NCBI RefSeq assembly: GCF_000252855.1
Contig: NC_017045.1
Location: 1,922,001 to 1,986,000 of the forward strand
Direction of reading: 5' to 3'
From: Riemerella anatipestifer ATCC 11845 = DSM 15868
GTDB lineage: Bacteria > Bacteroidota > Bacteroidia > Flavobacteriales > Weeksellaceae
Length of the DNA: 64,000 nucleotides
The notes beneath the pieces were generated by a model. It saw nothing but the letters and a program-made list of their open reading frames with translations, had not been told where the DNA came from and made no database searches. Every line of letters begins with the position of its first letter. Positions within the stretch are counted from its first letter, which is position 1. Of this stretch, positions 1 through 64,000 are shown in pieces. A program made the position numbers and the translations under genes.

Positions 1-101
1 AACGATTGAACCTAACCTTGAGAACTAAACTAAGGCGTCTAAATAGGAGAACGATTTGTTTTAGTAAGAGTCTTTGTATGTTTATGGCGATAATGAAAAT
101 A

Positions 102-109
102 TATTTTTG
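102..109 (+). promoter_or_regulatory. -7 promoter element for the small membrane protein gene
   Basis: TATTTTTG fits the Bacteroidota TAnnTTTG consensus and lies 16 nt before the ATG at 126. A TTTG at 73-76 is the only candidate upstream element, but its 25-nt spacing is longer than usual. Confidence 0.4.
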
Positions 110-125
110 GTATTAGCTTACTATA

Positions 126-323
126 ATGGATAGTAATTTAGTGCAAATATTAGTTAGTGTAATTATAGCGATATTATTACTCCTTTATATAAAGGATAAA
201 AAAAGATATATGAAAGGAAAAGAGTATGATCCTACAGATGAAGCAGAAATTGTTAAATCATATATGGGAATAGCTTTATGTGTTTTGTCTGTGATTATTT
301 CAGTATTTAGGCTGTTGGCATAA
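126..323 (+). CDS. small two-helix membrane protein, unknown function
   Basis: This 65-residue protein has two hydrophobic helices, at about residues 5-22 and 46-64, joined by a basic and then acidic cytoplasmic-type stretch (KDKKRYMKGKEYDP). I do not recognise the family. It begins with ATG at 126, 16 nt after a good -7 element, so it is probably a real short gene rather than chance. No neighbour suggests a role: the following 400 bases are non-coding repeats, and the next gene runs on the opposite strand. It could be a small stress-type inner-membrane protein; that is a guess from topology only. Confidence 0.5.
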   Translation: MDSNLVQILVSVIIAILLLLYIKDKKRYMKGKEYDPTDEAEIVKSYMGIALCVLSVIISVFRLLA

Positions 324-371
324 CCAATGATTAGTACTACTAAATTTTTACGATATTAAATATTTTCACAG

Positions 372-482
372 CGTCGGCCTCGCGTAAAATTTCCATCGAG
401 GAGGAAATTTTACGCGAGGCCGACGGAAAAATCACGCGAGGCTGATGGAAAAAATTTTGCTCCTCGATGGAATGAAATGGGC
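372..482. repeat. nested inverted-repeat element with 23-bp perfect arms
   Basis: Bases 372-394 are perfectly complementary to 403-425 with an 8-base loop. The right arm is followed by a second, imperfect copy of its core (ACGCGAGGC at 412-420 and 434-442). The centre TTCCATCGAGGAG (391-403) is complementary to CTCCTCGATGGAA (470-482), so two alternative folds compete. The element is far more GC-rich than its surroundings and encodes nothing convincing. It resembles an intergenic palindromic repeat or folded RNA element; the exact family is unknown to me. Confidence 0.75.
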
Positions 483-577
483 TTCGGGGAGGGGGTTTTT
501 TGTTTTTGGGGGTGTGCGTGGTGGTTGCAAGGTAGTGGTGGAGCGTGGGGCTTGGCGCTGTGGCTAGGGGTGGGGGT

Positions 578-706
578 GCGTAAGGGATAGGAGCGGTTAC
601 CCCACAGCCACAGAGGGTAGGCACCGTGCGGAAGCTGTGGCGAGGAGTAATAGCGGATAGCCCGACCCGAGCAGCGGGCTTAAGCGCTGGCGAGGGATAC
701 GCCCCT
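578..706 (+). repeat. dispersed GC-rich intergenic repeat, copy 1
   Basis: About 129 bases, starting GCGTAAGGGATAGGAGCG and ending CGAGGGATACGCCCC, are clearly homologous to the reverse complement of 18335-18460. Conserved blocks are GCGTAAG-GATAG-AGCG, TACCCCACAG-CACA, GCGAGGAGTAA-AGCGG-TA-GCCCGA and GAGATACGCCC-like ends. No open frame is shared by both copies, so this is a non-coding dispersed element. It is preceded by a G-rich tract (486-576) of six runs of four or five G. I infer a clade-specific intergenic repeat. Confidence 0.7.
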
Positions 707-724
707 GTAAATAAGATGGTTGAG

Positions 725-3700
725 CTAGCTTCTCTTTAGGACTTCTTGTATCCCCTTTAGTCCGTCCGAAAATTCGGCAAGTAATGCGGCTATTTGTGCC
801 ATTCTATCGTTCTCGCCTAGTCCTTTGAGACGCTTGTTCTTCTGGAAGGTTTCTTGTATGTGGTGCCATCTGGTGGCTTCGGTTTCGGTAAGGAGTGCCA
901 TCATTTCTTTTAGTTTGAGTAGGTTGGCTTCTGCACCTGTGGTGAGGGTTTGGGATTCGTTTTGGTAGTGTTCTAGGATAAGTGCCTGTACTTCTGCCTC
1001 GGAGAGTATGGGCTGTACTTTGGTAACTAGCTTGCTCATATCTCGGTAGGAGCCTTGTAGCTTAAATGCGGGCTCGGTTCTGTAATCGTCTTCCATAGCG
1101 GCGGATTGTATGTACTGGGAATTGACTTGCAGTACGACCTGCCTTATTTGTATGATTTTCTCCAAAACGGCTCTAAAGTCGGCTATCTCTTGTGCCGTAA
1201 AGTTGCCTTCTATGGTAGGGTCTGGCGTTTGGTTTTGTATGGCGTCGTAGAGCTGATATAGGTTTTGGTAGGCGGGTTGGGTAAGCCTAGTGAGGTAAGG
1301 GTTGGAGGTAATGGCGTTTTCGATAAGGCTAAGCTCAAATAGGTCTGTTTGTGTGCCTGATATGTCGCCTAGGTTATAGATGTCGGCACGGTTGGCCAGC
1401 ATATCTGGGATTTGGAACTTGTCGCCGCTTTCCGTATATGGGTTGCCCGCCATTACTAGGCAGAACCTTTTGGAGCGCATATCGTAGGTTTTAGAAATGC
1501 CGTTGTAGATGCCTTCTATTTTTCGTTGCCCATCTGCTAAGGAAATGAATTTTTGTAAAAACTCGGGGTTGCAGTGTTGTATGTCGTCTAGGTACAGCAT
1601 TACATTATCTGCCATTTCTAGGGCGAGGTTGAGCTTTTCTAGCTCCTGTCTAGCTCCTGCATTTTTGGCTTCGCTAGGGTCGGTAGAGGTAATTTCGTGC
1701 CCGATGGCAGGTCCGTTGATTTTCATAAACACCAAGCCCATTCGGTCCGCCACATACTCTATCAGTGTAGTTTTACCGTAGCCAGGAGGCGATACCAAGA
1801 GCAGCATTCCCATTCGGTCGGTTCTCTTTTGTTCTCCCAAAGCTCCTATTTGCTTTGCGAGGTTGGCTCCAATGAGGTTGAAGTACACCTCGTTAATGAG
1901 TTTGTTTCTCACGAAAGAGCTAAGCACCGAGGTCTTGAACGAGCTGAGCTTTAGTTCCTTTTTCTTCTTCTCTATCCATTCTTTCTTTAGCTTTTGTAGC
2001 TCGGTGAACTTAGGAATGATGTTCTGGTGGTAGTAGCTTAGCCTTTGGCTGAAGTCGTGGAAGTCTAAAATATATTCTGTATTGGTATCCAAAGACTTTA
2101 GCCCTGCAATGGCTTCGGTGTGGCTTACTTTGGAGATTTGGTTCTCGTGGAAGTTTTGGGTAATGATAAATGCAGAAGCCTCCTCTATAACCATTTGGCT
2201 TGCTTCTGTATGCTCGGCAAGGAGGAAGGTTTTTAGGGCATTTTCTACAATATCATAACACGCCGAAGGGTAGTGGTGCAAATCTTCTATTTGCTGACTG
2301 AACACGAGGTCTTTGCCTTTTTCTTTTAATCCGTTAACGAATTTCTGATAGAGTTCTGCTGCTTCTTTTGAGATTACAAAGCGGTTTCGGTCCTCTTTCT
2401 TGAGGTACACGGCAGCGTTATAGGCAGAGGTGTGGCAGAAGCCTTGGAAGTCTTTATTAAAATCGTCTATCTTTTGGGATAGGGTAGCGTTGAGGTAGGT
2501 AAACTGCTTAGAGTTGGCAAAGGTGTCCGATAGTAGGTGTACTGCCGAAAACTGTTTTTCGTAAAATACCTTTTCTTCTGGGGCAAGGAAGAACCAAAAT
2601 AGCTGTGCCAAAGCCCTCTCGGACGGGTTGTATCTAAGAAGTCCTAAGTGGTTGTTGAGCTGTTGTAGTTTGGTGAGAATAAGTAGGGCATCTTCATCGT
2701 GTACGCCTTTTACTAAGCCCTCTCCAAAGTGATTTTTGAGGAATTGCTCTATGAGCAGTCGGTTGGTTTCTTCGGACGAAATAGCGGGGTTTTTAAGGAA
2801 GATTTCCCAAGCGAGGTACTCCATCTTTTTTACCTCTGTATTTTCCGAAACAAATTCTTGATGCCATACTTCCTGATAATCTTGTATCGCCTCAAAAGCC
2901 AATGGTTCGTAGAAGCTCGTCCCAGTAATATGGTAGTAGTAGGCTCCTTGTCTTAGCACTAAGCTAAGGTCTAGTTTCTGCTGATTAACCGCAAACTGAT
3001 ACTTACCGAAGTTAATGGTATTCTCGCCATCGGTATAGATTTCCTTTTTGTCTTTAAGTTTGCGTATAGCGTCTTGTTGAGCTGTTTTTAGGTGGGTTTG
3101 TAGTTCTTCGGCTTTGTTGCTATCCTGTAAATCGTTAAGCTGGGCAACGAGCTCTCTTAGCTTGTCCACCATCAAATCGGAAGCGAAATAGCCGTTGATT
3201 TCCACTTCTGTATCAAAAGATTCGGCTTTGCTGATGATGCTCTTCAAGATTCGCTCTCCAGACTGAAATAGATTTTGTGTTCTTCTGTTTTGAGCCTCGG
3301 TAAGCTGCACCATTTTGTTCTGAAAATGGGTGTAAACTTCCTCTCTCTTATCGGCGATTATCTGTATAAACTCCTCGAAGTCTATGAATTTGGTCTCTAA
3401 TTCTTCTAGTTGTATGGAGAGTTTGGTAAGGTATTCGTCTGCCTTATCTGGGGTGTTTGCCAACTCTAGGAAGTTGATGGAGGCTTGGTCAAACAATGTA
3501 ATTTGAGCTTTGAAATCTGCGGAAAGCTCTGTTCCAGAAATTTCTCTTTTCTTGTTGTTAAGTTCTATTCTCTGCTGGTTGATTTGCGAGAAAATCACCG
3601 AAATTTTTTCTATGATTTGGGTAGAATGGGAGGCATCGTCTATCTTTAAATTGTTAACGATGTTTACCAATAGTTCTAGCTGTAGTGCGAGTTCGTCTAG

Positions 3701-5536
3701 GCTTTGCTCTATATTCTTAGCCTCCACCGATTTGGATAACTGCTGCGTTTCGCTAATAAGTGCATTTATCTTGTCCTCGTAAACCACCAAAGCATCGTCT
3801 TGTAACAAAAACTGAACGCATTGTGCTGCGAGTTCGTCAGCCCTTTCATTAAGCTGTTGCTCCCACGCTTCTATTTTGGGCAGGTCGGAATATTGTAGTT
3901 CTTTGGCACTTATCATTTCGCCCCTTAGGGTTCTTATTTCCGACAGGGTTTCTATAAACTGGTGCAGAGCGGTATAGTTTACCAGCGAGGTCTGCGAAAG
4001 CAGTTGCTTAAACTTTTCTTCTAAAGTATCTAATGCGGCTTGTGTGTTTTTTCGGATTTCTACCACCTTTTCATACTCGTTAATGGCGGCGTGAGCTATC
4101 TTTCGGATTTCTGATATAGGTTCCGATAGATGCTTTACACTTTCTTTATCCAAAAAATAGTAGTTGTCTAGGATGGAAGTGGCTCTTTTTACAATATCGG
4201 TATATAGCCCTGCGTAAGAGTCTTTTTTGTTGAGTAGCACTATAAGCTCTTGGCAGTCTGCCATAGCCTTTACGAGATCTTTGTTGCTAATCTTAAAAAG
4301 CTCGTTTTCTCTAAGAGTTTCACTAATGACAAGTTCTTTGGTAAAAGGCGTTTGCCATAGCTGTACTAGATGGTTTTTGCTTTCTTCGGTATTTTTAAGG
4401 TAGGCTAGGATACCGTTGTCAAAAAGGCTGAAACCATTACAATAGATAGGCGTATCTATGGTCTGATTGATGATGTTATAAGGGATAAGAGCGTAATCAT
4501 TAGAAGTTTCGTCATAAAAAGCGAAGAGGAAGTTTTCTCCGTTGCTGGCAGTTATCTTTCTGTCAAAGAAAATATTTTTCTCTTCGGTTTCTATCACCTT
4601 TATTTCGCCTGTTTGGAGGGCAAATCCGTTGGAGTAAATAACGCCTTGGTTCTCGGGAAGAAGTATAGCCGAATGTTTGAGGCTATCTACACGCTTTACC
4701 TTTTTCTCTTTATGGTTGTATATAAAGTAGCGTTCGTCTTCTTGGTAAGGTTTTATTTTGAATAATACGAGGTTGTCATAATCAAAAAAGTGTACTTCGG
4801 CATCGTCTAGCGTTTGGTCTTTATGAGCTACGGGTTCGCTGTAAATTCCTTTGCCTGTTTGGGTATTATCTTCCACTTTAATGGTAATATCTCCGCCCAT
4901 GGCTTCCACAAAAACCTTGTCTGCCAGAGAAATGTGCGGGTGCCTACCTGTACGGTGCATATCTCTAGTGGCTTTAACCCACTGGAACTCGTGCTGTGGA
5001 GGATACTTTACCTCCGAAGCACTTCTAGAATCTATAAAGTGCAGTTCGTTGTCCTTTACTAGCCATTTAAAAGCCTTAATATCCGAAGCATTTGCAGAGA
5101 GCTGAAATACGAAGTAAAGATAATTTTGGGTATAATAGAACCTAACGAATTGGGTATTTCTATAATATTTGTAAAGATTTTTGAACTCTTGTACAAAATT
5201 GGCATCATCTAGAAAAGTGATGGGTTGTGGCTCAAAACGATTTTCTTGAAAGGCATAAAGGGCAAATACATCAGTAACTTCCACTTCTGTTTTCAGACCT
5301 AAGTGGGTATTATAACCTACGATGCACAGATGGTTAACGGCAAATAGGTCTTTTATCTTACACGACTGCTCTGTAGAAATTCGTTCGTTGGCAATCAGTG
5401 AGAAGTCTATTCCTCCAAATACTTTCTTTCGGCCTTCATTAAGGGCAGCGAGTTTATGAGAAAGATGGTTTTTCTGTTCGTTAAGTCGGTTCTGAATAAT
5501 CTCGTAAGTACCTGATTGTAGATTGTCCTTTGACAT
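725..5536 (-). CDS. large coiled-coil AAA ATPase (DUF3686 / 'DNA repair ATPase' type)
   Basis: This 1603-residue protein has an N-terminal globular region of about 430 residues that resembles DUF3686, a long helical coiled-coil region (about 440-880), a middle region, and a C-terminal AAA domain. Walker A is PPGYGKTT near residue 1250 and Walker B is LYLDDIQ near residue 1313. Homologues are often annotated as DNA repair ATPases, but that name has little support. Here the gene is last in a row with YjfI-like, PspA, YqiJ-like and flotillin-like genes, which points instead to membrane-stress remodelling, perhaps as the ATPase acting on PspA or flotillin assemblies (inference). A hairpin at 5597-5621 separates it from the flotillin gene, so its level may be set by read-through. 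Confidence 0.8.
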   Translation of the reverse strand: MSKDNLQSGTYEIIQNRLNEQKNHLSHKLAALNEGRKKVFGGIDFSLIANERISTEQSCKIKDLFAVNHLCIVGYNTHLGLKTEVEVTDVFALYAFQENRFEPQPITFLDDANFVQEFKNLYKYYRNTQFVRFYYTQNYLYFVFQLSANASDIKAFKWLVKDNELHFIDSRSASEVKYPPQHEFQWVKATRDMHRTGRHPHISLADKVFVEAMGGDITIKVEDNTQTGKGIYSEPVAHKDQTLDDAEVHFFDYDNLVLFKIKPYQEDERYFIYNHKEKKVKRVDSLKHSAILLPENQGVIYSNGFALQTGEIKVIETEEKNIFFDRKITASNGENFLFAFYDETSNDYALIPYNIINQTIDTPIYCNGFSLFDNGILAYLKNTEESKNHLVQLWQTPFTKELVISETLRENELFKISNKDLVKAMADCQELIVLLNKKDSYAGLYTDIVKRATSILDNYYFLDKESVKHLSEPISEIRKIAHAAINEYEKVVEIRKNTQAALDTLEEKFKQLLSQTSLVNYTALHQFIETLSEIRTLRGEMISAKELQYSDLPKIEAWEQQLNERADELAAQCVQFLLQDDALVVYEDKINALISETQQLSKSVEAKNIEQSLDELALQLELLVNIVNNLKIDDASHSTQIIEKISVIFSQINQQRIELNNKKREISGTELSADFKAQITLFDQASINFLELANTPDKADEYLTKLSIQLEELETKFIDFEEFIQIIADKREEVYTHFQNKMVQLTEAQNRRTQNLFQSGERILKSIISKAESFDTEVEINGYFASDLMVDKLRELVAQLNDLQDSNKAEELQTHLKTAQQDAIRKLKDKKEIYTDGENTINFGKYQFAVNQQKLDLSLVLRQGAYYYHITGTSFYEPLAFEAIQDYQEVWHQEFVSENTEVKKMEYLAWEIFLKNPAISSEETNRLLIEQFLKNHFGEGLVKGVHDEDALLILTKLQQLNNHLGLLRYNPSERALAQLFWFFLAPEEKVFYEKQFSAVHLLSDTFANSKQFTYLNATLSQKIDDFNKDFQGFCHTSAYNAAVYLKKEDRNRFVISKEAAELYQKFVNGLKEKGKDLVFSQQIEDLHHYPSACYDIVENALKTFLLAEHTEASQMVIEEASAFIITQNFHENQISKVSHTEAIAGLKSLDTNTEYILDFHDFSQRLSYYHQNIIPKFTELQKLKKEWIEKKKKELKLSSFKTSVLSSFVRNKLINEVYFNLIGANLAKQIGALGEQKRTDRMGMLLLVSPPGYGKTTLIEYVADRMGLVFMKINGPAIGHEITSTDPSEAKNAGARQELEKLNLALEMADNVMLYLDDIQHCNPEFLQKFISLADGQRKIEGIYNGISKTYDMRSKRFCLVMAGNPYTESGDKFQIPDMLANRADIYNLGDISGTQTDLFELSLIENAITSNPYLTRLTQPAYQNLYQLYDAIQNQTPDPTIEGNFTAQEIADFRAVLEKIIQIRQVVLQVNSQYIQSAAMEDDYRTEPAFKLQGSYRDMSKLVTKVQPILSEAEVQALILEHYQNESQTLTTGAEANLLKLKEMMALLTETEATRWHHIQETFQKNKRLKGLGENDRMAQIAALLAEFSDGLKGIQEVLKRS

Positions 5537-5596
5537 TTTTTGAGCTACGATTTATGGTTGATAATAATGTTAGAATCTGAAATAAAGGGATAAAAG

Positions 5597-5621
5597 TCCG
5601 CCCACATTTTAAGTGAGCGGA
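5597..5621 (-). terminator. hairpin between flotillin and ATPase genes, possible partial terminator
   Basis: TCCGCCCAC (5597-5605) pairs with GTGAGCGGA (5613-5621), including one G-U pair, around a 7-base loop. On the minus strand it is followed by CTTTTATCC, a weak T-tract. No strong promoter lies between it and the ATPase gene, so it is probably an attenuating or processing site inside the operon. Confidence 0.5.
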
Positions 5622-5631
5622 GTTTTCTTTT

Positions 5632-7644
5632 CTATCTGATAGGTTTATCTTGGATACCTAAGTGTTTGGCTACATCTAAAGCTCTAGCGAGAAGACCTTG
5701 CTCTTGTGGTTCTGCAACCCCTTTGAGTTTGAAGATGAGAGAAGCAATGCTTAGGTTTTTAATATCTTCTGAAGAAATTTTATACTTTTCTACCATCTGC
5801 ATTACCTTTCCTATCAGATTATTTTCGCTATCAGAATCTAGTAGAGATTCTTTTAAAATCTGTGCATTTTCGCTGTGTTGGATAAGTTTATCTATTCCTT
5901 TACCAGCCGAAATTTGTCTTACAACATTATCAAAGAAAGAGTGGTCGCCTCCTACAATGTCTATTTTCGCTGTTTTAAAGGCTTCTCCTAGCACCTGTGC
6001 TTGAGCTTGGGCTATCTCTTTCTGAATGTTTATTTCAGCTAATTCTACCTCTTTCTCCTTAGCTAATTTCAATCTGAACTCTTCGTGTTCTTTTCCAGCA
6101 TCGTTGAGTTTTTTCATAGCTTCAGCTTTTTCAGTAATACCTGCGGCTTCGGCTAGTGCTTTTTCTTTGATTACATCAGCTTCGGCTAGACCTTCTATCT
6201 TCTTAGCTTGAGCTTTTTTCTCTATGATGTTGGCATCTACAATACCTTGTCTTTCTGATGCTTCCGCTTTTGCGTGCATTACTTGAGCTTCGGATAATCC
6301 TATAGTAGCCTCCTCTTTTGCAAGAGCATCTGCAATTATTTTTCTTGCTTCGGCTTCTTTTTCGGCGGCATCTCTTTTGGCTTGTGCTTCAATTACATAT
6401 TTTTGAGCGTCTTTTTCGGCAGCGAGTTTTCTTGCTTCTGCTGCTTTTGTTTCTGCGATGAGTCTTTCTTCTGCTTCTCTTGCCGCTATAATGAGTTGTA
6501 CTTGTTTGTCTCTTTCTGCGGATTTAAGTGCTTCTACATCATAGATGTTTTGTTGTTCTTCTACTACTGTTTTTTCTTTGGCTAGTCTTTCTCGGATAAC
6601 ATCTTGAATGTTTTTCTTCTCTAGTTCTACTGCCTTATCTTTTTCTATGTCAGCTAAAGCTACAATTCTTTCTCTTTCTGTAGCTTCTAGCATTTTATCC
6701 TTCTGTACTCTTTCGGTTTCTACTAAGTCGGCTCTTTCCTTGTTTTTAGCAGCGATTACCACTTGTCTTTGTTTGTTTTCTTCCGCAATTTGTAGTGCTT
6801 CTTCTGTTGCAATTCGTACAGATTCGTATTTTAACCTTTCCTCTTCAGCTACTTTTAGTATTTCCGCGTTTTCTCTCGCCTTGATGTTTTCAACCTCCCT
6901 TTTTTGTGTTTCTTCTTTTTCGGCTAATTGTTTTTCTAACTCTAAGATAGCCTCTCTAGCTTCTACATCTTGTTTTTTTATGGTTTTTTCTTCTTCTCTT
7001 CTTACAAGGTTAGCCTTTATATTCTGAGAAGCTGTGAGTTCTGTAATTTTTTTAATACCTTCGGAATCTAAGATGTTATCTTTGTTAAGATATTCAAGTT
7101 TGGTTTGTTCTAAATAGTCTATGGCACAATCGTCTAGTACATAGCCATTAAGGTCGGTTCCGATGATGTTTAATATTTCTTGTCTAAACTCACTTCTGGC
7201 TTCGTAAAGTTCGATGAAATCAAATTTTTTACCAACAGTTTTTAGAGCTTCCGAAAATTTTGCTTCAAAAAGTTCTCTAAGGGTAGATATGTCGGAGGCT
7301 CTTTGGCAACCAATGGTCTGTCCTACATTGATGATGTCATCTACGGATTTATTTACTCTTACAAAGAAGGCTACTTGAATATCGGCACGCATATTATCCT
7401 TGCAAATCAATCCGTCTTTTCCTTCTCTAGAGATTTCTAATTTTTTAACAGAAATATCCATTTGCTCTAATCTATGGATAATTGGGATTACCACTCCTGC
7501 ATTAAAGAACACTTTGGCACCTCCGTATCCTGTTCTGAGTAATACTACGCCCTGTACTGTTTTTTTGTACATGGATAAAATCCAAAAGATAAGCCCTAAA
7601 GCTGCGATGGCAATTACAGCAACGCTAATGTAGAATGTTGTCAT
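5632..7644 (-). CDS. flotillin/SPFH-domain membrane scaffold, YqiK-like
   Basis: This 670-residue protein has one N-terminal membrane helix (about residues 4-26), then an SPFH/band-7 domain to about residue 200. A very long charged coiled coil follows, rich in Ala-Glu-Lys repeats (about 200-540), of the kind that drives flotillin oligomerisation, and then a C-terminal domain. It is longer than E. coli YqiK (about 550) because of the coiled coil. The next upstream gene is a YqiJ-like OB-fold membrane protein, matching the conserved NfeD/YqiJ-flotillin pair. It should form inner-membrane scaffolds and interact with PspA-type stress proteins. The ATG start immediately precedes the membrane helix. 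Confidence 0.88.
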   Translation of the reverse strand: MTTFYISVAVIAIAALGLIFWILSMYKKTVQGVVLLRTGYGGAKVFFNAGVVIPIIHRLEQMDISVKKLEISREGKDGLICKDNMRADIQVAFFVRVNKSVDDIINVGQTIGCQRASDISTLRELFEAKFSEALKTVGKKFDFIELYEARSEFRQEILNIIGTDLNGYVLDDCAIDYLEQTKLEYLNKDNILDSEGIKKITELTASQNIKANLVRREEEKTIKKQDVEAREAILELEKQLAEKEETQKREVENIKARENAEILKVAEEERLKYESVRIATEEALQIAEENKQRQVVIAAKNKERADLVETERVQKDKMLEATERERIVALADIEKDKAVELEKKNIQDVIRERLAKEKTVVEEQQNIYDVEALKSAERDKQVQLIIAAREAEERLIAETKAAEARKLAAEKDAQKYVIEAQAKRDAAEKEAEARKIIADALAKEEATIGLSEAQVMHAKAEASERQGIVDANIIEKKAQAKKIEGLAEADVIKEKALAEAAGITEKAEAMKKLNDAGKEHEEFRLKLAKEKEVELAEINIQKEIAQAQAQVLGEAFKTAKIDIVGGDHSFFDNVVRQISAGKGIDKLIQHSENAQILKESLLDSDSENNLIGKVMQMVEKYKISSEDIKNLSIASLIFKLKGVAEPQEQGLLARALDVAKHLGIQDKPIR

Positions 7645-7695
7645 ATTAGTTTAATTTATTTTTTAATGATAGTTTGTTTTTCATGATTTTGGTTA

Positions 7696-8349
7696 TTAAA
7701 GCTCATAGTATTTCTCTACGAAATAATATTTTTTATCAAGATGTTCATCTATGATGATGACTATGTCGTTTTCTTTTAAAGGTATTCCGTCTTTGCTTTT
7801 TACTAATAGCTTAATTGGGTCTTGGTTGATAACTAGTTCTATCATACCTATTTTATCTTGTTCTATACTAGATTTTAGTGTGCCTACTCTCCCTAAATAG
7901 TCGTATGCTATTTCTCCTTTATGATTAATTTCTTTAAATATTGGTTTTAAAGGCATAGACATATATTTACTGATAAACAAACTTATAAAAAAAGCAGGAA
8001 ATATCGTTATAAAATATGCCCATTGTGGTAATGGAATAAAGTAACTGATATTAACATTGATAAGCCAAGTAAAAAGCAATACTAGGGTTAAAAAGAAGGT
8101 GATAGGAACAATATCTAAGTTTAAAAACTTTAGAAACTGAATAAATGCAGAGGGTTCATGAGGTACTTCTAGCGTTCCGTCTGGATTTTTAACAGCTATA
8201 CTATCAGATTCTAAATCTAGGTCTAAATCAAAGTCTCCTAAGCCAGAAAATATAGTGAGTAGCCAATACAATACGCTTAAAATGAGTAATATGCTTAGTA
8301 CAGTATTGGCTGGATTGAAAGATACTTCTATAAGCTCTCGGATAGTCAT
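7696..8349 (-). CDS. YqiJ/NfeD-like membrane protein with C-terminal OB fold
   Basis: This 217-residue protein has three predicted membrane helices (about 14-36, 78-98 and 105-130) and a C-terminal beta-rich segment (about 140-217) like the OB fold of YqiJ/NfeD proteins. This family is the usual partner of SPFH/flotillin proteins, and here it lies directly upstream of one on the same strand. It follows pspA with a gap of only 6 bases, so translation is probably coupled. Likely role: membrane anchor and partner of the flotillin scaffold. An acidic loop (FDLDLDLESD) after helix 1 is the only unusual feature. Confidence 0.8.
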   Translation of the reverse strand: MTIRELIEVSFNPANTVLSILLILSVLYWLLTIFSGLGDFDLDLDLESDSIAVKNPDGTLEVPHEPSAFIQFLKFLNLDIVPITFFLTLVLLFTWLINVNISYFIPLPQWAYFITIFPAFFISLFISKYMSMPLKPIFKEINHKGEIAYDYLGRVGTLKSSIEQDKIGMIELVINQDPIKLLVKSKDGIPLKENDIVIIIDEHLDKKYYFVEKYYEL

Positions 8350-8355
8350 TGTGGA

Positions 8356-9057
8356 TTAAGAATTTTTAAGTTGTTCTTTCAGTGCTGCTAATGCTGTTTC
8401 TGCTTTTGTATTAGAGGTGTCCGCTGCTTGATTGATTTCCTCATCTATACTTTTGCTAGCATTGGCTATTTCTCCATAAGCATCTGCAACTGCTTCTTGC
8501 TGAAGTACTTTTTCTTTCATTTTTTCTAACATACTGATGGTGCTATCGTTTGAAAGTTGAGACATCTTTTGGTTAATGTCTTTAGTTGCTTGGCTTACCT
8601 GTACTCTTGCTTTTAAAGTTTTTAGTTCGCTTTCCCATTTGGCAATGTTGGATTTAAGCGTGTTGATGTTTGTTTGCATTTTCTCAACATCACTTTCTAA
8701 TTTTTTACGGTCGGCTTCTGCGATTTTAGAATCGGCTAAAGAAAGTTCCTTCTTTTTAAGAGCTTCCTTAGCTAATCTATCCGCCTCTTCGGTTGGCATT
8801 TCTTCTTTCATTCCCTTTTGAACAAGAATAATGGCTTTACTTTGATATTCTTCCGCTTGGTTTTCTAAGGCTGTTTGTTCGTTTTTTCTTCTTATTGCTA
8901 AGGCTTTCACTTGAGCTAGAGCATCTATGCTTTTGCTTAGCTGGTCTTTCATTTCTCTAATGCCCTGTTCGGTCATTTTAATAGGATCTTCTAATTTATC
9001 TATTGCAGCGTGAGTTTCTGCATTGCCTATTCTGAAAAGTCTTTTAAGTATGTTCAT
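8356..9057 (-). CDS. pspA: PspA/IM30 family membrane-stress protein
   Basis: This 233-residue all-helical coiled-coil protein has the PspA/IM30 pattern: an N-terminal amphipathic helix (MNILKRLFRIGNAE), the family segment around LEDPIKMTEQGIREM, then long helices with heptads to the C terminus. The family binds and shields damaged inner membrane as ESCRT-III-like rods or rings. Context fits: the upstream YjfI/DUF2170 gene and the downstream YqiJ-YqiK pair are known genomic companions of PspA paralogues such as E. coli YjfJ. Control probably lies in the shared XRE/YjfI promoter. A sigma54 PspF system is not visible. Confidence 0.88.
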   Translation of the reverse strand: MNILKRLFRIGNAETHAAIDKLEDPIKMTEQGIREMKDQLSKSIDALAQVKALAIRRKNEQTALENQAEEYQSKAIILVQKGMKEEMPTEEADRLAKEALKKKELSLADSKIAEADRKKLESDVEKMQTNINTLKSNIAKWESELKTLKARVQVSQATKDINQKMSQLSNDSTISMLEKMKEKVLQQEAVADAYGEIANASKSIDEEINQAADTSNTKAETALAALKEQLKNS

Positions 9058-9133
9058 TTTTTATTTTTTTAATTAGGTTAATAATAATTCTAAGATAAAG
9101 TAAATTAAGGTAACGAGTAAGTATGCCATAGTG

Positions 9134-9535
9134 CTAATCTTTACTATATTCTATCATTTCCGATGAATACTCACTTAATAATAAACTTAGTGAATTTATG
9201 GTTGACATAAGCTCGTTTTGGTCCAAATTCTCTGTTTGTAAAGTGTTGCGAAAAATTACCTTTTCTCCTGTTTCATCTAGTACAAAAGCTCCGTGAACAA
9301 TATCTCTATTCTTAATTAGAAGTTCCTTAAATATATTTTGCTTATTATTTTTGCAATAAAATAGAAACTGTTCTACGATGAGGATTTGTGGAGCAATGGC
9401 TATCATCATATTTTTAATGCCATCTGTTTCTTTTTCAATGATGAATACTTTATTGTCTGCACTCTCGTATATGAGCTGAAACTCCCATTCTAATAACCAT
9501 TCTCTAATGGTTTGAAATAAATTAAGCTGTTTCAT
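9134..9535 (-). CDS. YjfI-like (DUF2170) small protein, first gene of the psp operon
   Basis: This 133-residue protein starts at ATG 9535; an in-frame TTG at 9565 lies inside the promoter repeat and is not a likely start. The pattern resembles the DUF2170/YjfI family: a central beta strand with IAPQILIVEQFLFY, a following helix, a loop like those before PLSSIG in YjfI, and a C-terminal helix ending SEMIEY. In enterobacteria yjfI is directly upstream of the PspA paralogue yjfJ, the same order as here. The fold is thought to resemble secretion chaperones, so it may bind PspA; this is inference. Similarity is by eye only. Confidence 0.6.
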   Translation of the reverse strand: MKQLNLFQTIREWLLEWEFQLIYESADNKVFIIEKETDGIKNMMIAIAPQILIVEQFLFYCKNNKQNIFKELLIKNRDIVHGAFVLDETGEKVIFRNTLQTENLDQNELMSTINSLSLLLSEYSSEMIEYSKD

Positions 9536-9547
9536 AGTTAATAATTT

Positions 9548-9647
9548 TGCTAATATTTTATGCAAATATAATTATAAAAATTAAAATTGCAAATATTTTT
9601 AACATTTAAAAGAAAAATATTTTTTAGTTTTGCATAAAATATTAGCA
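9548..9647. promoter_or_regulatory. divergent promoter with 19-bp perfect inverted repeat (probable XRE operators)
   Basis: TGCTAATATTTTATGCAAA (9548-9566) recurs in perfect inverted form at 9629-9647, 62 bases apart. Each arm overlaps a -7 element: on the minus strand TATATTTG (complement of 9563-9570) with TTTG (complement of 9590-9593) exactly 19 nt upstream, and on the plus strand TAGTTTTG (9625-9632). Each arm therefore occupies the same position, just before a start codon (ATG 9535 and ATG 9651). A protein bound to both arms would shut both promoters together. Confidence 0.75.
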
Positions 9648-9650
9648 GTT

Positions 9651-12265
<2,615 letters not shown>

Positions 12266-12338
12266 TTATTGAAGGCAAATTTAGAAAAAAGAAAGTAATA
12301 GAATTTAATCTCTCTGTATTAAAAAAGTAGTTTAAAAT

Positions 12339-12369
12339 TTTGCAGAGTCAATTATTATAGATACATTAG
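12339..12369 (+). promoter_or_regulatory. promoter, first copy of a duplicated promoter segment
   Basis: TTTG (12339-12342), a 19-nt spacer and TACATTAG (12362-12369) form a near-consensus Bacteroidota promoter with one mismatch in the -7 box. The 56 bases 12337-12392 match 13051-13106 at 46 positions. It precedes the small membrane ORF at 12422. Confidence 0.6.
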
Positions 12370-12421
12370 CCTCGCTGAAATTATCCGCTAGACGGGCAAT
12401 AAACTGATAATTTAACTTACT

Positions 12422-12589
12422 ATGAACATTTTAATTTTAACATTAGTTTTTGCTTTAATTATAGCAAACTTTATTTGGGCAGTCGTAAATATTGGAAAAA
12501 ACGAACCTAACAGACTATTATGGCATTTATTTGTATGTTTTTTTCCTGTATTTGGTCCACTTGTATTCTTAGCGAAGAGTAGAAAATAA
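12422..12589 (+). CDS. 55-residue membrane protein, phospholipase-D N-terminal-like
   Basis: Translation from ATG 12422 gives a 55-residue protein with two hydrophobic helices (about 2-22 and 33-51) separated by NIGKNEPNRLLWH and ending LAKSRK. The Trp in helix 1, the NEPNRLLWHL turn and the FGPLVFLAKS end recall the PLDc_N two-helix family found in short bacterial membrane proteins. Support for a real gene is good: an upstream promoter at the correct distance and a strong terminator 16 bases after the stop. Function is unknown; proteins of this type are often cardiolipin-synthase N-terminal modules that stand alone. Confidence 0.65.
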   Translation: MNILILTLVFALIIANFIWAVVNIGKNEPNRLLWHLFVCFFPVFGPLVFLAKSRK

Positions 12590-12604
12590 TACAGAAACAG
12601 AGGT

Positions 12605-12627
12605 AAATGAGGCGAAGAGCCTCATTT
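12605..12627 (+). terminator. intrinsic terminator after the small membrane protein gene
   Basis: AAATGAGGC (12605-12613) pairs perfectly with GCCTCATTT (12619-12627) around a 5-base loop and is followed by a T-rich tail. Confidence 0.85.
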
Positions 12628-12629
12628 TC

Positions 12630-13050
12630 TATTAAAATTTGTAAAAGAGAGAAGAGTAATTCAAGAGGGAGCTAAGACATATTATTCTGTAAAAAAAAAT
12701 CTTCTCGCAAATTGGTTTAGCTCTGTAAAGCCAAAAATACATTTACTACAATAGAATTGAATAAGCAGCTGATTTTAGTTTGTGTACCAATAGTTTCCGT
12801 TTAACAAATCCGTTTTTAGAACAAAACTTCTCCTTGTTTGCCCATTCGCCAACCAAATTTTAAGGAGAATAAAACCAATTTTAAGAGGCATTAGTTTCTT
12901 TAATCTATAAGGTATCGGAATAGATAGTTCTGCTTCATAGATAAATTTAATTTTGGGGAAGATATTCTCCAAATAAGCCCTAGACTAAAGCAATACGGAA
13001 CGAAACTAATGCTACCACATCAGTACGATAGTAAAAAAAATAGAACAAAA
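12630..13050. other. non-coding stretch, no convincing content
   Basis: About 420 AT-rich bases between the terminator at 12605 and the second promoter copy at 13053. A 65-codon minus-strand frame (12775-12972) has no promoter, no recognisable family and no neighbour, so I do not call it. No RNA fold stands out. Together with the duplicated promoter this looks like a site of past rearrangement. Confidence 0.4.
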
Positions 13051-13052
13051 AT

Positions 13053-13083
13053 TTTGTAGAGTCAATTATTGTAGATACATTTG
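13053..13083 (+). promoter_or_regulatory. consensus promoter driving the TonB-receptor leader
   Basis: TTTG (13053-13056), a 19-nt spacer and TACATTTG (13076-13083) match the Bacteroidota consensus exactly. Predicted start is near 13089, about 200 nt before the receptor ATG at 13290. No other TAnnTTTG box occurs between the terminator at 13220 and the receptor gene, so this is the best candidate promoter for it. Confidence 0.7.
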
Positions 13084-13105
13084 TCCCGTTAAAATTACTC
13101 ACTAG

Positions 13106-13189
13106 ATGTACAACAGTCTTTCAATAATGCCGTGTTTTATGATGTGTCTTGCACAAGATGCGGCGATAGATGGTACACCAGTGTTTTAG
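13106..13189 (+). CDS. possible short leader ORF upstream of the TonB receptor
   Basis: A 27-codon frame starts with ATG 13106, about 17 nt after the predicted transcript start, and ends at TAG 13187-13189, 31 nt before a strong terminator hairpin. The peptide is rich in Met and contains two Cys. An overlapping frame without an ATG encodes a zinc-ribbon-like stretch (VSCTRCGDRWYTS), so this could equally be the broken end of an older gene. Position suggests a regulatory leader, but I cannot define alternative structures as clear as those before cysE. Confidence 0.3.
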   Translation: MYNSLSIMPCFMMCLAQDAAIDGTPVF

Positions 13190-13219
13190 ACAACAATAAC
13201 AAATTAAGCACTTGTATAT

Positions 13220-13253
13220 AGCCGCTACTTAGTAAAAGTAAGCGGCTTTTTTA
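13220..13253 (+). terminator. terminator inside the leader of the TonB-receptor gene
   Basis: AGCCGCTACTT (13220-13230) pairs with AAGTAAGCGGCT (13235-13246) with one bulged base, followed by a T-run. It sits between the promoter at 13053 and the receptor start at 13290, so it may act as an attenuator. Confidence 0.75.
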
Positions 13254-13289
13254 TTATCACGAATTTAATTTTTAAAAAGTATAATTATT

Positions 13290-16031
13290 ATGAAACAGTC
13301 ATTACGAACAAAATCTTACCTCATTACAGCCTCGGCGTTGTTTTTTGTGGGAGAAGGACTTTACGGACAAAGCAGAAAGGATACTGTAAAGACCAAACAA
13401 GTAGAAGAAGTAGTACTACTAGGGAGCCGTTCTGGAGCTCGTTCTAAAACGGATAGCCCCGTGCCAGTAGATGTGTTTGATGTTCAAAAAATGGGGGTTA
13501 CATTGCCTCAAACCAATATCAACCAAATACTGAATGTGGTAGCCCCATCATTTACTTCCACCGTACAGACGGGAGCTGATGGTACAGACCACCTAGACCC
13601 TGCACAGCTTAGAGGCTTAGGTCCAGACCAGGTCTTGGTATTAGTTAATGGTAAAAGGAGGCATACCTCTGCCCTCATCAATGTTAATGGGACACCAGGG
13701 AGAGGTACCGTAGGTACCGACCTCAACGCCATACCAGCCTTTGCACTTAGCAAAATAGAAGTGCTTAGAGATGGTGCTTCGGCACAATATGGCTCTGATG
13801 CTATTGCAGGGGTAATGAACCTCAATCTTAAAAGAAATACAGGCAAACTAGAAGGGCAACTCTCCTTCGGAGCTAATCCGAGCAACGCCTCTAATAACCA
13901 CACCAAAGGGATAGATGGGGAAACCTTTCAGGTAGATTTAAACTACGGTAATAAGATAGGTTCTAAAGGTGGTTTCTATAACCTTACTTGGTCATCTCAA
14001 TTCAGAAATCCTACCTATCGTGCCAATGAGGAAGAAGGTAAAATCTTTAACGCCTATAATGCTATAGAACGAAGAGCGGCAGAGGGAGGCGTTAATCTAT
14101 CCTCACTATTCACGAATATCAATACCACGCCCAACCAGCAGCAGTTGGTAGATTATATTCATAATTATGCCCAAAAGGTAGCCTACTTTGCACCAGATTT
14201 TCAGAACAAGATACAGTCTGCCAACAGCATTAGTGCTTTGCAGAAAATACTCTCGGAAGACGTTACCAACCAAGAATTAGCGTATCGAGGGCTTAACCGA
14301 AAAGATTTTAATATGCTCGTGGGGCAATCTAAACTAAGCACTCACCAGTTTTTTGCCAACATAGAAGTCCCATTGAATGACGAATGGAAGGTCTATACCT
14401 TTGGGGGATATGGCTTCAGAAACGGGACTTCAGGAGGCTTCTACCGAAGACCCAACCAATCCAGAACCTTTACAGGGTTTAATCTTGATGGCTTCTTACC
14501 TAATATCAATACCAATATAGAAGACCTCTCGCTAGCGGCAGGTATCAAAGGGAATTTAGGAGCGTGGCAAGTAGATTTGAGCAATACTTTTGGGCAGAAC
14601 AGTTTTGATTATAATGTAAGAAACTCTGGCAATACCTCGTTGAGGTTCAACTCTCCAAATGAATTTAATGCTGGAGGATTGCGTTTCCTTCAAAACACGC
14701 TTAATTTAGATGTTTATAGGAATTATGATGTTTGGGCAGGGCTTAATCTGGCTTTTGGAGCAGAGCAGAGAACCGAAAACTTTAAAATTAGAGAAGGCGA
14801 GCCAGCTTCTTATCTTTCCTATGATGTGTTTGGTAACCCACAAACGGCACAAACGCCCAATAGCCAAAAACCAACGGATTTCTTTGGGAATACTCTACCT
14901 GGTGGCTCACAAGTATTTGGTGGCTTCCGTGCAGAGAATGCAGGTAGTAATGGTAGGAGCTCCTACGCATTCTATGCCGATGTAGAAGCTAACTTTACCA
15001 AAAGGTTTCTAGTTGCAGCAGCTACTCGCTTTGAAAATTATTCGGATTTTGGGTCTACACTAAACTACAAGTTAGCTTCCAGAATAAAAGCAACGGATAA
15101 TCTTAATTTCCGTCTAGCAGGTTCTACTGGATTTAGAGCTCCATCTGTACACCAGATTTATTACAATACCACTTCTACACTTTTCCTTAATGGGCAACTG
15201 CAAGAGGTAGGGACTTTTAACAATCACTCTAGAATAGCCAATCTGTTAGGGATTCCTAAACTTAAGCAAGAGACTTCTCAATCTGTAAGTGCAGGATTTA
15301 CTTATCGTATTCCTATTGCAAGATTAAGCATTACAGGAGATGCCTACTTTACGCGTATCAACAATAGAGTGGTGCTTACGGATACCTTCAAAGCAGGAGC
15401 CAATACAGAACTGCAAAATCTATTTGCACAAGCTAATGTAAATGCGGCACAGTTTTTTGCTAATGCCATAGACACAGAAACTAAAGGGCTAGATGTGGTG
15501 ATAAGCCACGATTTTAAAAATAATGATTTTAAACTAACTAATGATTTTGCTCTTAACCTTAGCCAAACAAGAAGAGTAGGAGAGATACATTCTTCACCAG
15601 TGCTTAAAGCAGCAGGTTTAGACGAGACTTATTTCTCCGAGCGTTCTAGAATTTACGTAGAAGAAGCTATTCCTAGATTCAAGGCGGGGCTTTCTCATAC
15701 CCTTAGTTACAAAAAACTGAATGTTTATTTAAGAAATAGCTATTTCGGAAAAGTAACAGGAGCTGGTGTTGTAGATGCAAATGGCGATGGTATTACGTTG
15801 CCTAACGAGCACCAAATAATGACGGATAGAGTAGTTACAGATTTATCTATTGGATATGCTTTTTCTCCTAAAATTACCTTTACACTAGGAGCCAACAACC
15901 TATTTGATGTTTATCCTAGCCGAAATCTTCCTGCTTCTACCAGTAATGGACAGTTTGTTTACACACGAGCGACCTCACAGTTTGGGCTCAACGGAAGATA
16001 TGTGTTTTCTAGATTAAGCTTTAACTTTTAA
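13290..16031 (+). CDS. TonB-dependent outer-membrane receptor
   Basis: This 913-residue protein has a signal peptide (to about residue 26, ending at GLYGQ), a TonB-box-like region (KQVEEVVLLGSRSG), a plug domain (about 55-180 with LRGLGPDQVLVLVNGKRRH and GASAQYGSDAIAGVMN) and a 22-strand-type barrel that ends with RLSFNF, a typical outer-membrane insertion signal. The plug is of the siderophore/vitamin receptor type without an N-terminal carboxypeptidase-like domain. Substrate cannot be read from sequence. No SusD partner or haem/siderophore gene is adjacent. A 200-nt leader with a terminator precedes it, suggesting regulation after transcription start. A strong terminator follows. Confidence 0.92.
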   Translation: MKQSLRTKSYLITASALFFVGEGLYGQSRKDTVKTKQVEEVVLLGSRSGARSKTDSPVPVDVFDVQKMGVTLPQTNINQILNVVAPSFTSTVQTGADGTDHLDPAQLRGLGPDQVLVLVNGKRRHTSALINVNGTPGRGTVGTDLNAIPAFALSKIEVLRDGASAQYGSDAIAGVMNLNLKRNTGKLEGQLSFGANPSNASNNHTKGIDGETFQVDLNYGNKIGSKGGFYNLTWSSQFRNPTYRANEEEGKIFNAYNAIERRAAEGGVNLSSLFTNINTTPNQQQLVDYIHNYAQKVAYFAPDFQNKIQSANSISALQKILSEDVTNQELAYRGLNRKDFNMLVGQSKLSTHQFFANIEVPLNDEWKVYTFGGYGFRNGTSGGFYRRPNQSRTFTGFNLDGFLPNINTNIEDLSLAAGIKGNLGAWQVDLSNTFGQNSFDYNVRNSGNTSLRFNSPNEFNAGGLRFLQNTLNLDVYRNYDVWAGLNLAFGAEQRTENFKIREGEPASYLSYDVFGNPQTAQTPNSQKPTDFFGNTLPGGSQVFGGFRAENAGSNGRSSYAFYADVEANFTKRFLVAAATRFENYSDFGSTLNYKLASRIKATDNLNFRLAGSTGFRAPSVHQIYYNTTSTLFLNGQLQEVGTFNNHSRIANLLGIPKLKQETSQSVSAGFTYRIPIARLSITGDAYFTRINNRVVLTDTFKAGANTELQNLFAQANVNAAQFFANAIDTETKGLDVVISHDFKNNDFKLTNDFALNLSQTRRVGEIHSSPVLKAAGLDETYFSERSRIYVEEAIPRFKAGLSHTLSYKKLNVYLRNSYFGKVTGAGVVDANGDGITLPNEHQIMTDRVVTDLSIGYAFSPKITFTLGANNLFDVYPSRNLPASTSNGQFVYTRATSQFGLNGRYVFSRLSFNF

Positions 16032-16040
16032 ACTTTATAG

Positions 16041-16085
16041 AAATGCTACTTTAGTAAAAATAGAGAATAAAGTAGCATTTTTTGT
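16041..16085 (+). terminator. terminator of the TonB-receptor gene
   Basis: AAATGCTACTTTA (16041-16053) pairs perfectly over 13 bp with 16068-16080 and is followed by further T residues. Confidence 0.9.
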
Positions 16086-16146
16086 TACAATATTATCACA
16101 GGCCATTTTCTTTTGTGTGTAGATTAACATTTTTTAGCCTAGTTTC

Positions 16147-16176
16147 TTTGTGGAACTCCAAAAAAGGTTATATTTG
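16147..16176 (+). promoter_or_regulatory. promoter of the POT transporter gene
   Basis: TTTG (16147-16150), an 18-nt spacer and TATATTTG (16169-16176) fit the Bacteroidota consensus, 38 nt before the ATG at 16214. Confidence 0.75.
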
Positions 16177-16213
16177 TTGGTCTTTAACGAAAAAACGTAA
16201 CAATTTTTAATAT

Positions 16214-17614
16214 ATGGATACAACAGTTAGTAAAAAAGGTCACCCAGCGGGGCTGTATCTTTTGTTCTTCACCGAGATGTGGGAACGCTTCAGCTATTAT
16301 GGTACGAGAGCTATTCTCATTTACTATCTTACTAAAACTTATTTACAAGGAGGTTTGTCTATAGACCCTGCACAGGCGAGTTTAATTTATGGTTACTTTA
16401 CAGGGTTTGTTTACTTTACACCGCTTATTGGTGGGTGGTTAGCGGATAAGTTTTTAGGGCAGCGCTTATCTATTACTATTGGCGGTGTGTTAATGATGTT
16501 GGGTCAGTTTACTTTATTTGCTATCAATACACATTTTGGACTTTATATTGGTCTGTTGTTACTAATTATAGGAAATGGATTCTTTAAGCCAAATATATCT
16601 GTACTCGTGGGTAATTTGTACGAAGAAGGAGATGAAAGGAGAGATTCTGCATTTTCTATCTTCTATATGGGGATTAACTTAGGGGCTCTTATTGCTCCCT
16701 TAGTTATTGGAGTTCTTACAGATGATATTTTTGCTAAGAAAGATGCTGCAGGAGAGATTATGTCTTATGGATATAAATATGGTTTCTTAGCAGCAGGTTT
16801 AGGTATGCTTTTGGGGCAAGTGTTATTTAATACTTTAGCTCAAAAGTACTTAGGTAATATAGGTAAGAAACCTAAAAAGCAGATAGAAGTAGAGAAAGAA
16901 GTGGAAGTAATCAAAGAAGAAATAGAAAATGGAGATGAACTTAAAAAAGTAGAAAAACAAAGGGTAAGTGTCATTTTCATTCTATTCTTATTTGCTGTAT
17001 TCTTTTGGGCTGGGTTCGAACAAGCGGGTTCTTCTATTGCACTTTACACTGATAATTATATAGACAGAAATGTAAATATTCCTTTTATAGGAAACTATAC
17101 AATACCAGCATCTTGGTTCCAGTCGGTTAACCCATTCTTTATTGTAGCTTTAGCTCCATTGTTTGCAATGTTTTGGAGTTCTAAATTGGGTAAAAAGTTA
17201 AGTACGCCTGTTAAAATGGGGTTGGGTATGGTGATTTTAGGTATTGGGTTTTGGTTTATGCTAGGAGCAGTGTCAGAAAGAGGTGGAGATATTGCAGACC
17301 CTACTATAAAAGCTAGTTTATGGTGGCTAGTAATGACTTATTTTGTTCATACTGTCGGAGAGCTATGTTTATCACCTGTGGGGTTATCGGTAGTAACCAA
17401 GTTAGCACCAGTAAGATTGGCTTCTGTTCTTATGGCGGTATGGCTTTTATCATCGTCTGTGGCTAACTTCTTAGGCGGTTATATTGCGGCTTATGTAGAA
17501 AAAATGGGTGCAGGACAAGTCTTTACTTATATATCGGGGTTTGTAATAGCATGTGGACTTCTTCTATTGCTACTTAGTAAACCTATTAGTAAAATGATGC
17601 ACGGCGTTAAATAA
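16214..17614 (+). CDS. proton-dependent oligopeptide transporter (POT/PTR2 family)
   Basis: This 466-residue, multi-helix protein has the POT signatures: the ExxER motif in helix 1 (FTEMWERFSYYG), which couples proton and peptide, and the PTR2 motif FSIFYMGINLGALI in helix 5. A charged cytoplasmic linker (about 215-250, KKQIEVEKEVEVIKEE) separates the two six-helix bundles. It imports di- and tripeptides with protons across the inner membrane, consistent with the proteolytic lifestyle of these bacteria. It forms a single transcription unit, with its own promoter and a terminator immediately downstream. Confidence 0.93.
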   Translation: MDTTVSKKGHPAGLYLLFFTEMWERFSYYGTRAILIYYLTKTYLQGGLSIDPAQASLIYGYFTGFVYFTPLIGGWLADKFLGQRLSITIGGVLMMLGQFTLFAINTHFGLYIGLLLLIIGNGFFKPNISVLVGNLYEEGDERRDSAFSIFYMGINLGALIAPLVIGVLTDDIFAKKDAAGEIMSYGYKYGFLAAGLGMLLGQVLFNTLAQKYLGNIGKKPKKQIEVEKEVEVIKEEIENGDELKKVEKQRVSVIFILFLFAVFFWAGFEQAGSSIALYTDNYIDRNVNIPFIGNYTIPASWFQSVNPFFIVALAPLFAMFWSSKLGKKLSTPVKMGLGMVILGIGFWFMLGAVSERGGDIADPTIKASLWWLVMTYFVHTVGELCLSPVGLSVVTKLAPVRLASVLMAVWLLSSSVANFLGGYIAAYVEKMGAGQVFTYISGFVIACGLLLLLLSKPISKMMHGVK

Positions 17615-17623
17615 CATATTAAA

Positions 17624-17655
17624 AAAAACTCTGAACTTCAAAGTTCAGAGTTTTT
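17624..17655 (+). terminator. terminator of the POT gene
   Basis: ACTCTGAAC and GTTCAGAGT pair around a 6-base loop, flanked by an A-run and a T-run, so it may work in both directions. Confidence 0.88.
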
Positions 17656-17669
17656 AATTTTATATTTAT

Positions 17670-17699
17670 TTTGGTTTAAAAAAGAATTATGTACATTTG
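17670..17699 (+). promoter_or_regulatory. promoter of the thioredoxin-like gene
   Basis: TTTG (17670-17673), an 18-nt spacer and TACATTTG (17692-17699) match the consensus; the ATG at 17724 follows 24 nt later. Confidence 0.7.
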
Positions 17700-17723
17700 T
17701 TGCCTAATTAAAGGAAATTGATA

Positions 17724-18260
17724 ATGAAAAAAGCAATTATAGTATTCGGATTGTTTGTGTTTAATTTAGTGTTAGCGCAAGAGGTGAAATGGCTTACTTT
17801 TGATGAGGCTTTGGCGGCTCAAAAGATTAAACCAAAAAAAATCTTAGTAGATGTATATGCACCTTGGTGTGGTCCGTGTAAACTAATGGAAAAGGAAACC
17901 TACGGTCACCCTGAAATAGCTAGAATTATTAACGAAAACTATTATGCCGTTAAATTCAACGGCGAAGGCGATGAGGTTGCCCATTATCAAGATAGAACTT
18001 TCACAAATCCTAATTATAGAGCTAATATTTCGGGTAGAAATGCCCCGCATGAGTTAGCTAGATTTCTAAATGTGAGTGCTTACCCAACCACAGTTTTTCT
18101 AGATGAGATAGGTAAACCAATTACCAATCTAGTGGGTGCTTTTAAGCCAAAAGAATTGGAGCTTTACCTTTCGTTGTTCCACAAAGACGAGTACAAAAAG
18201 ATAGAAAATAAGGAACAGTGGGATGCTTTCCAAAAAAAGTTTGAATCGGTTATTAAGTAG
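17724..18260 (+). CDS. exported thioredoxin-family protein
   Basis: This 178-residue protein starts at ATG 17724 (an in-frame TTG at 17718 is less likely). A signal peptide (to LVLAQ) precedes a thioredoxin fold with the active site WCGPCK near residue 50 and the cis-proline strand SAYPTTVF near residue 128. An insertion of about 30 residues after the active-site helix (VAHYQDRTFTNPNYR) is typical of the periplasmic DUF255/SoxW-like group. It should reduce or shuffle disulfides in periplasmic proteins. It is a single gene with its own promoter; a weak hairpin near 18293-18320 may end it. Confidence 0.85.
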   Translation: MKKAIIVFGLFVFNLVLAQEVKWLTFDEALAAQKIKPKKILVDVYAPWCGPCKLMEKETYGHPEIARIINENYYAVKFNGEGDEVAHYQDRTFTNPNYRANISGRNAPHELARFLNVSAYPTTVFLDEIGKPITNLVGAFKPKELELYLSLFHKDEYKKIENKEQWDAFQKKFESVIK

Positions 18261-18334
18261 CCCTGCGGTTTGTGCAGAATAGAAAACTAAGCGTCTTTCT
18301 CTTTTTGTGGAGAAAGATGTTTTTTATAAAAAGA

Positions 18335-18460
18335 GGGCGTATCTCTCACTGATGGTCTTACCAACCACTCGATCGGGCTTACCCGCTTTTACTCCTCGCT
18401 ATAGCCATACGAAGTCTCATAGCTTTGTGTCTGTGGGGTAGTCGCTTCTATCTCTTACGC
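18335..18460 (-). repeat. dispersed GC-rich intergenic repeat, copy 2
   Basis: Read on the minus strand this matches the repeat at 578-706: it starts GCGTAAGAGATAGAAGCG, carries the shared blocks TACCCCACAG and GCGAGGAGTAAAAGCGGG, and ends GAGAGATACGCCC. The middle third is diverged. Two copies in opposite orientation about 18 kb apart show a dispersed, non-coding family. Confidence 0.7.
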
Positions 18461-18549
18461 TCTTACTTGCTCTATTTATTCCGCTTAGTCTGATAATTTG
18501 TTCCCGTATTTCGTAACACTTTTATGTCACTTTAAGCCCAAACAAAATC

Positions 18550-18636
18550 TGCCACCTTGAAGCTATTTACTCACGTTGCAATCTGATATCGTACTTGGTT
18601 GCTGCTGGATATCAGAGTATATATAAGTTAGTGGCA
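18550..18636. other. structured intergenic segment, unidentified
   Basis: TCTGATATC (18582-18590) and GATATCAGA (18608-18616) form a 9-bp perfect stem with a 17-base loop. An outer 6-bp stem joins TGCCAC (18550-18555) and GTGGCA (18631-18636). No open frame covers it. It could be a small RNA or the end of a lost mobile element. Confidence 0.35.
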
Positions 18637-18758
18637 ACTTCCTTTCAGCGGCAAGGAGGTAATCTTTTTCTTTGGATACAATAAGAGTCTTTTTTTAAGG
18701 AGTTATAGGTACAAAGTCTAAATTTAATTAAATTTGTTTCCTAGAAAATAATACTGGA

Positions 18759-20012
18759 ATGAAACATCTATTTTACCTATGCTTTTTCATTTTATCTCTA
18801 GGGTTAAAGTCTCAAGAAGTTAAAGTACCAGATACTATTATCGTTCTTAAGAAAGACACCATTGTGTCAAAAAAAACAGCTAAACAATTGCATTTAGATG
18901 CCCTTCCTTACTATAACTTCGGTAAAGGTGTGGGGATTACCTCTCCTGATAGTTTGTTTCAATTTAATATCCGTTTTAGAATGCAGAACAGACTAGAAGC
19001 CGATTTTAATGATAACAGAAGCACAGAATATAAGGCTGCCATTCGTCGTCTTCGTTTGAGGTTTGATGGGTATGTGGGTAATCCTAGGTTTTTGTATGCT
19101 ATACAGCTTTCCTTTGCCCCTGATGATGTGGGTGAGATTAAAGAAGGGAATCCGCTTAACATCATAAGAGATGCGATTGTATTTTATAAGGCTACCAATA
19201 AACTCATGCTTGGTTTCGGACAAACAAAACTCCCAGGGAACAGACAAAGGGTGAACTCATCGGGAGCATTAGACCTTACCGACCGCTCTATCAACAACGC
19301 TATGTTTAACATTGATAGGGATTTTGGTTTCCAAGCCATTTATAACAATACCAAAGCTAATGAGTTTGGATACAGCTTGAAAGCTGCTATAACTACTGGT
19401 GAAGGCAGAAACTTTAATGACAAAACCGACGGACTTGCCTACACTGGGAGAGTAGAACTCTATCCTCTAGGAGCTTTTAAGAACAATGGAGAATTTTTTG
19501 AAGGCGATTTATACCGAGAGCCTACACCTAAGATTTACCTAGGAGGTACTTATCACTTCAACCAAAGGTCTAATTTTTCACAAGGGCAAAGGGGCAAAGA
19601 GTTGTTGGAAAGTAGAGATTTGCAGTCTGTTCTTTTAGATGGTATGATGAAATACAATGGCTGGACAGCTACCGTTGCTTATATGAACAGAAGCACTAGC
19701 AACCCTCTCACACATAATACCGATTTTTCTAAAGTAATACCTGTAGCGGCAGGACACGGCTACGATACTCAGCTCAGTTATATTTTCCCAAAGAATTGGG
19801 AAGTTATTGGGCGTTTCTCTCAAGTGACGCCTAATAAAAGTATACAGAACTTAATACCAAAACAAAATCAGCTTTCCTTTGGTATTACCAAGTATATTTG
19901 GGAACACGCCTTTAAAGCTCAAGTGGAAGTAAGTAAGAACAACTTTCTCTACATAGATGGAAGAAAGGATAATAATTGGTACGCTAGATTTCAAGTAGAA
20001 ATAGGAATTTAA
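18759..20012 (+). CDS. phosphate-selective porin O/P-like outer-membrane protein
   Basis: This 417-residue protein has a signal peptide (to LGLKSQ) and a barrel with the OprO/OprP pattern: QFNIRFRMQNR, the basic strand AAIRRLRLRFDGYVG followed by FLYAIQLSFAPDD, and the KLMLGFGQTKLPGNRQR strand, ending on an aromatic-isoleucine barrel strand (RFQVEIGI). Family members pass phosphate or polyphosphate, but many Bacteroidota copies have unknown substrates. A TAAATTTG box just upstream could be its promoter. The barnase-like RNase gene follows after 19 bases, probably co-transcribed. Confidence 0.85.
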   Translation: MKHLFYLCFFILSLGLKSQEVKVPDTIIVLKKDTIVSKKTAKQLHLDALPYYNFGKGVGITSPDSLFQFNIRFRMQNRLEADFNDNRSTEYKAAIRRLRLRFDGYVGNPRFLYAIQLSFAPDDVGEIKEGNPLNIIRDAIVFYKATNKLMLGFGQTKLPGNRQRVNSSGALDLTDRSINNAMFNIDRDFGFQAIYNNTKANEFGYSLKAAITTGEGRNFNDKTDGLAYTGRVELYPLGAFKNNGEFFEGDLYREPTPKIYLGGTYHFNQRSNFSQGQRGKELLESRDLQSVLLDGMMKYNGWTATVAYMNRSTSNPLTHNTDFSKVIPVAAGHGYDTQLSYIFPKNWEVIGRFSQVTPNKSIQNLIPKQNQLSFGITKYIWEHAFKAQVEVSKNNFLYIDGRKDNNWYARFQVEIGI

Positions 20013-20031
20013 TCACACAAATCATAATACA

Positions 20032-20517
20032 ATGAAATACCTTAATAATAAATGGATTTTCCTAGTTTTAGGACTATTAGCAGGGACTTTAATAGGAGTT
20101 AAATGTTTTCAGAAATCTAGCCCTGATGCTCTAAATAATGCTATCTCAGAGGTTAGCACAAGTGCGTCTTCTCAAGAAAACACCCAACAAGATATTGAGG
20201 CTCTTACAGAAGAAAACACCGTAATTGCCTATATAAAAGAGCATCACGAGCTTCCAGCGTACTACATTACCAAAAGTGAAGCTAAAAAATCAGGGTGGAA
20301 TCCTTCCTCTGGTAATCTTTGCGAAGTGCTACCTGGGAAAGCTATTGGTGGAGATAAATTCCGAAATAGAGAAAATCAGCTTCCTAGAGGAGACCGTTAC
20401 TACGAAGCAGACATCAACTATCAATGTGGCAGAAGAAATGCAGACAGACTCATCTTCACAAAAGACGGTAAAGTGTGGATTACCAAAGACCATTACAAAA
20501 CCTTTCAAGAGAAGTAA
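20032..20517 (+). CDS. exported barnase-family guanyl-specific ribonuclease
   Basis: This 161-residue protein has an N-terminal hydrophobic export or anchor segment (residues 8-24), a Ser/Gln-rich linker, and a barnase domain from about residue 58. By alignment from memory, every catalytic position is kept: Lys81 (barnase K27), Arg113 (R59), Glu125 (E73, general base), Arg135 (R83), Arg139 (R87) and His154 (H102, general acid). Two Cys, 97 and 132, fall at barnase positions 43 and 80. No barstar-like inhibitor gene is adjacent; the next gene is a TPR protein on the other strand. It should cut RNA 3' of G outside the cytoplasm, for nutrient use or competition. Confidence 0.92.
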   Translation: MKYLNNKWIFLVLGLLAGTLIGVKCFQKSSPDALNNAISEVSTSASSQENTQQDIEALTEENTVIAYIKEHHELPAYYITKSEAKKSGWNPSSGNLCEVLPGKAIGGDKFRNRENQLPRGDRYYEADINYQCGRRNADRLIFTKDGKVWITKDHYKTFQEK

Positions 20518-20532
20518 TTATTTATCAATAAA

Positions 20533-20564
20533 AAAATCCCTTAGCAAAAAGCTAAGGGATTTTT
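20533..20564 (+). terminator. terminator after the RNase gene
   Basis: AATCCCTTAGC and GCTAAGGGATT pair around a 5-base A loop with A and T flanks, so it may serve both this unit and the convergent TPR gene. Confidence 0.9.
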
Positions 20565-20582
20565 GTTTTACTAACCTATATT

Positions 20583-21152
20583 TTAAAAGAATTTACCTCT
20601 TTGTCTCATATTTGGGTTATGCATATGTTTCTGCATAGTAGGCATTTTAAGTTGGTCTTTCATTGTCTTGATATGTTCTGTCATCATACCCGAACTATCT
20701 AGCCTTTTCGCTTCTTCTAGAAGTCTTTGAGCTTCTTGTTTGCGTCCTCTTTGCATTGCTCCTGCTGCTAAATTAAGGGTTGCCATTGCACGATCGTGTT
20801 TCATATTCAGACCATATTCTAAAGCCTTTTTCATTAGAGGTTCTACCTTTCTAGGCTCGTCTTGAGCTAGAGTAAGCCCTTGTAAGTAATGATAATAACC
20901 GTATTGCGAACGGTGCAACTGACTTTTATAATTCTTTATAGAAGCTAACCATTGTGAGGCTTTAGGGAAGTTCTGCTTTCTTAACTGCCAAAACGCAAGA
21001 AGGATAAACTCATTTTTGAAGAATAATATAATAGGCAACGAGGATAATAACACCATTACAATGCCCCAACCTATATTTCTATTAAACATCAAATAAACAC
21101 CAAAAGCTATCATAAGGGTAGCTACCACCAGTTTAATATACTTATTATTCAT
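20583..21152 (-). CDS. membrane protein with TPR-like repeats, unknown function
   Basis: The 189 residues contain two N-terminal membrane helices (about 8-25 and 28-45) and a helical region with TPR-like pairs (about 50-160: AFWQLRKQNFPKASQWL, YYHYLQGLTLAQDEPRKVEPLMKKAL, ATLNLAAGAMQRGRKQEAQRLL). The C terminus is Met/His/Asn-rich (KMPTMQKHMHNPNMRQ), perhaps metal-binding. This arrangement suggests a membrane-anchored scaffold on the cytoplasmic face. No partner is evident: the neighbouring DUF3109 gene is 70 bases away on the same strand. The family is widespread in flavobacteria but unassigned to my knowledge. Confidence 0.7.
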   Translation of the reverse strand: MNNKYIKLVVATLMIAFGVYLMFNRNIGWGIVMVLLSSLPIILFFKNEFILLAFWQLRKQNFPKASQWLASIKNYKSQLHRSQYGYYHYLQGLTLAQDEPRKVEPLMKKALEYGLNMKHDRAMATLNLAAGAMQRGRKQEAQRLLEEAKRLDSSGMMTEHIKTMKDQLKMPTMQKHMHNPNMRQRGKFF

Positions 21153-21223
21153 CTGTTTTAGTTGTTTTTTAGTTAAGATTTTTGCAAAGATAAGCCATAT
21201 TCTTCAAAGAAGCCAAGTTTCTA

Positions 21224-21811
21224 CTACTCACGATTACCAAAAGCACGTTCGTATTCTTCCGCAGCTTCCGTTAATGTTTGGTAAAAACCTTCCCCATACT
21301 TTCTGATTAAAGGCGTTTTTAGAAACTTATATACAGGTACTTTAAGTTCTTTTCCTAAAGCACAGGCATCACTGCATATCTTCCACTCATGATAGTTGAA
21401 CGCCGTAAAAGTAGAATATTCTGTAATTCTAATAGGGTACAAATGGCAGGAGATTGGTTTTGGCCAATCGATAGCTCCTTCTTCATAAGCCTTCTCTATA
21501 CCACATTTGGTGATACCATTTTCATCAAAAATAACATAAGCACAATCTCTATTATCAATCAATGGTGTTACTAAATCACCCTCAAAATCTTCTACAGAAG
21601 TTCCTTGCTCTTCTATGGCTTTAATTCCTTCTGGGCGAAGGTAGCTTTTAATTTTAGGATAAATATCTTCCAATATTTTAATTTCCGACTGTTCTAGTGG
21701 AGCCCCAGCATCGCCCTCTATACAACAAGCACCTTTACATTTGCTAAGGTTGCATACAAATTCCTCCGAGAACAAATCCTCCGAAATTAGTTTATCTTCT
21801 ATCTGAATCAT
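21224..21811 (-). CDS. DUF3109 cysteine-cluster protein
   Basis: The 195 residues match DUF3109 (YkgJ-like): the N-terminal cluster CNLSKCKGACC (from about residue 21) and later Cys residues at NRDCAYV, TKCGIEKAY, PISCHLYPIRI and WKICSDACALG. This Cys spacing is that of a probable zinc or iron-sulfur binding fold. The reaction is unknown. The start codon overlaps the stop of the DUF6427 gene by four bases (ATGA), so they are translationally coupled. The key cysteines all seem present. Confidence 0.88.
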   Translation of the reverse strand: MIQIEDKLISEDLFSEEFVCNLSKCKGACCIEGDAGAPLEQSEIKILEDIYPKIKSYLRPEGIKAIEEQGTSVEDFEGDLVTPLIDNRDCAYVIFDENGITKCGIEKAYEEGAIDWPKPISCHLYPIRITEYSTFTAFNYHEWKICSDACALGKELKVPVYKFLKTPLIRKYGEGFYQTLTEAAEEYERAFGNRE

Positions 21812-22728
21812 AAGTTTATTATTTCTTTAATATCTAAAAAAGTTCCTATTTTAAACAACACTAAACTCAAAACTACCACCCAAAGCCCTAGCTCTTGCTT
21901 CCAATATTTAGGCATAAATCTTAGTGCTCTACTCACGATGATACTTACTGGTAAGGCAATGAATAGCAGATACTCATACACTGTACCCATATATAAAAAT
22001 ATTGTTATAGATTGAGTAAGTGTGTATAGCAATATAAAGGTGTATTTAAACCTACTAATAGGGCTTTTCTTATTAAAATGAATAAAATGGTTGGCAACAG
22101 CATAAAACACCATCAGTAGAACAGGTAACAGAAAATACAACGGATAGTAATTCTCTTGAAGTCGAGGCGTAATTAAAGGTAGATAAGCTGGATTAAATGA
22201 ATTGTTCCCAAGGAGATACATTACTCCAAAGTAAGACAATAATACTAGCATAAAACCAAAAACTAGCCTAAATATATTGAGCCCTATTTTATCTGAAGTT
22301 GCTATTAGATGGATAATTACAAAAATGGTAAATGCCCACACCGTAGGTAAAAATAAATATCCTAAAGCCAGTAATGCTCCCACAATCAGATAGTAATTTT
22401 TCTTAAAAACTTCCTCCCCAGTGGTTAAAATAAGTAATACAAATGCATTAGTGAAAAGATTAAAGGCTATCCCAATATCTAAATTCCCTTCATAAAAAGC
22501 AAATACAACGAAAGTATAAATAAAAAACGGTACGTGTCTATTATAGTTCAGTCCTATCTTATTAAATAAAAAATACCCTAAAGCAATACCCGTGAAGCTA
22601 AACAAACCAGAAAAAGCCTCTACCGTATTGAAATTTAAATCGTTAAAGCCGATTACCATAAGAAACAAAACACCTATGTAGATAGGAATGGAAAAAATTT
22701 TAATTTCATTTGAGAGTAATCTGAACAT
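21808..22728 (-). CDS. DUF6427-type polytopic membrane protein
   Basis: The 306 residues form about nine membrane helices with short loops and no obvious catalytic motif. The pattern and the operon with a DUF3109 gene fit the flavobacterial DUF6427 family. Function is unknown; the topology resembles O-antigen-polymerase or mannosyltransferase-like membrane proteins without their signature residues. Its promoter overlaps the promoter of the divergent gene at 22772, hinting that the three genes belong together. Confidence 0.7.
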   Translation of the reverse strand: MFRLLSNEIKIFSIPIYIGVLFLMVIGFNDLNFNTVEAFSGLFSFTGIALGYFLFNKIGLNYNRHVPFFIYTFVVFAFYEGNLDIGIAFNLFTNAFVLLILTTGEEVFKKNYYLIVGALLALGYLFLPTVWAFTIFVIIHLIATSDKIGLNIFRLVFGFMLVLLSYFGVMYLLGNNSFNPAYLPLITPRLQENYYPLYFLLPVLLMVFYAVANHFIHFNKKSPISRFKYTFILLYTLTQSITIFLYMGTVYEYLLFIALPVSIIVSRALRFMPKYWKQELGLWVVVLSLVLFKIGTFLDIKEIINL

Positions 22729-22735
22729 TTTTTTA

Positions 22736-22753
22736 TAATTTTGTGCAAAGTTA
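22736..22753. promoter_or_regulatory. overlapping divergent promoters
   Basis: TAATTTTG (22736-22743, plus strand) and TAACTTTG (complement of 22746-22753, minus strand) are both full matches to TAnnTTTG and are only two bases apart. The predicted transcript starts cross, so only one polymerase can occupy the site at a time. Confidence 0.65.
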
Positions 22754-22771
22754 ATTTAAAAAAGAAAAACA

Positions 22772-23005
22772 ATGACTTCTTTCTGGTTATTTTTAAGCGA
22801 TTTATTTAAATGGTCTTTTGGATTCTATGATGCTGCTGGTAATGTTTTAAACTGGGTTTTATTCTTACTAGGTTGTGGGTTCTTCATCTACTGGTGCTAT
22901 ACATTAGTAGTTACTCTAGGAGGAGACAAGGATAAGGAATACCATTCTCCTACGGAAGGTAAGTTCCCTTACTACGACACTAATATTTATAAAAAGGAAG
23001 GTTAG
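22772..23005 (+). CDS. small membrane protein, DUF6341-like
   Basis: This 77-residue protein has an aromatic N-terminal amphipathic stretch (SFWLFLSDLFKWSFGFYD), one clear membrane helix (about 26-49, NWVLFLLGCGFFIYWCYTLVV) and a polar tail with YHSPTEGKFPYYDTNIYKKEG. I believe this is the flavobacterial DUF6341 family, which travels with DUF6427 genes, as here. Function is unknown. It shares an overlapping divergent promoter with the DUF6427-DUF3109 pair. Confidence 0.65.
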   Translation: MTSFWLFLSDLFKWSFGFYDAAGNVLNWVLFLLGCGFFIYWCYTLVVTLGGDKDKEYHSPTEGKFPYYDTNIYKKEG

Positions 23006-23176
23006 TATTTCATTATAACGATATAAATAAACCCTGTATTGAAAAAATATGGGGTATTTTTGTTGCACTTTGTAAACTACTTCCTTTCTCTGTTTACTAT
23101 AAAGAAAGTTTAAATTTTCTTTAGCCATATTGAAATTTGGCTTAATTTTGCCCTTATTTTTAATTCAAAAATTATA

Positions 23177-25162
23177 ATGTCTACACTTAACGGAGAGCAT
23201 TCTCATTTTGATACAAAAAAGCTCTCAATCATTGGAGTATTAGTCTCTTTAGGTATTGTTTTCGGAGACATAGGTACTTCTCCTCTCTATGTAATGAAAG
23301 CCATTGTTAATGCTAGAAAAGATGCTTCTATTCCTTTTGATGAATATATAGAAGGAGCTCTTTCTTGTATCATTTGGACGCTTACTATTCAAACTACTAT
23401 AAAATATGTACTCGTTTCTTTAAGAGCGGATAATAAAGGAGAAGGTGGTATTTTAGCGTTATTTTCATTAGTCAAAAATCTAAAAAAAAGTTGGCTATAC
23501 CTAATTGCAATACTGGGTGCTTCTGCACTGATTGCAGACGGAGTAATAACACCATCGCTTACAGTAATGTCTGCTATTGAGGGGTTGAAAATCTACAATC
23601 CCGAGACTCCAGTAGTTCCCATTACATTAGGGATATTAGTAGCAATCTTCTTTGTGCAACAATTTGGAACTTCGTTTATAGGTAAATTTTTTGGACCTGT
23701 AATGGTACTTTGGTTTTTAGCTTTGGGAGGTTTTGGTTTCTTTCGTTTAGCAGAAGACTTAGAAGTTTTAAAAGCCTTTAATCCTTACTATGCTTATAAA
23801 CTTATAGCACATTCGCCTAGTGCCATTATTATCATGGGAGCGGTATTCCTTTGTACTACAGGAGCAGAAGCTCTTTACTCTGATTTGGGGCATTGTGGTG
23901 CTAAAAATATTAGAGTGAGCTGGGTATTTGTTAAAATAATGCTTATTCTCAACTATTTAGGTCAGGGAGCATGGATATTAAAATATAATCATGAAACTCT
24001 TGGCAGTCTTAACCCTTTCTTTGGAATAATGCCTGATTGGTTTGTTTTACCTTCAGTAATACTGGCTACTTTAGCAGCTATTATTGCTAGTCAAGCCCTT
24101 ATTACAGGTTCTTTTACGATATTTTCAGAAGCAATGTCGCTTAACTTTTGGCCTATCCATAAAATAGATTACCCTTCTGGTGTTAAAGGACAAATGTATA
24201 TTCCTAAAATTAATTGGGGACTTCTCCTTATGTGTATAGTAGTGGTACTTTACTTCAAAGAATCCGAAAAAATGGAAGCCGCTTACGGACTTTCTATCAC
24301 AGTAACTATGCTTACTACTACCTTGCTACTATCTTTCTTCCTTATCAAAAAACGAGTTAATAAGTTATTGATTTTTCTATTTTTAGGCATTTATGGTACA
24401 ATAGAACTAGGCTTTTTCAGTGCTAATGTGATAAAATTTCACGAGGGCGGTTGGATTACGGTAGTTCTTGCTGGTTTTATAGGTATTTGTATGTATGCTT
24501 GGTATAATGGTAGAATGATAAAAAACAGATTTATAAAATTTGTAAAACTAGAGAATTATATTTCTACGATTAGAGATTTAAAACTAGATGATAGTGTGCC
24601 TAAATATGCTACTAACCTAGCCTTCTTTAGCCGTGCTAAAAGGGAAGATGAAATAGAGTCTAAAATTATTTATTCTATAATTAGGGCTCAACCTAAGAGA
24701 GCTGATCATTATTTTATACTGAACATCATCAATCAAGAAAACCCTTATACTTTCAAATATGAAATAGATGAAGTATTACCTGGAACGATTTATAAAATCA
24801 ATTTCTTATTAGGGTTTAAAATAGATAGAAGAATTAACGATTATTTCCAAGATGTGCTGGAAGATATGATGAACTCTGGAATTATCTCTGATAAGAGTAA
24901 TTATCCATCGCTTAGGAGTCATAATATTCCTCCAGATATGAAGTATGTGATTATAGATAATGTCTATATAAATGACAATCTTTTCACCATAAAGGAAAAA
25001 ATTACGATGAATATTTATAACTTTGTAAAAAAATTAGGTAGCAATGATTTTAAAGCCTTTGGGCTTGCCACTCATAATGTGGTGGTAGAATCTGCTCCAC
25101 TTTTGTATTCAGCAGCTGGAGACAAGCGTATACAAATGGAAAATTTTAAAACAAGTAACTAA
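23177..25162 (+). CDS. kup: KUP-family potassium uptake transporter
   Basis: The 661 residues match the KUP/HAK family: the opening GVVFGDIGTSPLYV-like motif (GIVFGDIGTSPLYVMKAI), about twelve membrane helices to residue 440, GAEALYSDLGHCG in the middle, and a cytoplasmic C-terminal domain of about 200 residues. It takes up K+ with protons across the inner membrane. A TAATTTTG box at 23143-23150 is the probable -7 element. The Fur-family gene follows after 26 bases, so they may be co-transcribed, which is unusual for a potassium importer. Confidence 0.95.
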   Translation: MSTLNGEHSHFDTKKLSIIGVLVSLGIVFGDIGTSPLYVMKAIVNARKDASIPFDEYIEGALSCIIWTLTIQTTIKYVLVSLRADNKGEGGILALFSLVKNLKKSWLYLIAILGASALIADGVITPSLTVMSAIEGLKIYNPETPVVPITLGILVAIFFVQQFGTSFIGKFFGPVMVLWFLALGGFGFFRLAEDLEVLKAFNPYYAYKLIAHSPSAIIIMGAVFLCTTGAEALYSDLGHCGAKNIRVSWVFVKIMLILNYLGQGAWILKYNHETLGSLNPFFGIMPDWFVLPSVILATLAAIIASQALITGSFTIFSEAMSLNFWPIHKIDYPSGVKGQMYIPKINWGLLLMCIVVVLYFKESEKMEAAYGLSITVTMLTTTLLLSFFLIKKRVNKLLIFLFLGIYGTIELGFFSANVIKFHEGGWITVVLAGFIGICMYAWYNGRMIKNRFIKFVKLENYISTIRDLKLDDSVPKYATNLAFFSRAKREDEIESKIIYSIIRAQPKRADHYFILNIINQENPYTFKYEIDEVLPGTIYKINFLLGFKIDRRINDYFQDVLEDMMNSGIISDKSNYPSLRSHNIPPDMKYVIIDNVYINDNLFTIKEKITMNIYNFVKKLGSNDFKAFGLATHNVVVESAPLLYSAAGDKRIQMENFKTSN

Positions 25163-25188
25163 ATAAATCTAGAAAATAATAGTACCTA

Positions 25189-25656
25189 ATGGAACATCAA
25201 GAGAAAGATATAGAAATAATAAAAGACGCTCTAAAGCAGTATTTACAAGAAAACGGATTTAGAAACACGCCTGAACGCTATACTATATTAGAGGAAATTT
25301 ATAAACTTGATGAACATTTTAATGTAGATGACCTCTACCTCATTATGCTCAATAAAAAGTATCATGTGAGTAAAGCCACCATCTACAATAGTATAGAAAT
25401 TTTTCTAGATGCAGGGCTTATTCGTAAGCACCAGTTTGGCGAAAAATCTATGACTTCAGCTTCTTATGAGAAATCTTTCTTCGATAAACAGCACGACCAT
25501 TTGGTAATCTATAAAAAGGAAGGTAGCAAAGAAATTGCAGAAATCATAGAATTTTGCGACCCTCGTATCCAAGGAATTAAAGATTCTATAGAAGAAATAT
25601 TTGGCGTGAAAATAGAAAATCATTCGCTTTATTTCTACGGTCATAAAAAAGCATAA
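25189..25656 (+). CDS. Fur-family regulator lacking the usual zinc CxxC motif
   Basis: The 155 residues have the Fur winged helix (about 15-90: RNTPERYTILEEIYKL, SKATIYNSIEIFLDAGLI) and the start of the metal-sensing half (FFDKQHDHLVIY). In most Fur proteins the stretch after HxH carries a CxxC that binds structural zinc. Here it reads IYKKEGSK, and the only Cys in the protein is C123 in EFCDPRIQ. It may therefore bind one metal or none, or sense something else. It overlaps the next gene (stop TAA and ATG share one base), linking it to outer-membrane LPS transport. Confidence 0.9.
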   Translation: MEHQEKDIEIIKDALKQYLQENGFRNTPERYTILEEIYKLDEHFNVDDLYLIMLNKKYHVSKATIYNSIEIFLDAGLIRKHQFGEKSMTSASYEKSFFDKQHDHLVIYKKEGSKEIAEIIEFCDPRIQGIKDSIEEIFGVKIENHSLYFYGHKKA

Positions 25657-27407
25657 TGAGGCTAATTATACTCGTACTAATGTGCTTAGGGTTTTCTGCA
25701 TTGGCTCAGCAGAAAGAGAAAGCCTCTACAACACCATTGGTAAAAGATGCGTATTTTAAACCAAACCCTAATACCAAAGGTACTGTTGCAGGAAATGAAG
25801 AAAAGTTAAAGCATATTCACTCAGACTCTTTGGTTAGACGTCCTGATTTATATGAAGGTAATCCTGTATTTATTGGTAATGTAGAGTTTCAACATCAAGG
25901 CTCAGTTTTAAAGGCAGATAAGGTTGTATTTTACCAGAATGACAACTTTGTAAAAGCAATAGGTAATGTAGTGCTTACCACTGCCGAAGGCAACCGCATT
26001 ACTTCCCAAGAAATGGAATACGATAGTAAAACTCAAAGAGGTATCGCAAGAAAAAATGTGGTGCTTACAGACCCTCAGCAAACCATAAAAACAGAAACAC
26101 TTTATTACGACCGTTTACCCAATACAGCTTATTTTAATTCGGGTGGAACCATTTATAATGGTAAAAATACTATTTGGACGCAAGTGGGCACCTATAACAT
26201 CAACACACAGACGATAGATGTTTCGGGTAATGTAAGTATTGACAACGATAAATATCGTGTAGAAGGTTCTAAAATCATTCAAAATCAAAAAACTAATATA
26301 GCAGAATTTTTAGGAGCAACAAAAGTTATCAATAAACAAAATCCTAGAAATTATGTTTATACAGAAAAGGGGCGTTACCTTATGACTTCCAAAGAGGTGT
26401 ATCTCAATAAAAACTCTAGAATACATTACAATGGGAAAGTCCTCACGGGAGAAACCATGTATTATAACCAAAATACAGGCTACGGTACAGCTAAGGGAAA
26501 TGTCTATTTAGATGACCCAAAAGAGAACCGATTTATCAAAGGAGGTTATGGCGAAATCTATGAGTTCAAAGATTCAGCTATGGTAACAGAAAAACCTTAT
26601 GCTGTAAAGATAATGAAAGAAGACTCTATCTACTTTGGAGCAGAAAAAATATTAGCCTTCCAAAAACCAGATAGCACAGGAGTAAAAAAGAGTTACCTTA
26701 GAGCCTTTCATAAAGCTAGAATTTTTAAATCTAATTTCCAAGGTAGAGCCGATTCTCTAAGTTTCAATGAAACTGATGGTATTTTACACCTCATGGGAAA
26801 ACCGATATTTTGGACAGGACAAAAACAAATCTCAGGAGATAAAATAGAGGTGTATATGAATACCCAAAAGGAAGAATTAGATTCCATCAAAGTAATAGGA
26901 AATGCTTTTGCAATTAGCAAAGCCGATTCGCTCAATAACAAAGATGAGTTCAACCAAGTGAAGGGTAATTTTATGACGGCGTTTTTTGTAGATGGAGAAC
27001 TTAAACTTACCAAAGTGGTGGGCAATGCACAAGCCATTACCTATGCTGATTCTCAAGACGAAAAAACAAAACAAGTTGACCGTATTGGCATCTCGTTTTC
27101 TACTTGTGGAGCGATAGAAGCTTTGTTTGAAGAAAAAAAGGTGCAAATCATCTCGTGTAATATTGGTGCGAATACCGATGTGTATCCGATGAGTATGGTA
27201 AACAAAGAAAAACGATTTTTCCCAGATTTCAATTGGAATACCAAAGACCGACTGAAACATTGGAAAGACATTTTCCTAGACACGCCTGACTATCCTGAAA
27301 CAGAGTATATTTCTGATGACAGCCTTTACCAAAAAGCTCAAGAGCTGAAACAAAAGCAAGAAGAAGCAAAAAGGAAAAACGAACCCAAAAGAAAAAAACG
27401 AAACTAA
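25656..27407 (+). CDS. OstA/LptA-like LPS transport protein
   Basis: This 583-residue exported protein has a signal peptide (to ALAQQ) and OstA/LptA-type beta-jellyroll repeats, visible as recurring GNV motifs (FIGNVEFQHQGSVLKADK, KAIGNVVLTTAEGNRITS, VSGNVSIDNDKYRVEGSK, AKGNVYLDD). It ends in a basic KR/EEAKRKNEP tail. The family bridges inner and outer membrane for lipopolysaccharide delivery; in Bacteroidota this long version is common. It is translationally coupled to the Fur-like gene and followed after 28 bases by an aminotransferase gene. No frameshift or missing region is seen. Confidence 0.85.
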   Translation: MRLIILVLMCLGFSALAQQKEKASTTPLVKDAYFKPNPNTKGTVAGNEEKLKHIHSDSLVRRPDLYEGNPVFIGNVEFQHQGSVLKADKVVFYQNDNFVKAIGNVVLTTAEGNRITSQEMEYDSKTQRGIARKNVVLTDPQQTIKTETLYYDRLPNTAYFNSGGTIYNGKNTIWTQVGTYNINTQTIDVSGNVSIDNDKYRVEGSKIIQNQKTNIAEFLGATKVINKQNPRNYVYTEKGRYLMTSKEVYLNKNSRIHYNGKVLTGETMYYNQNTGYGTAKGNVYLDDPKENRFIKGGYGEIYEFKDSAMVTEKPYAVKIMKEDSIYFGAEKILAFQKPDSTGVKKSYLRAFHKARIFKSNFQGRADSLSFNETDGILHLMGKPIFWTGQKQISGDKIEVYMNTQKEELDSIKVIGNAFAISKADSLNNKDEFNQVKGNFMTAFFVDGELKLTKVVGNAQAITYADSQDEKTKQVDRIGISFSTCGAIEALFEEKKVQIISCNIGANTDVYPMSMVNKEKRFFPDFNWNTKDRLKHWKDIFLDTPDYPETEYISDDSLYQKAQELKQKQEEAKRKNEPKRKKRN

Positions 27408-27435
27408 TATTCACTTTTTAACCTCTCATTAGATC

Positions 27436-28617
27436 ATGCAACAAGATTTCTTTAAGTATCAAGCTCAAACCACACCTTTTGCCTCAGGTTTTGAAGCCGA
27501 AAGAGCAGAAGGAAACTATATTTACGGAAAAGATGGCAAAGCCTATCTAGACTTTGTAGCAGGAGTATCTGCCAATACTTTGGGACATTCGCACCCAAAA
27601 ATCATCAATGCAATTAAGGAACAGGCAGATAAATACCTTCATATAATGGTCTATGGAGAGTATGCACAAGAGAAACCTGTGGCATTATGTAAACTACTAG
27701 CAGAGGCTACTCCTGCACCATTGGAGGTAACCTATTTGGTTAATAGCGGAGCCGAAGCCATAGACGGAGCATTGAAACTCGCTAAAAGATACACAGGGAG
27801 AGAGGAAATCGTAGCTTTCAAAAATTCTTATCACGGTAATACCCATGGAGCATTGAGTGTTTCTGGTAATGAGGTGCATAAAAGAGAATTTCGTCCATTG
27901 TTGCCTATGGTTTCGTTCATAGAGTTTAATAATGAGACAGATTTAGACCAAATCACAGAAAAAACCGCAGGCGTTATTGTAGAAACCATACAAGGAGCGG
28001 CAGGTTTTCTAGTGCCTAGTCCTAATTATCTTATCCAACTGAAAAAAAGATGCGAAGAGGTAGGAGCTTTACTTATACTAGACGAAATACAGCCAGGTTT
28101 TGGACGAACAGGCAAACTGTTCGCATTTGAACATTTTGGCATCGTGCCAGACATTCTAGTGATGGGCAAAGGTATGGGCGGAGGCGTTCCAGTAGGAGCA
28201 TTTATGAGTTCTAGGGAAATTATGCAAAGCCTTTCTCATTCGCCTAAATTGGGGCATATCACCACTTTTGGAGGTAACCCTCTGATAGCTGCGGCTAGTT
28301 ATGCAACTTTAAAAGAAGTCCTAGAAAGTGAGCTAATGGAAGAAGTAGAAGAAAAAGAAGCTCTTTTTAGGCAACTATTAGTACACCCAAAAATCAAAAA
28401 TATCAATGGTAAAGGGCTAATGTTAGCCGTTAATCTAGGTTCACCAGAATATACCCTCAGAGTGGCTAAAAAATGTATGGATAAAGGGCTTATTGTATTT
28501 TGGCAGCTGTACCGAAACGAATATCTGAGAATTTCGCCACCGCTTACGCTAACAAAAGAGGAAATACAGAAAGGGTGTCAAATTATACTAGAAACCTTAG
28601 ACGAAGAACTATTATAA
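27436..28617 (+). CDS. class III PLP-dependent aminotransferase (acetylornithine/ornithine type)
   Basis: The 393 residues follow the class III aminotransferase order: the small-domain start YIYGKDGKAYLDFVAGVS, the cofactor-phosphate loop NSGAEAIDGALKLAKRYTGR, the carboxylate region SYHGNTHGALSVSG, the Asp contact LLILDEIQPGFGRTG, and the PLP Lys in ILVMGKGMGGGVPVGAF (near residue 244). Substrate within the family (acetylornithine, ornithine, GABA and others) cannot be fixed, and no arginine genes are adjacent. It is the last gene of the kup-fur-ostA run. Confidence 0.88.
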   Translation: MQQDFFKYQAQTTPFASGFEAERAEGNYIYGKDGKAYLDFVAGVSANTLGHSHPKIINAIKEQADKYLHIMVYGEYAQEKPVALCKLLAEATPAPLEVTYLVNSGAEAIDGALKLAKRYTGREEIVAFKNSYHGNTHGALSVSGNEVHKREFRPLLPMVSFIEFNNETDLDQITEKTAGVIVETIQGAAGFLVPSPNYLIQLKKRCEEVGALLILDEIQPGFGRTGKLFAFEHFGIVPDILVMGKGMGGGVPVGAFMSSREIMQSLSHSPKLGHITTFGGNPLIAAASYATLKEVLESELMEEVEEKEALFRQLLVHPKIKNINGKGLMLAVNLGSPEYTLRVAKKCMDKGLIVFWQLYRNEYLRISPPLTLTKEEIQKGCQIILETLDEELL

Positions 28618-28641
28618 CATTAGGCGTATAAGTAAATATTT

Positions 28642-28791
28642 GGGCGTGCCCCAAGCCGAGGCTATTCCCTAAGCTGATGGGTCGGTCTTCGGGCAGTCGC
28701 TCTTTTTTAGCCGAAGCTCTCCAGTAGCTAAGCCCAGCTTTTCTCCACCTCCGAAAAAAAAGGAGCTCCAACAATGCCCTCCGCCCTCACG
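28642..28791. repeat. GC-rich intergenic repeat remnant (second family)
   Basis: The sequence begins GGGCGTGCCCC, contains GGCTATTCCCTAAGCTGATG and GGGTCGGTCTTCGGGCAGTC, and ends CCCTCCGCCCTCACGC. It is much richer in G+C than the flanks. It recalls the GGGCGTG...GGCTATTC intergenic repeats seen in many Bacteroidota. It encodes no supported protein and fills most of the 310-base gap between the aminotransferase gene and the next gene. Confidence 0.5.
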
Positions 28792-28927
28792 CAGTAAAGC
28801 TCTAAAAATCATAAGATTTGGTCTTTAAGATTTGCTAGAGTTTGTGTATATTTGTGGGAAGTAGCGAAATCCGTTTCGCTATATTGGCTCAACGGCTTTG
28901 CAAATACTTCAAATATTTCTTCAAAAT

Positions 28928-29491
28928 ATGAATATTGAAATCCTTACGATAATACCAACTTCTGGTCAATTTGAAGAGGTTCATTTTGGTGAAAACTTTA
29001 ATTATTCTTTATGGGTTGATTTTAATATTTCTAGAGAAAACCATTGGGTAGGTTGCTTTTCAAGGGAATATGAAAATGGATTAGATAAAGTTTTATACAA
29101 TGATAATAATAAGACTTGTTGTGTAATTGCTGGAGGAAAATGTTATCTACTAAACTTTGAAAATAAAAACTTAATGTTTGAAACGGATGAATATCCAATT
29201 GTACAAAGTTTGGTACAAACATCAGAATACTATTTCTTTGGGAGTTTTTATAGTGTTTATATTTTAGATAAAAATGGATTAATTAAGGAAATTGAACCTG
29301 ATATAATGGTGGACGGAATTTATCTAGAATATCAAAAAAGAGGTAAAATAATAGGTAAAGTTGACTCTGCTGAAAATCAATATAAAAAACCTTTAGATAT
29401 TTCTATAGATATTGAGAAATTAGAATTTGATCCTTATATTGAAATTGAAAAGCCAAAATTTAATTTGCTAAAAAGAATCTTCAGAAAATAA
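28928..29491 (+). CDS. unknown protein, AT-rich gene
   Basis: The 187 residues start at ATG 28928; an in-frame TTG at 28898 is possible but adds an unlikely extension. There is no signal peptide and no membrane helix. The pattern of short strands (WVGCFSREYENG, CCVIAGGKCYLLNFENKN, YYFFGSFYSVYILDKNG) suggests one or two beta-propeller-like blades, as in proteins that report an object's state. I recognise no family. Base composition is clearly more AT-rich than core neighbours, and a repeat remnant lies just upstream, so recent gain is plausible. Confidence 0.6.
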   Translation: MNIEILTIIPTSGQFEEVHFGENFNYSLWVDFNISRENHWVGCFSREYENGLDKVLYNDNNKTCCVIAGGKCYLLNFENKNLMFETDEYPIVQSLVQTSEYYFFGSFYSVYILDKNGLIKEIEPDIMVDGIYLEYQKRGKIIGKVDSAENQYKKPLDISIDIEKLEFDPYIEIEKPKFNLLKRIFRK

Positions 29492-29596
29492 AAAAGACCA
29501 ACATACTATTTGTAAAAGGCGGATTTTAGGAAGTGATAGAAAAATTAGTAATATTCAATTGTTGGAGAATAAAAATAACATAAAAATTAGTTAATA

Positions 29597-30331
29597 ATGA
29601 AAAAAATATTATTGGGAATTTGCATGATTCTAATCTGTTTAATGTCATTTGCACAATCATTTGAGGGAAGATTAGTATACAAAGTTGAATTTGATATTCA
29701 AACGGAAAAATTTGGAAATATTGAAATTAAAAAGGAACAAGTAATTGAAAAAATGAAAAAAGATGATGATTACTTTGATTTATTTACAGTAACTATAAAA
29801 AATGGAAACTATATAAAAGAGGATAATTCAAATAATAGAAAAAGAATTGTTTACAAAGCCGATTTAAATAAAATATATACTTTTCAAAAAGATTTTGATC
29901 ATGTTGTCATAACAGATGCTAAAAATTATCATGGGATGAATCTAAACTTGAAAGAACCTAAAATTGAGAAAATTGATTCTTTAAAAGTTATCAATGGTAA
30001 TAATTGTAACTTAATTAAGTTAACTTGGGGCAAACTTGGTGAAGAGTATTACTTTTATAATTCAGAGATTGCAAAGTTAGATTCGGGAAATTTCAAAAAT
30101 CATAACTACGAATATTTTAATGCAATTGTTGATATTTCAAAGTCTTATCCATTAGAAATAGTAAAAAAAGTAAGTGACTTTATTTCAATAAGAATGACTC
30201 TACTAGCTATAGAGGAAGTTAAAATAGACGACTCTTTATTTGAATTACCAAAGTTTGAAAAAGCCGAAAAAGAATATGCAGAAATAATGTTAAAAATTAC
30301 AGGTTCTGAAGTTATGAAAATAAAAGATTAG
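29597..30331 (+). CDS. exported protein of the GLPGLI/DUF4412-like type, AT-rich
   Basis: The 244 residues carry a signal peptide (to MSFAQS). The mature part begins FEGRLVYKVEFDIQTEK, like GLPGLI-family and DUF4412 proteins, with a central KINGNNCNLIKL-type strand and a C-terminal helix. The diagnostic GLPGLI motif itself is absent. It is probably a periplasmic protein of unknown role. Low G+C and isolation from other genes match the preceding AT-rich gene; the two may have arrived together. The 170 bases after it hold nothing I can identify. Confidence 0.6.
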   Translation: MKKILLGICMILICLMSFAQSFEGRLVYKVEFDIQTEKFGNIEIKKEQVIEKMKKDDDYFDLFTVTIKNGNYIKEDNSNNRKRIVYKADLNKIYTFQKDFDHVVITDAKNYHGMNLNLKEPKIEKIDSLKVINGNNCNLIKLTWGKLGEEYYFYNSEIAKLDSGNFKNHNYEYFNAIVDISKSYPLEIVKKVSDFISIRMTLLAIEEVKIDDSLFELPKFEKAEKEYAEIMLKITGSEVMKIKD

Positions 30332-30500
30332 TATTGAAAAAGCTGATTTAAAATAGATTTTTGAGAAAGGTATTGGGTAACATTTAACTAACTGTGTGAG
30401 TTGAAAAGTGTAGAAGTATAAAATCTGAGTTTATTTATAATATAATTTAGTATCAAATTGTATATAGATTTCTAAAAAATAACAATCTTCACGCTCTCAA

Positions 30501-31823
30501 TTACTTCAGCACTTTTCTAATCAAAGTTTTTTTACCATCAATTTGCTCTAAAGGTTTTAAGCCCAAAATTTCTAAAATAAAAGGGTAAACATCTACATTT
30601 CTAAATTCCGAAATCTCTTTGTTTGATTGAAACTGAACTCCATTAGCAATGAACATCGCATTCATATCCTTTACCCAATAAGGGTTGTAGCCGTGTTTTC
30701 CTAAAGTGGTTTTTTGACCTTGTTCTAAAAATATTTTTGGAGCTTTGGGCAGAAGGTAAATATCTCCCATTCTGTTAAAACGGTCATCACGAGTAGCATA
30801 ATGCAATTTTTGGGGTAGTCGTTTGGCTAAAACCACCTTGTACTCTGGAGTAGCCTCTTGTTTTAGTTTCTTATAAGTTGCGTTAATATTATGTTTGTCT
30901 AAAACAGAAATTCTGACTAATGTTTGAGAATTAACATATCGGTATTGATTTTTATCCTTCAAAAAAGAGGGTATTTCTAAAGGGTTTTTAATATCTACAT
31001 TCGTCATTCCGTGGTCCGACACAAACACGAAATTCACATTTGGTAGATTTAGTTCTTTTACGCGTTGTACCAGTTCGCCAATGCTTTTATCTACTAGTTG
31101 TACGGCATCTCGTGTTTCAGGAGTTTCTGTTCCGTAGATGTGCCCTGCGTGGTCAACTTCGGGATAGTATAGTGTGATAAAATGCGGACGAATTTCTTCA
31201 GGTAGTTTTAGCCAATCTATAATTTGATTTACTTTTTCTTTGGGTGTTACTTTTCCGCTATATTTGTAAGCATAGGTAGATCTTACACCACCAGCATCGC
31301 CATCACTTGCAACCCACATCATTGTGGCAGAAAGCATACCGCTTCGTTCCGCTACGCCCCAAATAGGATAACCTCCTAACCAAGAGCCATCACGAATGTT
31401 TTTGGGATTTCCGAAATAGAAAGCCTTTTTTCTTTTTTCATCATAGAAATGATTATCCACCATACCGTGGTGCGAAGGATACAATCCCGTAACTAAAGTA
31501 TAGTGGTTGGGACCTGTAATAGAAGGATAAGAGGGTATCATAGCTTTGGCACGAACGCCACTTTTACCAAGGGTGATGATGTTTTCGGCATTATATTTTT
31601 CGGGGTAGTCGTGGCGAAACCCATCGGCAGAAATCAAAATAACATAAGGCTGTTTCATTGCCCATTCGGTATTTTTTCTGTGAGGCTGTACGATTTTTAA
31701 ACTATCATTTTGTGCAAAACAGAATACAGAAAACAGAATGGCAATAAGCAAATTCAGTTTCCTAGGACTGTATGGAAAGATTAGTTTATCCTTCGTAAAA
31801 TTTAATCGATGAATTGTAAGCAT
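30501..31823 (-). CDS. exported nucleotide pyrophosphatase/phosphodiesterase (NPP family)
   Basis: The 440 residues belong to the alkaline-phosphatase superfamily. After a basic N-terminal stretch, a signal sequence (KLNLLIAILFSVFCFAQ) leads to metal site 1 (ILISADGFRHDY), the nucleophile segment SITGPNHYTLVTGLYPSHHG with its Thr, the Asp-His pair YYPEVDHAGHIYG, and FVSDHGMTNV for metal site 2. A later GKHGYNPYW His completes the site. It cleaves phosphodiester or pyrophosphate bonds of nucleotides in the periplasm. ATG 31823 precedes an unusually long N region; a start nearer the signal helix is possible. Confidence 0.92.
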   Translation of the reverse strand: MLTIHRLNFTKDKLIFPYSPRKLNLLIAILFSVFCFAQNDSLKIVQPHRKNTEWAMKQPYVILISADGFRHDYPEKYNAENIITLGKSGVRAKAMIPSYPSITGPNHYTLVTGLYPSHHGMVDNHFYDEKRKKAFYFGNPKNIRDGSWLGGYPIWGVAERSGMLSATMMWVASDGDAGGVRSTYAYKYSGKVTPKEKVNQIIDWLKLPEEIRPHFITLYYPEVDHAGHIYGTETPETRDAVQLVDKSIGELVQRVKELNLPNVNFVFVSDHGMTNVDIKNPLEIPSFLKDKNQYRYVNSQTLVRISVLDKHNINATYKKLKQEATPEYKVVLAKRLPQKLHYATRDDRFNRMGDIYLLPKAPKIFLEQGQKTTLGKHGYNPYWVKDMNAMFIANGVQFQSNKEISEFRNVDVYPFILEILGLKPLEQIDGKKTLIRKVLK

Positions 31824-31867
31824 TTTATGAAAATATAGTATCCTTTTGTGTTTTTACTTTTACAATA

Positions 31868-32659
31868 TTATCTCCATTCTTCAGGAATATCACATATAGG
31901 GATTGGGCTCATTTTGTGTTGAGCTGCTTTGTGCATTCGGTCAAAGATGGTATAGACTTCACGGTCTCTTCCTGTATAATCTTCTAGAGTTTTGGTAGGA
32001 TATTCTTTCTGTATTTTTTCAAGTTCTGGGTAGGTAGCTCCTATTTGTTGTTCATCGGTTCTGTCTGTATCCCAAAGCCCATCGGTAGGAATTGCCTCTT
32101 GGATACTTTTTACTAGATTCAAGGCTTTAGAAAGGTGGTAAACCTCCGTTTTGTAAAGGTCAGCGATTGGAGAAACATCTACGCCGCCATCGCCATATTT
32201 GGTGTAGAAACCAATCCCAAAATCCTCCACCTTGTTGCCTGTGCCACATACGAGGAGTCCGTTAATTTGTCCGTAATAGTAGAGCGTAAGCATTCTTAAT
32301 CTACTTCTGGTGTTAGCAAACGCTAATTTTTCGTTAGGGTAGAGGTCATCTTGGACATTAAAGGTCTTATAAAGCTCTTCAAAGGCAGGTGTGAGGTTTA
32401 CACTCATTGCTTCCACATTATCAGGAAAGCGTTTTTTGAGGTCTTCCATATGTTCCCACGCACGGCTCACTTGGTCTTGCTGTTGTCTAATGGGCATTTC
32501 TAGTAGTAAGGTTTTCAGTCCGGTCATCGCACATAGTGTAGAAACTACTCCAGAATCTACACCGCCAGAAACTCCTACTACATAACCTTTTACATTAGCT
32601 TTTTGGGCATAATCTTTTAACCAATTTACAATGTGTTGAATTACTTTATCTGTTTGCAT
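31868..32659 (-). CDS. nadE: NH3-dependent NAD synthetase
   Basis: The 263 residues form a single N-type ATP pyrophosphatase domain with the P-loop GVSGGVDSGVV near residue 28. There is no glutaminase domain, so ammonia is the nitrogen donor. Further matches are GTGNKVEDFGIGFYTKYGDGG and the DISPIADLYKTEV-type loop (DVSPIADLYKTEVYHL). It makes NAD from deamido-NAD, the last step of NAD synthesis. It is divergent from gldB, the arrangement seen across flavobacteria. Confidence 0.95.
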   Translation of the reverse strand: MQTDKVIQHIVNWLKDYAQKANVKGYVVGVSGGVDSGVVSTLCAMTGLKTLLLEMPIRQQQDQVSRAWEHMEDLKKRFPDNVEAMSVNLTPAFEELYKTFNVQDDLYPNEKLAFANTRSRLRMLTLYYYGQINGLLVCGTGNKVEDFGIGFYTKYGDGGVDVSPIADLYKTEVYHLSKALNLVKSIQEAIPTDGLWDTDRTDEQQIGATYPELEKIQKEYPTKTLEDYTGRDREVYTIFDRMHKAAQHKMSPIPICDIPEEWR

Positions 32660-32742
32660 AGCTTTTTGTGGTATTTAAAATTAGAAGCGTAAAAATACAG
32701 AAGTTTTTGGATTATGGACTAAAATAAGCGTTTAAAAATGAT

Positions 32743-32750
32743 TACTTTTG
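32743..32750 (+). promoter_or_regulatory. -7 promoter element of gldB
   Basis: TACTTTTG matches TAnnTTTG. It overlaps an in-frame TTG at 32748, which argues that translation starts downstream, at ATG 32775 or 32778. Confidence 0.6.
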
Positions 32751-32774
32751 CGACTTAGAAAAATCTTTAGAACA

Positions 32775-33743
32775 ATGATGAAGCACATTAGCTGGTTAAT
32801 CCTATTACTTGGAGTGTTAGTTTCTTGCCAAAAGGAAGACAAAGGCTGGAATATAGACCTCAAAGCACCTTTACCTAAGGTAAAAATCGTAGACATTTCT
32901 CATCAGTTTTACGATGAAAATTACCCTTTGGAAGATTTTAAGAAGGAATACCCATGGTTTCAAGGGACGGTTTCTGATGAAGATTTTATGCTAAGAAGAA
33001 AAGACACCTTGGAAATAAACATCTACAAAGAAGCCCTAAAAAAAGTGAATGTGCCGGAGTTAGAAAAAGGTTTGAGCGAACTCTTTGCACGCGTGCAGTA
33101 CTATTTTCCTCAATTCAAAACGCCTGTAGTTTACCTTTATTCTTCTGCTGTGCAAGACGTGGAAGTTCCCGTCTTTTATCACGCCGAAAAAAATTGGCTC
33201 TTTATAGATATTGCCGCCTTTATGGGGGAGGGCAACCACTATTATAGAGGGGTTAATCAGTATTTGCAAGTTTCTATGAACCCTCAAAACTTATTACCTA
33301 AAGCCGCTTTGGCGTTGTCTGAACATATCGTGCCGATGGATAGGAGCGAACAAAAATTCATAGACAAAATGATGTACGAAGGAAAACTAATGCTTTTACA
33401 AGACGCTCTGTTACCCAACACAGCCGATTATTTAAAGATAGGCTACACGCCTAAACAATACGAGTGGGCGACTCAAAACAAAAGTAACATTTGGAACTTT
33501 TTCGTAGAAAACGATTTATTGTTTAGTGATGATATGCAGCTTTCGGGGAGATTTTTAGCACCCGCACCATTCTCTAAGTTTTATACAGAAGTAGATAACG
33601 AGTCTTCGCCTAGAGTGGGCGTTTATACAGGGTGGGAGATTGGCAGGAAGTTCTTTAAAGAAAAGCCAGAAACACCACTTCCTCAATTTTTGAGTATGAA
33701 GGGCGAGGAGATTTTTAACCAATCCAAATATCAAGGTAAGTAG
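32775..33743 (+). CDS. gldB: gliding-motility lipoprotein GldB
   Basis: From ATG 32775 the protein has 322 residues. The lipobox LLGVLVSC is followed by a family-typical mature part: WNIDLKAPLPKVKIVDISHQF, YPWFQGTVSDEDFMLRRKD and a C-terminal GWEIGRKFF. GldB is needed for gliding and T9SS function in Flavobacterium and lies in the periplasm, anchored to a membrane. gldC follows after 30 bases and a Sua5-type gene after that. A longer start at TTG 32748 would begin inside the promoter and is rejected. Confidence 0.92.
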   Translation: MMKHISWLILLLGVLVSCQKEDKGWNIDLKAPLPKVKIVDISHQFYDENYPLEDFKKEYPWFQGTVSDEDFMLRRKDTLEINIYKEALKKVNVPELEKGLSELFARVQYYFPQFKTPVVYLYSSAVQDVEVPVFYHAEKNWLFIDIAAFMGEGNHYYRGVNQYLQVSMNPQNLLPKAALALSEHIVPMDRSEQKFIDKMMYEGKLMLLQDALLPNTADYLKIGYTPKQYEWATQNKSNIWNFFVENDLLFSDDMQLSGRFLAPAPFSKFYTEVDNESSPRVGVYTGWEIGRKFFKEKPETPLPQFLSMKGEEIFNQSKYQGK

Positions 33744-33773
33744 TATACAATTAAAAAAAATTAAAGATAGATT

Positions 33774-34100
33774 ATGAGAAAAACACAGATAACAGTAAAT
33801 GTAGAGCTAGACGAGAACCATATTCCAGAGAAAATGACTTGGCACGCTCAAGATGGCGGGATAGAAGCTCAAGAAACCAAAGCCACAATGATTTCTGTTT
33901 GGGACGACAAAACGATGGAAGCACTTAGGATAGACCTTTGGACTAAAGATATGCCTGTAGACCATATGAAACGTTTTTTCCACCAGATATTAGTTTCTTT
34001 GGGGCACACTTACCAAAGGGCTACAGGGGAAGACGATGTTGCCCAATGGCTAGAAGAGAAGGCGGAAGAATTTGCGGTAAAATCAGCCATTAAAATGTAG
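33774..34100 (+). CDS. gldC: gliding motility protein GldC
   Basis: The 108 residues match GldC: RKTQITVNVELDENHIPEKM at the start, MTWHAQDGGIEAQETKATMI, then LWTKDMPVDHMKRFFHQIL. It is a soluble cytoplasmic protein without a signal sequence. It lies next to gldB, as in Flavobacterium johnsoniae. Its biochemical role is not established. It probably shares a transcript with gldB and the downstream Sua5-type gene (gaps of 30 and 20 bases). Confidence 0.92.
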   Translation: MRKTQITVNVELDENHIPEKMTWHAQDGGIEAQETKATMISVWDDKTMEALRIDLWTKDMPVDHMKRFFHQILVSLGHTYQRATGEDDVAQWLEEKAEEFAVKSAIKM

Positions 34101-34120
34101 TGTTTTAAAAAATTAACCCA

Positions 34121-34669
34121 ATGCAAGAGATAGTAGAAGTTTTAAAGTCTGGGGGAACAGTGCTTTACCCTACGGATACCATTTGGGGGCTAGGTTGCGA
34201 TGCCACAAACCCAGAAGCCATACAAAAGATTTACAAAATCAAAAAAAGAGAGCCACATAAATCCCTAATTATTTTGGTAGATACCGAAAAAAGGCTGCAA
34301 GATTTAGTAGAAGTACCAGAAATGGCGTGGGAAATTATAGACCTTAGCGAAAAACCCGTTACGATAATCTACGATGCTCCCAAAGGCTTACCCAAAGAAC
34401 TCTTGGCAGAGGACGGCAGCATAGGAATTAGGCTCGTAAAAGACGCTTTTTGTCAAAAACTTATTGGCAAGCTCAATGCTCCGCTGGTTTCCACATCGGC
34501 GAACTTTAGTGGCGACAAAAGTCCCAAGCAATTTTCGGATATTAGTCCCAAACTCATAGACGCTGTAGATTTTGTAGTAGAAGAACAAAAGGATAAAGTA
34601 TCCCAATGGGCAGGGTCTTCGGTCATTAGAATATGGAAAGACAACAGAATAAAAGTCTTGAGAGAGTAA
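34121..34669 (+). CDS. threonylcarbamoyl-AMP synthase (Sua5/YrdC family)
   Basis: The 182 residues form one YrdC domain: GGTVLYPTDTIWGLGCDATNPEA for ATP/threonine binding, KKREPHKSLIILV, IGIRLVKDAFCQKLI, and APLVSTSANFSGDKSPKQF. The enzyme makes threonylcarbamoyl-AMP for t6A37 modification of tRNAs that read ANN codons. The extra Sua5 C-terminal domain is absent, so this is the short TsaC-like form. It is the last gene of the gldB-gldC unit. Confidence 0.93.
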   Translation: MQEIVEVLKSGGTVLYPTDTIWGLGCDATNPEAIQKIYKIKKREPHKSLIILVDTEKRLQDLVEVPEMAWEIIDLSEKPVTIIYDAPKGLPKELLAEDGSIGIRLVKDAFCQKLIGKLNAPLVSTSANFSGDKSPKQFSDISPKLIDAVDFVVEEQKDKVSQWAGSSVIRIWKDNRIKVLRE

Positions 34670-34822
34670 GCCATTTACAATAATTAAAAAAATCCCGAAA
34701 ATCCCTCAATCGCTTCTAAAAAAACATAATAAAGTCTTATAAGTGTCCTTTTTCAATCCCAAAACGCCAACCTTTGGGCGTTAATAAAAAATAATGCTTC
34801 AATTTTTAACCTAAAAGTACCT

Positions 34823-35118
34823 TAGGCGATAGAAAAAATATCGGTAGGGATAAAAAAAAGTCGTGTAGGAACACAAAAATGGTCTGTAGGAATACAAAAA
34901 CGGCTTTGAGGAATAGAAGAATGGCAGTGAGGAACACAAAAATGGTTTGTAGGGATACAAAAACGACGGTGAGGAATAGAAGAATGGCAGTGAGGAACAC
35001 AAAAATGGCTTGTAGGAATACAAAAACGGCTTTGAGGAATAGAAGAATGAACAGTTTTTGTCTATAAAATTGATAATAATTCAAAAAAATAATTTGTAGG
35101 AAGATAAAAACCACTCGT
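34823..35118 (+). repeat. 21-bp phased tandem array with a 63-bp higher-order period
   Basis: AGG-anchored units start at 34823, 34845, 34866, 34887, 34908, 34929, 34950, 34971, 34992, 35013 and 35034, and again at 35097, which is exactly 63 bases later. Except for one 22-bp step, spacing is exactly 21. Nine central units follow an A-B-C pattern three times: A contains AGGAACACAAAAATGG, B AGGAATACAAAAACGG, C AGGAATAGAAGAATGG. The unit is a multiple of three without stops, so long frames exist on both strands; I do not consider them genes. Each unit carries an A-tract phased at two helical turns. Confidence 0.9.
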
Positions 35119-35262
35119 ATAAGTAGAAAAAACAGAAAATAAAAAGGGCTATCGTTGTTCCAAAAAAGTTTTAAAGCATAAGATTCTATATCAATTTTAG
35201 CTTTTTCTCACTATAATATTAAAAAAATACGCTCCAAAATTTTTTTTACAAAATTAAAATTC

Positions 35263-35270
35263 TATATTTG
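35263..35270 (+). promoter_or_regulatory. -7 promoter element of the cysteine leader and cysE-cysM
   Basis: TATATTTG is a full consensus match. The transcript should start near 35277, 13 nt before the leader ATG and about 177 nt before cysE. No clear -33 TTTG is seen. Confidence 0.65.
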
Positions 35271-35289
35271 TCCCATCATTAGAGAAAGT

Positions 35290-35370
35290 ATGATTTTAAC
35301 AAACCAAATAGCGAAAAGTATGTGCTACACTGCAAGTTTAGATAGGCAGTGTGTGCGTTTCGTTGTATAG
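35290..35370 (+). CDS. cysteine-containing leader peptide of cysE-cysM
   Basis: A 26-residue frame from ATG 35290 to TAG 35368-35370 begins MILTNQIAKSM and continues CYTASLDRQC then VRFVV. A shorter start at ATG 35320 would begin MCYTAS. The first Cys codon, TGC 35323-35325, lies immediately before arm 1 of an attenuator, and the second, TGT 35350-35352, lies inside arm 2. The peptide is followed by a terminator and then the cysteine-synthesis genes. Function as a ribosome-stalling sensor of charged tRNA-Cys is inferred from this arrangement. Confidence 0.75.
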   Translation: MILTNQIAKSMCYTASLDRQCVRFVV

Positions 35371-35435
35371 TTGAGTAAGATATAACATAGAATTATTAGA
35401 AAGTCACTGCCAAAATAGGTAGTGGCTTTTTTTTT
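35327..35435 (+). promoter_or_regulatory. transcription attenuator controlling cysE-cysM
   Basis: Four arms alternate. Arm 1 ACACTGC (35327-35333) pairs with arm 2 GCAGTGT (35346-35352). Arm 2 shifted by one base, GGCAGTG (35345-35351), pairs with arm 3 CACTGCC (35405-35411). Arm 3 also forms the left side of a 12-bp terminator stem (35400-35411 with 35418-35429, two G-U pairs, 6-base loop) followed by nine T (35427-35435). A ribosome stalled on the Cys codon at 35323 would cover arm 1, free arm 2 and block the terminator. Confidence 0.78.
35400..35435 (+). terminator. attenuator terminator upstream of cysE
   Basis: A 12-bp stem (35400-35411 with 35418-35429) with loop AAAATA and a run of nine T lies only 19 bases before the cysE ATG, after the leader peptide. 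Its 5' arm is the one also available for pairing with the leader-peptide region. Confidence 0.85.
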
Positions 35436-35453
35436 AATGGAAAAATAAAAATT

Positions 35454-36293
35454 ATGGATACTAGCAATAGTCGGTTGGTAGAGATACTCTACTCACAAAG
35501 TAGGCAGATAAAACATTACGTAAACAAACAACGTATCGAAGATTTTGCAGAGCGTATATTTCGCTTTTTATTTCTTACGGAAGAAGATATATGCTTCTCA
35601 AGGCTAAGCCTTGAAGCCCATTATGGGCAATTAAAAAACGAATTTGAAGCCATTATTACAGCCTTTTGTGGAGAAAAAGAAAGGAATATAGAGGTAGAAC
35701 ATTTTTTTGAAGAAATATTACCAGAGGTTTACCAAAAATTGATGAAAGATGCCCATTATTTTGCTTCTAACGACCCCGCAGCGACTTCCGTTAGAGAAGT
35801 ACAGGTTACCTATCCTGGTTTTTTTGCCATAGCAATATACCGTTTGGCTCGTGAGCTGTGGCTGCAAGGAGTCCCGTTACTACCTCGTATCTTAACCGAA
35901 TATGCACACAGCCGTACGGGGATAGACATTCACCCTGGAGCCCAAATAGGAGAGAATTTTATGATTGACCACGGCACAGGAATCGTAATAGGAGAAACCA
36001 CCATCATAGGGAACAGGGTTAAGATATACCAAGGCGTAACATTGGGGGCGCTTTCCGTTTCCCTTGATAAGGCGAACACCAAAAGGCACCCCACGATTGA
36101 AGATGAAGTAGTCATCTATTCGGGGGCTACCATACTCGGTGGCGATACTGTTGTGGGGCATCATAGTATTGTGGGAGGCAACGTATGGCTTACCCACAGT
36201 ATTGAACCCTACACCAAAGTCTTTCATAAAAGCCAAATTATCGTAAAAGGCATTGAGGTAGTAGAAACCCCTATCATTAACTATGTAATATAA
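35454..36293 (+). CDS. cysE: serine O-acetyltransferase
   Basis: The 279 residues have an N-terminal helical domain (to about 150, with DPAATSVREVQVTYPGFFA) and a C-terminal left-handed beta helix of hexapeptide repeats (IHPGAQIGENFMIDHGTGIV, IGETTIIGNRVKIYQGVTLGA). The catalytic Asp-His pair is in FMIDHGTG. It acetylates serine with acetyl-CoA, the committed step of cysteine synthesis. It is in operon with the cysteine synthase gene 33 bases downstream and sits behind a leader-peptide attenuator. It is the longer EpsC-type form common in Bacteroidota. Confidence 0.95.
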   Translation: MDTSNSRLVEILYSQSRQIKHYVNKQRIEDFAERIFRFLFLTEEDICFSRLSLEAHYGQLKNEFEAIITAFCGEKERNIEVEHFFEEILPEVYQKLMKDAHYFASNDPAATSVREVQVTYPGFFAIAIYRLARELWLQGVPLLPRILTEYAHSRTGIDIHPGAQIGENFMIDHGTGIVIGETTIIGNRVKIYQGVTLGALSVSLDKANTKRHPTIEDEVVIYSGATILGGDTVVGHHSIVGGNVWLTHSIEPYTKVFHKSQIIVKGIEVVETPIINYVI

Positions 36294-36326
36294 ATACTAA
36301 TAAATCACCTTAAAATAAATACAATT

Positions 36327-37238
36327 ATGGCGTACACAAACATTCTTCAGACGATTGGGAATACACCCGAAGTCAAAATCAACCGTTTATTCGGGGAACA
36401 CTCAAGTGTCTACATCAAACTGGAGCGAAATAACCCTGGAGGAAGCATCAAAGACCGTATCGCTCTAGCGATGATTGAAGATGCAGAGAGTAAAGGTATC
36501 ATTACCAAAGACACCATTATCGTAGAACCAACCTCTGGGAATACAGGGGTAGGGCTGGCGTTGGTAGCTGCAGTAAAAGGCTATAAACTGATATTAGTAA
36601 TGCCTGAATCTATGAGTATTGAGCGTCGTCGTCTAATGGCGGCATACGGGGCAGAGCTAGTGCTAACCCCTAAAGAAAAAGGAATGTCTGGAGCTATTGC
36701 AAAGGCGAAAGAATTGGCAGACGAGAATCCCAATTATTGGATACCACAGCAATTCCAAAACCCAGCAAATCCATTAGTTCATACCAAAACAACAGCTCAA
36801 GAGATACTAAAATCTTTTCCAGAAGGACTAGATTTCTTGGTTACGGGAGTGGGTACTGGAGGGCATATATCAGGTGTGTCAAAAGTATTAAAAGAGCATT
36901 TCCCTAGCCTAAAAGTATATGCTGTAGAACCCGAAGCATCTCCCGTACTTAGTGGAGGGCAGCCAGGACCGCACCCTATACAAGGCATTGGCGCTGGATT
37001 TGTGCCAGATACTTATCAAGGGCAATATGTAGATGAAGTTCTAAAAATTTCTAAAGAAGAAGCATTTCATTATGCCCAGCAGTTAGCAAAATTAGAAGGA
37101 ATATTAGGAGGTATATCTACAGGAGCGTCTTTGGCAGCTGTTGCACAACTACTTAAGTCAGTTCCTAAAGAAAGTAGAATATTAACCTTTAATTATGATA
37201 CAGGAGAGCGTTATTGGTCTGTTGAAGGCTTATTTTAG
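36327..37238 (+). CDS. cysM: cysteine synthase (O-acetylserine sulfhydrylase)
   Basis: The 303 residues show the fold-type II PLP pattern: [19 protein letters not shown] with the PLP Lys near residue 43, [11 protein letters not shown] for the substrate loop, [15 protein letters not shown] for the phosphate, and [11 protein letters not shown] near the end. It turns O-acetylserine and sulfide into cysteine. CysK and CysM types are hard to separate; length and the [15 protein letters not shown] loop fit either. It forms one unit with cysE and ends at a strong terminator. Confidence 0.94.
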
Positions 37239-37307
37239 CTGATGTTGTAATACGAAGTTAAAAAAATAAACAGAACAATTAGGATTGAGTAATCAGTTTA
37301 ATTGTAT

Positions 37308-37340
37308 TAAAAAGCCACTTTAATAGATAAGTGGCTTTTT
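37308..37340 (+). terminator. terminator of the cysE-cysM operon
   Basis: AAAAGCCACTT pairs with AAGTGGCTTTT (37329-37339) with a T-run. The stem core GCCACT is the same as that of the attenuator terminator upstream of cysE. Confidence 0.88.
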
Positions 37341-37388
37341 ATTTTCTCAAAATACAATGATTTTATTAAGTATTATAGCTTTTTTACC

Positions 37389-38210
37389 TTAATAGACTAA
37401 ACACTGCCACGCTTCTTCTATTTTTGCTTCGGTAAGTAGGCGTTGAGCCTTTAGATGAGTGGCTTCATCATCGGTATAGCTGCCTTTGGGCAGTCGTTCC
37501 ACATTAGCGAGCATTCCCAAATCATTCCCTGTAAATACTTTACTGTTTTTTATTTCACAAGGCAGTTGGTCTATGCCAATCCCTTTAGTTACTAGGGGTT
37601 TTGGGACTTCAAACAGGTTGTCCGCATTGTTTCTAGAATACCAGTTACCCCCCAGTCTTGCCACAAGGTCTAGTTTGGCTTGGTCTAGTGTGCCATTTTC
37701 GTTCAGATATTCCTCTCGGATATGTATTTTAACTACTTCCGAAATCACTAAGTTCCCCGCACCACCTTCTGTGCCTAGAGGTTTTACTTCTAAGACCTTA
37801 CATTCTAGGTTTACGGGGCATTCTTCTATGAGTTTGGGGGCAATTAGGTCGGCATCTTTCATTGTAAACCCCGCTTTCACAAATTCATTGATGCTTTTAT
37901 CGTATTCCGTAGAAGAAAGAGACATTTGTTGCACGATGGGGTAGTTTACGATACCGATATTAACTTCAGGAACTTGTAACACATTCTCCAAAGTATCTTT
38001 AGTGCTGTTATCTCTCATCCTTCTAGAAGGAGAAAAAATCACAATGGGCGGATTACAGCTAAAAAGATTAAAGAAACTGAAAGGTGAGAGGTTAATATTG
38101 CCTTCTTGGTCTATGGTAGAAGCTAAAGCAATAGGTCTAGGAGCAATGGCGTGTTGCAGTAGCATCTGAACCTCAAATGGAGGAAGTTCTTTTGGGTTGA
38201 TAGTTTTCAT
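37389..38210 (-). CDS. flavin reductase-like FMN-binding protein
   Basis: The 273 residues match the flavin reductase/flavoredoxin family (DIM6/NTAB type): PRPIALASTIDQEGNINLSPFSFFN for FMN binding, PPIVIFSPSRRMRDNSTKDT, and GAGNLVISEVVKIHIR. It is longer than simple flavin reductases (about 170-200), with a C-terminal extension containing LARLGGNWYSR. No partner oxygenase is nearby, so the electron acceptor is unknown. It lies alone, convergent with the cysteine operon. Confidence 0.85.
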   Translation of the reverse strand: MKTINPKELPPFEVQMLLQHAIAPRPIALASTIDQEGNINLSPFSFFNLFSCNPPIVIFSPSRRMRDNSTKDTLENVLQVPEVNIGIVNYPIVQQMSLSSTEYDKSINEFVKAGFTMKDADLIAPKLIEECPVNLECKVLEVKPLGTEGGAGNLVISEVVKIHIREEYLNENGTLDQAKLDLVARLGGNWYSRNNADNLFEVPKPLVTKGIGIDQLPCEIKNSKVFTGNDLGMLANVERLPKGSYTDDEATHLKAQRLLTEAKIEEAWQCLVY

Positions 38211-38242
38211 TTACTTTGATTTAAAGCGTAAAAATACAAACT

Positions 38243-38740
38243 CTAAATGAAATTAACCATAACCGCCCCCGATTGATGATAGAAAAAATCGCTTTCTTCA
38301 AATTCAATATTAGTTTTGCTTTTAAGGGTATCAAAGACCAACTTTTGCAAAACGCCATCTCCAATGCCGTGGATTATTTCTAGCTTTTTTATTTTATTGA
38401 ATTTACAAAAATCAAGTGTTTCCTCCAGTTTTTGTTTTTGAATAAATAGCCGTTCAAAACTATCGTAATGGTCAGGGTTATTTACCAACTGGTCAAAATG
38501 AAGGTCTAATATCAAGTGCTGATTTTTCTTTCTAGGAGGTCTAGAGGTTTGATTGGCTTCTGGTTTTCGTACAATGGGTGTTTGTTCGTATAGAGAAGCA
38601 TCTCTTAAAGTGAGTAGATGCTTAGGATAGCGGTGGGTAAAATGGTATTCGTCTCGGAAAACCACTTCATTGCCGTGTATAGAAGTAACGATGCCCCACA
38701 AGTCATCATCAATTACAGAAACGTTATCTCCTATTTTCAT
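38243..38740 (-). CDS. Smr-domain protein
   Basis: The 165 residues have an N-terminal beta-rich KOW/MutS2-linker-like part (MKIGDNVSVIDDDLWGIVTSI) and a C-terminal Smr domain with LDLHFDQL and the signature EIIHGIGDGVLQKLV. Smr domains are nucleases or RNA-cleaving modules; standalone versions like this are common in Bacteroidota, and target RNA or DNA is unknown. Its start overlaps the stop of the phosphoesterase gene by four bases (ATGA), indicating translational coupling. Confidence 0.88.
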   Translation of the reverse strand: MKIGDNVSVIDDDLWGIVTSIHGNEVVFRDEYHFTHRYPKHLLTLRDASLYEQTPIVRKPEANQTSRPPRKKNQHLILDLHFDQLVNNPDHYDSFERLFIQKQKLEETLDFCKFNKIKKLEIIHGIGDGVLQKLVFDTLKSKTNIEFEESDFFYHQSGAVMVNFI

Positions 38741-39231
38741 CTTTTACCGAGTTCTATCACTTCCAAATCTTTGATTTCTGCTCCATCAATCTTAAAACGC
38801 ATCATAGTTCGCACTTGGTGCCACCCTTGAGTACCTGTTGCTCCAGGGTTGAGGTGTAGGAGTTGATGCTTTTGGTCGTACATTGCTTTTAGAATATGTG
38901 AGTGCCCACTAATGAACAGTTGAGGTGTTTTTTCTAGAATTTCTTTTCTTGCTAGAGGGCTATATTTGTTGGGGTAACCACCAATGTGAATCATCAGAAC
39001 TTCTACTTCTTCACATTTAAATCTTAATACTTCAGGGAAAATCTTTCTTATTTCGGTACCATCTATGTTGCCATAAACGCCCTTTAGAGGTTTTATTTTT
39101 TCTAGAGTTTCCACCACTTCCATATTTCCAAAATCGCCACAATGCCAAATTTCATCTGCATTTTTAGCATAGTCTAAAATACGCTGGTCAAGGTAAGAAT
39201 GTGTATCCGAAAGAAGTAATATCTGTTTCAC
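38737..39231 (-). CDS. YfcE/MJ0936-type metallophosphoesterase
   Basis: The 164 residues carry all motifs of the small calcineurin-like phosphoesterases: LLSDTHS (motif I), HCGDFGN (II), VYGNIDG (III), MIHIGGYP (IV) and ISGHSH (V). These bind two metals, usually Mn. The family hydrolyses phosphodiesters such as cyclic nucleotides or nucleic-acid ends; the natural substrate is unknown. It overlaps the downstream Smr gene, so the two may act on the same nucleic-acid product (inference). Confidence 0.93.
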   Translation of the reverse strand: MKQILLLSDTHSYLDQRILDYAKNADEIWHCGDFGNMEVVETLEKIKPLKGVYGNIDGTEIRKIFPEVLRFKCEEVEVLMIHIGGYPNKYSPLARKEILEKTPQLFISGHSHILKAMYDQKHQLLHLNPGATGTQGWHQVRTMMRFKIDGAEIKDLEVIELGKR

Positions 39232-39317
39232 GGGGCTAATTTATAAGATTTCTTTTAATTATAGGGATTATAAGTCAATATATTTTCCGATTTTTGTGGT
39301 CTAAAAATAAGATACAA

Positions 39318-40058
39318 GTGTCAAGATATTGCATAGAATTTTCTTACAACGGCGAAAAATATTTTGGTTATCAGATACAACCTAAGCAGATTTCTGTGCA
39401 AGAAACCTTGGAGCAGGCACTTTCTACCATTTTAAGAGAGGAAATAAAAACCACAGGAGCAGGGCGTACCGATACGGGCGTACACGCAAAGAAAATGTTT
39501 GCTCATTTTGATACAGATTTAATTTTAGAAGAAGAGCTATTGCCTAAAAGGCTCAATAGTTTTTTGCCGCCAGATATTTCGGTGAAACGATTGTTTAGAG
39601 TATCTAGTGATTTTCACGCAAGGTTTGATGCTACTTACAGAACTTACGAATATTATATTTCGTTAGAGAAAAATCCGTTTACGCAAAATTCGGCGTGGGG
39701 CTATTGGAGGCGTCCGCTAAACTTAGAAGCGATGAACGAGGCTTGCAAAATCCTTTTTGAATATACCGATTTTACAAGTTTCTCTAAACTAAACACCGAT
39801 ACCAAAACTAACCTCTGCGAAATTTATAAGGCTTTTTGGGTGCAAGAGGGTACGGAGCTTAAGTTTACCATTTCTGCCAATAGATTTTTGCGAAATATGG
39901 TGAGGGCTATCGTAGGGACGATGGTGGATATAGGGAGTGGCAAAATAGCACCACAAGATTTAAGAAAGGTAATAGAAGCCAAAGAGAGAAATGCTGCAGG
40001 GACTTCGGCTCCTGCACAAGGTTTATTTTTGGTAGATGTAGGGTATAATTGGGAGTAG
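39318..40058 (+). CDS. truA: tRNA pseudouridine synthase A
   Basis: I choose the GTG at 39318 because TruA proteins start within a few residues of RYxIEFSYNG (here SRYCIEFSYNGEKYFGYQIQ); an in-frame TTG at 39294 would add nine residues and overlaps the probable -7 region. From GTG the protein has 246 residues. The catalytic Asp is in GAGRTDTGVHA. Other family parts are FHARFDATYRTYEYYI and FLRNMVRAIVGTM. It makes pseudouridine at positions 38-40 of tRNA. The ABC exporter gene follows after 21 bases. Confidence 0.92.
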   Translation: MSRYCIEFSYNGEKYFGYQIQPKQISVQETLEQALSTILREEIKTTGAGRTDTGVHAKKMFAHFDTDLILEEELLPKRLNSFLPPDISVKRLFRVSSDFHARFDATYRTYEYYISLEKNPFTQNSAWGYWRRPLNLEAMNEACKILFEYTDFTSFSKLNTDTKTNLCEIYKAFWVQEGTELKFTISANRFLRNMVRAIVGTMVDIGSGKIAPQDLRKVIEAKERNAAGTSAPAQGLFLVDVGYNWE

Positions 40059-40079
40059 ATTTTTAGAAATTAAAACGGT

Positions 40080-41831
40080 ATGAAGAAACAAACTACAGGA
40101 ATGCTTATTAAACGCTTATTTTTCATCGGAATGAATTTTAGGCGATGGTTTCTGTTGGCGTTATTGGTATCTATTATCTTGGCGGTGGTTTCTACCTATC
40201 GTCCTATTCTCACCAAAAACATTGTTGACCACGATATTATGCAGCTGAAAAGCACTACGCTTTTGATGCAGAGTATCTATTGGTTAGTTGGTTTGGTGAT
40301 TGCGGAGACTATTCTTAATTTTTTGTTGGTGTTTTTATCCAATTATATTTCTCAAAATGTGATGAGAGATATAAGAGAAAAACTCTACCATAAACTGATT
40401 TATTTCAAGACTTCATTTTTTGATAAAACGGCTATTGGGCAATTAGTTACTCGTGCAGTGGGAGATGTAGAAACCATAGCAACGGTCTATACAGATGGCT
40501 TTCTAATGGTCTTTGGAGATGTGTTAAGAATAGTGATGGTGCTGGTAGCGATGTTTAATGTGAATGTTCAGTTGAGTTTTGTGGCGTTAGCGATATTGCC
40601 AATTATGGTACTCATCACTCGCTTTTTTCAAAAGAAACTCAAACAATCGTTTGGTGATGAAAGACAATGGACGGCAACGCAAAATTCATTCGTACAAGAA
40701 CGGCTTTCGGGTATGTCTATTATTCAAGTATTTAATAGGCAAGATGCCGAGTTTGAAAAGTTTGAATCCATCAATGCAAGTCTTAAAAAAGCATTACTAA
40801 AGACAGTATTTTATTTTTCCTTGTTCTTCCCTGTGGTAGAACTTATTACTTCATTGTTCATTGGGCTTATTTTGTTCTATGCGGGTTATAATGCTTTGTA
40901 TAATCAAAATGCTACGCCTGGGGAAGTGATAGCGTTTATACAGTTTGTAAATATGCTGATAAGACCGCTACGCCAAATTGCCGACCGTTTTAACAATATC
41001 CAAAGAGGGTTGGTAGGAGCAGAGAGGGTTTTGGGTATTATGGATCAAGACGAAGCAATGCCTAATGAAGGGAAAGAAATCATTACAGATATTAAAGGAG
41101 AGATAGATTTTAAGGCGGTGCGTTTCTCTTATGATGATAAACAGGAAGTGCTTAAAGGGATTGATTTTAAAGTAAATCAAGGAGAAACTGTGGCGATTGT
41201 AGGAGCTACAGGGGCAGGGAAATCTACTATCATCAATCTTATTACTCGTTTTTATGATGTAAGTTCTGGGCAAATTTTACTAGATGGCAAAGACCTTAGA
41301 GATTATGATTTGTATAGTTTAAGACAACATATAGGAGTAGTATTGCAAGATGTTTTCTTGTTTCACGGAAGCATTTACGAAAATTTAACCTTCGGAGACG
41401 AAACCATTACTCTGGAGCAGATTAAAACCATAGCAAAAGAAATAGAGGTGGACGATTTTATAGAAAGTTTGCCTAATGGCTATCATTATGTGGTAAATGA
41501 GCGAGGAGCGTCTATTTCTTTGGGGCAACGCCAACTACTTTCTTTTTTAAGGGCGTATCTTTCTAATCCTAAAATTCTTATTCTTGATGAAGCCACTTCT
41601 TCCATAGACCACGAAAGTGAAAAATTGATTCAAAAAGCTACGGAGAAAATTACTAAAAATAGAACTTCTATTATCATTGCTCACAGGCTTTCTACCATAG
41701 AGAAGGCGGACAAAATTCTAGTAATGGATAAAGGTAAAATAGTAGAAGAAGGGACACATCAGGAATTGTTGGCTCTCAATGGTTATTATGCTTTGTTGTA
41801 CCAATCTCAACTTGGGACGAAGAAAGAATAG
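40080..41831 (+). CDS. ABC exporter, fused membrane and ATPase domains (MsbA/MdlB type)
   Basis: The 583 residues have six membrane helices in the first 320 residues and an ATPase domain after that. Walker A is GATGAGKST, the signature is ISLGQRQL (SxGQRQ), and Walker B is ILILDEATSSID with the switch His in IIAHRLST. This is the half-transporter layout that works as a homodimer or paired heterodimer. Substrate is unknown; MsbA-like lipid A export or drug export are both possible. It starts 21 bases after truA. A GldA-like ATPase gene follows. Confidence 0.92.
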   Translation: MKKQTTGMLIKRLFFIGMNFRRWFLLALLVSIILAVVSTYRPILTKNIVDHDIMQLKSTTLLMQSIYWLVGLVIAETILNFLLVFLSNYISQNVMRDIREKLYHKLIYFKTSFFDKTAIGQLVTRAVGDVETIATVYTDGFLMVFGDVLRIVMVLVAMFNVNVQLSFVALAILPIMVLITRFFQKKLKQSFGDERQWTATQNSFVQERLSGMSIIQVFNRQDAEFEKFESINASLKKALLKTVFYFSLFFPVVELITSLFIGLILFYAGYNALYNQNATPGEVIAFIQFVNMLIRPLRQIADRFNNIQRGLVGAERVLGIMDQDEAMPNEGKEIITDIKGEIDFKAVRFSYDDKQEVLKGIDFKVNQGETVAIVGATGAGKSTIINLITRFYDVSSGQILLDGKDLRDYDLYSLRQHIGVVLQDVFLFHGSIYENLTFGDETITLEQIKTIAKEIEVDDFIESLPNGYHYVVNERGASISLGQRQLLSFLRAYLSNPKILILDEATSSIDHESEKLIQKATEKITKNRTSIIIAHRLSTIEKADKILVMDKGKIVEEGTHQELLALNGYYALLYQSQLGTKKE

Positions 41832-41867
41832 TTATTTTTGTACATTTGTTACTGATATTATTGATAT

Positions 41868-42560
41868 ATGATTTTGGATATTGTAAATCTTACTAAAAAG
41901 TTTGGGGAGCAGGTCGCATTAAACCAAATTAACCTTACCATACAAAAAAATGAAATTATAGGTTTGTTAGGACCTAATGGGGCAGGCAAATCTACTTTAA
42001 TGAAAACCATTTCTGGTGTTTTGGATATAGAAGAAGGGGAAATTTCTTTCAATGGCTCTTTGTTAGTAGGAACATTAGATGCTAAGAAAAAGATAGGCTT
42101 TTTGCCAGAAAATAATCCGCTTTATACGGAAATGTATGTGCGAGAGTATTTAGAGTTGGTGGCAGATATTCATCATATATCTAAACAGAGGATAGATGAA
42201 GTGATAGATTTGGTAGGGATAACACCAGAGAAATCTAAGAAAATAGGACAATTATCCAAAGGGTATAAACAGAGGGTGGGATTAGCCCAAGCTATTATCC
42301 ACCAACCAGACTTGTTGATTTTGGACGAGCCAACCAACGGACTAGACCCTAACCAAATTTTAGAGATACGAGAAGTGATTAAAGAAATAGGGCGTAAAAA
42401 AACGGTTATTCTATCTACACATATTATGCAGGAGGTAGAGGCGTTGTGCAGTAGAGTGATACTGATACACAAGGGCAACATTATGCAAGATTCTCCAATA
42501 GAGGAGTTCAAAGGCAAATATGCTTCCTTAGAAGAAGCCTTTGCAGCATATACCCATTAA
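41868..42560 (+). CDS. ABC transporter ATPase, GldA-like
   Basis: The 230 residues form one ATPase domain: GLLGPNGAGKSTLMK (Walker A), IGQLSKGYKQRVGLAQAI (signature), LLILDEPTNGLDP (Walker B) and LSTHIMQEVEALC (switch His). The stretch FLPENNPLYTEMYVREYLEL strongly resembles GldA of flavobacteria. Known GldA is about 300 residues; this lacks the C-terminal extension, so it may be GldA of a non-gliding lineage or a paralogue. No gldF or gldG permease gene is adjacent. Terminator follows directly. Confidence 0.8.
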   Translation: MILDIVNLTKKFGEQVALNQINLTIQKNEIIGLLGPNGAGKSTLMKTISGVLDIEEGEISFNGSLLVGTLDAKKKIGFLPENNPLYTEMYVREYLELVADIHHISKQRIDEVIDLVGITPEKSKKIGQLSKGYKQRVGLAQAIIHQPDLLILDEPTNGLDPNQILEIREVIKEIGRKKTVILSTHIMQEVEALCSRVILIHKGNIMQDSPIEEFKGKYASLEEAFAAYTH

Positions 42561-42565
42561 AAATA

Positions 42566-42600
42566 AAAAAGGAAACTTAAAATTTTAAGTTTCCTTTTTT
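42566..42600. terminator. bidirectional terminator between the GldA-like gene and pheS
   Basis: GGAAACTTAAAA and TTTTAAGTTTCC form a perfect palindrome (42571-42594) flanked by A- and T-runs, so it can end transcripts of both convergent genes. Confidence 0.9.
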
Positions 42601-42606
42601 TGTTAC

Positions 42607-43617
42607 TTATAGCGTTTTAAACTGTTCTAACATTCTTACATCGTTTTCAAAGAACATACGAATGTCGCTCATTTGGTAGAGGAGCATCACGATTCGCTCT
42701 ATTCCCATACCAAAAGCATAGCCGCTGTATTTATCAGGGTTTATATTTACATTTTTAAGCACAGCAGGGTCTACCATACCACAGCCCATAATTTCTAGCC
42801 AACCAGTACCTTTAGTAATTCGGTAGTCTGTTTCGGAGTTAAGTCCCCAATAAACATCAACCTCCGCACTTGGCTCGGTGAATGGGAAATAAGACGGTCT
42901 CATTCTAATTTTAGACTTTCCAAAAAGCTCCGTAGTGAAAAACTGTATGGTTTGCTTCAAATCCGCAAAACTTACCTTTTCATCAATATAAAGTCCTTCT
43001 ATCTGGTGGAAAATACAATGCGAACGAGAAGAAATAGCCTCATTTCTAAATACTCTACCCGGTGATAGAATACGCATTGGAGGTTGGTTCTGTTCCATAT
43101 GTCTTATCTGCACAGACGAAGTGTGTGTTCTAAGGAGGGTGTCAGGATTCTGCTCTATGAAAAACGTATCCTGCATATCTCTAGCAGGGTGATATTCGGG
43201 GAGGTTAAGGGCTGTAAAGTTGTGCCAGTCGTCCTCTATTTCTGGACCGTCTGACACGGCAAACCCTATGGACTTAAATATCTCGATAATTCTATTCTTA
43301 ACTAAGTTGATAGGGTGTCTGCTCCCCAATTCCAAAGGATACCCAGGACGAGTTAAATCTTCTTTTTCTACAACAATACTAGAGGCGGTTGCATTTTTAA
43401 GCTCTTCTAGTTTTTCGGCAACAGCTTGTTTTAGAACATTTATTTTTTGTCCAAAAGCCTTTTTTTGTTCGTTCGGAACTTGTTTAAACTCATCAAAGAT
43501 GGCATTTAAAATTCCTTTTTTACCGTTAAATTTTATTCTGAATTGCTCTATTTCATCTTTGTTTGAAGACTGAAATTGCTTTACCTCTTGTAGATATGCG
43601 TCAATGTATTCTAACAT
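42607..43617 (-). CDS. pheS: phenylalanyl-tRNA synthetase alpha subunit
   Basis: I take the ATG at 43617 as start; the in-frame TTG at 43641 lies inside the -7 promoter element. This gives 336 residues: an N-terminal coiled coil that binds tRNA (to about 85), then the class II core with motif 2 [19 protein letters not shown] and motif 3 [15 protein letters not shown]. It charges tRNA-Phe together with PheT, which is encoded elsewhere. The GC-poor spacing upstream leads to a clear promoter. The residues of the phenylalanine pocket look normal. Confidence 0.95.
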
Positions 43618-43638
43618 TCTTTGTTTTCTATTTAGGTG

Positions 43639-43646
43639 CAAAAATA
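43639..43646 (-). promoter_or_regulatory. -7 promoter element of pheS
   Basis: The complement reads TATTTTTG, a full consensus match. A TTTTG lies 18 nt upstream. It overlaps the TTG at 43641, which decides the start codon in favour of ATG 43617. Confidence 0.65.
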
Positions 43647-43703
43647 AGGTTTTCCTACTAAACTCAAAAGATTAGATGATATAATGCCTTAATTATACAG
43701 ATT

Positions 43704-44210
43704 CTAAGGTTGTTCTACAAGGTAGCCATCGTAGGAAATAGGTTGTCTGTCTCTACTGTTGATGGAGATGTAGGCTTTTCCGTTTTTTAGAATATCAATG
43801 TATATATCACTTACATTTTCAGGGTGAGAAAGACTAAAATGATAGGTATATCCTTTTTTAGTTTTGTTTTTGGAGAATTTGAAATCTTTTGTCGCTGTAT
43901 TGAAACTGTTTTTAGAAGGGTCTAGACTAGCGTTAAACATTCTGCCAAAGTAGGGAAGATTAATAGATAGACTGTCTTTTTTTAGAGTAATAGCATAGCC
44001 GTAATCTAGTTCAAACATTCGGCTTCCAACTGTAGGGAACGATTGTGCAATATTGATGACATCGTAATTATTAGGGAGTGCCCTTTTTGCCATTACGGTA
44101 AACTCATTTTTATCCATGTAACTTTGTACTTTATCTTCGTTTATGCCGTATTGAGTTTGGCAAGAGATAAGAGAAAGTCCTGTTAGTAGTAATATAATAA
44201 CTCTTTTCAT
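43704..44210 (-). CDS. DUF4251 lipoprotein
   Basis: The start is taken at 44210 (MKRVIILLLTGLSLISC) because it begins a textbook lipoprotein signal with lipobox SLISC; an upstream ATG adds nine residues. The 168-residue protein matches DUF4251, with FTVMAKRALPNNYDVIN and SLSINLPYFGRMFNA followed by YTYHFSLSHPENVSDIYI. These small beta-rich lipoproteins are common in Bacteroidota, with unknown role. It follows hemW by 38 bases on the same strand. Confidence 0.85.
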   Translation of the reverse strand: MKRVIILLLTGLSLISCQTQYGINEDKVQSYMDKNEFTVMAKRALPNNYDVINIAQSFPTVGSRMFELDYGYAITLKKDSLSINLPYFGRMFNASLDPSKNSFNTATKDFKFSKNKTKKGYTYHFSLSHPENVSDIYIDILKNGKAYISINSRDRQPISYDGYLVEQP

Positions 44211-44248
44211 TGTGTTTGGGTTTTTAAATATGAACAAAAATAGATAAA

Positions 44249-45370
44249 TCAGACAACAAACAAATCAGAAATAATGCCATCTGCCATAAACCAATGTTCT
44301 TCTGGTATAAAAATCTGATTTTCTTCTAGTTTTAATGTTCCTAAACTTAGTTTTGTTTCTAGGCTTTTTTGGAATGGCTTTAGTATCTTTTCCGAAAATT
44401 GGTTGATGATGTTATATTTAACGCCCCATTTGGTGCGAAGTCCTATCATAATGAGTTCGTTAAATTGTTCTTTTTCTGATAAAATTTCCGTTTCTTTTGG
44501 AAGAGAGTTTTCTACTAAACTTTTGATATATAAACTATTATTAGCGATATTCCAGCTGCGTTGTTTTTGTCCGTCGTAGGAGTGAGCCGAAGGTCCTATG
44601 CCTAAATAAGGCAAGCCTTTCCAGTAGGCGGTATTATGCCTAGAGTGATAGTTTGGTTTGGAGAAATTAGAAATTTCGTAATGTTCAAATCCGTTTGACT
44701 TAAGTGTTTCTGAAAGGTATTGAAAAGCAATAAACTGTTCTTCTTCTTTCGGAGCATTGATTTTTTCCTGTTCAATCCACTTTTGTAGAGCAGTTTTGGG
44801 TTCCACAGTAAGGGCATAAGATGAGATGTGTGGCACTTGAAGTTCTATACTTTTTTGTAAACTTTCTTTCCAAAGAGAATGGTTGGAAGTTGGCGAACCA
44901 TAGATTAAATCTATACTAATGTTTTCAAAACCTGTGTCTTGGGCTCTTTTTATGGAACTTTCAGCTTCGGAAGCACTATGGGCTCTGTTCATAAGTTTTA
45001 AATCTTCTTCAAAAAAACTTTGAGTGCCAATGCTTAACCTGTTGATAGGCGTGTTAGAAAGAGCCTTTAAGAAGGACTGGTTTAAATCATCGGGGTTTGC
45101 TTCTAAGGTAATTTCTATATCAGAATTAAATGTAAAATATCTCAATACCTCGTCTATAAGTCTTTGTATTTCATCTACGCTAAGGATTGAAGGTGTGCCG
45201 CCACCAAAATATAATGATGGTAGACTTTTATTTTCTAGTTCGTGTTGTCTTAGGTATAATTCTTTTTTTAGAGCTAAAAGTATATCGTCTTTCAATTTCA
45301 ACGAAGTGGAAAAGTGAAAGTTACAATAACTGCATTTTTGCTTGCAAAACGGAATGTGTAAGTATATCAA
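44249..45370 (-). CDS. hemW: radical SAM haem chaperone HemW
   Basis: The 373 residues open with IYLHIPFCKQKCSYCNF, giving the radical SAM cysteines 9, 13 and 16. The next Cys seen in coproporphyrinogen oxidases of the HemN type is replaced by Phe-His, as in HemW. GGGTPSIL and SIGTQSFFEEDLKLMNRAH are further family motifs, and the C-terminal HemN_C domain is present (about 300-373). HemW inserts haem into proteins; HemN-like oxidase activity is unlikely without the extra Cys. Confidence 0.9.
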   Translation of the reverse strand: MIYLHIPFCKQKCSYCNFHFSTSLKLKDDILLALKKELYLRQHELENKSLPSLYFGGGTPSILSVDEIQRLIDEVLRYFTFNSDIEITLEANPDDLNQSFLKALSNTPINRLSIGTQSFFEEDLKLMNRAHSASEAESSIKRAQDTGFENISIDLIYGSPTSNHSLWKESLQKSIELQVPHISSYALTVEPKTALQKWIEQEKINAPKEEEQFIAFQYLSETLKSNGFEHYEISNFSKPNYHSRHNTAYWKGLPYLGIGPSAHSYDGQKQRSWNIANNSLYIKSLVENSLPKETEILSEKEQFNELIMIGLRTKWGVKYNIINQFSEKILKPFQKSLETKLSLGTLKLEENQIFIPEEHWFMADGIISDLFVV

Positions 45371-45390
45371 AGATAGATGATTTTTAATGT

Positions 45391-46338
45391 TTAATATCGG
45401 AAGCCTCTAGTATTGATAAAATTTTCAAAAGCGTAGCCTAAGTTAATCATAAAGCTGTTGCCACCATAATCTGCAATAGGAGAGAGGTTGATGTTATAAG
45501 CAGCTCCGAAACTAAATTGGTTAAATTTAAGTTTGATAAGAGGAGAAAAACTAAGTTGTTGGCTTCCAAATGCTGATTTGGCTGTTCTGTAGCTGATGCC
45601 TCCTGCGAAATAATTGTCTTCGTCTTTAATTTTTGCTAACAAATTAGCATCAATAATTCTAGAAGAGTTGGTGTTTAGATTGATTAAAACAGAGGGTTCT
45701 AATGAAAGGTTCTCAGAAAAATCCCAATCGTAGCCAGTGTTGATGAAAAATTTGGTGGGAGAAGGTTCTATTCCATTCACTATATAGGTGGTTTTACTTA
45801 GAGGAATATCCACTACTGAAAAACTACCAAAAAAGCCATTGTAAGTAGCTTGTAAGCCTAAGTTAGCGTAGGTTAAAAATACGCTGTTAGTACCGCTTTG
45901 TATTAGAGGATCGCCAGAATCTTTGGGATTAAGGAGGGCTAAATCTATATTGGAGTTATAAAGGTTGATACTTGTACCAAAGGAAAATTGATTTTTTCTT
46001 TCATTATCATCTATTGGGATAAAGTAAGCTGCTCCTATATTGATACCGTTGGCAGAGATAGGTCCATTTTGGTCTCTGAAAAAGTAAGCACCTACACCTA
46101 GCCTATCAGTAACATTGGCGTGTGCACCTATAGATTGTGTGTTGGGGGAATGTTCTAGTTTGGAGAATTGTTTTTGATAATGACTATTGATTATAATGTC
46201 GTCTGTTTCTCCAAAATGAGCGGGATTAAAGAGATATTTACCATCTAATAAGTATTGTTGGTAATACGGAAGTGTTTCCTGTGCATAGGAAATAACGGTG
46301 ATAAAAATAGAAATGGTAAATAAAATCTTTTTATACAT
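45391..46338 (-). CDS. PorP/SprF family T9SS outer-membrane protein
   Basis: The 315 residues have a signal peptide (to VISYAQ), then the family start LPYYQQYLLDGKYLFNPAHFGE with the typical NPA, followed by an outer-membrane beta barrel ending ENFINTRGFRY. PorP/SprF proteins associate with T9SS components and cell-surface adhesins. In Bacteroidota they usually sit beside a large SprB-like adhesin gene; here there is none, and neighbours are hemW and panC. It may be an orphan paralogue. Confidence 0.9.
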   Translation of the reverse strand: MYKKILFTISIFITVISYAQETLPYYQQYLLDGKYLFNPAHFGETDDIIINSHYQKQFSKLEHSPNTQSIGAHANVTDRLGVGAYFFRDQNGPISANGINIGAAYFIPIDDNERKNQFSFGTSINLYNSNIDLALLNPKDSGDPLIQSGTNSVFLTYANLGLQATYNGFFGSFSVVDIPLSKTTYIVNGIEPSPTKFFINTGYDWDFSENLSLEPSVLINLNTNSSRIIDANLLAKIKDEDNYFAGGISYRTAKSAFGSQQLSFSPLIKLKFNQFSFGAAYNINLSPIADYGGNSFMINLGYAFENFINTRGFRY

Positions 46339-46356
46339 AGTATGACTATTTGGAAA

Positions 46357-47205
46357 TTAGGCTAGATGCATATTATCTATAAGTCTTACTTGATTTACAT
46401 GAACAACAATAAAAGCTCTGTAAGAACAGTCCTTATAGAAGAAATCGGTTTCTTTTAAAGTGTTTTCATCAGCAATTACAAAGTATTCTAAATCAAAGTT
46501 TTTTTCTTTTTTAAAAATGGAATTTACTCTCTCTTTTATTTCTGGAATGCTAACAACTCTAAACCAATCATTTACCTTTAAAAGGGTTTCATAAATAATT
46601 TTGGCATCTTCTCTTTCAGCTTCGGATAATCGCATATTTCTAGAACTCATAGCTAAGCCGTTTTCTTCTCTGTAAATAGGCACTCCGTGTATATTGATTG
46701 GAAGGTTTTTCTTTTCCACTAACTTTCTGATAATGGCAAGTTGCTGGAAATCTTTCTCACCGAAGTAAGCGTTGTCTGGTTGTACTTGTCGGAAAAGCTC
46801 TTCTACCACTGTGCCTACACCATCAAAATGTCCAGGTCTCATCTTGCCTTCCATTTCGTTTTCCAAGCCATCAAAATCGTAATTTTTCGCCACGGATTTT
46901 TCGGGGTAGATATCTTCTATACTTGGGGTATATACAGCATCTACTAATTTTGATTTTTTAAGTTTTTCTAAATCAGCTTCTAGAGTTCTTGGGTACTTCT
47001 CTAGGTCGTCAGGGTTGTTAAACTGTGTAGGATTAACAAATATAGATGAAACTACAATCTCGTTGTGAGGTCTAGCTGCCTCGTAGAGAGAAATGTGTCC
47101 CTTATGCAAAGCTCCCATAGTAGGAGCAAAACCTATGGTATTGCCGTTCAGTTTATTATGTTTAATATAGTTTTCTAATTCTTTCCTACTGTCTAATATT
47201 TTCAT
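46357..47205 (-). CDS. panC: pantothenate synthetase
   Basis: The 282 residues contain the HxGH-class signature PTMGALHKGHISL, the pantoate-binding stretch VSSIFVNPTQFNNPDDLEKYPRT, FGEKDFQQLAIIRKL and the AMSSRNMRLSE loop. It joins pantoate and beta-alanine with ATP for CoA synthesis. It is divergent from the glycogen-synthase-like gene over a 113-base gap that holds a TATTTTTG box for the latter. This divergent pairing recurs in flavobacteria. Confidence 0.95.
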   Translation of the reverse strand: MKILDSRKELENYIKHNKLNGNTIGFAPTMGALHKGHISLYEAARPHNEIVVSSIFVNPTQFNNPDDLEKYPRTLEADLEKLKKSKLVDAVYTPSIEDIYPEKSVAKNYDFDGLENEMEGKMRPGHFDGVGTVVEELFRQVQPDNAYFGEKDFQQLAIIRKLVEKKNLPINIHGVPIYREENGLAMSSRNMRLSEAEREDAKIIYETLLKVNDWFRVVSIPEIKERVNSIFKKEKNFDLEYFVIADENTLKETDFFYKDCSYRAFIVVHVNQVRLIDNMHLA

Positions 47206-47318
47206 TTGAAAAATTTCTCCAAAATTATAAAAAATTGTTAATACACTGTTATTAGTTTAAAAAGTTGTATTTTTGCATAGAGAACTGTCTTTTAAGTTGA
47301 AGATAAAAAATAACAATT

Positions 47319-48092
47319 ATGCCAGACAAAAAGATTTTATATGTTACTACAGAGATGTTTCCTTACCAAGAAGAAAGTGCAATGTCTGATGCGGTAAACA
47401 GAATGGCTCTTAAAATGTATGGTGATGGAAATGATGTGCGTGTCTTCATGCCTCGTTTTGGATATATTAGTGAAAGAAAGTTTCAGTTACACGAGGTGAT
47501 TAGGCTTTCAGGAATGAATATTATTATTAATGATTTAGACCAACCTTTAATTATTAAAGTGGCTTCTTTGCCAGGGGAAAGGTTACAGGTTTACTTTATA
47601 GATAATGAAGATTATTTCAAAAGAAAATTTACTTACAAAGATGAAGAGGGGCTTCCTTTCGATGATAATGATGAAAGAGCGATGTTTTTTGCACGAGGTG
47701 TTATAGAAACTATTAAGAAACTTAATTGGGTGCCAGATGTGGTTCATCTTAATGGTTGGATGTCAGCATTTATACCTGTATATCTAAAACATTATTACAA
47801 AAAAGATTCTTATTTTGATGATACCAAGTTTGTTTTGTCTGTATATAATGAAGAAAATTTAGTTTTTGACAAAAAAGCGGTGGTAAATAAGTTTAAATTC
47901 GACAATATAAAAGGAATTAAAGCGTTTGATAATCCTAGCTTCTATAGTTTTTTAGAAGAAGGTATGAATCTTGTAGATGTGGTAGTGAAAGGAGATGAAT
48001 TTTTGGAACAAAATTTAGATGAAAGTTTTTCTCAAGCAAGTTCAGATAAGAAAGAGTATGTTACTCCTGAGTCTGTAGGTGAGATATATTAA
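47319..48092 (+). CDS. glycogen synthase N-domain-like protein, probably non-catalytic
   Basis: The 257 residues resemble only the N-terminal half of GT5 glycogen/starch synthase: KILYVTTEMFPY, a Rossmann-like start, the family stretch ALKMYGDGNDVRVFMPRFGYIS, and PDVVHLNGWMSAFIPVYLK. Real GlgA has about 480 residues and a KxGGL motif for ADP-glucose near residue 15. Here that place reads EESAMSDAVN and the C-terminal catalytic domain is missing. A catalytic role is therefore unlikely. It begins the run to the DUF4270 and glmS genes, with a TATTTTTG promoter element at 47268-47275. Confidence 0.85.
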   Translation: MPDKKILYVTTEMFPYQEESAMSDAVNRMALKMYGDGNDVRVFMPRFGYISERKFQLHEVIRLSGMNIIINDLDQPLIIKVASLPGERLQVYFIDNEDYFKRKFTYKDEEGLPFDDNDERAMFFARGVIETIKKLNWVPDVVHLNGWMSAFIPVYLKHYYKKDSYFDDTKFVLSVYNEENLVFDKKAVVNKFKFDNIKGIKAFDNPSFYSFLEEGMNLVDVVVKGDEFLEQNLDESFSQASSDKKEYVTPESVGEIY

Positions 48093-48118
48093 GAAATAGA
48101 TTTTATTTAATACATTCA

Positions 48119-49624
48119 ATGATAATAGAAACAAAAAAAATCCTTAAACTGTTTGTTGTAGCAGGATTAGGGAGTTTAGTGATACAAAGTTGCGAGTCAG
48201 ATGCAAATAATCTTGGAGAGCAGTTTTTTGCAAGTGGGGCAGCAACAGGTGAAACGCAGAGCTACGATGTGATAGCTTACAACCTCAATAATAATGATAC
48301 CATACAGTCTGATGCATCTCGTATTTCTCAGGCGACTCTAGGGGCTTTTGCAGAAGATAATTTTGGAATGCAAAAGTCTTCTTATATAACACAGTTACGA
48401 TTATCTAGCTATAATCCTGATTTTGGGACTAATGCGAAGGTAGATTCAGTTGTTTTAGAATTGAAACCTATTTACGCTTCAGACTCTGCAACTACATCAA
48501 CAGATGAAGACTATATTTTTACAGGTAATGTAGCGGCTAAAAAGGTAGTAACAACGTATCCTATACAGAAGTATGGTAATAATAAATCACTAACGCTTAA
48601 AGTAGATGAAGTAGATGATTTCTTGTATTCTACAGAGAAGAAATATTACTCTAACCAAAAAGTGGCACTAGGAGTTAATTTGGCAACGGTACCACTTAAT
48701 GGTAAGGTGTCGTCGGTTAGTATTACAAGCGATGCTGATAGTAAAGAATTGTTATCTAGAACCGTAGGCGTTAGAATTCCTCTTGATGCACAGTATTTTC
48801 AAGATAAAATAGTAAGTAAGCAAGGAGCTACAGAACTGAAAGATGCGGCTAGTTTTATCCGTTATATAAAAGGAATAAGACTTTCTGTAGTAGAGAATGA
48901 TGGTTATATTTTTAGATTTACTCCTAATGACACTAGCATTAAGATGTATTATACCTATGATACAACATCTAATGGAGCTACTACCAAAACTTCTGCGGTG
49001 TATCAGTTTGATTTAGGTTCTAGTAATACTCATTTTAATCAAATAGATTATAACAGAACTTCGGCTTATAGTACAGCACTTGCTAATATTGATACAACTA
49101 ATGGAGACGAAAGGCTCTACCTACAAGGTATGGGAGGAGCTGGAGCTGTTTTAAGAATACCTGCAACAGAAATACAAAAAATTAAAAATCTTTATAAAAA
49201 CGAAAATATAGGCATTCTTTCTGCTAAAATAAGATTATATACAGATGATAGTGTATGGAATAAATCTTATGCTAAACCATCAAATTTCTTAGTGAAGTAT
49301 GCTAATCTTAATGACTTTTTAGCTGATGTTTCCGCAATGTCTTTATCATCGTCTTACTCTCTCGTTAAAACTTCTGATTTAACAAGTAATCCTGCTTACT
49401 ATGATATTACCATTACTCAAACTCTTAAAAATATTATAGAAAAGGAGGTAGAGAATAAAGATTTAGAAATTAATGTGGGAGATTATTTAAAAAGTACACA
49501 GGGAACTTTGCTAGGACAAAACTATAATACTAGAGCTTATGCTCCTCAAAGAATAGTATTAGTTGGTTCTAAAACAACCAATCAGAATAAAGTGAAATTA
49601 AATATTATTTACGCTAAAAAATAA
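48119..49624 (+). CDS. DUF4270 lipoprotein
   Basis: The 501 residues match the DUF4270 family: a lipoprotein signal with the lipobox GSLVIQSC, then LGEQFFASGA and a long beta-sandwich-like body with SYDVIAYNLNNND, FAEDNFGMQKSSYITQLRL and DSVVLELK. It is probably attached to the outer membrane. The function is not known; the family is restricted to Bacteroidota. It sits 26 bases after the GT5-like gene and 5 bases before glmS, so all three are probably one operon. Its link to glmS hints at a cell-envelope role (inference). Confidence 0.88.
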   Translation: MIIETKKILKLFVVAGLGSLVIQSCESDANNLGEQFFASGAATGETQSYDVIAYNLNNNDTIQSDASRISQATLGAFAEDNFGMQKSSYITQLRLSSYNPDFGTNAKVDSVVLELKPIYASDSATTSTDEDYIFTGNVAAKKVVTTYPIQKYGNNKSLTLKVDEVDDFLYSTEKKYYSNQKVALGVNLATVPLNGKVSSVSITSDADSKELLSRTVGVRIPLDAQYFQDKIVSKQGATELKDAASFIRYIKGIRLSVVENDGYIFRFTPNDTSIKMYYTYDTTSNGATTKTSAVYQFDLGSSNTHFNQIDYNRTSAYSTALANIDTTNGDERLYLQGMGGAGAVLRIPATEIQKIKNLYKNENIGILSAKIRLYTDDSVWNKSYAKPSNFLVKYANLNDFLADVSAMSLSSSYSLVKTSDLTSNPAYYDITITQTLKNIIEKEVENKDLEINVGDYLKSTQGTLLGQNYNTRAYAPQRIVLVGSKTTNQNKVKLNIIYAKK

Positions 49625-49629
49625 GGTAT

Positions 49630-51483
49630 ATGTGTGGAATAGTAGGATATACAGGGCATAGAGATGCTTACGAAGTAGTTATTAACGGTCTTAAAAGATT
49701 AGAATATAGAGGGTATGATAGTGCTGGGATAGTATTGGAAGACTCATCTAGTTCTTATGATATAAAAAAGACAAAGGGTAAAGTTTCCGATTTAGTAAGT
49801 ATATCAGAGAATCTTAAAAATACATCACACATAGGTATGGGGCATACTAGGTGGGCTACTCACGGTGTACCTAGTGATAAAAACTCACACCCTCATGTTT
49901 CTAATAATGGTAAGGTGGCTATAGTACATAATGGGATTATAGAAAACTATGATACCATTAAAACTATGTTAGTGTCTAAAGGTTATATTTTTCATTCAGA
50001 GACAGATACTGAAGTTTTAGTTAATCTTATTCAGTATTTTATGGATGAAAATAAAGAATTAGATTTTCCAGAAGCAGTCCGTTATGCTCTTAACGAGGTT
50101 TATGGAGCGTATGCAATTACGGTAATGCATAAAGATTATCCTAGCCTTTTAGTAGTAGCAAGGTTGGGTTCTCCTCTTGCGATAGGGATAGGTGATAAAG
50201 AATATTTTATTGCATCAGATGCCTCTCCATTTGTAGAATTTGCTAAAGAGGCTATCTATCTAGAGGAAGGTCATATAGCAACTATATCTTTAGAGAATGG
50301 TGTAGATATTAGAAAAATAGAAGATAATTCTAAAATCACTCCAGTCATTCAAGAGCTTAAGCTTAATCTAGAGCAGATAGAGAAGGGGGGCTATGAGCAT
50401 TTTATGCTTAAAGAAATTTTTGAGCAACCTAAATCTATTCACGATACTATGAGAGGTCGTCTTTTGGTAGATGAAGGTATTATTAAGATGGCTGGTATTT
50501 GGGATCATTTGGAGAAATTGAATAATGCTAATCGTATCATTATCATTGCTTGTGGTACTTCTTGGCATGCAGGATTGATAGGAGAATACCTTATTGAAGA
50601 ATTTGCAAGAGTACCTGTAGAGGTAGAATATGCTTCTGAGTTTAGATATAGAAACCCAATTATAACGGATAAGGATGTCGTTATTGCGATTTCTCAGTCG
50701 GGAGAAACAGCTGATACAATGGCAGCTATTAAAATGGCAAGAGAAAAAGGGGCATTTATTTATGGTATTTGTAATGTAGTAGATTCTTCTATTGCTCGTT
50801 TTTCAGACGCAGGGTCTTATACTCATGCTGGACCAGAGATAGGGGTAGCTTCTACTAAGGCGTTTACCGCACAATTAACCATTTTAACCTTGATTGCACT
50901 TAAATTAGGTAAGCATAACGGAAACTTAAGCAATCAGGAATTTATGAAGCTGATTACAGAACTAGATACCATTCCTAAAAAAGTAGAGGAGGTATTGGCT
51001 TCTACTCATGATTATGTGAAGAAAGTAGCACATGATTTTGTAGAATCAACCAACTTCTTGTATCTTGGTAGGGGATATAATTTCCCTGCAGCTTTAGAAG
51101 GAGCGTTAAAGTTGAAGGAAATTTCTTATATCCACGCAGAAGGATATCCTGCAGCAGAAATGAAGCATGGTCCTATTGCACTTATTGATGAGAATATGCC
51201 TATCGTAATAATAGCACCTAAAAATAAACATTACGATAAAGTGGTGAGTAATGTGCAAGAAATTAAAGCCAGAAAAGGTAAAGTGCTAGCTGTAGTAACT
51301 AAAGGTGATGAACAAGTGGCTTCTATGTCGGACTATGTGATTGAAATCCCTGAAACTTCAGAATGTTTCTCTCCTATTATAGCATCAGTACCATTACAGT
51401 TATTAGCTTATTATATTGCTGTTTACAGAGGAGCTAATGTAGATCAGCCTAGAAACTTGGCGAAGTCAGTTACAGTAGAGTAA
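49630..51483 (+). CDS. glmS: glucosamine-6-phosphate synthase
   Basis: The 617 residues comprise a glutaminase domain with catalytic Cys2 (MCGIVGY), the family motifs RLEYRGYDSAGI and GHTRWATHG, a linker, and two SIS domains (ACGTSWHAGLIGEYLIEE, ISQSGETADTMAAI) ending in NLAKSVTVE. It makes glucosamine-6-phosphate from fructose-6-phosphate and glutamine for peptidoglycan and LPS. It ends a three-gene run; 170 bases of AT-rich sequence separate it from gldK. No ribozyme is seen upstream, as expected in this phylum. Confidence 0.97.
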   Translation: MCGIVGYTGHRDAYEVVINGLKRLEYRGYDSAGIVLEDSSSSYDIKKTKGKVSDLVSISENLKNTSHIGMGHTRWATHGVPSDKNSHPHVSNNGKVAIVHNGIIENYDTIKTMLVSKGYIFHSETDTEVLVNLIQYFMDENKELDFPEAVRYALNEVYGAYAITVMHKDYPSLLVVARLGSPLAIGIGDKEYFIASDASPFVEFAKEAIYLEEGHIATISLENGVDIRKIEDNSKITPVIQELKLNLEQIEKGGYEHFMLKEIFEQPKSIHDTMRGRLLVDEGIIKMAGIWDHLEKLNNANRIIIIACGTSWHAGLIGEYLIEEFARVPVEVEYASEFRYRNPIITDKDVVIAISQSGETADTMAAIKMAREKGAFIYGICNVVDSSIARFSDAGSYTHAGPEIGVASTKAFTAQLTILTLIALKLGKHNGNLSNQEFMKLITELDTIPKKVEEVLASTHDYVKKVAHDFVESTNFLYLGRGYNFPAALEGALKLKEISYIHAEGYPAAEMKHGPIALIDENMPIVIIAPKNKHYDKVVSNVQEIKARKGKVLAVVTKGDEQVASMSDYVIEIPETSECFSPIIASVPLQLLAYYIAVYRGANVDQPRNLAKSVTVE

Positions 51484-51540
51484 AATATTTTACTTTTATA
51501 TGAAATAATTGTAATAAAAATTCGTTAACACTTATATGTT

Positions 51541-51573
51541 TTTGAATGAATAATTCAAAAAAGGTTATATTTA
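51541..51573 (+). promoter_or_regulatory. promoter of the gldKLMN operon
   Basis: TTTG (51541-51544), a 21-nt spacer and TATATTTA (51566-51573) fit the consensus except for the last base of the -7 box. The predicted start near 51580 leaves a leader of about 75 nt before gldK. The stretch AAAAAAGGTTATATTT is almost the same as in the POT promoter at 16160. Confidence 0.6.
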
Positions 51574-51653
51574 CGCATTAAAATCAATATATATAAGTTT
51601 TGTGTTAATTGGTTTGAAACTAAAAATTAGAAAATTAAATTAAACATCATCAG

Positions 51654-53066
51654 ATGAAAAAAATATTTTTTGTACTCTTATCAGCATCTTTGGTTGTTTC
51701 GTGCTCTAGAGGAAGTAAGTCTTCTGGTAAACCTACCACTAAGGGAGAACTTATACCCAAAAACAAATCACAGTCATTTGTAGCAGAGAGACCATACGGT
51801 ATGGTAGCTATTCCTGGAGGCTCCTTTGTCATGGGTATGGCAGATGTAGATTATACTAATATGCCAGAAAAAGCTCCATTAAAAACGGTTACAGTATCCT
51901 CTTTCTTTATGGATGAAACAGAGGTTACCAACGCTCAGTACAGACTGTTTATAGACTATGTAAGAGATTCTATTGCTAGAACTTTACTTGCAGAAGCAGC
52001 AGGTGATGTAACTTCAGGTGGAGGTAATGGTACAGGAATATCAGATTACGCTTACCTCGCTAAAAAAGCAGGAAATGCTACACCATATCAAGAGTATTTA
52101 GATTCTAAAGGAGGTAGAGATGGTTATGATGAGTCTAAAAGATTAGATTGGGGAGTTCCTTTAAAGTGGAATACATCTGATTATCCGGATGTTCAGTATG
52201 CAGAAGTTATAGAATCTATGTATCTTCCTCCAGCGGAAAGAATAAATGGTGAGAGAATTATTGATACTAGAAAATTGAAATACGCCTACAAGTGGGAAGA
52301 TATAGAGTCTGCCGTTAAAGATGGTAAGAGAAGCTCAGATTATCTTAAAAAAGAAAGTATTGCAGTTTATCCTGATACAACAGTTTGGATTAAAGATTTT
52401 AATTATGCTTATAACACTCCACTATATGATGGTTACTTTTGGCACAAAGCCTATAAAAACTATCCTGTAGTAGGCATTACTTGGGATCAAGCTAGAGCTT
52501 ATTGTGATTACAAGACTAAGGCTAAGAGAGATGAGAATAAAAAGTCAAAGAAAAGAAAAGAATCTCCAATGGCATTCCGTTTACCTACAGAAGCAGAGTG
52601 GGAATATGCTGCTAGAGGAGGTAGAGAAAATGCGACTTATCCTTGGGGAGGACCTTATTTAATGGATGATAGAGGTTGTTATATGGCAAACTTTAAGCCT
52701 AAAAGAGGTAATTATATAGAGGACGAAAAGAAAGGAAACTACACTTATACAGCTCCTGTAAAATCTTTCCCTAAGAATGATTTTGGTCTTTATGATATGG
52801 CGGGAAATGTATCTGAATGGACAGAGTCTCCGTATAGTAATGCAACTTATCAGTTTTCTTCAACACTAAATCCGCACTTGTCTAACCAAGCATATAGAGA
52901 TGTTAAAAAATCAGTAAGAGGAGGTTCTTGGAAAGACGTGGGTTATCTATTGATGACGGGGTATAGAGACTGGGAAAGAAAAGATTCCGCTAGGAGCTAT
53001 ATAGGATTTAGAACTGTACAGGATATACCAGAAGGCTCAGCTAAGTTTAAGAGAAAAACAAAATAA
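51654..53066 (+). CDS. gldK: T9SS outer-membrane lipoprotein GldK/PorK
   Basis: The 470 residues start with a lipoprotein signal (LSASLVVSC). The mature part is a formylglycine-generating-enzyme-like (SUMF1) fold: MVAIPGGSFVMGMAD, FFMDETEVTNAQYRLFIDYV, AFRLPTEAEWEYAARGG, DMAGNVSEWTESPY and SVRGGSWKDVGYLL. GldK forms a ring with GldN on the periplasmic side of the outer membrane in the type IX secretion system. The sulfatase-activating function is not expected. It is the first gene of gldKLMN. Confidence 0.96.
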   Translation: MKKIFFVLLSASLVVSCSRGSKSSGKPTTKGELIPKNKSQSFVAERPYGMVAIPGGSFVMGMADVDYTNMPEKAPLKTVTVSSFFMDETEVTNAQYRLFIDYVRDSIARTLLAEAAGDVTSGGGNGTGISDYAYLAKKAGNATPYQEYLDSKGGRDGYDESKRLDWGVPLKWNTSDYPDVQYAEVIESMYLPPAERINGERIIDTRKLKYAYKWEDIESAVKDGKRSSDYLKKESIAVYPDTTVWIKDFNYAYNTPLYDGYFWHKAYKNYPVVGITWDQARAYCDYKTKAKRDENKKSKKRKESPMAFRLPTEAEWEYAARGGRENATYPWGGPYLMDDRGCYMANFKPKRGNYIEDEKKGNYTYTAPVKSFPKNDFGLYDMAGNVSEWTESPYSNATYQFSSTLNPHLSNQAYRDVKKSVRGGSWKDVGYLLMTGYRDWERKDSARSYIGFRTVQDIPEGSAKFKRKTK

Positions 53067-53098
53067 TAAATTAAAAGTAATAAGTATATTTTCACATC

Positions 53099-53785
53099 AT
53101 GAGACTAAATGATAAAACATTAAATTTCATCTACTCTGTAGGTGCTTCTGTAGTAATTTTAGGTGCATTTTTTAAAATGACTCATACTACCTTCGGAGGT
53201 TTAATCAATCCTAATTGGATTTTAGGAGCAGGTCTAATTACCGAGGCTCTCATATTCTTGCTATATGCGTTTAACCCTCCATTAGAGGAGACTAAATATG
53301 CTTGGGAAAATGTGTATCCAGAATTATTAGATGCTAATGCACAGCCTAAGCCTAGAAAAAATAATATAGTAGAACAAACTCAAGATATAAAACAACTAGA
53401 GGTTTCTCTTTCTGAAAAGTTAGATAAAATGTTAAAAGAGGCTAATCTAGATGTACAACTATTTGAGAGACTTAGAACAGGAATAGATAAGTTTTCTGCA
53501 TCTGTAGATCAGATAAATCAAACTGTAGATGTGTCTTCGTCTACTCAGAAGTATAATGATCAGCTTACATTGGCTGCTAATCATCTAGAGAGTATGAATG
53601 CACTTTATGCATTACAGTTAGAACATGGTAAAGCTCAGTCAGAATATCATCAAAAATATGTTTCTGATTTACAAAAATCAGTAGCACAATCAGAGAAGTT
53701 TAATCAAGAGTTAGATGGGCTTACAGCTAACCTTAATAATCTTAATAGAGTTTATGGAGGTATGTTGAACGCGATGAAAGGATAA
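53099..53785 (+). CDS. gldL: T9SS inner-membrane motor protein GldL
   Basis: The 228 residues have two membrane helices near the N terminus (about 10-28 and 36-58) with the family stretch ILGAFFKMTHTTFGG and a Glu in GAGLITEALIF within helix 2, a position implicated in proton use. A cytoplasmic coiled-coil tail follows (about 95-228). GldL pentamers surround GldM dimers and convert proton flow to rotation. It lies 32 bases after gldK and 50 before gldM. Confidence 0.95.
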   Translation: MRLNDKTLNFIYSVGASVVILGAFFKMTHTTFGGLINPNWILGAGLITEALIFLLYAFNPPLEETKYAWENVYPELLDANAQPKPRKNNIVEQTQDIKQLEVSLSEKLDKMLKEANLDVQLFERLRTGIDKFSASVDQINQTVDVSSSTQKYNDQLTLAANHLESMNALYALQLEHGKAQSEYHQKYVSDLQKSVAQSEKFNQELDGLTANLNNLNRVYGGMLNAMKG

Positions 53786-53835
53786 AATTTTCTTTTTCAA
53801 AGTTTTAATCTATTTTTTAACCTTAAAAAACTAAA

Positions 53836-55395
53836 ATGGCAAAGGAAAAATTATCACCGCGTCAGAAGATGATTAACTTGATGTATCTTGTTTTCATTGC
53901 AATGCTTGCGATGCAGATAGATCAGGAGATTATACGCTCTTACAATGATACAAGAGATACACTAAGTCAGACGACATTACTTACTCAGTCTAAGAATAAA
54001 ATATTTGAGGAGACTCTTCGCCAAAAGGCAGAAAACTCTCCAGAGTCTTTCTCGCAGCCTTATGAGCAATATAAATTATTAAAGGATAAAATAGATGCTT
54101 TAGTAAAATTTATAGAGGTTTCCAAGACAGAGATGCAGAAGTTTGCAGGTCAGGATATGACTTCTAAGGAGTTTAATTTTAATGCTTTAAATAATACGGA
54201 TGCTTCTACACTTTATTTTTTTGATAAAGCAAATGAGGCTAGTCCAAGTAAAAATGCTGAGAAATTGAAAACTCTAATGGGAGAAATTAAAAGTTTAACA
54301 TTGCAAATTTTTCCTAAAACGCCACAGAATGAAGCTATTATAGAAAGAGCTAACAGTTCTTTTAGCACGGCAGTTAGTACAAGTAGTGTTAAAAAAGATT
54401 GGTTAATTTCTAAATTTTATAATCAGCCGTTAGTGGCTGCATTAGCTAATCTAGAGGTTTTACAGTCTGAAGCTAGAAATTTACAGTCAGATGCTTTGGC
54501 TAATATGCTTAAAGAAAAAGTAGATGCGGATATTAAGTTTAATGCGTTTGAAGCTATTGTCGCTGCACCAACAGTTGTTTTACAAGGTGATAAAGCTGAA
54601 GCTAAGGTAATTGTTGGGACTTATGCTAGTTCTGTTCCTGGTATGTCTATATCTGGTGTGGATAGAACAGCTAATGGTCAAGGGTTCAAAAGTCTTAATA
54701 CAGGGAGTGTAGGTGACTTTAAATTCAATGGAGAAATTACATTTTTAGATGCTAATCAGAAGCAAATAAGATTACCTTTTTCTCATGCTTATCGTGTAAT
54801 AGCAGGGGCTAAGGAAGTAGCATTGCAGAGTGGGGCTGTGGTTTCTGCTGATAAGATGAATGTACTTTATAGAGGGGTAGATAATCCTGTTTCAGCTTCT
54901 ATGCTAGGTGTTGATAATGCGTCAGTAAAATTATCTGCTGCTGGGGCTTCTGTATCTGGAGGTAAAGGCAAATGGATTATCCGTCCAGGAGCTGGTAATT
55001 CGGTAAATATTACAGTTACGGGTACTTTGCCTAATGGTAAAGCTACTACAGCTTCATTCCCGTTCAGAGTGAAAAGTGTTCCTGCTCCGCAAGGGGAAAT
55101 TAGAGGACAGAATGTGGTTTCTATGCCTGCAAGTTCTATTAAAAATCAAACTATATCTGCCGCAATTCCAGATTTTGAATTTCCTGTAAGTTTTACAGTA
55201 ACTGGATTTAGAGTGAAAATACCAGGTAAGGCAGCAAGTTTTATCAGTGGTAATAGTTTGAGTTCAGTAGCAGCACAAACAGCTAACTTGCGTTCTGGCG
55301 ATGTAGTTTATGTTTACGATATACAAGCTACGGCTAGTGGTTTGGGTGGACAAATGCTTAAGAATATTTCTCCAGTAGTGATAAATGTTCAGTAA
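53836..55395 (+). CDS. gldM: T9SS motor shaft protein GldM
   Basis: The 519 residues start with the family signature LSPRQKMINLMYLVFIAMLA forming the single membrane helix (about 13-33). The periplasmic part has a long helical D1 domain (to about 220) and three beta-rich D2-D4 domains, each visible as repeating strand segments (KAEAKVIVGTYASS, VSASMLGVDNASVKLSA, VSFTVTGFRVKIPGK). GldM spans the periplasm and transmits torque from GldL to the GldK/GldN ring. The length matches known proteins of 510-520 residues. Confidence 0.96.
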   Translation: MAKEKLSPRQKMINLMYLVFIAMLAMQIDQEIIRSYNDTRDTLSQTTLLTQSKNKIFEETLRQKAENSPESFSQPYEQYKLLKDKIDALVKFIEVSKTEMQKFAGQDMTSKEFNFNALNNTDASTLYFFDKANEASPSKNAEKLKTLMGEIKSLTLQIFPKTPQNEAIIERANSSFSTAVSTSSVKKDWLISKFYNQPLVAALANLEVLQSEARNLQSDALANMLKEKVDADIKFNAFEAIVAAPTVVLQGDKAEAKVIVGTYASSVPGMSISGVDRTANGQGFKSLNTGSVGDFKFNGEITFLDANQKQIRLPFSHAYRVIAGAKEVALQSGAVVSADKMNVLYRGVDNPVSASMLGVDNASVKLSAAGASVSGGKGKWIIRPGAGNSVNITVTGTLPNGKATTASFPFRVKSVPAPQGEIRGQNVVSMPASSIKNQTISAAIPDFEFPVSFTVTGFRVKIPGKAASFISGNSLSSVAAQTANLRSGDVVYVYDIQATASGLGGQMLKNISPVVINVQ

Positions 55396-55450
55396 TTTTT
55401 ATAAAGTTGAGATTCCTTAATAATAGAGGAAAAATAAAATAATAGTACCA

Positions 55451-56365
55451 ATGAAAAAAATCATTTTTAGTGCTTTCATATTAGCTTCTGGTTTTGCTTG
55501 GGCACAGAATATTCTTAATGCGAAATCTCCTGAGGAGTTTCGAAAGTTAAGAGAGGATAATCAAGCTCAAAAGGGAGACGAAATAATATCTACAGAAGTA
55601 AAACCATTAGACTATGGCTATATAGAGGATAAAGATATTCTTAGAAGTATGGTGGTGTGGGAAATTATTGATATGAATGAGAAAATAAATCAGCCTTTCT
55701 ATCATAATTCTGATGGTTTGGTATCTCAGAATAAGTCTTTGTATCAGTTACTATTAGACGGTATCAATAGTGGTAAAATAAAAGAAGTTTATGATGATGA
55801 GATGTTTACTACTAGGCTAAAACCTGAAGAAATACAGCAGAGAATGAGTAGAGTGGTAACTTCGGACTGGCTCATTGATAAGATTAACAGTGGTGAGAAG
55901 GTTTCTGATGAAGATAAAAAAGCTGGTACAGATGTTTATGAAACGAAGTCTGAACATGTTAAGTTGTTGAAAATAAAAGGTATGTGGTATATTGATAGAA
56001 GAGATGGACAAATGAAATATCGTCTTCTTGGAATAGCTGCTATGGGACCAGATCCACAAACTATGGGGCAACAATTTGCTGATAAAGAAGAACTGATTGA
56101 CCTTTTCTGGGTGTTCTATCCAGATGCTAGAGAGATTACAGCTAATGCTAGAGTATTCAATAGTAAGAACTTGTCTTCCGATATAAGTTTTGATGATATT
56201 CTTAATGCAAGAAGGTTCTCTTCTATTATTTATAAATCTGAAAATGGCTTAGGAAATGGTGTAATTAAAGATTATATACCTAACGATGCAGAGGCTCAGT
56301 TGGAAGAAAGCGAAAGGATTAAAAACCAAATATTAGAAATGGAAAACGATATGTGGAACTACTAG
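55451..56365 (+). CDS. gldN: T9SS periplasmic protein GldN/PorN
   Basis: The 304 residues have a signal peptide (ending FAWAQ) and family stretches LDYGYIEDKDILRSMVVWEIIDMNEK (kept in GldN as YGYI...LWS-type), WYIDRRDGQMKYRLLGIAAMGPD and DDILNARRFSSIIYKSEN. It binds GldK under the outer membrane. Some flavobacteria also carry a gldO paralogue after gldN; here there is none. A terminator lies 37 bases downstream. Confidence 0.95.
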   Translation: MKKIIFSAFILASGFAWAQNILNAKSPEEFRKLREDNQAQKGDEIISTEVKPLDYGYIEDKDILRSMVVWEIIDMNEKINQPFYHNSDGLVSQNKSLYQLLLDGINSGKIKEVYDDEMFTTRLKPEEIQQRMSRVVTSDWLIDKINSGEKVSDEDKKAGTDVYETKSEHVKLLKIKGMWYIDRRDGQMKYRLLGIAAMGPDPQTMGQQFADKEELIDLFWVFYPDAREITANARVFNSKNLSSDISFDDILNARRFSSIIYKSENGLGNGVIKDYIPNDAEAQLEESERIKNQILEMENDMWNY

Positions 56366-56401
56366 ATTTACAGTGTTCTGTGTATGTTTTTGTATAATAA
56401 T

Positions 56402-56429
56402 AAAACCTGAGTCCATAAGCTCAGGTTTT
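56402..56429 (+). terminator. terminator of the gldKLMN operon
   Basis: AAAACCTGAG (56402-56411) pairs perfectly with CTCAGGTTTT (56420-56429) around an 8-base loop. Confidence 0.85.
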
Positions 56430-56451
56430 GTGTTTAAAATAAAAAGATTTT

Positions 56452-57498
56452 ATGAAAAATGTAGAATATATTATCGTAGGAGATGGTTATGCAGGGTTAT
56501 TTTTTGCTCATCAATTATTGAAAAATAATCACTCTTTTGTCCTATTTTCAAATGGTGAAAAAGGGGCATCTCAGGTGTCTGCTGGTATTGTAAATCCTGT
56601 GGTGCTTAAGAAATTTACCACTTTTTGGAAAGCTCAAGAGCAAATAGACTTTCTTACAGATACAATGAAGGAAATAGAAGCTTATACAGGTACAAATTAT
56701 TTAATAGAAGCCCCTATACATAGGATATTTCATGACGAATCTGAGAGAGAATTGTGGAAGAAAAAAAGACTAGAGAAGGAAGAATTAAAGCCTTTTTTGA
56801 GTGATGATTTTTCTGCATTAGAAAATGTAGAAAACCCTTTTGAAACAGGTAAAGTATTAAAATCTTCAAGGTTAAATGTACCTTTATTTTTTAGTGGTTA
56901 TTTACAATACTTGGAGAAGCAAAATAAATTGATAAAAGAAAAGTTTGATTACAATCAACTTGATGTAGAAAATAATAAATACAAAGATTGGAGTTACAAA
57001 AAGATTGTTTTTGCAGAAGGAATAGGTGTTAAGAATAATCCTTTTTTTAGGGATATTATGGTCAATCCCAATAAAGGGCATCACCTTAAAGTAAAATTAT
57101 CCAAAGAGTTATATTCTGATGTTACCATTAAGAAAAAGCATTTTCTATTTCCTTTAGAAGAAGCTGATGTTTTTTACTATGGAGGAACCTATGATAGGGA
57201 TAATACTGATGAAGAAATAGACACTAAAGCCGTAGAACAACTCAAAAATGGGCTTAGAGAATTTTATCCGTTTGATTTTGAAATACAAGAGGTTTGTTAT
57301 GGTTTTAGACCTACGGTTAAGGATAGAAGACCTATTTTGGGGGCTCACGAGGTATATTCTAATTTGTATGTTTTTAATGGATTAGGGGCAAGGGGTATTC
57401 TTAATGGTAGCTATTTTTCTAAAATATTATACGATTTTATTTATGCTCAGATAGAATTATCCAAAGAGATTAGTAATCTGCGTTTTTTTATTAGATAA
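56452..57498 (+). CDS. FAD-dependent amine/amino-acid oxidase-like protein
   Basis: The 348 residues have an N-terminal Rossmann FAD site (YIIVGDGYAGLFFAHQLL) that reads GxGxxG as GDGYAG, and later DAO-fold motifs RPTVKDRRPILG and VFNGLGARGILNG for the flavin. It belongs to the D-amino-acid oxidase (DAO) superfamily. The substrate is unknown. Homologues commonly lie just after gldN in flavobacteria, but a role in secretion is not shown. The terminator at 56402 separates it from gldN, so it may have its own promoter. Confidence 0.85.
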   Translation: MKNVEYIIVGDGYAGLFFAHQLLKNNHSFVLFSNGEKGASQVSAGIVNPVVLKKFTTFWKAQEQIDFLTDTMKEIEAYTGTNYLIEAPIHRIFHDESERELWKKKRLEKEELKPFLSDDFSALENVENPFETGKVLKSSRLNVPLFFSGYLQYLEKQNKLIKEKFDYNQLDVENNKYKDWSYKKIVFAEGIGVKNNPFFRDIMVNPNKGHHLKVKLSKELYSDVTIKKKHFLFPLEEADVFYYGGTYDRDNTDEEIDTKAVEQLKNGLREFYPFDFEIQEVCYGFRPTVKDRRPILGAHEVYSNLYVFNGLGARGILNGSYFSKILYDFIYAQIELSKEISNLRFFIR

Positions 57499-57534
57499 AA
57501 AATAAGCTACCTCAGTTTGAAATAGCTTATTTTT
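57498..57534. terminator. terminator between the FAD oxidase and beta-helix lipoprotein genes
   Basis: AAAAATAAGCTA (57498-57509) pairs with TAGCTTATTTTT (57523-57534) around a 13-base loop. A- and T-flanks make it usable for both convergent genes. Confidence 0.8.
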
Positions 57535-57571
57535 ACAATGAAAAACTTAATTTTAGTGCTTATAATACATT

Positions 57572-58789
57572 TTACTTTAAAGCCTTTAATAAGTCCACTC
57601 CATCTACATTTGCCCACGCTCCAGAAACTAGATTTACCTTCTTAACCGAAGAATCAGAAGTGAAACTTGCTGGGTTATCATTGGCGTAACCATAGCCCCA
57701 CACAGCAGGATTAGATGAGTTTAGATAGTTGATAGGTGTTACTTTAATATTGTTGGTAGCCACTTGATCGTTTTGGGTATCTTTATCTTGGATAAGTACC
57801 GCATAGGCTTTCTTTCCATCGGTATCTTTGTAACCATCTATATAAACATTTTTAAATATTCCTGAACCCTGTTTTTTGAACTGAATGGCAGAGATTTCTG
57901 TAGAGCCTTCTACTTCAGGTTTAGTACCAGCTTCTCTGATGAGCGTAATACCATTAATTTTAGGAGCCGTGTTGTTCTTGTTAGAGGAAGCCTCTATTTC
58001 CATACCGAAATTGCCTACTTTTGTTTGGTATGCAAACCAATTGGAATTATTTTGCCCAGACCAACCATCTTGCCAGTCAAAAGAGTCATCAAAGTTTCCG
58101 TAAGAAACAAGGTTAGTGGCACTTACTGTACCTCCAAAGAACTCAAATCCATCGTCTGTACCTTTATAAGCTACTAAGTTTTCTAGTACAGTACCTGCTC
58201 CCACAGAATAGAAAGTCATAGAGTTGTTTTCTGATTTTCCATCTCCAATTTTTTTACCTCCATATTCTACTCTCACAAACTTCATTACACCTGAGTTATC
58301 ATTGGCATCATCACCTCCGTATTGTAGATTATTTCCATCTTCAGAAATGGCCGTTTTTGCTCCATTTAAAGCAATGATAGGGGCTTTACCGTAGATTGAA
58401 ATTCCGCCCCAATCTCCAGGGATTTTGGTGTTAGATGTAAATACGATAGGGTTGTCCGCAGTCCCTTGTGCATTGATTTTAGCTCCTTGAAGAATTACTA
58501 AACTGGTATCGTTAGAAGAATTGGCAGTAAATACAGCTCCTGGTTCTATGGTAAGTGTAACTCCACTAGCTACCTTTACCACACCATCTAGAGTATAGTT
58601 ACCTTTTTTGATTAGGAGGTCTTTAGTAATAGTACCGTTAAGGCTTCCAGAACCTTCCATTACACTTCCAGTAGTATTTTCTATTTTGGTACTTGTGGAA
58701 GCATCGTTGTCTTCACGAATGTCAATAGTACACGAAGTTACAGATAGTACAAGTGCTAAAGAGCATAATGATAAAAGATGTTTTTTCAT
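57572..58789 (-). CDS. surface lipoprotein with right-handed beta-helix, partner of the TonB receptor
   Basis: The 405 residues carry a lipoprotein signal (LVLSVTSC) and then a beta-helix of about nine rungs, seen as repeating NG-strand units (GVVKVASGVTLTIEPGAVFTA, GAKINAQGTADNPIVFTS, IPGDWGGISIYGKAPI, TVLENLVAYKGTDDGFEFFG). It resembles the lipoproteins often annotated as 'multidrug transporter' or T9SS proteins that follow a TonB receptor gene. Here it follows the receptor by 37 bases on the same strand. It may capture ligand for the receptor. Ligand unknown. Confidence 0.8.
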   Translation of the reverse strand: MKKHLLSLCSLALVLSVTSCTIDIREDNDASTSTKIENTTGSVMEGSGSLNGTITKDLLIKKGNYTLDGVVKVASGVTLTIEPGAVFTANSSNDTSLVILQGAKINAQGTADNPIVFTSNTKIPGDWGGISIYGKAPIIALNGAKTAISEDGNNLQYGGDDANDNSGVMKFVRVEYGGKKIGDGKSENNSMTFYSVGAGTVLENLVAYKGTDDGFEFFGGTVSATNLVSYGNFDDSFDWQDGWSGQNNSNWFAYQTKVGNFGMEIEASSNKNNTAPKINGITLIREAGTKPEVEGSTEISAIQFKKQGSGIFKNVYIDGYKDTDGKKAYAVLIQDKDTQNDQVATNNIKVTPINYLNSSNPAVWGYGYANDNPASFTSDSSVKKVNLVSGAWANVDGVDLLKALK

Positions 58790-58826
58790 TTTTATTAGAT
58801 TAAATTATTGATTTTTTTGATTCAAA

Positions 58827-61439
58827 TTAAAAAGTATATTCTACTGAAAGATTAAAGTTAGTTCCTCTTCTATAGTCTGTATGTACGAAGCTATCTGCTC
58901 TTACTTCTACATCACTATTGTCTCCATACTCTAGTCTATATTTGCTGTTGAGTAGGTTAATGATACTAAACTTGGCCTTCCATTGTTTAGAAAGTTCTTT
59001 TTGGTAAACAAAGTCTAACTTATGGAAAGGTCTTTCATAAATATGATCTACTCCGATTGATCCTAGTGTATGGATTTTAGAACCAGAAACATTATACACC
59101 AAAGATGCTGTTTGAGTTAAATTCTTTGCATTCTTTGTCTCATATTTCAAATCTGCATTTAGAGTCCACGGTGCAGCACCTTGTAAACCTCTTTTTAATC
59201 CTTTTTGTCTGTTGGATTCTTGTTCTTTTTGTAGGCTACTACGCTTAACATCAGAGTACATTAAGGTAGCGTTTGTGCCTAGTGAGAAAGGAGAAAGGCT
59301 TTCTGAAATTCTTTTTAGATTGATGATTCCTTCTAACTCTATACCTGCTAGATTGGCTTCGGTGGCATTGAAAAAGGTAATGGTTTGTCCATTAGAATTT
59401 GCCGATGCAGTGTAGGATTTTTCTATAGCATTTACGATTTTCTTTCCGAAGATACCAAAAGCAAACATTTCGTCTTTCGTAGGAAATAGCTCATACTTAA
59501 GGTCAAAGTTATAGTTTTCACTATTGGTAAGTCTTGGGTTACCTAGGATATTCTCATTATTAGGATTGATGTAGGTAATTGGCATATACTCTATTAAGAT
59601 AGGTCTAGTAACGGTTTTACTGAAAGCAAATCTTAAGTTAGTTTTAGAGTTAAGTTCTTTTTTTACCGATAGGGAAGGTAGTATATAATACTGATTTCTA
59701 GTGAGGTTTAAAAATTTTCCATTGATAGAATTAGAAAGTTCTTTGTACCTTGTGATGTTCATATTATTTTCTATTCTACCGCCCAAAATGATGTCCCAAG
59801 TATCGTTTGGCTTATAATTGAGGCTAGTATATCCTGCATTTACGAATTGATAGATGTTGTTTCTGTATACTACATTAGACCCTTCTCTATAATTAAAAAA
59901 ACCGTTAAGAGTTGATTGATTAAAGGTGTCTTGTGGTGTATCTGGATTTATAATAACGGTTCTTCCATTTGGTGAAGCACTATTGTTGAACACAGAGTAA
60001 ATAAATCTGTATGAAGTACTTCTTCTATCCATAAAGCCATTATATCCTAAACTCAGCTCTATAGGGTAAGATTTTCTATCATTCTTTTCGCCTAGGCTTA
60101 ATTTATACTCTGCAAAGGCAGAAAGGTAGTTTTTACCATTTACATCTAGGTATTGGCGTATAAGGTTATTACCACCGTAGCTTAGCCTTATTCTGTCATA
60201 GTTGTGAGGGGTTTCAGGAGTTCCAGAAAATATCTTTCTATCAGGCTGTTGGTAAATGTTATTCACCCAGCTACCACCAACTTTTATAAGGTGTCTTTTA
60301 CCCAGCTTTTGAGATGCGATAAGTTGTATATCTGTAAATCTAGAAATGTCTTGTTGGTTCACACGGAACAGCCCTTCTCCAGAGTTCCCTTGGTCTACAT
60401 ATCCTATGTTATCCTGTATGATGTTGGTAGAGTTTTGGAGGAATATGGCATTCAACATTACATCTGTACCTTTGTTTTTATAGCCTAAGCCCAATAGTGC
60501 AGAAGATTCGGTTTCATATTCATACTCTTTTTGGTAGAGTTTATTGTTATAGGTAATGTTAGAGCCTGAGAATAAGAATAGATTATTATGTCCTTCTTGA
60601 TATTGATATTTATTAGCTTGATTTAAGGATAAAAGCAACCCAATTCTACCAGAACCAGCTTTAAAACGCTGAGCAGTCGTAAAGGAAAGTCCTGTGTTAG
60701 GCAATGCTTTTATATTATCCACATTCCAAGAATCTTTGAAAGAAGAAACAGATTCTTGACCATTGAAAATATAATTAGACGGTCGGAAACCTTTAACCTC
60801 GCTAGGTAGTTGTCTATTTCTATAATTTAGACCTAGATAACCATCTATAGTGTTGGCATTCTCACTGATTTTAAATCTATCTCTAAAAGTAGTTTGACTG
60901 TTAAATCCTATACTAAATTCTACTTTTGTGAAAGGCTTATCGTAGGATAGGGTTTCTATATCAAAGGTAGCTCCTGCAAAATCAGCATAGAGGTTAGAAT
61001 TAAAAGTTTTATAAATATTAAGTTTCCCTACCACATCTGTTGGGAACTGTTTCAGAGCAATGATTTTTTGGAAGGGATTGTTAGATGGTGAGCCTAGTCC
61101 ATTGATAAGTAAAGTGTTGTATCTTTCTTCTAATCCTCTTACAAACAGTCCTTTACCTTCCACAGTGTTCACTCCGGTGATTTTGGTTAAACTCTGTTCT
61201 ACATTAGAAATACCCTTCCTAGAGATTTCTTCAGAACCCATGGCTTGTACCTGAACGCTAGATTTTTTAACAGCCTGCAATACTGCAGTTTCAGTTTTTT
61301 TGTTAATAGTAGCTTTTAGCTGAACACCATCTATTTTCTTTTCATTTTTAATACTGTCTTTTTTCACTTCCTGTCCCAAGACGAATGTAGTGGAGGAACA
61401 TAAGAACAAAACCGCAAGACTAAGCTTATGATACTTCAT
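58827..61439 (-). CDS. TonB-dependent receptor, probable PhoBR-linked uptake system
   Basis: The 870 residues have a signal peptide (to FVLGQ), a TonB-box region (KKIDGVQLKATINKK), a plug domain (about 65-190 with ISRKGISNVEQSLTKITGV and LFVRGLEERYNTLLINGL) and a barrel ending FNLSVEYTF. The substrate is unknown. It is in operon with the beta-helix lipoprotein and divergent from a PhoB/PhoR-like pair, with three boxes between them. In several Bacteroidota comparable receptors are phosphate-starvation genes, so phosphate-containing ligands are a reasonable guess. Confidence 0.88.
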   Translation of the reverse strand: MKYHKLSLAVLFLCSSTTFVLGQEVKKDSIKNEKKIDGVQLKATINKKTETAVLQAVKKSSVQVQAMGSEEISRKGISNVEQSLTKITGVNTVEGKGLFVRGLEERYNTLLINGLGSPSNNPFQKIIALKQFPTDVVGKLNIYKTFNSNLYADFAGATFDIETLSYDKPFTKVEFSIGFNSQTTFRDRFKISENANTIDGYLGLNYRNRQLPSEVKGFRPSNYIFNGQESVSSFKDSWNVDNIKALPNTGLSFTTAQRFKAGSGRIGLLLSLNQANKYQYQEGHNNLFLFSGSNITYNNKLYQKEYEYETESSALLGLGYKNKGTDVMLNAIFLQNSTNIIQDNIGYVDQGNSGEGLFRVNQQDISRFTDIQLIASQKLGKRHLIKVGGSWVNNIYQQPDRKIFSGTPETPHNYDRIRLSYGGNNLIRQYLDVNGKNYLSAFAEYKLSLGEKNDRKSYPIELSLGYNGFMDRRSTSYRFIYSVFNNSASPNGRTVIINPDTPQDTFNQSTLNGFFNYREGSNVVYRNNIYQFVNAGYTSLNYKPNDTWDIILGGRIENNMNITRYKELSNSINGKFLNLTRNQYYILPSLSVKKELNSKTNLRFAFSKTVTRPILIEYMPITYINPNNENILGNPRLTNSENYNFDLKYELFPTKDEMFAFGIFGKKIVNAIEKSYTASANSNGQTITFFNATEANLAGIELEGIINLKRISESLSPFSLGTNATLMYSDVKRSSLQKEQESNRQKGLKRGLQGAAPWTLNADLKYETKNAKNLTQTASLVYNVSGSKIHTLGSIGVDHIYERPFHKLDFVYQKELSKQWKAKFSIINLLNSKYRLEYGDNSDVEVRADSFVHTDYRRGTNFNLSVEYTF

Positions 61440-61515
61440 TTTTAAACTTATTAGATATTCATTTTTACTGGTGCAAAGAAATTATATTATGGCTTAAATT
61501 AAGGTTTCGGAGATT

Positions 61516-61601
61516 TTAACTTTGTATTAAATAATGTTTAACGGATGATGGGAAATATTAACTTTATATTAAGAAACAGAGGCGTGTTAATTTTAAGTTA
61601 A
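61516..61601. promoter_or_regulatory. three TTAA-N7-TTAA boxes, candidate PhoB-type sites
   Basis: TTAACTTTGTATTAA (61516-61530), TTAACTTTATATTAA (61558-61572) and TTAATTTTAAGTTAA (61587-61601) share the same layout: two TTAA half-sites with 11-bp spacing, the spacing used by PhoB/PhoP-class regulators. The third lies about 22-36 bases before the predicted start of the regulator gene, the position expected for an activator touching RNA polymerase. Confidence 0.55.
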
Positions 61602-61609
61602 AAAATGAT

Positions 61610-61617
61610 TAAATTTG
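61610..61617 (+). promoter_or_regulatory. -7 promoter element of the response regulator gene
   Basis: TAAATTTG is a full consensus match, 25 nt before the ATG at 61643. The third TTAA box sits where the -33 element would be, suggesting activated transcription. Confidence 0.65.
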
Positions 61618-61642
61618 AGCCCCTAACTAATAAAAACTAAAA

Positions 61643-62320
61643 ATGAAAGGCAAAAGAATACTCCTAATAGATGATGAGCCTGATATTTTGGAAATTATTT
61701 CCTATAACTTGAAGAAAGAAGGGTATGAGGTACACACTGCCAATAATGGAAACGAAGGTATAGAGAAGGCTAAAGAAATACTTCCACATCTTATTCTTCT
61801 TGATGTTATGATGCCTGATAAGGATGGTATAGAGACTTGTCAAGAGATTAGAAAAATAGCAACATTAGAAGGGTGTCTTATTGTCTTTTTGTCTGCAAGA
61901 GGAGAGGAGTTTTCGCAGTTAGCGGGCTACCAAGCAGGTGCTAATGATTATATTGTAAAGCTCATTAAACCTAAAGTGCTTATTTCTAAGGTAAATGCTC
62001 TAATGAATCTTACGCAACAAGTGGAAGAAAAAAATAAAATTCTAAAAATAGGGCATTTAATTATTGATAGAGATAATTTTAAGGTAACCAAAGGCGATGA
62101 AAGTTTTATATTACCTAAAAAGGAATTTGATTTGCTGAATCTTTTGGCGTCTAATACCGAAAAAGTATTTAAAAGAGAGGAGATTTTAGAAAAAGTATGG
62201 GGGAACGATGTAGTGGTAGGAGAACGCACAATAGATGTTCATATCCGAAGATTAAGAGAGAAACTAGGCTCCAAAAGTATCCAAACACTTAAAGGAATTG
62301 GTTATAAATTGATTATTTAG
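61643..62320 (+). CDS. PhoB-like (OmpR-class) response regulator
   Basis: The 225 residues have a receiver domain (about 5-118; acidic pocket DDEPD, phosphorylated Asp54 in LILLDVMMP, Thr/Ser switch FLSARGEE, Lys106) and a winged-helix DNA-binding domain (about 130-225; FILPKKEFDLLNLLASN, ERTIDVHIRRLREKLG, IQTLKGIGYKL). The residue after Lys106 is Leu where Pro is nearly universal. It is followed after 7 bases by the kinase gene. The pair fits PhoB/PhoR by layout, but the signal is not proven. Confidence 0.88.
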   Translation: MKGKRILLIDDEPDILEIISYNLKKEGYEVHTANNGNEGIEKAKEILPHLILLDVMMPDKDGIETCQEIRKIATLEGCLIVFLSARGEEFSQLAGYQAGANDYIVKLIKPKVLISKVNALMNLTQQVEEKNKILKIGHLIIDRDNFKVTKGDESFILPKKEFDLLNLLASNTEKVFKREEILEKVWGNDVVVGERTIDVHIRRLREKLGSKSIQTLKGIGYKLII

Positions 62321-62327
62321 GTTAAAA

Positions 62328-63350
62328 ATGAAACCAAGTTCGCTTAGTATTGTAGCGTCTCTGTGTCTTACAGGTGCTATGGGGTTGGTGGTTTTTGCAT
62401 TTGAATATGTAAAAACTAAAGACTGGTTTAATAATGTGGGCTTCATTGTTATTTTATTCGTTCTGTCGGTTATTTTCTTTATTAACTATACTATTGTTAG
62501 TTTTTTATTTAGATTTTATGGTAAAGAAAAGATAAGGCAAATCTCTACTATTCTACCAGATGAAATTGCCACCGAAGACGAGAATATCAATTTTAAAGAA
62601 CTAGGCGAACGAATTTCTGGACTTAGCGAAAAGGCAAGTTCAGAGATTGATATGATGAAGGAGATGGAACGCTACCGTAAAGAGTACATAGGTAACATAT
62701 CACACGAGCTCAAAACTCCATTATTTTCTATACAGAGCTATGTGGGAACTCTTATAGATGGTGGTGTAGAAGACTTAGAAATCAGAGATAAATATCTGCA
62801 CCGTATAGATAAATCTTTAGATAGATTGATGAATATCGTTAAAGATTTAGATATGATTAACCGCTTTGAGAGTGGGGAAATCACTCTTGAATTTGTAAAA
62901 TTTGACCTCAATGTTTTGGTAAAGGAAATCTTTGATTTTTTAGATATAGAGGCTCAAAAGAAGGGCACTCAGCTAAGCCTTAAAAGTAATGGAGCTATAT
63001 GGGTTTTAGCCGATAAACAGAAAATATCACAAGTTTTACTCAATTTAGTTTCTAACGCAATACATTACGCTAATAGAGAGAAAGCGGTGGTAGAAGTTAT
63101 TACTTCAGTTCATAAAGATAAAGTAGTGGTAGAGGTTAAAGACAATGGTATGGGGATAAAACCAGAGATACTTCCCCGTATTTTTGAACGCTTTTATCGT
63201 GTAGAAAGCAGCCGAAACAGAAGGGAAGGTGGGTCTGGTTTAGGTTTAGCTATTGTAAAACACATCTTAGAAGCTCACGGGCAAAATATTGAAGCCAAAA
63301 GTGTGTATTTAAACGGAGCGAGTTTTATTTTTACTTTAGATAAAGCTTAG
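62328..63350 (+). CDS. PhoR-like sensor histidine kinase without a sensor domain
   Basis: The 340 residues have two membrane helices (about 7-26 and 38-61) with only about 11 residues between, so no periplasmic sensor. Then come a linker, HisKA with His126 in IGNISHELKTPLFSIQSY, and HATPase with N-box LVSNAIHYA, G1 DNGMGIKPE and G2 GGSGLGLAIVK. No PAS domain is seen. Like PhoR, it may read a transporter or membrane state rather than a soluble ligand. It is in operon with the regulator. Confidence 0.92.
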   Translation: MKPSSLSIVASLCLTGAMGLVVFAFEYVKTKDWFNNVGFIVILFVLSVIFFINYTIVSFLFRFYGKEKIRQISTILPDEIATEDENINFKELGERISGLSEKASSEIDMMKEMERYRKEYIGNISHELKTPLFSIQSYVGTLIDGGVEDLEIRDKYLHRIDKSLDRLMNIVKDLDMINRFESGEITLEFVKFDLNVLVKEIFDFLDIEAQKKGTQLSLKSNGAIWVLADKQKISQVLLNLVSNAIHYANREKAVVEVITSVHKDKVVVEVKDNGMGIKPEILPRIFERFYRVESSRNRREGGSGLGLAIVKHILEAHGQNIEAKSVYLNGASFIFTLDKA

Positions 63351-63432
63351 TTTAGAAATTATTTATTTGCATATTTATATAAAAATCCTTATATTAGCCC
63401 TATATCTTTAATCATAATAAATACAAACTACA

Positions 63433-64000
63433 ATGAAGAAAAACATTTTAAGCTTATTCTTTGCAACGAGCATTGGTCTGTTAGCTCTAAGTTCTTGCGG
63501 AAAAGATAAACCTCTTACTAGTGAATCTAATGAAGTTACCACTACTAAAGAGGGGCAAGTATATGCCATAGATACAGCAACCAGTAAGATAGAGTGGAAA
63601 GGCTATAAAGTAGTAAAGTCTGATAATACTAGCCACTTTGGAGATATTAAATTTGAAAGTGGGGAAATTACCGTAAAAGACGGTAAGCTAGAGAGTGGGA
63701 AATTCGTGGCGAATATGAACACTTTAGCGAACAGAGATATTACAGATGACGCAGAGAAATCGGCTAAATTAGATGGACATCTTAAAAATGAAGATTTTTT
63801 TGAGGTGGAAAAATTCCCAACATCATCTTTTGAAATCACTAAGGTTACAGAAACTACCGAAGGAGATTATAACACTCTTTTAGATGGTAATCTTACCATT
63901 AAAGGAATTACAAAACCAGTGCAATTTAAAGCTAATGTAAAGGTAGAGGAAGGCAAAGTAAGCATTAAAACTGAACCTACCGATATTAAGAGAGAAGATT
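63433..64000 (+). CDS. YceI-family lipoprotein, truncated by the window end
   Basis: The gene starts at ATG 63433 (MKKNILSLFFATSIGLLALS) with a lipobox ending LSSC, and runs past the window end, so the C terminus is missing. After a Ser/Thr-rich linker the visible part is a YceI lipocalin-like domain: YAIDTATSKIEWKGYKVV, HFGDIKFESGEITVKDGKLE, LDGHLKNEDFFEVEKFPTS and LTIKGITKPVQFKANV. Family members bind polyprenoid-type or other hydrophobic ligands; the role here is unknown. About 189 codons are in view. Confidence 0.9.
   Translation, partial: MKKNILSLFFATSIGLLALSSCGKDKPLTSESNEVTTTKEGQVYAIDTATSKIEWKGYKVVKSDNTSHFGDIKFESGEITVKDGKLESGKFVANMNTLANRDITDDAEKSAKLDGHLKNEDFFEVEKFPTSSFEITKVTETTEGDYNTLLDGNLTIKGITKPVQFKANVKVEEGKVSIKTEPTDIKRED

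Follow-up and report, generated by a model that had tools for sequence, protein, structure and literature searches.

Leader-peptide transcription attenuators are classical for the trp, his and other amino-acid operons of Proteobacteria. A survey from 2010 stated that demonstrated leader-peptide systems were at that time limited to Proteobacteria and Actinobacteria (PMC2965389). In Rhodobacterales, the small ORF uORFC-8-2 carries tandem Cys codons (usually codons 14 and 15) followed by two stems and a U run, lies exclusively before cysS and has been proposed to be a Cys-tRNA attenuator with an intrinsic terminator (PMC8632094). Cys leaders have also been described in Actinobacteria (PMC1262725), and poly-cysteine leaderless small ORFs of mycobacteria regulate cysteine genes by cysteine, as summarised in two later papers (Canestrari 2020 via PMC9031893, PMC13236596); the original prediction for the locus considered here had likewise named Cys-rich upstream frames in Actinobacteria as known. 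Within Bacteroidota, a transcriptome of Flavobacterium psychrophilum led to leader-peptide attenuation being inferred before amino-acid operons, and the main text of that study, in naming conserved 5' elements, gives pheA and hisG and no cys gene (PMC9723704). Little was found in the literature on the regulation of cysteine synthesis in Bacteroidota, and no description of a cysE attenuator in this phylum was found in the open-access literature.

The locus lies in a stretch of 64,000 nucleotides from Riemerella anatipestifer (the window), in which gene calls and genome identities were taken from sequence. R. anatipestifer is a duck pathogen. All features are on the + strand. A leader peptide ORF of 26 codons (MILTNQIAKSMCYTASLDRQCVRFVV; 35290-35370, stop codon at 35368), recognised from sequence and from homologous leaders in R. 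columbina and Capnocytophaga, precedes cysE (serine O-acetyltransferase, 279 aa, 35454-36293; best NCBIfam model TIGR01172, E=2e-46, under its curated cut-off) and cysK (cysteine synthase A, 303 aa, 36327-37238; NCBIfam TIGR01139, over its cut-off), which starts 33 nt after the end of cysE. The leader is kept in three R. anatipestifer genomes, and the CysE of the window is 99% identical to that of R. anatipestifer CCUG25054. A promoter box of the Bacteroidota -7 type (TATATTTG, TAnnTTTG; 35263-35270), identified from sequence, begins 27 nt before the leader ATG, and transcription would be expected to start near 35276-35278. Of the 17 leaders listed, 13 have a box of this type 26-35 nt upstream of their start, and one more has it at 55 nt.

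The leader holds two Cys codons, a TGC at codon 12 of 26 (35323-35325), which is the predicted stall site, and a TGT inside arm 2 (35350-35352). Four arms follow one another around and behind these codons. Sequence, shuffles and folding define arm 1, the protector half (35322-35333, core 35327-35333), and these together with covariation define arm 2 (35345-35356), of which 35346-35356 pairs with arm 1 and 35345-35351 with arm 3. Arm 3 (35398-35411, core 35405-35411), common to antiterminator and terminator, and arm 4 of the terminator (35418-35431) were delimited by shuffles, covariation and folding; the T run, read from sequence, comprises nine T (35427-35435). The 1:2 pairing joins ACACTGC (35327-35333) with GCAGTGT (35346-35352), the 2:3 pairing joins GGCAGTG (35345-35351) with CACTGCC (35405-35411), and the 3:4 terminator joins AAAGTCACTGCC (35400-35411) with GGTAGTGGCTTT (35418-35429). 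In RNAfold both hairpins grew longer: 1:2, folded alone, spanned 35322-35333/35346-35356 with a single bulge (-12.4 kcal/mol), and the terminator reached some 14 bp (-18.7 kcal/mol). The original prediction had set out this arrangement from the ORF and its two Cys codons to the terminator: the ORF and codon coordinates proved exact to the base, every base of the 1:2 and 2:3 pairings was paired as claimed, and the 12-bp terminator with its nine T was found just before cysE, two of its pairs being G-U.

Very probably, this element regulates cysE-cysK by ribosome-mediated transcription attenuation, with charged tRNA-Cys as the signal, as judged from the sequence and from modelled folding. RNA polymerase would start near 35277 and a ribosome would begin translation of the leader at 35290. 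If Cys-tRNA were scarce, the ribosome would wait with codon 35323 in its A site and cover arm 1, which would leave arm 2 free to pair with arm 3 as soon as arm 3 emerged; with 2:3 formed, no 3:4 terminator could arise, and cysE and cysK would be transcribed. If Cys-tRNA were plentiful, the ribosome would reach the stop codon at 35368 and arm 1 would pair with arm 2, so that arm 3 would be left for arm 4 and transcription would end at about 35435. We infer the response to cysteine, the timing between polymerase and ribosome and the termination in the cell.

The predicted folds of the window leader follow this scheme. In the free RNA, the 1:2 pairing dominated (P12=0.99, P23=0.00), while folding of the nascent RNA with a ribosome stalled at Cys 35323 in the A site gave the reverse (P12=0.00, P23=1.00), and a ribosome at the stop codon, given a realistic footprint, again left 1:2 in place (P12=0.88, P23=0.07). 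Of the two Cys codons that the original prediction had listed in the leader, only the one at 35323 fits the role of sensor; the codon at 35350 was ruled out by the folding test, a stall there giving P(2:3)=0 and being predicted to favour termination. When the full-length leader was folded at equilibrium, the terminator was always the most stable form, and the choice must therefore fall during transcription, as in classical attenuators.

A homologous leader was found before cysE in R. columbina and in nine Capnocytophaga genomes, with conservation of the Cys codon that precedes arm 1, of the 2:3 and 3:4 pairings and of the terminator just before cysE. The shared pattern consists of M-Cys-Cys-T, GCAGTG, CACTGC/GTAGTG and a U run, and the homologous peptides have Cys at codon 11-14. 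Each of the 17 leaders listed has cysteine at its stall site, and homologous leaders deprived of the Cys codon or of the pairing, which the original prediction had named as the result that would speak against it, were not seen. The stall-site Cys is tandem in nine of 11 leaders, with the window species (MCY) and one Capnocytophaga (MCMWC) as the exceptions. In every homologous locus checked cysK adjoins cysE, and the CysE of the window is 66-72% identical to those of the leader-bearing Capnocytophaga.

Stalls at codons neighbouring 35323 would likewise cover arm 1; the specificity for Cys rests on conservation. It is very unlikely that the signal is a wider one, either the sulfur amino acids together (Met and Cys) or a general slowing of translation: a stall at any of the few codons around 35323 would serve, and many Capnocytophaga leaders do carry MM or MMM before CC (MMMCC), but Met is inconstant (AVFCCF in R. 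columbina, AAVCCCC in locus L162), whereas Cys is constant at this site, and the controlled genes make Cys. For a leader that reads charged tRNA-Cys, the single stall-site Cys of R. anatipestifer (MCY), against two (MCC) in most relatives, may mean a weaker response in this species.

The arms themselves bear marks of selection on RNA pairing. The GCAGTG arm lies just after the Cys codons and occurs in all three reading frames across the leaders, as GCA GTG in one Capnocytophaga (G517), as xGC AGT G in the other Capnocytophaga and as xxG CAG TG in both Riemerella, which argues that the pairing and not the peptide has been selected there. Covariation of the terminator was assessed on an alignment of ten sequences (A2): four of ten pairs are changed on both sides, and the observed covariation score was reached by none of 500 shuffles. 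For the antiterminator, 96% of the alignment cells are paired, against 28-70% when the pairing is slid. Of its eight pairs, five are invariant, which is expected of an arm with two pairing partners, and a flanking one shows compensation from A-U to G-C. Since the core is nearly invariant, shuffling the antiterminator columns alone made a weak test (25/500 for the covariation score, 32/500 for paired cells). With the conservation of the element, the compensatory changes in the terminator and the one in the antiterminator, the interpretation of the locus as an attenuator in the original prediction is well supported.

For each leader, 500 dinucleotide shuffles served as the reference for the complementarity between the region after the stall codon and arm 3. 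The 2:3 duplex of the window gave p=0.002, and Fisher's method gave p=1.7e-16 over 15 leaders. Because related leaders are not mutually independent, the fair figure is that over six leader types of unrelated sequence, about 6e-7; these are the Riemerella/Capnocytophaga type and five unrelated Cys-rich cysE leaders from elsewhere in Bacteroidota. The pairing was better than shuffles in nearly every leader, two being above 0.05 singly (G530, 0.078; G533, 0.082, the latter left out of the combined test). Where a leader has several Cys codons, the stall codon for these tests and for the stall folding was picked after inspection, either by rule or manually. The 1:2 pairing is weaker, with p=0.027 for the window duplex (300 dinucleotide shuffles) and a combined p=0.002, and in several relatives it is singly no better than shuffles.

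The distance from the stall codon to the start of arm 2 is 10-19 nt across the 15 leaders (11 nt in eight), a spacing that is one ribosome footprint, and a stalled ribosome was predicted to give a 2:3 probability of 0.66-1.00. The corresponding values for a ribosome at the stop codon were obtained with everything upstream masked and say little. The free RNA already favours 2:3 in about half of the leaders, including those of R. columbina, G517 and G531, and the strong 1:2 protector of the window is therefore not universal: it is strong in R. anatipestifer (P12 0.88-0.99) and weak in several homologues.

A rival account is a chance small ORF in front of the ordinary terminator of some upstream transcript, with cysE read from its own promoter; in its favour, small ORFs occur frequently, and a few cysE genes of the survey (e.g., L008) have an upstream terminator without a Cys leader. 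This account is very improbable here: two families share the leader, its Cys codons, the pairings and their spacing, and these features are better than shuffles. Furthermore, only about 20 nt separate the terminator from cysE, and the promoter-like box sits upstream of the leader.

The strong 1:2 hairpin of R. anatipestifer could by itself act as an anti-antiterminator, and a metabolite-binding RNA or an RNA-binding protein might then choose between the 1:2/3:4 and 2:3 folds in place of a ribosome. Such sensing is extremely improbable: the leader has no Rfam riboswitch match, and what the unrelated cysE leaders have in common is limited to a Cys-rich ORF, the logic of three arms and the spacing by a footprint, and does not include a fold. 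An Rfam scan of the leader and of the whole window gave no match at gathering score to a T-box or any other Rfam riboswitch; five weak matches near the leader (E 0.2-0.9) are far under the cut-offs. Three of the leader peptides were compared with NCBIfam, with no leader-peptide family match.

By its sequence, the element belongs with the ribosome-mediated transcription attenuators. As in the classical cases, a short leader with codons for the end product (Cys 35323, predicted to be translated, before cysE-cysK) is followed by arms that can pair as 1:2 (strongly in the window, weakly in several homologues), 2:3 and 3:4; an intrinsic terminator lies between the leader and the first enzyme gene; and an antiterminator that excludes the terminator becomes free on a stall at the regulatory codon, as the shuffles and the predicted P23 indicate. 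Unlike them, it concerns cysteine, cysE-cysK, Bacteroidota and a TAnnTTTG promoter, and most of the leaders are without an obvious Shine-Dalgarno sequence. It shares a Cys-codon leader and an intrinsic terminator with uORFC-8-2, which belongs to another phylum and precedes cysS (cysteinyl-tRNA synthetase); that the window leader is a uORFC-8-2 was ruled out on gene context, since cysE and not cysS stands behind it. With the mycobacterial and actinobacterial leaders, as far as the cited accounts describe them, it has in common leader Cys codons that regulate cysteine genes in response to cysteine; in those leaders the run of Cys codons lies close to the stop and an intrinsic terminator is absent, whereas the window leader has Cys at codon 12 of 26 and a strong terminator, and it was on these grounds rejected as a mycobacterial poly-Cys small ORF. 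The F. psychrophilum elements resemble it in phylum and in leader-peptide attenuation before amino-acid operons. Since Cys attenuators had already been proposed (cysS of Rhodobacterales) and reported (mycobacteria), the cysE case in Bacteroidota adds a new member.

Upstream regions of cysE in Weeksellaceae had been put forward as the place to look for conservation. Homologous, conserved leaders were indeed found, but they are confined to one cysE clade shared with Capnocytophaga; most Weeksellaceae cysE upstream regions showed no leader, and a general feature of the family is thereby ruled out. In a tree of 51 CysE proteins built by a quick method, the ten leader-bearing rows formed a single clade (SH-aLRT 97) that contained no leaderless row. 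The window CysE grouped inside the Capnocytophaga rows beside one Capnocytophaga (71% identical over 276 columns), and its CysK is 86% identical to that of the same Capnocytophaga and 71% to that of R. columbina. The simplest reading of these sequence relationships is that leader, cysE and cysK were transferred as a unit between Capnocytophaga and Riemerella. No leader was seen in Capnocytophaga with a different cysE (L134-L139). In 22 leaderless Weeksellaceae (e.g., L006, L012, L013), an operator-like motif resembling TTACCNTANATCAA lies 46-66 nt before cysE; it was found in none of the leader-bearing cysE regions and is perhaps a candidate site of a transcription factor doing the same job.

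A survey of the phylum covered 149 non-redundant cysE upstream regions of Bacteroidota, with genomes sampled unevenly and cysE starts read from protein matches. ORFs with three Cys in six codons were present in 16 of the 149, against 2.5 expected in shuffles, and Cys had the highest observed/shuffled ratio of any residue in ORFs upstream of cysE; of these 16, L182 at least seems to be a chance occurrence. By inspection, leaders of unrelated sequence with an intrinsic terminator precede cysE in L161, L162, L200, L223 and L034. Also by inspection, a second class has its Cys run at or near the stop codon with no terminator after it (L165, L184, L192, L205, L207, L215, L224), and includes an FCYMCxCC type (L185, L218, L220; a similar one in L171). 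Its peptides end in, for example, ALCCCC, NNCACCCC or FCYMCFCC, and it resembles the mycobacterial poly-Cys ORFs. It is somewhat probable that leaders reading cysteine occur at cysE on a wide scale in Bacteroidota, in two architectures and with several origins, with the leader and cysE-cysK having moved as a unit between Capnocytophaga and Riemerella.

The locus is a clear candidate on which cysteine sensing by attenuation can be tested in Bacteroidota, a phylum whose ribosomes, according to one report, do not rely on Shine-Dalgarno pairing (PMC9976891). Leader attenuation needs a ribosome that keeps up with RNA polymerase, and the element therefore offers a direct test of coupling in this phylum. 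If the wide occurrence of cysE leaders is true, their terminator version would be evidence for transcription-translation coupling in Bacteroidota, because it works only with a ribosome close behind the polymerase. In RNA-seq of R. anatipestifer, low iron was accompanied by a joint drop of cysE and cysK, in the absence of Fur as well (PMC5609570, Table 2). These data show the two genes moving together without Fur and not the attenuator as the cause; as a guess, the attenuator might explain the Fur-independent drop if less building of Fe-S clusters leaves more cysteine.

A covariance model of the element was also used to look for it beside other genes; this search, which missed R. columbina and is thus not exhaustive, returned seven extra matches. 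Four of them (L241, L243, L248, L249) look like ordinary gene-end terminators, and three (L242, L244, L247) look like leaders of other genes. In L242 (Weeksellaceae, G125), two tandem Cys-containing leaders, each with its own terminator hairpin, stand before an EamA-type transporter gene. L244 and L247 have leader-plus-terminator arrangements at other genes, namely MNNKFMHKISIMMCHLNGAAIDLC and a tandem pair beginning MTIIYTNNKAMKMRYQKV, the latter with Arg in place of Cys. In the window itself, a tandem array with a 63-base unit (2.9 copies, 21-base sub-units) lies upstream of the leader at 34867-35049, and the same array is seen with small differences in L032.
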